From a virus: a stretch of DNA of 21,066 nucleotides. Position 1 is the first letter of the stretch, and every line of letters starts with the position of its first letter. Location: positions 1 through 21,066 of IMG/VR virus record IMGVR_UViG_3300017743_000174; one strand, written 5' to 3'. Below, one piece after another: positions 1 to 21,066 of this stretch. The notes beneath the pieces were generated by a model that saw only the letters and a program-made list of their open reading frames with translations, was not told the DNA's origin and did no database searches. Both the position numbers and the translations under genes were made by a program.

Positions 1-123
1 TACAAGTTGTTCGTATATACTTCTAAATTCTTCTCGCATAACCCAAGGCATATTCTTTTTAGTTCTTGATTTACAATCAAGTCTATATGCTTCGTCTAAA
101 TCTTTTTCTCTGTATAGTATCAT
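1..123 (-). CDS. Small hypothetical protein, N-terminal part only
   Basis: The first 41 codons of a gene that runs off the left edge. It begins MILYREKDLDEAYRLDCKSR and continues with charged, helix-like sequence to ...EEFRSIYEQLV. Its ATG overlaps the TGA of the preceding 1353-residue ejection protein in an ATGA arrangement (positions 120-123). I see no Shine-Dalgarno upstream, so translation probably depends on coupling to that gene. No domain is recognisable. From its place just after the ejection block it could be another late or packaging-associated small protein, but nothing in the sequence shows this. The reading frame is credible because it is open to the edge and tightly coupled. Confidence 0.7.
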   Translation of the reverse strand, partial: MILYREKDLDEAYRLDCKSRTKKNMPWVMREEFRSIYEQLV

Positions 124-587
124 CGTGTAGTATTTATAACTTCTAATTTATTTATAGCATTTACAAAGTCTTCAACTCTGGTAGGAGTTTGTGCTTTCCA
201 TTTAGATTCACCACCTTCTGCACTACCTGTGCTTATTTGTTTTATTGCTTCTTGATAATTTTTTTCTTTTAAAGCTTTAACAGCACTAGGGAATTTATTT
301 TCCCAGTTTACACCTAATTGAAAATTAACACTCCCTAAAGCTTCTATAAATTTACCACTAGAAATACCATATTCTTTTGCTTGTTGTCTTGCAGCTTTAA
401 TGGCTTTTTCTGAATCTGTTTTTAACCAACTATTTATAATATCTTGTTCTATTTTATCACCAACTTTATATTTTTTTCGTTCTTCACTAGTGAGTAAGTG
501 ACCAACTCCTCCGGTTGGTTTATCTAATGTATCTAAATATACTTCATCTCTTAAACCTTCTCTGGCTTTTAAATGTTCTAAAAAGTT
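120..587 (-). other. GH24 (T4-lysozyme-type) domain inside the 1353-residue protein
   Basis: Residues 1199-1353. The N-terminal lobe reads LKAREGLRDEVYLDT followed by DKPTGGVGHLLTSEE, aligning with T4 lysozyme around its catalytic Glu, Asp and Thr. The C-terminal lobe has NFQLGVNWENKFPSAVKAL and KWKAQTPTRVEDF, matching the T4 regions NMVFQMG...FTNSLRML and RWYNQTPNRAKRV. The triad is complete, so an active muramidase is expected. No separate endolysin gene is visible in the window. Confidence 0.88.
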
Positions 588-3500
588 ATTCATGTCAAAC
601 TCGTCACTAGCAAGACCACCAGCATTCATTTGTTTTCTAGCTCTTAATTTATCTAATAATCCACCATTATTAACAAGCACTCTTTCTTCTTCATCTTTCA
701 TAATGCTACCTGCTTGTTCATCATAAGGCACACCTGTCATCTTATCTATTCTTTCATCAGGCTCTTGAGGTACTTGAGGAACATCTGTAACTAAACCACC
801 TTTATCATAGTTTATTCTTTGTTCATTTAAAATATATTTAGATAAAAATTCTTTTCGTGATTTGTCTAGTTCTCTACCTTTTCTTTTAATATTTTTAAAA
901 GATATAGCACCTAGCTCTGAATCTTCTGGTATAGCTGAAGTTAATCCTACAAATGGTAAATTACTAGCAGCCATTTCTCCGATACCTTTTCTATATAAAA
1001 GCATATCTATTACATCTTGAGCTAAAGGACCAGTTGGAGTTTTTAAAGCAACACCTAAATCACCACCACCAATTTTATAATTTTCATACCATCTTCTACC
1101 ATAATCACCTATACCTAAACCTCCCCATCTTTGTACAGCATCTAGTACTATTTCTCTGTTATCTTCAAAATTATCTGAATCAAATAATTCTCCGGGTTTT
1201 AAAGTTTCTAAGTCTTCAAAGTTTTTAGCATCACTACGAATTGTATTAGTAAGTACAGCAGTAGCAGTCATTAACATAGAAGCAGCTAATACTTTAGGAG
1301 CTACAATTTCTGGTTTATCCATTTCATTAACAAATCTTTTTAATACAGTATTATTAAATACAGTAGGATATCCAGCAAACTGAACTAATAATTGTCCTGC
1401 TGGGCTAGAAAACCATAAAGGTCTATTAGCTTCAGCGACACTTGGATTTAAAATAACTTCTTTAGTAAATCTATTAGCTGCTGGAATATATTGTTGAGTA
1501 TAAAAATCATCTTCTTTAGCTAGTTCATCATTAAACTTACCATCTTTATAATATTTTTGATACCAAGTAGTTGCATCTTTATCATCAACTCCTAATTCAT
1601 TAAGTTGGTCAGTTAAGTATTTTTTAGTTCGCTTGTCATTCATACCAAACATACTTAAAGATTTACCTTCAGTTTTATTTAAATGTAACTTTCTAGCATT
1701 TTCTTTAATCATTCGCTTACCAGTAGTAAACGAAGCTAACTGTACAGCAGTAGTCCATTGTTGTAATAAATTAGCTTGAAAGAATCCTTGTGATAATCTT
1801 CTAGCTACACTACCTTCTAATGCTTCACCAGTTAAACTTTCTAATCTTTCCATTACAGATTGTTCTAAAGCTAATCCTGTTTTATATATTTCTGCCCATG
1901 TATCATCATCAACATCTTTTAAACCTTTTGTAGTTTTACCAGTAGTAACTCTATAAGAAGCTCTAGCAGCTTTATTTAAAGTTTTATAAGTTTCTTTACC
2001 TAAAGATTTAACTATATCTTTTATAACAAAAGGAGTATCTTTAACTCCTGTTCTTGATATTAAAATTAATGGTTCAGTTAAACTGGAAATTGTAGCAAAA
2101 GGTAAGTGAGCCATTTGTTGAGAAAGTCTTCCCCATGTAGAAAAGTTTTGTCCTGTTTGACTTTTAAATGTTTTACCATCTAATAGTCCAGTACCGTTAT
2201 CTAAACCAGTAACTTTATTATGCATTACTTTAAGATTTTCTCTAATTGCAAAAGCATCTGCTCTATCCATACCAGCATCCATTAATTCTTTTTCAATAGG
2301 AAGTAAAAATCTTTCATTAAAATCTTGTGCAGTACGACCAAATTTTTTAGTTCTTTCAATAGTCTGAGCAGCACTAACAAGATAATCAGATAAAACATCT
2401 TCAACATTATTATCCATAAATTCAACTAATTCTCTATCAGGAATATTATCAAAGACTCTGTGTTTTAAAAATCCATAACCACCAGTACCTGTTTCATATG
2501 CTGTATCAAATGGAGTGTATTTATACTCAATCATATTATCAACAATATCTGTAGCTTTTAATCTTCTAGCTTCTGGTAAGATTCTATTTTGCATTACTTC
2601 ATCAGAAATATCATCACTAAATATTCTTAATTCTTTTTTAGCTTCTTCAATAAAGTTTTTTCCAAACACTTGCATATCTATTGCTACTGCATCTGGTAAA
2701 ACAATATCTTCTACTTCCATATCACCAACTGTTCCTTTTACCGTTGGTAAATCATTTAAAGGTTCAGCGTGTTTATATTCTTTTTGAGATACTAAATTAA
2801 TTAATTTTTGTCTACCTTCTTTACTAGATATTTTATCAAAAGCAAACTTTCTAGGAAAATAATTTTCTACAAATTGACTAAAAGTAAATAAGTTTTCTTC
2901 TTTACCATCTTCAAAAACTCTTTGTAAAAGTTTTCTAATATCATTAGAAGCTTGTTGTGCGTATTCATTTATAGGTTCACCATTAAGAGTTTTAAGTTTT
3001 GGATTTAAAAGTAAAGCTCTTACTTGATTATTATCAGAAGTTGTTAGTCTTCCCCACCAACCTGTTCTATCTAAATTTTTTAAAGATTTTTTTAAATCAA
3101 AAAGATAATCACCTTGTCTTCTTGCTACACCTAAACCATAAGAATCTTTTCTTACTCCACCTTCACCTCTATTAAAAAATTGAACATCCCAATCGTATCT
3201 AAATCTACGAAGTAATTCTTTTAAAGTTTCAGAAGAACCTGCTAGTTTTACATATCTAGCTGTAGGTTTTTCTGCCATAATTTGTGAAAGAAATTTAATT
3301 GGATTCTTACCAGCTTTAGAACTATCAGATAATGAACTTAAATTTTCATATTGTGTTTGTCCTGCTCTACTCCAACCATCAGTATCCCATCCCGATGTTT
3401 GTTTAATAATATCATCTTCATTACTATACTTAAATAAATTTTTAGCAAACTCAGAGTTAGATAGTTTTGTTATTCCTGCAGTTGCTCCTCCACCTAAAAC

Positions 3501-4181
3501 TGCTCCTAAACCAGATGTAAGAGCTACTTGACTCCAATCTATATCATCACCATAAACATCATAGTCAATAGCTTGATTAAAATAGTCATAACTACCTCCC
3601 CAAACAGAACCTTCTGCTGCTCCATAAATTCCTGCTTTACCTGTTTTAGAAGCCATTAGTTTTTTTATACCAAACTTAGCAGTCTCTGTAGCTGTTTTTG
3701 CAACTGCTGTAGAAGCTCCTCCAGTAACAGGAGCAAACATTAAAGCAATAATGTTAAGTGGGTCAGCAACTATATCAATACTTAAATCTTTAGCTAAACC
3801 CATACGTTCTTTAAAGCCTCTAACTTCTGCATTTTGAAAAGCATTACTTAAGTATGCATAGTCTTCTTTTTGCTCATCAGTCCAGTTACCAGTTTGAAAT
3901 GAACGAACCATAGCTGAACTTAAACTATATTCAGAGTCTCTAAGATATTCAAAAACATTATCGTTACTACCAACACCTTCTAAAAATCTTTCAGCTCTTA
4001 ACTTAAACTCAGGAGTTCTTGCTAGTTGCGACATAGATTTTTTACGAGTTCCTCTTTGTTGTCCTTGTTGAAATGAAGGATTAAAAATATTTGTATTTTT
4101 ATTTTGAGGTATATGAGAAGGTTGAGATTCTTTAGTATTAGAGATACTTGATGTATCATCCATAAAAAACATATCAGGCAT
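120..4181 (-). CDS. Large internal virion (ejection) protein with C-terminal GH24 lysozyme domain, T7 gp16-like
   Basis: At 1353 residues it is close in size to T7 gp16 (about 1318) and sits last in the ejection block, as gp16 does. Residues 1-60 are polar and disordered-looking. A hydrophobic Gly/Ala-rich stretch lies near 133-240 (including DPLNIIALMFAPVTGG), and a second hydrophobic stretch near 920-980 follows the motif PLWFSSPAGQLLVQFAG. Residues 1120-1190 form a linker with three Gly-Gly motifs (DKGGLV, NNGGLL, NAGGLA). Residues 1199-1353 are a T4-lysozyme-type domain with E1208, D1217 and T1223 at the same spacing as the T4 triad E11/D20/T26. T7 gp16 instead carries a lytic transglycosylase at its N-terminus, so the enzyme differs in type and position. 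Its Shine-Dalgarno GAGGAA lies in the last codons of the 757-residue gene. Likely role: delivered into the cell envelope, where it locally opens peptidoglycan during DNA entry. The ejection role is inferred from size, order and hydrophobic segments. Confidence 0.75.
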   Translation of the reverse strand: MPDMFFMDDTSSISNTKESQPSHIPQNKNTNIFNPSFQQGQQRGTRKKSMSQLARTPEFKLRAERFLEGVGSNDNVFEYLRDSEYSLSSAMVRSFQTGNWTDEQKEDYAYLSNAFQNAEVRGFKERMGLAKDLSIDIVADPLNIIALMFAPVTGGASTAVAKTATETAKFGIKKLMASKTGKAGIYGAAEGSVWGGSYDYFNQAIDYDVYGDDIDWSQVALTSGLGAVLGGGATAGITKLSNSEFAKNLFKYSNEDDIIKQTSGWDTDGWSRAGQTQYENLSSLSDSSKAGKNPIKFLSQIMAEKPTARYVKLAGSSETLKELLRRFRYDWDVQFFNRGEGGVRKDSYGLGVARRQGDYLFDLKKSLKNLDRTGWWGRLTTSDNNQVRALLLNPKLKTLNGEPINEYAQQASNDIRKLLQRVFEDGKEENLFTFSQFVENYFPRKFAFDKISSKEGRQKLINLVSQKEYKHAEPLNDLPTVKGTVGDMEVEDIVLPDAVAIDMQVFGKNFIEEAKKELRIFSDDISDEVMQNRILPEARRLKATDIVDNMIEYKYTPFDTAYETGTGGYGFLKHRVFDNIPDRELVEFMDNNVEDVLSDYLVSAAQTIERTKKFGRTAQDFNERFLLPIEKELMDAGMDRADAFAIRENLKVMHNKVTGLDNGTGLLDGKTFKSQTGQNFSTWGRLSQQMAHLPFATISSLTEPLILISRTGVKDTPFVIKDIVKSLGKETYKTLNKAARASYRVTTGKTTKGLKDVDDDTWAEIYKTGLALEQSVMERLESLTGEALEGSVARRLSQGFFQANLLQQWTTAVQLASFTTGKRMIKENARKLHLNKTEGKSLSMFGMNDKRTKKYLTDQLNELGVDDKDATTWYQKYYKDGKFNDELAKEDDFYTQQYIPAANRFTKEVILNPSVAEANRPLWFSSPAGQLLVQFAGYPTVFNNTVLKRFVNEMDKPEIVAPKVLAASMLMTATAVLTNTIRSDAKNFEDLETLKPGELFDSDNFEDNREIVLDAVQRWGGLGIGDYGRRWYENYKIGGGDLGVALKTPTGPLAQDVIDMLLYRKGIGEMAASNLPFVGLTSAIPEDSELGAISFKNIKRKGRELDKSRKEFLSKYILNEQRINYDKGGLVTDVPQVPQEPDERIDKMTGVPYDEQAGSIMKDEEERVLVNNGGLLDKLRARKQMNAGGLASDEFDMNNFLEHLKAREGLRDEVYLDTLDKPTGGVGHLLTSEERKKYKVGDKIEQDIINSWLKTDSEKAIKAARQQAKEYGISSGKFIEALGSVNFQLGVNWENKFPSAVKALKEKNYQEAIKQISTGSAEGGESKWKAQTPTRVEDFVNAINKLEVINTTR

Positions 4182-4184
4182 TAT

Positions 4185-6458
4185 TTATTCCTCGTCTTCT
4201 GTTTTACTTCTTGGATTTACAGATAGTGGAGAGTCTGGACTTAATAAAGAAGCACCTGAACCAATAGCTGTACCACCTGCTAATATTCTTGTAGGTAGTT
4301 TTAAATCTTTAATTACTTTACTACCTGTTTCTTTAACTATATTTGGACCCATTTGTGTATAAGAAATTTTACTAGGAAGACCACCTCCTTTTTGTATTGC
4401 TTTTTCTCCTACTTCTTTAAGAATTTTAGCTTTTCTAGCTTGGAACATTAAATTAGCTCCTCTAAAACCTTGTGCTGCAAGTGCACCTATTCTTGTAATT
4501 CCAGCAGCTATATATGTTTGAGGTGAAGGAACAACCATAAGAGCTAATGCAGCAGCATTTAAACCTAATATAAGGTTTTGTGTAGTATCTAAACCTTTTG
4601 AAACTTCTATTATTTCTTCTCTAACTTCTTCAGGTATATCTTTTATTTCAATAATTTCTTCTGTGACATAATCATCAACTTTTGCTATTCTATAAATTTC
4701 ATTAAGGTCAACTATGTTAGGATTATAAACAGATTCAAAGTTTTTAATGTAGTTTATTTTTTCTTTTTTAGTTAATGAAGTACTAATAATATCAGACTCA
4801 TTAGCTTTTTCCATATTAGAAAATACAACTGATTCTGGTTTTTCAATATTATCATTTAATAAATATTTTAATCTTTCAAAAGCTACAATTTCTTGGTCAC
4901 CTAAATCTGTTACTTTACCTTCTTGAGCTGCTTCCATTAATTTTATTTTTTTATCTAAAGTTGCTGTTACAATTTCTTTAGCTCCAACATCTAATAACTC
5001 ATCATCTTCAAACTGGTCTGCTTTTCTTTCTTGAACATTTTTAAATTTTGTAAAATCATAACCAGCTTTTAAAGATTTATTAAATTCTTCACTAAGACTA
5101 TTTGTTATTATAGTATCAGCTTTTGTACCTTCTAATCTAACATTTTGTAAATAAGCTGTATTAATAATATTAGTCATAGTTAAATCATCTTTATTATTTA
5201 AACCTGTTGAAATATTTTGATAAGCAGCTATGCCAGTAGAATTAATTACTAAATCTTCTAAAGGTTTATATTCTTTACCAAATTCACCTTCTCCTAATCT
5301 ATGACTTAATAGTCTATGAGCTGTAGCATCTAATTCTTCTTCAGTTGATAATCTTAAATTTTCATTTTCAGTTTGAGCATACTCTTCAGAAGCTCTAATT
5401 ACACTTTTTATTTTACCAAAATCATTAGCATATACATTTATTGGTGATGAGTTTTGTTCAGCACCATCAATATTATAAATTTTAAATTTGTTTAATTGTT
5501 TTGCATTAAAATCTAATGTGCCTAATTCATTATTTTCTTTTGTATATTGTAATTCTAAACCTAATGAGTCTGTAACTCCACCAGTTTTAGGAGTTATTTT
5601 CTTTTTAAATGCTTTTATATATTCATCAGCTAATTCTGGTTTTGCACCAAAGACTACATCAGTGTAATACTGTTTAGTAATATTTCCATCTTTAGGTAAT
5701 TTTAAATTATATTTATTAAATACATTATTTTTAAAATTATTTTCTTTTTCTTTTATACGTTGATAAAAAGTTAAAGGTTTTTGTAAAGCTACTTCTAACT
5801 CAGCATCTTCTACAGCTGCTGGATACTCTTTAGACTCTGGAGTTCCTTTCCACCATTTTTTAAGACCATTAACTACATCACCAACAATAGTATCTGGTTG
5901 TGCTTGAATTTTAGTTATTTCTCTAACTAAGTCTTGATTTATTTTTGTACCAAAACTAGCTTTATTAGGAGTAGAAATAAAAGGACTTTCAGCATATCTT
6001 TCTAAAGCAAATATTTCTAATTGTTTTTGATTTTCTTTCCATTTATTAATACTATTTAAAATATCTTTTCTATTAGTTTTAGTATAATCAATTCCTTCTG
6101 CTGTTAATTTTTGCACTAAATCAGAATTTACTAATTTTTTATTTACTAATTCATTTAATAAAAATTCTCTTTCTTCTGGTTTTTGATATCTTTGATAAAG
6201 TTTTCTTTGAGGGTCTGCTGCTGCAAACTCTTCATTAAGTTCTGCAAAAACATTTTGATATTGATTTGTTACTGCATCTTTTTGTCTATTTTTTTCATCA
6301 ACTGTAGCTTGATTATAATTAGCAATATAATTAGGTAAACTTGATAGTATCATTATACCTACATCTTTAGCAGTAATACTTTCTTGTTCTCTTTTTCTAT
6401 TAGCTAATATAGAATTAACTACTTCATTTGTTTGAGCATTTTTAAAAAAATCAGACAT
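4185..6458 (-). CDS. Internal virion (ejection) protein candidate, T7 gp15-like by size and position
   Basis: 757 residues, next to the lysozyme-bearing protein; T7 gp15 is about 747 residues and sits in the same place. Most of it is charged, Lys/Glu/Asn-rich and predicted helical, with no catalytic motif that I recognise. Two hydrophobic stretches lie near the C-terminus, about residues 629-643 (LILGLNAAALALMVV) and 650-664 (TYIAAGITRIGALAA), followed by a basic segment and an acidic tail ending KTEDEE. These could insert into a membrane during ejection. The ATG overlaps the previous stop by one base (TAATG), with AGAGGA as Shine-Dalgarno. Function is inferred from size, order and the neighbouring gp16-like protein; sequence identity to gp15 is not apparent to me. 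Confidence 0.6.
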   Translation of the reverse strand: MSDFFKNAQTNEVVNSILANRKREQESITAKDVGIMILSSLPNYIANYNQATVDEKNRQKDAVTNQYQNVFAELNEEFAAADPQRKLYQRYQKPEEREFLLNELVNKKLVNSDLVQKLTAEGIDYTKTNRKDILNSINKWKENQKQLEIFALERYAESPFISTPNKASFGTKINQDLVREITKIQAQPDTIVGDVVNGLKKWWKGTPESKEYPAAVEDAELEVALQKPLTFYQRIKEKENNFKNNVFNKYNLKLPKDGNITKQYYTDVVFGAKPELADEYIKAFKKKITPKTGGVTDSLGLELQYTKENNELGTLDFNAKQLNKFKIYNIDGAEQNSSPINVYANDFGKIKSVIRASEEYAQTENENLRLSTEEELDATAHRLLSHRLGEGEFGKEYKPLEDLVINSTGIAAYQNISTGLNNKDDLTMTNIINTAYLQNVRLEGTKADTIITNSLSEEFNKSLKAGYDFTKFKNVQERKADQFEDDELLDVGAKEIVTATLDKKIKLMEAAQEGKVTDLGDQEIVAFERLKYLLNDNIEKPESVVFSNMEKANESDIISTSLTKKEKINYIKNFESVYNPNIVDLNEIYRIAKVDDYVTEEIIEIKDIPEEVREEIIEVSKGLDTTQNLILGLNAAALALMVVPSPQTYIAAGITRIGALAAQGFRGANLMFQARKAKILKEVGEKAIQKGGGLPSKISYTQMGPNIVKETGSKVIKDLKLPTRILAGGTAIGSGASLLSPDSPLSVNPRSKTEDEE

Positions 6459-7198
6459 TATATTTTCCTCTCTAGTAAGCTTGGTACTTCAACGCTTTTT
6501 AATTTTTCTCTTAAATTTTCTGGTACAGTTTCTTCTCTAATAGGTTTAGATGTTGCTGTTTGTTTCATTGAATTTATAGCATTACCTAGTTGAAAAGAAG
6601 TTTCTTCACTATCTGATTTAATATTTTCTTCATCTTCTCCTTCACCTAACTCATAATCAATATTAGCTTTTTCACCTATACCCATAACTAAATACATAGT
6701 AGGTTCCATTAATAACATTAATACATCTGGATTATATTTACCTTCGGTAAAATCAGTATATAAGATTGTAGTTGTAATATCAGATACTGTAGCTCCAGCT
6801 TTTAAAGATTTAGCTATAGCAGCAGTAGCTTCTGGTTGTAATAGTCTACCATATAAATCTTCAATAGCATCTTTAGGACTAGAAAACTGTGTTTCTTTTT
6901 CCCAAGGATAAGGACTTTCTGGGCTATTAGTTAAAGATTGTCCGGGTATAGGTGCTTTAGATTGCAACTTAATAAACTCATTAATTTTTTCTTCATCAGC
7001 AATATCAGAAGTATCATCAACTGGAATCTTAGATTCAGGAGCATTAAGGTCTACACCTAACTGTCCTACTAATTCTTCCACACTAAGACCATTAGCTTCT
7101 GCTAGTTTAATTGCATCCATAGTAGCTGTAGTTAAGCTATTAGATTTTAATTTACTAGCATCTGCTAAAACATTTTTTAATTTATTTTCTTCTGACAT
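6458..7198 (-). CDS. Hypothetical virion-region protein, 246 residues
   Basis: An acidic, soluble-looking protein. Residues 1-80 are helical and contain NGLSVEELVGQLGVDL. A middle section, about 105-180, has DLYGRLLQPEATAAIAKSL and PDVLMLLMEPTMYLVMGIG. An acidic stretch (EGEDEENIKSDSEE) precedes a short basic C-terminus. No enzyme motif or transmembrane helix is clear, although the MLLMEPTMYLVMG stretch is hydrophobic. Both ends overlap their neighbours by one base (TAATG), with AGGA as Shine-Dalgarno. Its place between the Ala-rich and gp15-like proteins suggests a structural or ejection role, or a chaperone for its large partners. This is a guess from context. Confidence 0.5.
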   Translation of the reverse strand: MSEENKLKNVLADASKLKSNSLTTATMDAIKLAEANGLSVEELVGQLGVDLNAPESKIPVDDTSDIADEEKINEFIKLQSKAPIPGQSLTNSPESPYPWEKETQFSSPKDAIEDLYGRLLQPEATAAIAKSLKAGATVSDITTTILYTDFTEGKYNPDVLMLLMEPTMYLVMGIGEKANIDYELGEGEDEENIKSDSEETSFQLGNAINSMKQTATSKPIREETVPENLREKLKSVEVPSLLERKI

Positions 7199-7896
7199 TA
7201 AATTATTCCTAATTTTTGAGTAATATTAATTGGTTGAGCACCTACACCATATTCTAAAGGTCTTATAGGAGTTACACCTGCATTAATATCAAATTGTGTT
7301 TGAGTTGGAGTATAACCTATGCCTTGAGTACCTGCAAGAGTTCTATCTTCTTGCATTAATCCAGCCATAGTACCATATTTTTTTTCTTCTGGTGGGTCTT
7401 GTAACTCACTTAAACCATATTGAAAAGCACTAGTACCTAACATAGTAGCTCCTGTGCCACCAGCAACTGTATAAGCTTTTGCAGCTGTACCTGTTAATCC
7501 TAAACTTGTAGCACTAATACCTGTAGTAGCTCCTGCTAAACTAGAAGTTGTTACACCAGCGTTAACAGCTGCTGTTGCATTTACTCCTGCAACTGTTGTT
7601 GGAGTTAAACCAGCTGCTAGTTCTGCACTTGCTGTTGCTAATTGAGTACTTGTTATTCCTTGAGCTGCTGCTATTTGAGAAGCTGTTACAGTTCCTAAAG
7701 ATGCACTTGTAACTCCTGCTGCTTGAGCTGCTATAGCTGCTTCTGCTACAGTTGCAGAAACACCTGCTGAAGTTGCTACACTAGTAACTGTTGCTCCCGG
7801 AGCTGCTGCAGCTGTTAAAGCTGCTGAATTTACTCCAGCTCCAGCTGCTGTTGAAGCTGCTCCACCTGTAGCACCAGAACCCCAATAACCAGCCAT
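7198..7896 (-). CDS. Ala/Thr/Gly-rich virion-region protein, probably longer than its ATG start indicates
   Basis: From the first in-frame ATG the product has 232 residues beginning MAGYWGSGATGG. Most of it, about residues 8-160, is low-complexity Ala/Thr/Val/Gly (for example VATSAGVSATVAEAAIAAQA), with imperfect repeats of the type AxGVTxxSLAxxTA. The last 60 residues are ordinary and contain YGLSELQDPPEEKKYG. The ATG at 7896 is poorly placed, with GGAG only two bases away, and the same frame stays open upstream for 43 more codons coding for a basic then hydrophobic segment (see 7897-8025). The full protein is therefore probably about 275 residues with a membrane-active N-terminus. It may correspond to T7 gp14, the smallest ejection protein, which also has an N-terminal membrane segment. 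That link is an inference from position and architecture only. Confidence 0.6.
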   Translation of the reverse strand: MAGYWGSGATGGAASTAAGAGVNSAALTAAAAPGATVTSVATSAGVSATVAEAAIAAQAAGVTSASLGTVTASQIAAAQGITSTQLATASAELAAGLTPTTVAGVNATAAVNAGVTTSSLAGATTGISATSLGLTGTAAKAYTVAGGTGATMLGTSAFQYGLSELQDPPEEKKYGTMAGLMQEDRTLAGTQGIGYTPTQTQFDINAGVTPIRPLEYGVGAQPINITQKLGII

Positions 7897-8025
7897 AGCT
7901 CCGCCTGTAAAGATTGCTAAGCCTATTAAAGCAGCAACTTTAAACCATTTTTTACTAAAAAGTTTTTTAATACCTTTACCGATTTTTCTAATACCTTTAG
8001 CTACTTTTTTAAATATTTTTTTTAT
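7897..8025 (-). other. In-frame N-terminal extension of the Ala-rich protein, lacking a normal start codon
   Basis: Forty-three open codons lead straight into the ATG at 7896. They encode a Lys-rich amphipathic part (KKIFKKVAKGIRKIGKGIKK) followed by LFSKKWFKV and a hydrophobic segment AALIGLAIFTGGA. This looks like genuine protein: a cationic helix followed by a membrane segment, a layout I recall at the start of other marine phage virion proteins. No ATG, GTG or TTG exists in frame between the upstream stop (8056-8058) and 7896. The most start-like codon is ATA at 8023-8025, one base away from ATG. Alternatives are a lost start codon, frameshifting or slippage in the A8 run at 8016-8023, or a homopolymer error. 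Confidence 0.65.
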
Positions 8026-8038
8026 AAATTTGAAGTCG

Positions 8039-8046
8039 CACCTCCT
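8039..8046 (-). promoter_or_regulatory. Perfect Shine-Dalgarno (AGGAGGTG) without a canonical start codon downstream
   Basis: AGGAGGTG is an eight-base match to the 16S anti-Shine-Dalgarno and one of the strongest ribosome sites in the window. The normal spacing window after it (about 8036-8030) contains no ATG, GTG or TTG. In-frame ATA at 8025 is 15 bases after AGGAGG. The site implies that translation of the Ala-rich protein begins near here rather than at 7896. Confidence 0.7.
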
Positions 8047-8076
8047 GTAAGTTTTTTACCATAAAAATTAAAATTA

Positions 8077-10224
8077 TTAAACTCCGTAACCTATAACTCC
8101 ATCCCCAACACCAGAGAAACCTTTATATTCTGTACCAGCACTACCTATTATTGAGTTTACTAAATCTTTTAAACTATCAACACTATTAGCATATTTTCCG
8201 GGATCAGCTGATAAAGCTGTTGAAATTATTTGTGATGTTCTATTCTCAGCATTTTCTGATTCTCTAAAAGCAAAGTCTGCTTGGTCTCTAAATTCTTGCC
8301 ATAAAAAAGCATTAGCAGAAGCAGTTAAATTAAAAGCATTTTGTGCATTCTGCATATTAACTGCATTTTGTGCAGCTGTAGCTGCTGTATTAGCTTGTCT
8401 TCGCCATTGTACATTAGCTGCTTCTACTTGAGCAGCATTGTTTGCATTAAATTGTTCTCTTTGAAAAGATAACTCAACATTATATTTATCTGCTTCTTGT
8501 TTTAATTTAGCATTTTCTTTAGCTATGTCAGCTGCTATTTGTGTATTTCTAGCATTAGCTGTATTTTGAGCTGCTACATTAAATTGATTTGTTGCATTTT
8601 GTTGTGCTATATTAGCTTGTGATATTTGTGCATTTAAATTAGCAGTAAATTGATTTATTTGATTTTGACTAGTAGCATTAAATTGTTTAGCAGCATTTTC
8701 TACTGCTTGATTACTCAACAATCTTTGTTGTTCTGCTTGAGCATTTAATACTATTGTTTGTTGTTCGTTACTTAAATTAGTCATATCCATAGCTAAAAAT
8801 GATTTTGCATTTTGAATAGATAATTGTGTATTGTAATTAGCTTCTGTTAAATTAGCTTGTGATAACAAAGCAGCATCTTGAATAATTCCTTGTTGTTTAG
8901 CAGAAGCATCTGTTAAACCAACTGTTTGTAAAAATTTACTATTAGATAATGCTGTTTGTTGGTCAGCACTAAACTGAGCCATATCTAATTGAAATACATT
9001 ATTAGCATTTTGTAAAGCTGTTTGTTGAGCAAACTCAGCTTCTTTAATATTAATTTGAGCTTCAATACTTCTTTCTTGATTTATAGAAGTTTGTATAGCT
9101 TGAGCATTTGATTGAGCAATAGGTAAAGCTGATTGAATAATTGCATTAAATAAATTATCTCTACCTACAGTTGAAGCACTTAATCCTCTATCAGCTAACA
9201 TTTGTTCTACAGTAGAGACTGCAGGTCTTGCCCATGTAGGTATTTCACCACTTTCAATTCCTGTTAATAAAGAATCCATTTGAGTACTAACTAAAGCTTC
9301 TTTTGGTAATCCTTCTATTAATCCTCTTTCTTCTTCTGAAACATCCATTAAAGCATTTTCAAGTGCTTCTGGGTTATTACCTAAATTACTAATAGTTTGT
9401 GAAGATATACCTGCTGTTTCTAATTGAGTTTTAGCTCTACTAACTCTTCTTAAATCTATACCAGATATTTTAGTTGCATTAGATAATGCTGCTGGACTAA
9501 GTACACCTGTAATTCTTTCAGTTAAAGCTCCTGTAGGAATTTCTACAGTAGCTGTTTGTGTAGAAGGAACTTTTTCAACTTGTAAAGTATCAGCTATAGC
9601 TTCATCACTAACAACACCTACAGCAGCTTCTGTTGTAGGAGCAGTTGGAACTAAAGAAACATCATCAATAGTTCCCGGAGTCATTGTAGGTACAGCACTT
9701 GTTTGTGCTGAATCAGCTACAGTACCTGCTTGTTCTATAGGAGGAGTAGTAATAGTATTTTGACCCATTCCTGAAACTTGAGGAACTATAGGTGTTTTAG
9801 TTCCAGTTATATATTGATTTTGTTCAGCTATAGGTGCTATAGGTTCAGGTTTAATTTCACCTGATATTATTCCTTGAGCTGTTTCTTTTGAAGTATTTGT
9901 TGCCATTGTTGTATCTGATTCTGTTGTTGATGTTGATGTTGGTGTTGGTGTTGTATTTGTTGTTGCTTTTACAAGTTGTCTATTTAATTCATTATTTATA
10001 TTTGAAGTATACTCACTAAATAATCCGGGTAATTTAGCATTATATGCATCTAAATTTTTTGTATTACCTCTAAATGCTTTAGGAGCAGGATTTTCTTTTT
10101 CATAATCAGTTTTCCATTCATCAAAAGTTTTTATACCACCATTAGCAGCTTGAACTCTACCACCTTCACGATAATCTTGTCGTACTGAACTAGTACCTGC
10201 TCTATAACCTTTACGTTTCTTCAT
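8077..10224 (-). CDS. Ala/Gln/Asn-rich virion protein, probable ejection protein
   Basis: 715 residues. It starts MKKRKGYRAGTSSVRQDYRE followed by a Gly-Gly motif (GGRVQAANGG), then an Asp/Lys-rich part, then a Thr/Pro/Ser-rich disordered region (about 85-235). The motif PTWARPAVSTVEQMLADRGL and SASTVGRDNLFNAIIQSALP lies around 330-370 and is the most conserved-looking part. From about 370 to 660 the chain is a long helical, Ala/Gln/Asn-rich region (for example QNAQNAFNLTASANAF) like the textures of T7 gp14 and of P22 ejection proteins. It ends in a short glycine tail, DGVIGYGV. There are no clear transmembrane helices or catalytic motifs. Only a weak AGG precedes the ATG, eight bases after the previous stop. 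I infer an internal, DNA-injection-associated component; a scaffold-like or tail-associated role is possible. Confidence 0.6.
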   Translation of the reverse strand: MKKRKGYRAGTSSVRQDYREGGRVQAANGGIKTFDEWKTDYEKENPAPKAFRGNTKNLDAYNAKLPGLFSEYTSNINNELNRQLVKATTNTTPTPTSTSTTESDTTMATNTSKETAQGIISGEIKPEPIAPIAEQNQYITGTKTPIVPQVSGMGQNTITTPPIEQAGTVADSAQTSAVPTMTPGTIDDVSLVPTAPTTEAAVGVVSDEAIADTLQVEKVPSTQTATVEIPTGALTERITGVLSPAALSNATKISGIDLRRVSRAKTQLETAGISSQTISNLGNNPEALENALMDVSEEERGLIEGLPKEALVSTQMDSLLTGIESGEIPTWARPAVSTVEQMLADRGLSASTVGRDNLFNAIIQSALPIAQSNAQAIQTSINQERSIEAQINIKEAEFAQQTALQNANNVFQLDMAQFSADQQTALSNSKFLQTVGLTDASAKQQGIIQDAALLSQANLTEANYNTQLSIQNAKSFLAMDMTNLSNEQQTIVLNAQAEQQRLLSNQAVENAAKQFNATSQNQINQFTANLNAQISQANIAQQNATNQFNVAAQNTANARNTQIAADIAKENAKLKQEADKYNVELSFQREQFNANNAAQVEAANVQWRRQANTAATAAQNAVNMQNAQNAFNLTASANAFLWQEFRDQADFAFRESENAENRTSQIISTALSADPGKYANSVDSLKDLVNSIIGSAGTEYKGFSGVGDGVIGYGV

Positions 10225-10232
10225 AACCTATT

Positions 10233-10475
10233 TTACTTAGCCTCGAAGAGTTTGTCAAGTTTTTCGTCTAATTTATCTAACCTATCTAAAAGGTCTCTCA
10301 TAACTGCTCTAGACTCATTTTTAGTTACATACTCTCTAGCAATCTCTTCTCTAGTTTTATTTAATAACACATCTAACCTTTTAGCTTCTTTAGCATTTTC
10401 TCTGATACTGTATAGCACTGGTGCAAGGACCAGAGTTATAAATGCGTTCCATATTAAATAAGATGAAAGTTCCAT
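10233..10475 (-). CDS. Small membrane-anchored coiled-coil protein (holin- or spanin-like candidate)
   Basis: 80 residues. One N-terminal hydrophobic segment (about residues 6-24, YLIWNAFITLVLAPVLYSI) is followed by a charged helix. The C-terminal 30 residues form a strong heptad pattern (LLDRLDKLDEKLDKLFEAK). There is no lipoprotein signal. A single membrane anchor plus a cytoplasmic or periplasmic coiled coil would suit a holin, an inner-membrane spanin subunit or a virion-assembly membrane factor; the sequence does not separate these. It has an excellent Shine-Dalgarno (AAAGGAGG, seven bases before the ATG), among the best in the window, suggesting high expression. It lies between the fibre-linked 114-residue gene and the ejection block, where phages often place lysis genes. 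No endolysin gene is adjacent. Confidence 0.6.
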   Translation of the reverse strand: MELSSYLIWNAFITLVLAPVLYSIRENAKEAKRLDVLLNKTREEIAREYVTKNESRAVMRDLLDRLDKLDEKLDKLFEAK

Positions 10476-10482
10476 CTAAGAA

Positions 10483-10490
10483 CCTCCTTT
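10483..10490 (-). promoter_or_regulatory. Strong Shine-Dalgarno of the 80-residue membrane protein
   Basis: AAAGGAGG sits in the 17-base gap between the preceding TAA (10493-10495) and the ATG at 10475, with seven bases of spacing. It confirms this start codon. Many other genes here have their ribosome site buried in the upstream gene; this one has its own. Confidence 0.8.
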
Positions 10491-10492
10491 GA

Positions 10493-10837
10493 TTAACTAG
10501 GTATACTAAAAGATTCGTCTGCTGTAGGGCTTACTACTGGATTAGTAATAACTGAATCTACTTGACTAGCAAACACTGTGTCCCAATGTGAAACAGGACA
10601 AAGTGCTACTAAGTCAGCTTTAGAAAAATCTCCTTTACCTTGTAGTGTAAAGTTAGTTTGAGCATCACCATTATCATCGGTATATGCTTGTTCAATAGCT
10701 TGATTAAATACAGACTTGTAATAAGTTGCATCGCCTTCGCTATCATTTTCGTAAGTGTATTCAAGTTCCCACTTAGCTACTTTACTATTCGCATCTTCAT
10801 ACGGTGTAGCTTTTGTTAAGTCTTTTGTTACTGCCAT
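10493..10837 (-). CDS. Hypothetical protein following the S74 fibre, 114 residues
   Basis: An acidic, soluble protein. The N-terminal half (MAVTKDLTKATPYEDAN, then KVAKWELEYTYEN) has alternating hydrophobic residues consistent with beta strands. A middle helix (YYKSVFNQAIEQAYTDD) follows, and the second half has FSKADLVALCPVSHWDTVFA and SQVDSVITNPV. I recall similar small proteins next to fibre genes in marine phages but know no function. The ATG lies three bases after the fibre stop, and its Shine-Dalgarno (AAGGAGA) is formed by the last codons of the fibre, so the two are probably translated together. A fibre-associated accessory or minor virion role is plausible from this coupling. Confidence 0.55.
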   Translation of the reverse strand: MAVTKDLTKATPYEDANSKVAKWELEYTYENDSEGDATYYKSVFNQAIEQAYTDDNGDAQTNFTLQGKGDFSKADLVALCPVSHWDTVFASQVDSVITNPVVSPTADESFSIPS

Positions 10838-10840
10838 TTT

Positions 10841-11203
10841 TTATTCTCCTTCTAAGGTTGTTATTCTTGCTTCTGCTGCTTCTAACTTTGCAGAAAGTTC
10901 TTGTATTGATTTGATTAATGGATAGATAAACATAGATTGTGCTAGACTTTCTGTGCCGTTAGAATCTTTTGACCATCCACCAAATCCAGAATGACCTACT
11001 TCATCTAATGCTGTTTTTACTTCTTGTGCTAACATACCATACAAAGTAGTTGTTGTATCCATTTCAGCTTTACCTTTACCTTCATAACCATCTGGAAAAT
11101 CATCACTGTTTCTCCAATTAAAAGTTACGGGTCTTAATTTATTAATAAAACTTAAACCTAAGTCTGTTGTATTAATGTTAGTTTTTAAATTTTGGTCAGA
11201 AAA
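10841..11203 (-). other. Peptidase S74 / intramolecular chaperone domain of fibre 2
   Basis: The C-terminal 119 residues. The motif RFSDQNLKTNI has the Ser-x4-Lys spacing of the endosialidase chaperone dyad (S911/K916). Downstream are FINKLRPVTFNWR, YGMLAQEVKTALDEVG and the terminal coiled coil SIQELSAKLEAAEARITTLE, in the usual order for this family. The AQEV motif is the conserved hallmark of the middle part. Cleavage is expected between F1633 and S1634. Confidence 0.9.
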
Positions 11204-14200
11204 TCTTGTCCAAGTTGCATTAGTATCAAAATTATTTTGAATTTTATTTCCACTTTTACCAATAGCAACTGAATTAGCACTAGAATCTATATCGTGTCCA
11301 ATAATAATATGATGGTCATTTGAACCAGCTGCTCCTCTTACATCAGAACCAATACCGATATTATAATTACCTGTTGTATTTGGTGTTGTGTCTTGAAGAG
11401 TTCGATAACCTATTGCAACATTTTCTGTACCAGTAGTATTACTATTTAATGCAAATATTCCAACTGCTACATTATTACTAGCTGTAGTATTTTCTGTTAG
11501 AGCATCTTTACCTACTGCTACGTTTCCAGCACCTGTTGTATTTGCATCTAAAGCTGTACCTCCAACTGCTACATTATTTGCTCCAGTAGTATTTAGACCT
11601 AAGGCAGTTCTTCCAATAGCTACATTACTGTCCGCTGTAGTATTTGCTTGTAATGCATCAACACCTATTGCTACGTTATTTGTTCCAGTAGTATTACTGT
11701 CCATACAATCATTACCGATTGCAACGTTTGCCTCTCCTGTGGTATTAACTTTTAATGCAAAAGTACCAACCGCTGTGTTATTAGCACCAGTAGTATTAGA
11801 ATCCATAGCATTAAAACCAGCTGCTGTATTATTTGCACCAGTAGTATTTGCTGTTAAAGAAAAACAACCTAATGCTGTATTGTTATTAGCTGTAGTATTA
11901 GCTCCTAATGCACCTTTACCAAAAGCAGCATTTTCAGAACCTGTAGTATTAGCATCAAGAGCTGTAGAACCTACTGCAGTATTGTTTGCTCCTGTGGTAA
12001 TTGCTAACAACGCTGAATTTCCAATTGCTGTGTTATCAGCACCAGTAACAGCTGTACTACCTGTTGCTCCTAAAGTAGCGTTACCTACTGCTGTGTTATT
12101 TAAACCTGTTGTTAAGTTTTGAGCAGCATAAGTACCAACTGCTACAGTGTTAGAACCTGTAGTTAAACCAACTCCAGATGAAAAACCTAACGCTGTGTTA
12201 TTAGCACCTGTGGTGTTTGCTACTAAAGCATCTGCTCCGACTGCAGTATTATTAGAAGCTGTGGTGTTACTTTGTAAAGAACCACTACCAACTGCTGTAT
12301 TAGAAGCACCTGTAGTATTTGCTCTAAGTGAATCATAACCTATTGCTGTGTTATTTGAAGCTGTAGTATTTAAACGTAGTGCATCGTGTCCAACAGCAAC
12401 ATTACTATCTCCTGTTGTGTTTGTAGCCATTGCTAATTTACCAATAGCTGTGTTTTCACTTGCAGTTGTATTGTTTAACAAAGCTTCTCTACCTATAGCA
12501 ACATTACCAGAACCAGTCGTTATAGATGACCCTGCTAATGAACCTAAAGCAGTATTTTCAGTACCTGTGGTGTTTGCTGTTAAAGCATCATATCCTATTG
12601 CAGTATTGTTGTGTGCTGTTGTGTTAGCATCTAAGGAATTTGTACCTAATGCTGTATTAGAAGCACCTGTGGTATTTGCTGTTAAAGCACCATAACCTAT
12701 TGCTGTATTACTAGATGCAGTTGTATTAGCATCTAATGCATAATTACCTATTGCTACATTATAGGCACCTGTAGTATTTGATAATAGTGAGTTTTCGCCC
12801 ACAGCTATGTTGTCAGCACCTGTAGTATTAGCATTTAAAGTATTATAACCAAAAGCTTGATTTCTACTACCTGTAGTATTATTAACTAGAGAGCTTCCAC
12901 CTACTGCTGTATTAGTAGACCCTGTAGTATTTGCTATTAAAGCACTTTTACCAACTGCGGTATTGTTAGAAGCTGTGGTGTTTGCTGTTAATGCACCTTG
13001 TCCAACTGCTGTGTTACTAGCTCCTGTAGTATTTTGTCCTAAAGCAGATGCTCCAAGTGCTGTATTGTTATCTCCAGTTGTATTAGAATCAAGAGAAAAA
13101 GCTCCTATTGCTGTGTTTAATGAACCAGTAGTAATATCGTTTAGAACATTAGCACCTACAGCTGTGTTATTGTCACCTGTAGTCAAAGCTGCAAAAACAT
13201 CTACACCTAAACCAGTATTGTAGTTAGCAGCATCTATAGTACCAGTAGCATCATCACCAAACATAATTGATGAAGTACCAAAGGCTTTATATTTTAATGC
13301 TGAACCATTAATAGTTAGTACGTCTGTTTCTGTAGTACCTGTTACGTCTAATCCTGTTGAATCTATAACTGCTCTTTGAGTACCACCAGTATCAAATCTA
13401 ATTTTATCTTCGTCAGAGCTTTCTTCTACTTGAATCATGGTATCACTATCAGCATCAACTAATTGAGTAGCTGTAGTAATACTAGTGTTTGTTGAAGTTA
13501 TTGCTTCTACTAGTACACCATTTGAAGGTGCTGAACTAAAAGTAAGAGTTGCACCACTTACTGAATAAGTAGATTTACTTTGATAAACACCATTTAAATA
13601 AACTGAAACATTATTTTCATGTACTGGTACAGTTGGTAAAGTTAAAGTAGTATCACTACCATCACCAGTCATAGTAGCTATAGTATTATTAGAACCACCT
13701 ACAGTTGTTACTGAATGGTAAACAGTTATAAGTCTACCACTAGCCGGAGCTGTAGCAAAAGTTAATGTAGTTCCTGAAATTGAATAAACATTATGAGCTT
13801 GGAAAACACCATCAATAAATACCATTAAGTTATTTTCTTCATCAGGAGCATTGCTTAATGTGAATGTAGTATCAGAACCATCACCAGTAAAGGTATTGGT
13901 ATCCATATTAGTACCACTACCACTACCAGCTATAGAACTCCATTGGTCTGTATAACCTTCAAATCTAGCAGTTTCTGAGTTGTATCTAAAGTAACCTGCT
14001 GCTGGACTTCCGGGTCTTTGAGCTGAAGTACCTACAGGTACATGTATTGAATCTGTATTAGAACCTAAATCTAAACTTACGTCAGGACTAGCATTTCCAA
14101 TTCCTACTCTATTATTTGTAGCATCAACGACTAAAGTAGTTGTATCAACAGTCAAACCATCAGATACGACTGTTCCTGTAACGTCTATACCGTCTGTTTT

Positions 14201-16099
14201 AGTAGCTAACTTAGTTGCATTGTCAAATTTTAATCTAGCTTCGCCATCTTGTATAAACTGTGCAGAAATTTCTGTTCCTGCTGCATTCATTATTCTGACA
14301 TCATCACCAAGTATTCTAATTTGTCCTGTACCTGCATCTTGAATAAAGCTATTACTACCATCATGGTAAATCTGTAAATCTGAACCTGCTCCAAAGATAG
14401 CTTTTCCATTATCGCTAAGTTTTATATCATGATTAAATATTGCTGTTCCTGCATCTGAACCATCAAGAGTTAAAGCTGTAGTATCTAAAGCACTAGCATC
14501 AGAAGTTCTGAATACTATGTCTGCATCTACTGTATTATGGTCTATGTAAGCAGTACCAGAAGATTTAAACCTTAAATTATTTTCTGCAAATATACTATCG
14601 TTAGTACCAACCAACACTTGAAGTGAAGCATCAAGAGTTCCTGTTACGTCTATTCCAGTTGAGCTAGTAGCAATTTTTACTGAATTATCGTGATATAAAA
14701 CTACAGCACCATCATCATTCATAATAGCGTAAGTGTCGCTAAAATCAGGGCTATTAAATGATATAACACTACTGCCAGTTAAATAAAGACTACCAGTTCC
14801 ACTATCGGCTATGTAAGAATGACTGCCATCGTGATAAATTTTTAAATCTGAACCTGCTCCGAATACTGCTTTATCATTATCACCAAAATTAATGTCAGCA
14901 CTTGTTGTTAAACCATCAGTTGTTATTACACCTGTAACGTCTATACCTGTTGAAGTTGTGGCTAGTTTTACGGAATTGTTGTGATAAAGCTGTATTGTTC
15001 CATCATCAACAGTATTAAGAAAAACTTCACTACCACCAGCTTTCATTAACCAAATATTGTCAGAGCCTTCTATTATTAAGTCACCAGTACCACTATCTTT
15101 TATATAACTATTAGACCCATCGTGATAGATGGATAAATCTTGTGAAGCACCAAACTGAAGTCTATCATCAGTTGTACCACTACTATCACCAAACTGTATT
15201 AGATTACCATTAGTGTCTAATGTGCCACCAAGTTGCGGACTTGTATCTTCTACAACTTCATTAGTTGCAGCAACTGTAGTATCTACATAAGCTTTAATAG
15301 ATTGTTGAGAAGCAATACCTGTAGCACTGTTTGATGCCATGTTGTCTTCATCAAGAAAAGCTTTACCGTCAAGTAAATTTAATTCAGCTGCAGTTGCAGT
15401 AACACCATCAAGGATATTTAACTCTGCTGCAGTTGATGTTACTCCATCAAGTATATTAAGTTCTGCTGCAGTTGAAGTTACTGTAGTTCCATTAAGAGCA
15501 AGAGTATCTATTTCAGCAGTGCCATCAATAAATATGTTTCGCCATTGTTGTGAAGAACTACCTAAGTCATAAGAGTCATCATCATCTGGAATAATGTTAG
15601 AATCTACATCAGCTCCAAAGACTACATTATCAGTAGCTGCATCACCCATTGTAATTGTACCACCATTAAAGGTAGTTGTTCCTGTTACTGTTAAGTTACC
15701 ACCTACAGCTACGTTGCCTGTAGTAGTTAATGAATCAGTATAAGTATCTTTAAAACGTAATGAAGTTGTTCCTAAATCTATATCACTATCAGTAACTGGA
15801 AGTAAAGCACCGTCTTGTAATCTTATTTGTTCTACTGCAGAAGAAGATACTTCAACATAAAAGCCCCATCTATTATTAGTACTGTCTATAACTATTTTAT
15901 TTAAAAAGTCTAAATCACCAATAGTATGAATGTTACCACCTTGTCCAGCAGTACCATCATGTCTGTGTCCAGTAGATGTAGCACTACTAGAAGAATATGC
16001 AAAAGCATTTACTAATTGATTAAATTCATTATTAAATAATGCTGCTGTTATAGTATCGCCATCTGCGAAAGAACTTTGTCTTGTATACGTCTGTGCCAT
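10841..16099 (-). CDS. Giant tail fibre with beta-roll-type repeat array and C-terminal peptidase S74 chaperone
   Basis: 1752 residues; the largest gene in the window. In order: an N-terminal virion-attachment-like region (1-70, with GDTITAALFNNEFNQLVNAF and GHRHDG); strand-rich fibre segments (100-205); three 13-residue TSTAAELNILDGV repeats (208-246); three modules of about 85 residues containing (L/S/K/Q)IYHDGS(N/H)S (303-643); a linker with SAQRPGSPAAGYFRYNSETA; two copies of a roughly 70-residue domain starting TGDGSDTT (738-866); about 35 copies of a 17-residue NNTAVGxxALxxNTTG repeat (976-1577); and an S74 intramolecular chaperone (about 1634-1752) with S1634 and K1639 in SDQNLK. A heptad coiled coil ends the chain. 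S74 proteins trimerise and cut themselves before the serine, so the mature fibre should end at F1633. The Shine-Dalgarno AGGAG is seven bases before the ATG. Likely a host-recognition fibre; the receptor is unknown. Confidence 0.88.
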   Translation of the reverse strand: MAQTYTRQSSFADGDTITAALFNNEFNQLVNAFAYSSSSATSTGHRHDGTAGQGGNIHTIGDLDFLNKIVIDSTNNRWGFYVEVSSSAVEQIRLQDGALLPVTDSDIDLGTTSLRFKDTYTDSLTTTGNVAVGGNLTVTGTTTFNGGTITMGDAATDNVVFGADVDSNIIPDDDDSYDLGSSSQQWRNIFIDGTAEIDTLALNGTTVTSTAAELNILDGVTSTAAELNILDGVTATAAELNLLDGKAFLDEDNMASNSATGIASQQSIKAYVDTTVAATNEVVEDTSPQLGGTLDTNGNLIQFGDSSGTTDDRLQFGASQDLSIYHDGSNSYIKDSGTGDLIIEGSDNIWLMKAGGSEVFLNTVDDGTIQLYHNNSVKLATTSTGIDVTGVITTDGLTTSADINFGDNDKAVFGAGSDLKIYHDGSHSYIADSGTGSLYLTGSSVISFNSPDFSDTYAIMNDDGAVVLYHDNSVKIATSSTGIDVTGTLDASLQVLVGTNDSIFAENNLRFKSSGTAYIDHNTVDADIVFRTSDASALDTTALTLDGSDAGTAIFNHDIKLSDNGKAIFGAGSDLQIYHDGSNSFIQDAGTGQIRILGDDVRIMNAAGTEISAQFIQDGEARLKFDNATKLATKTDGIDVTGTVVSDGLTVDTTTLVVDATNNRVGIGNASPDVSLDLGSNTDSIHVPVGTSAQRPGSPAAGYFRYNSETARFEGYTDQWSSIAGSGSGTNMDTNTFTGDGSDTTFTLSNAPDEENNLMVFIDGVFQAHNVYSISGTTLTFATAPASGRLITVYHSVTTVGGSNNTIATMTGDGSDTTLTLPTVPVHENNVSVYLNGVYQSKSTYSVSGATLTFSSAPSNGVLVEAITSTNTSITTATQLVDADSDTMIQVEESSDEDKIRFDTGGTQRAVIDSTGLDVTGTTETDVLTINGSALKYKAFGTSSIMFGDDATGTIDAANYNTGLGVDVFAALTTGDNNTAVGANVLNDITTGSLNTAIGAFSLDSNTTGDNNTALGASALGQNTTGASNTAVGQGALTANTTASNNTAVGKSALIANTTGSTNTAVGGSSLVNNTTGSRNQAFGYNTLNANTTGADNIAVGENSLLSNTTGAYNVAIGNYALDANTTASSNTAIGYGALTANTTGASNTALGTNSLDANTTAHNNTAIGYDALTANTTGTENTALGSLAGSSITTGSGNVAIGREALLNNTTASENTAIGKLAMATNTTGDSNVAVGHDALRLNTTASNNTAIGYDSLRANTTGASNTAVGSGSLQSNTTASNNTAVGADALVANTTGANNTALGFSSGVGLTTGSNTVAVGTYAAQNLTTGLNNTAVGNATLGATGSTAVTGADNTAIGNSALLAITTGANNTAVGSTALDANTTGSENAAFGKGALGANTTANNNTALGCFSLTANTTGANNTAAGFNAMDSNTTGANNTAVGTFALKVNTTGEANVAIGNDCMDSNTTGTNNVAIGVDALQANTTADSNVAIGRTALGLNTTGANNVAVGGTALDANTTGAGNVAVGKDALTENTTASNNVAVGIFALNSNTTGTENVAIGYRTLQDTTPNTTGNYNIGIGSDVRGAAGSNDHHIIIGHDIDSSANSVAIGKSGNKIQNNFDTNATWTRFSDQNLKTNINTTDLGLSFINKLRPVTFNWRNSDDFPDGYEGKGKAEMDTTTTLYGMLAQEVKTALDEVGHSGFGGWSKDSNGTESLAQSMFIYPLIKSIQELSAKLEAAEARITTLEGE
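11369..13174 (-). repeat. Tandem 51-bp repeat, about 35 units (17 residues each), in fibre 2
   Basis: Residues 976-1577 consist of consecutive units with consensus NNTAVGxxALxxNTTGA. Thirty-three of 35 units are exactly 17 residues; unit 22 has 21 (NATLGATGSTAVTG insertion) and unit 35 has 20 (TLQDTTPNTTG). The xNTAVG core resembles the left-handed parallel beta-roll repeats of YadA-type adhesin heads, and similar NTTG-rich repeats occur in S74-ending adhesins of Bacteroidetes. Nucleotide copies differ at many synonymous positions, so the array is old or has been under selection rather than freshly expanded. Confidence 0.93.
13502..13888 (-). repeat. Duplicated ~70-residue beta domain (TGDGSDTT type) in fibre 2
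   Basis: Two copies begin at residues 738 and 811 (73-residue period). Both share TGDGSDTT(F/L)TL, ENN, V(F/Y)(I/L)(D/N)GV(F/Y)Q, YS(I/V)SG, TLTF and AP(A/S) at matching positions. This looks like a small beta-sandwich repeated as a stalk element just before the 17-residue array. Confidence 0.8.
14171..15193 (-). repeat. Three IYHDG fibre modules in fibre 2
   Basis: Residues about 303-390, 406-488 and 563-643. Each contains an FG(A)xxDLxIYHDGSNSYIxDxGTG core, a strand pair, a (V/K)-(K/L)-(L/I)AT-type segment with (Y/F)(H/D)(N/D)(N/A) just before it, and a closing GIDVTG. A related single copy is in fibre 1 (19332-19397). The modules are probably beta-helical stalk segments. Confidence 0.85.
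15362..15478 (-). repeat. Three 39-bp repeats (TSTAAELNILDGV) in fibre 2
   Basis: Residues 208-246 read TSTAAELNILDGV, TSTAAELNILDGV, TATAAELNLLDGK. The first two protein copies are identical. Such AELN(I/L)LDG repeats are common in phage tail fibres and often precede a helical joint. Here they are followed by helical QQSIKAYVDTTVAATNEV. Confidence 0.9.
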
Positions 16100-16102
16100 T
16101 TA

Positions 16103-17713
16103 TTATCTCCTACCCGAAGGTATATAATCTACATAAAAACCATTAATTGTGTATGGTGGTTTTGTATCTTCACTTATTATTGTAAAATTATTACTTGAGC
16201 CACTACCTTGTAATGCTACTCTTATTAGTGGATTATCACCACCACCAAATACATTAGTATTAAATATTGCATCACCAAACTTTGATGGAGGATTAATAAT
16301 TCCTAAATCAAATAAGTCAGCTGGTTGTGGTATAGTAGTATCACCATAATCAAATCTAACTTGTATATTTGGCTCAACAATACCTTCTGCTGCTGCTGAA
16401 ATACTAAGGTAGTGTAAAGTTTTTAAAGTTCCTAAATCACCATAATCATAGTTAGGTGTTTCATATCTTGCTAAGATTGTTGAACCGTCAAAATCATTAC
16501 CAGTATCATGTTCATAAACATAACCATTAGTATCACCGTGATATATTTTTTCTATACCATTATTATCAAAACCTGAACCAATAGATGTAACTTCTAAACC
16601 TCTAGTTTCAGACCACTCAAAACCATTTTGTCTTAACGTACCTATGATTCCTCGTTGAACTGAATTAGAAGCTGAAGTATTTGTATAGAATAATCTATAC
16701 TGAGATTTTTCTCTAAGTACAATACTACTAACTGTATAAAGATTTATTTCGTTTGCTAAATCAGTTAAAGTTGGTTGTATAGCTTGACTAATAGTTCCTA
16801 ACTCTACATCACCAATTCTTGCTGTACCAGCTACTGTTCTTAATCCATCTGGTGCTAAAAATATTAAGTCACCACCAATCTCTTGAATACTATAACCACT
16901 TAAACAACCTACATTTTTAGTTATTGGTACTACTGCTATAGTACTTGAATTATTTATGTTTTGCAATTTAAATATTGAGTTCTCACAAAATATAATTAAC
17001 TCGTTACGAAAACTTTTAATACCTTGTACTTGGTCTTCAATAACAATACTACCTGAACCTGTTCCAGAAAAATCTGTTGGGTCTAAAGTTTTACTATAAA
17101 ATATAGTATTTAAATTATCTTCGACTCCAGAAGCAATTAAATGTTTATCATGCACAGTAACATATTTAACATGTTTAGTTCCAGTAACTGTTATTTCACC
17201 ACTAAAAAAAGTTCTAGTGTTTACATTAGCACCTGTACCTTCCATTCTAAAATGATAAGGTTTGTTTGCTCCATCAGCTATAACTAGTGTACCATAGTCA
17301 GAAGTAGCTGATTCAAATAAAGCAAAACTTATTTGCCCTTGACCAATTCTAGCTAAAACACTACGACCTGTAAAAGTACTATAATTATCACCACTACTAT
17401 GAACTGAACTTCTATTTATTTGTAAATAAGTTATTCCATCTTGAGTAAAATAAATATTAGTTCCAGCACAAACTACAAGACCATCAGCGTAAGGAATAAC
17501 TCCTAAAATATCTGTAGTGCTACTAGTTGGTTGAGTTGCATTAGTAGTACCAAACTTTTGATAACCATTAATTCTTCTGTAACCACCTTTAATAGAAACT
17601 TCAAAGTTTCTTAAGTCTGTAGCAACTCCCGGAGTTCTTAACAGGTCTATAGCGTTTGCAGAGTTTACTAAACCTCCTGCACAAGCTACGGTATATGGTT
17701 GACTTCTAGCCAT
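16103..17713 (-). CDS. Candidate tail hub / nozzle protein (tail tubular protein B-like role)
   Basis: 536 residues, almost entirely beta-strand-like. The N-terminal part has CAGGLVNSANAIDLLRTPGV and NFEVSIKGGYRRINGYQKFG. It then carries repeated short strands with aromatic and Asp/Gly turns (GLVVCAGTNIYFTQDG, LVIADGANKPYHFR, KHVKYVTVHDKHLIASGVED, IIFCENSIFKLQNI, DLIFLAPDGLRTVAG), which suggests a beta-propeller, as in T7 gp12 and P22 gp10. The C-terminal third contains EPNIQVRFDYGDTTIPQP. Four bases separate its ATG from the preceding stop; only a weak AGAAGAA lies upstream. It is flanked by fibre and fibre-chaperone genes, consistent with the tail component to which fibres attach. I recognise the style from marine podoviruses but cannot name the family with certainty. 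Confidence 0.6.
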   Translation of the reverse strand: MARSQPYTVACAGGLVNSANAIDLLRTPGVATDLRNFEVSIKGGYRRINGYQKFGTTNATQPTSSTTDILGVIPYADGLVVCAGTNIYFTQDGITYLQINRSSVHSSGDNYSTFTGRSVLARIGQGQISFALFESATSDYGTLVIADGANKPYHFRMEGTGANVNTRTFFSGEITVTGTKHVKYVTVHDKHLIASGVEDNLNTIFYSKTLDPTDFSGTGSGSIVIEDQVQGIKSFRNELIIFCENSIFKLQNINNSSTIAVVPITKNVGCLSGYSIQEIGGDLIFLAPDGLRTVAGTARIGDVELGTISQAIQPTLTDLANEINLYTVSSIVLREKSQYRLFYTNTSASNSVQRGIIGTLRQNGFEWSETRGLEVTSIGSGFDNNGIEKIYHGDTNGYVYEHDTGNDFDGSTILARYETPNYDYGDLGTLKTLHYLSISAAAEGIVEPNIQVRFDYGDTTIPQPADLFDLGIINPPSKFGDAIFNTNVFGGGDNPLIRVALQGSGSSNNFTIISEDTKPPYTINGFYVDYIPSGRR

Positions 17714-17717
17714 TAAT

Positions 17718-17954
17718 TTATTCTTCTAGTGTTGTTATTTTAGTTTTTAATTGTGCTTCTGTTGTCATAGCATCTACATCATTAGTAATATCTCTTAGTC
17801 TTTGTTTTTCAGTTACTATATCAGTAGTATCAGCAGAAGTTTCTAAAGCTCTTTGAAATAAAACATCTTGTGCTTCAAGTAAAGGTTGTCTATCTGCTCT
17901 TAATTTTGTTTTTACTATTGCTTTTGCTTTTGTTATATTAGTTACTATTCCCAT
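17718..17954 (-). CDS. Small tail assembly chaperone-like protein; start placed at the second ATG
   Basis: From ATG 17954 the product has 78 residues (MGIVTNITKAKAIVKTKLRA...). The first ATG (17960) would add only Met-Asp. I prefer the second because GGGAGG (17962-17967) is one base from the first ATG but seven from the second. The core KTKLRADRQPLLEAQD and VTEKQRLRDITND follows the pattern of the phage tail assembly chaperone family (Phage_tail_APC type): Arg-x3-Leu-x3-Asp, a gap, then an Arg-x2-Leu-Arg-Asp motif. The protein is mostly helical. It overlaps the end of the 61-residue gene, with the ribosome site inside that gene. Likely helps fold or assemble the adjacent fibre or tail; a minor structural role is possible. 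Confidence 0.6.
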   Translation of the reverse strand: MGIVTNITKAKAIVKTKLRADRQPLLEAQDVLFQRALETSADTTDIVTEKQRLRDITNDVDAMTTEAQLKTKITTLEE

Positions 17955-18130
17955 GTCCATGCCTCCCTAAAAGTTCTATCGGTTGGTATTTCTGATTTAT
18001 CTACAATATGATAAGTTAATCCTGTAGGTACATCTTTTGCTGCTATTTCTTCTATAGTTAAACCACAATCAGCTGGTACTATAATGCCTATTGTGTTATC
18101 TTCATTTATAAATATTATTCTTTTATCCAT
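17945..18130 (-). CDS. Small fibre-associated protein, 61 residues
   Basis: It starts MDKRIIFINEDNTIGIIVPA, continues CGLTIEEIAAKDVPTGLTYH and ends with REAWTWE. The layout of a beta hairpin, a short helix (IEEIAAKDVP), a strand and a Trp-rich end is one I recall from small proteins encoded just after fibre genes in many phages, always followed by an APC-like partner as here. Often the pair is fused. Its ATG is 13 bases after fibre 1, with AAGG eight bases upstream, and its stop lies inside the next gene, so the pair should be translationally coupled. Proposed role: fibre assembly or trimerisation helper, or a fibre-tip cap. No direct evidence separates these. Confidence 0.55.
   Translation of the reverse strand: MDKRIIFINEDNTIGIIVPADCGLTIEEIAAKDVPTGLTYHIVDKSEIPTDRTFREAWTWE
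17962..17967 (-). promoter_or_regulatory. Shine-Dalgarno (GGGAGG) that decides the start of the 78-residue chaperone-like gene
   Basis: Located in the last codons of the 61-residue gene (REAWTWE region). Spacing is one base to ATG 17960 and seven to ATG 17954, so initiation should favour 17954. Confidence 0.65.
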
Positions 18131-18143
18131 AATTATTACCTTA

Positions 18144-20015
18144 TTATCTTATTATTGCTATTGAAATTATAGTACTATTTACAGTAAAACCTGAAGAATT
18201 TGCACCACCTGTAGTTCCATTTACTATACGAACACTACCAGTAGCTTGAGCTCCTGATACAGATGAAACAGAAATACCTACAGTCGGATGATTAGTTTGT
18301 TGAGTTCCTGAACCTAGTACACAATAGTTAGTATCTGGTAAAGCAGTAGCAAAATTTAAAGTATATTGACCTGTACCATGGTCAGTAATACTACTAACAT
18401 TACCTTGGTCTCTAATAGCTACTGTTCCTGAACCATTAAAATTTACCCAAGCTCTAACACCATAGCCAATAACAGAAGAACCATAACCAGAATTAAATTT
18501 TAAATCTCCAGTAACATTTACAGCATTATTGAAAGTTGCTGAACCTGCATCAGACATATCAAGAGTAAGAGCAGTTATAGATGAGCCACCATCATTACCT
18601 TGAAATAAAATATCAGCATCAGAAATACTACTGAAAAATCTTAAATTGTTACTGTTTTGTGATATTTTTCCAAATTCAGTACCATCATCTTTTAGTCTTA
18701 TAATACCATCTGAAGTATCAAGAATAATTTCTCCTGCTGAATCTAAAGTGAAATTACCAGAACTTGTAGTTATGCCATTAGTATAAGCTGCACCTGAAAG
18801 ATGAAGGTCTTTAAAGCGTGAACCTGTTGCACCTAAGTCAACTGCTCCATTTGAGGCACTTCCCTCATCTCTAGGTTCAATGCTAGTACCAAAGAATGTT
18901 AAACCTACTTTACCTGCACTTGGTAATCCTTCAATAAACATACTACCACTTGAATTACCTACAGAACCAAATTCAGTTCCACCATCTGCAAATATTATAT
19001 CCCCACCATCAGCATCAAGGGTAATATCTCCTACTGCATCTATAGTAAAATCACCCGACCCACTTTCAGTTAAAGTCGTTGCATTACTGCCATCACCTGT
19101 AATTGCTAAAGCACCTGTTAAACTTAAACCAACATCATGAACATGAGTTAATATAATTTCACTATTAGCACCAAATTTTATTGAGTCACCATCAACAGGT
19201 AGATTAATTCCTGTGCTAGATGTTAAGAATTTTAAATTATTATCGTAATAAAGCTGAACGCTGCCATTGTCTGCCATGACAATAAAGTTTTCATCATGCG
19301 TTCCATTTTGCAAAGCAAAAGTATCTGCACCAATATATAAACCACCTGTTCCTGTATGTGAAATTTTTGAGTTATTTCCGTCATGATAAATCTGTAAATC
19401 ATTACCATCACCTGCTGCTAATTTAACGTTGTCTGGTAATTCAAGGTTGCCGAACATTCTTAACGGGTGAGAAAATATAAACTTGTCGTCTGAGGCTCTC
19501 CAAGTTAAAGAGGCATCTGTACTTGCATCAACTGCATCTTGAATAGTAATACCTGCACCATTGGCAGAACCTGAAGTATCACCTGACCCAGCATTTAAAG
19601 TTATGTTTTTATCTTCTACATCTAAGGTAGCTGTGTTTAAAGTTGTTGTAGTACCTTGTACAGTTAAGTTGCCTCCAACAGTTACATCACCTACCGTTGA
19701 AACAACACCACTTGCACTTAAAGATAAATAATTATTTGAATTTCTTCTGAAGCTTAAAACATTATCTGAATTTGTTTGTCGAAGCATCCAACTTTCAGAA
19801 CCACCATCATAAAATCTTAATATAGATTCACTGCCAGTTGCACCATTTATTTTTAGTTGGGCAGTACCAGTTCCATTTATTAAAAGGTCATCTGAAAGTG
19901 TAACATTACTACTAAAAGTTACATTTTCACTAGAATCAATAGTTATTGCAGTAGCATTACTATTATCTACAATTCCCGGTGTACTTGAGAGTTCTACAGG
20001 TATCTTAGTTGTCAT
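18144..20015 (-). CDS. Tail fibre 1, 623 residues
   Basis: The N-terminus (MTTKIPVELSSTPGIVDNSN, then ATAITIDSSENVTFS) is the standard opening of many marine phage fibres. The body is beta-repetitive, with ILRFYDGGSESWMLRQ (65-80), NLTVQGTTTTLNTATLDVED (116-135), DLQIYHDGNNSKISHTGTGG (206-225), DGGTEFGSVGNSS and DDGTEFGKISQNS (344-356 and 443-455), and DLGATGSRFKDLHLSG (393-408). The C-terminal domain (about 515-623) reads GYGVRAWVNFNGSGTVAIRD, SSITDHGTGQYTLNF, then a strand-rich end SSGFTVNSTIISIAIIR; it is a recurring fibre-tip type and probably the receptor-binding end. No S74 chaperone is present, so folding may rely on the 61/78-residue helpers that follow. AAGGGAG is correctly spaced before the ATG. 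Confidence 0.85.
   Translation of the reverse strand: MTTKIPVELSSTPGIVDNSNATAITIDSSENVTFSSNVTLSDDLLINGTGTAQLKINGATGSESILRFYDGGSESWMLRQTNSDNVLSFRRNSNNYLSLSASGVVSTVGDVTVGGNLTVQGTTTTLNTATLDVEDKNITLNAGSGDTSGSANGAGITIQDAVDASTDASLTWRASDDKFIFSHPLRMFGNLELPDNVKLAAGDGNDLQIYHDGNNSKISHTGTGGLYIGADTFALQNGTHDENFIVMADNGSVQLYYDNNLKFLTSSTGINLPVDGDSIKFGANSEIILTHVHDVGLSLTGALAITGDGSNATTLTESGSGDFTIDAVGDITLDADGGDIIFADGGTEFGSVGNSSGSMFIEGLPSAGKVGLTFFGTSIEPRDEGSASNGAVDLGATGSRFKDLHLSGAAYTNGITTSSGNFTLDSAGEIILDTSDGIIRLKDDGTEFGKISQNSNNLRFFSSISDADILFQGNDGGSSITALTLDMSDAGSATFNNAVNVTGDLKFNSGYGSSVIGYGVRAWVNFNGSGTVAIRDQGNVSSITDHGTGQYTLNFATALPDTNYCVLGSGTQQTNHPTVGISVSSVSGAQATGSVRIVNGTTGGANSSGFTVNSTIISIAIIR
19332..19397 (-). repeat. 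IYHDG module core in fibre 1, related to the three modules of fibre 2
   Basis: Residues 207-228 (LQIYHDGNNSKISHTGTGGL...) align with fibre 2 residues 322-343, 419-440 and 575-596 over the IYHDG(S/N)(N/H)S...(S/T)GTG core. It is followed in both proteins by a (V/I)QLY(Y/H)(D/N)N(N/S) strand and a TSSTGI motif. Confidence 0.8.
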
Positions 20016-20026
20016 TTATATCTCCC

Positions 20027-20794
20027 TTAAAAATATGTTCTGTCATCGGTCATGTAACTATGTGTAGAATTTAATAATACACTTTTCATTTGTCTCATTC
20101 CTTTTTTATAAGCATCCATTGCAAAAGCTGCTTGTTGTGGACTTTCTTTAAATTGCCAGACGTAATATCTTACTCTAGCTAAAATTACATTTTTATACTG
20201 GTCTGGTAAAACTATTTCATCACTATAAGCTGACAAAGCAGTTGGTCTAGCAAAAGCATAAAAATGTATATTATAAACTTTATCAGGTATTGGACTTAAC
20301 CCAAATTTTCTATTGTCTGGTGATTTAATAACGTGCATTGGTTCACCATAACTTTGTGAATCTGCATCATCATTATTTTCTGCATCTCTATAGTATCTAG
20401 TCCAATCAGCTAAACTTAAAAAGTTTAAACCTTTAGATACAAAAGGTGCTGTTTCACCACTAACATTAACTGTAGTTAAAAAGAAATCATCCCAGTCTAC
20501 AGTTGCAAAATCAGTAGTTATACTAGAACTACCAGATTTTAAAGTATACCATCTTTGTCCAGCTACTGAAGCTACAGTTGTATTTCCATAGAAAGGGTCT
20601 GTTGCTCCACTTAATCCTGCTGAAAAGAATGGTAACTCAGGTTCTTCATTAGCAATATCAAAAATAGCTTTGTTAACTGAATCTTTTACAAACTGTTGAA
20701 AACCTATAGCAGTTGCAAAGTTTGATGCAGTTAAAGGAATTTCATTTAATTCTCTTAATACTTCATTTGATAAATCTAAATATGTTGTTGCCAT
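20027..20794 (-). CDS. Candidate head-tail adaptor (tail tubular protein A-like role)
   Basis: 255 residues. The N-terminal helices (YLDLSNEVLRELNEIPLTAS, then FQQFVKDSVNKAIFDIANEE) are followed by a strand-rich middle (GQRWYTLKSGSSSITTDFAT, WDDFFLTTV). A region PMHVIKSPDNRKFGLSPIPD and YNIHFYAFARPTALSAYSDE precedes a C-terminal helical bundle (PDQYKNVILARVRYYVWQFK, AFAMDAYKKGMRQMKSVLL). A helical bundle with a beta insert and the P..Y.I.FYA...P.L...D.I.LP pattern is what I associate with podovirus adaptor/gatekeeper proteins such as T7 gp11, though direct similarity to gp11 is not obvious. The ATG overlaps the stop of the 47-residue gene (TAATG), with no Shine-Dalgarno, so it should be translated by coupling. 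The assignment rests on fold-like pattern and its place ahead of the fibres and hub. Confidence 0.55.
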   Translation of the reverse strand: MATTYLDLSNEVLRELNEIPLTASNFATAIGFQQFVKDSVNKAIFDIANEEPELPFFSAGLSGATDPFYGNTTVASVAGQRWYTLKSGSSSITTDFATVDWDDFFLTTVNVSGETAPFVSKGLNFLSLADWTRYYRDAENNDDADSQSYGEPMHVIKSPDNRKFGLSPIPDKVYNIHFYAFARPTALSAYSDEIVLPDQYKNVILARVRYYVWQFKESPQQAAFAMDAYKKGMRQMKSVLLNSTHSYMTDDRTYF

Positions 20795-20937
20795 TATGCT
20801 TTATGTTGTTTTTGTATTGCAAAGTTTGCAGTTTGTGAAGCACCTTTATGTTTAACAAACTTTCCAGAATGCTTCATTAATTTATATTCTTTACCATCTT
20901 TCATCCAATGGTAGCCTTTAGGTGCTTTAACTTTCAT
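20794..20937 (-). CDS. Small basic hypothetical protein, 47 residues
   Basis: It begins MKVKAPKGYHWMKDGKEYKL and continues with KHSGKFVKHKGASQ and a C-terminal helix ending KQHKA. Strongly basic (about 13 Lys plus several His), with no hydrophobic segment. The gene starts one base after the stop of the preceding partial gene and its TAA shares a base with the ATG of the adaptor-like gene (TAATG), an arrangement that supports it as real despite its small size. I recall short proteins with the KAPKGYHWM pattern in marine phages. A DNA- or capsid-associated role is possible from charge alone; function is unknown. Confidence 0.7.
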   Translation of the reverse strand: MKVKAPKGYHWMKDGKEYKLMKHSGKFVKHKGASQTANFAIQKQHKA

Positions 20938-20938
20938 C

Positions 20939-21066
20939 TTAACAAGGTTTAGCTTTAGGCATTACTTCTCCACCATGTCCATACATAGTTCTGCCACCTT
21001 TCATCATTTTCTTTTTAGCCATACCACCATACATCATTTCTTTTTTTTTCATTTCACCACCATACA
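20939..21066 (-). CDS. Lys/Met/Gly-rich small protein, C-terminal part (5' end outside window)
   Basis: The last 41 or so residues of a frame that is open to the right edge and ends at TAA 20939-20941. It contains YGG and KGG motifs interspersed with Lys/Met runs: YGGEMKKKEMMYGGMAKKKM, then KGGRTMYGHGGEV, ending PKAKPC. Highly basic with no hydrophobic core, so probably unstructured alone. An internal ATG at EMKKK could be the true start of a protein of about 37 residues, but the frame remains open upstream, so the start cannot be fixed. Similar KGG-type motifs occur in other proteins here (see findings). Function unknown; a virion- or DNA-associated protein is likely from context. Confidence 0.6.
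   Translation of the reverse strand, partial: YGGEMKKKEMMYGGMAKKKMMKGGRTMYGHGGEVMPKAKPC

Follow-up and report, generated by a model that had tools for sequence, protein, structure and literature searches.

How is a gene translated that has a strong ribosome-binding site and a protein-like N terminus but no start codon between them? The question is raised by an alanine-rich gene in a 21,066-nucleotide stretch of viral DNA (IMG/VR record IMGVR_UViG_3300017743_000174, positions 1 to 21,066; hereafter, the window). Its ATG-based open reading frame (ORF; 7896-7198, minus strand) encodes 232 amino acids, with the first ATG at 7896 and a 3′ part that is conserved in a sister genome, the 51,452-bp contig G001. 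Upstream of 7896, the frame stays open on the minus strand for 53 codons, back to a TAA at 8058-8056, and ATG, GTG and TTG are absent from this whole stretch. An earlier interpretation that used the letters of the DNA alone (the sequence-only reading) had described an open frame devoid of these three codons, as is borne out across the 53 codons; its length of 43 codons is the count from an ATA and not from the TAA. After the TAA, the frame reads KTYRRCD and continues, with the TTC coding for phenylalanine, as (TTC)KFIKKIFKKVAKGIRKIGKGIKKLFSKKWFKVAALIGLAIFTGGA up to the ATG. The G001 copy has 47 codons from the preceding stop to its first canonical start, whereas other G001 ORFs of at least 150 codons have 0-11, two explained exceptions aside (one an antisense frame, the other a ribonucleotide reductase whose frame is broken).

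The 46 codons from the TTC to the ATG (7897..8034, minus strand) encode an N-terminal extension with two recognizable parts. The first is a cationic amphipathic helix (7960..8031, minus strand), defined by its hydrophobic moment and pLDDT; the moment is 2.46, against a shuffle mean of 0.68, and none of 2,000 shuffles was as high. The second is the hydrophobic segment VAALIGLAIFTGGA (7897..7938, minus strand), with a best 15-residue Kyte-Doolittle mean of 2.05. AlphaFold2 predicts helices at residues 2-24 and 27-42 (the model begins at K2), the only part with usable confidence: pLDDT is about 80 over the first 20 residues and averages 43 over the whole protein. On a profile of relatives' N termini, the extension scores 24.8 bits in the window and 24.3 bits in G001, and the best of 1,000 composition-preserving shuffles reached 7.7 bits. 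Judged by this profile and the predicted helices, the extension is a genuine N-terminal domain, in agreement with the earlier description of a cationic helix plus hydrophobic segment forming a true protein N terminus. The accompanying warning that ATG-based annotation drops a membrane segment is likewise supported: such gene calling conceals the segment throughout the clade that carries TTC, whichever account of the start given below holds.

Relatives were found with the downstream gene, a member of the PIPGxSLT...PWE family (6458..7198, minus strand), as a syntenic anchor, which gave 80 loci, 76 of them distant. At about 60 of the 76, the upstream gene begins with an amphipathic, lysine-rich helix plus a hydrophobic segment. 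Some 45 distinct versions were represented, and all start at ATG, L029 by a later ATG; L057 in this survey was a false positive. A second survey, with the motif FKKIGKGIK, returned 68 distinct frames (63 with ATG, four with GTG and one false match), and in 49 of the 68 the start lies exactly 14 codons before the motif, the modal distance. The window codon 14 before its own version of the motif, IRKIGKGIK ([F/I]xKIGKGIK), is TTC. The profile gives the same register: in the string tested, F10, two residues after the TTC, is matched by profile position 3, and the TTC itself by position 1 (Met). About 100 distinct relatives have ATG at this position and four have GTG; none of these relatives lacks a canonical start. 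Profile register and 14-codon spacing thus both put the TTC at 8034-8032 (minus strand) at the relatives' start position, 6 nt after AGGAGG. Alignment with marine phage homologues, which the sequence-only reading had proposed as a check, therefore maps Met1 to a codon three upstream of the ATA at 8025-8023 (minus strand) that it had preferred. It had also reasoned that homologues starting at MAGYW would refute the extension; relatives with the gene instead have the cationic N terminus. Read from these alignments, the ancestral start codon of the clade has become TTC, and a mutated start is the one option, among those listed earlier, that comparison with relatives supports. Three relatives (L026, L029 and L033; MGFLRKVGRKVKKKLNKVFG..., MGKLRKIGRKVKKGIKKLFSS...) resemble the window gene in their short cationic helix, hydrophobic segment and downstream gene, and have in common with it a short C-terminal YG[VT]G motif (YG[VT]G.P-like) that may reflect homology, the gene middle not being alignable, but differ in having an ATG start and an ordinary Shine-Dalgarno (SD) sequence.

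The surroundings of the gene indicate where in the phage genome it belongs. Its order (an upstream Q/N-rich protein, this gene, the PIPGxSLT protein and large ejection proteins) is that of the HMO-2011-type podoviruses, a group described previously (PMC9038755). The upstream gene (8077..10224, minus strand) has HTVC103P gp59 among its relatives, along with proteins from roseophages CRP-1/2/9 and Puniceispirillum phage HMO-2011, and finds matches across HTVC103P/104P/115P/033P, CRP phages and HMO-2011. The window covers just the structural end; G001 has a terminase and an SU10-like portal. Together with the upstream gene, these tie the structural and packaging genes by homology to those of HMO-2011-type isolates. 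Judged by its neighbours, the gene belongs to the structural region of HMO-2011-type podoviruses, where the syntenic gene opens with the same cationic helix (MGFFKKIFKGVKKVFKKIGKGIKK...). In Pelagibacter phages, HTVC103P gp58, HTVC104P gp60 and HTVC115P gp45 occupy the same ejection-region slot, between Q/N-rich and PIPGESLT proteins with small extra genes intervening, and share the lysine-rich amphipathic N terminus followed by a hydrophobic segment; unlike the window gene, they begin with an ATG where the helix starts, and their helix array is longer and their body larger. Separately, the 246-aa downstream protein of the window carries an N-terminal extension of roughly 65-75 residues (6970-7198) that is absent in its HTVC103P, HTVC104P, HTVC115P and HTVC033P relatives.

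Four IMG/VR contigs, G001 and three shorter ones, have AGGAGGTGTGACTTCAAATTTATAAAA in common, each from another assembly. Identity is 99.84-99.92% among the four and, in nucleotides along the compared region, about 87-97% between them and the window; for G001, it is 96.9% downstream of a swapped cassette, 93% in the region around the start and about 87-90% on longer upstream stretches. Degenerate-DNA and protein scans of IMG/VR for closer relatives returned the same four contigs and one contig without the gene, further hits being unrelated; genome_contigs yielded none, and nothing in phage records matched the gene. From window to G001, the gene keeps its start region and 3′ end and its Ala-rich middle is replaced: window 7470-7890 and G001 21550-21870 are wholly different within flanks that are 93-97% identical, as if by an in-frame cassette swap. 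The extension differs by five nonsynonymous changes and one synonymous change (dN 0.044, dS 0.035), the gene's 3′ part by five and three (dN 0.036, dS 0.070) and the neighbouring 246-aa gene by eight and nine (dN 0.014, dS 0.057). The extension's dN exceeds the neighbouring gene's about threefold (Fisher p = 0.04), and the 3′ part evolves almost as fast. Between these two genomes the extension has no purifying signature, on tiny counts and in a gene that is fast-evolving overall; it contains no stop or indel in either lineage.

The SD sequence, AGGAGGTG (8046-8039, minus strand), is extended, with 8 nt complementary to the 3′ end of 16S rRNA, and is conserved in G001. Its duplex energy is -14.0 kcal/mol (-14.2 in G001), calculated against a proteobacterial consensus 16S 3′ end that may not be the host's. 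With AGGAGGUG, the window has the strongest of 69 SDs compared, the 68 relatives with the same start spacing ranging from -11.8 to -3.1 (median -7.2); the 12 other gene starts of the window reach at most -13.0. The ribosome-binding site is weakly structured (z = +1.13). In-frame codons follow AGGAGG at 0 (TGC), 3 (GAC), 6 (TTC), 9 (AAA), 12 (TTT) and 15 nt (ATA), so that none of ATG, GTG and TTG lies at the conventional 5-9 nt and TTC sits at 6 nt; the ribosome site and the 15-nt distance to the ATA are both as first described. Poor start codons have been reported to be compensated by stronger SDs (PMC5622118), and conserved AUA and AUU starts with extended SDs in S. aureus to work at about 10-30% of AUG (PMC13009471). 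The strength of the window's SD fits both observations. In line with the reported compensation, the four GTG relatives (L124, L127, L144 and L167) have stronger SDs than the ATG relatives (Mann-Whitney p = 0.009; n = 4, not independent).

On these grounds, the account that we tentatively favour, giving it a little less than an even chance, is weak non-canonical initiation of the full-length protein. The gene would encode a cationic, membrane-directed ejection-region protein of HMO-2011-type phages. Ribosomes recruited by AGGAGGUG would initiate infrequently close to the SD, either on UUC itself or, with poorer placement, on the AUA three codons later; few full-length copies would be made, and their helix and hydrophobic segment would act on the membrane of the host as DNA is ejected. 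A short form would probably also come from the internal AUG at 7896. We infer that some full-length protein is made from the TTC site and acts on the membrane in ejection. Counting in favour are the strength of the SD, the register, the N terminus kept by relatives, the weak structure of the ribosome-binding site and the open extension; in addition, the TTC/SD arrangement is common to two lineages with differing gene bodies, with the SD optimally spaced for TTC. A poor start codon behind a strong or extended SD, and the low expression expected from this pairing, recall infC, ccpN and citZ (AUA) and cvfC1 and E. coli pcnB (AUU). The codons of those genes, however, differ from AUG at the third base only and UUC at the first and third, and initiation on the UUC of the window is a prediction from sequence. 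The strong SD of such non-canonical starts is present here (AGGAGGTG), and their near-cognate codon at proper spacing is lacking, as TTC has two mismatches and the near-cognate ATA lies 15 nt away, which weighs against the favoured account on either codon. UUC, a very poor initiator, pairs with the initiator anticodon at the middle base only, and a dependence of IF3 on Watson-Crick pairing at codon positions 1 and 2 has been reported (PMC10158994); an ACA start preceded by a strong RBS was credited with function in one E. coli study (PMC6397469). The excess of nonsynonymous over synonymous changes in the extension and the SD-like site of the internal ATG also count against it. Should the full-length protein be made, an abundant group of marine phages would supply a natural instance of initiation on a codon whose pairing with initiator tRNA is limited to the middle base, and the extent to which SD strength can stand in for start-codon pairing could be tested cleanly. 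A stronger version, that this phage clade uses UUC as a natural, maintained initiation codon of a virion-region gene, enabled by the eight-nucleotide SD and perhaps keeping a membrane-active ejection protein at few copies per virion, appears unlikely on present sequence comparisons.

The chief rival, to which we give nearly as much weight as to the favoured account, is that the change to TTC ended initiation at the old site. Translation would then start at the internal ATG (7896), giving a 232-aa protein without the membrane segment and leaving the extension and SD as recent remnants: an N-terminal truncation of an ejection protein caught in the act. The missing near-cognate codon at a proper distance from the SD and the missing purifying signature both point this way, as do the SD-like AGGCGGAG/AGGTGGAG ahead of the internal ATG (-5.8 in the window and -7.2 in G001) and an extra in-frame ATG gained in G001, six codons upstream of the ATG common to both genomes. 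HTVC033P, moreover, has a syntenic 114-aa protein without the lysine-rich N terminus. Such a loss would require the domain to be dispensable, yet about 100 relatives keep this N terminus with a canonical start. It also sits poorly with an SD that is the strongest of its set and kept in both lineages, and with an extension that is still open and still amphipathic.

Initiation at the ATA would yield MKKIFKKVAKG..., the whole domain but three residues, ATA being codon 4 of the relatives. It is the best near-cognate codon in the 53-codon stretch, and the AUA starts of infC, ccpN and citZ do work in S. aureus; at 15 nt from AGGAGG it nevertheless falls outside the 5-9 nt found in most relatives, and homology puts Met1 on the TTC. 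We consider this route improbable, and the earlier choice of ATA as the start probably wrong. Far less probable still is entry from an ATG or GTG further upstream in the +2 frame, by frameshifting or transcriptional slippage at the A8 run (8023-8016). The +2 frame of the window holds a 17-codon ATG mini-ORF (8009..8062, minus strand) that overlaps the SD and the A8 run, where a shift would lead into the extension frame; it is the window's only frameshift route from a canonical start. In G001, however, the +2 frame is closed by a TGA right after the SD and before the run, the +1 frame ends at a TAA before the run in both genomes, and relatives start at the SD and not upstream; we rejected the route for G001. 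An error of sequencing, assembly or consensus at the start codon, including the one-base error proposed earlier, is scarcely credible even for metagenome contigs, because the window and four contigs, each of a different further assembly, agree exactly in the TTC and its context, ATG to TTC takes more than one base change, and no usable G001 frame offers a canonical start. Two further candidates were rejected: an unusual tRNA encoded by the phage (neither the window nor the 51-kb sister contig contains a tRNA gene) and an intron or structured RNA (no Rfam match in the window, and a start region that folds no better than shuffles).

The internal virion proteins gp14-gp16 of phage T7 comprise a small protein and then proteins of roughly 750 and 1,350 aa, the last with a murein-degrading domain. 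The window resembles this set by analogy of layout only, with no sequence match found. Its 1353-aa ejection protein (120-4181) carries a C-terminal Phage_lysozyme domain (PF00959, residues 1206-1324); T7 gp16 has a similar layout, with the lytic domain at the other end. Elsewhere in the window, a 1752-aa tail-fibre-like protein (10841-16099) contains long NTTGxxNTAxGxxAL repeats; several long antisense ORFs (11739-13223) result from them and are probably not genes. On the minus strand of G001, a gene resembling the ribonucleotide reductase large subunit is split by a frame change at 15207-15225 (reverse-complement coordinates), reflecting either an error or a real break.
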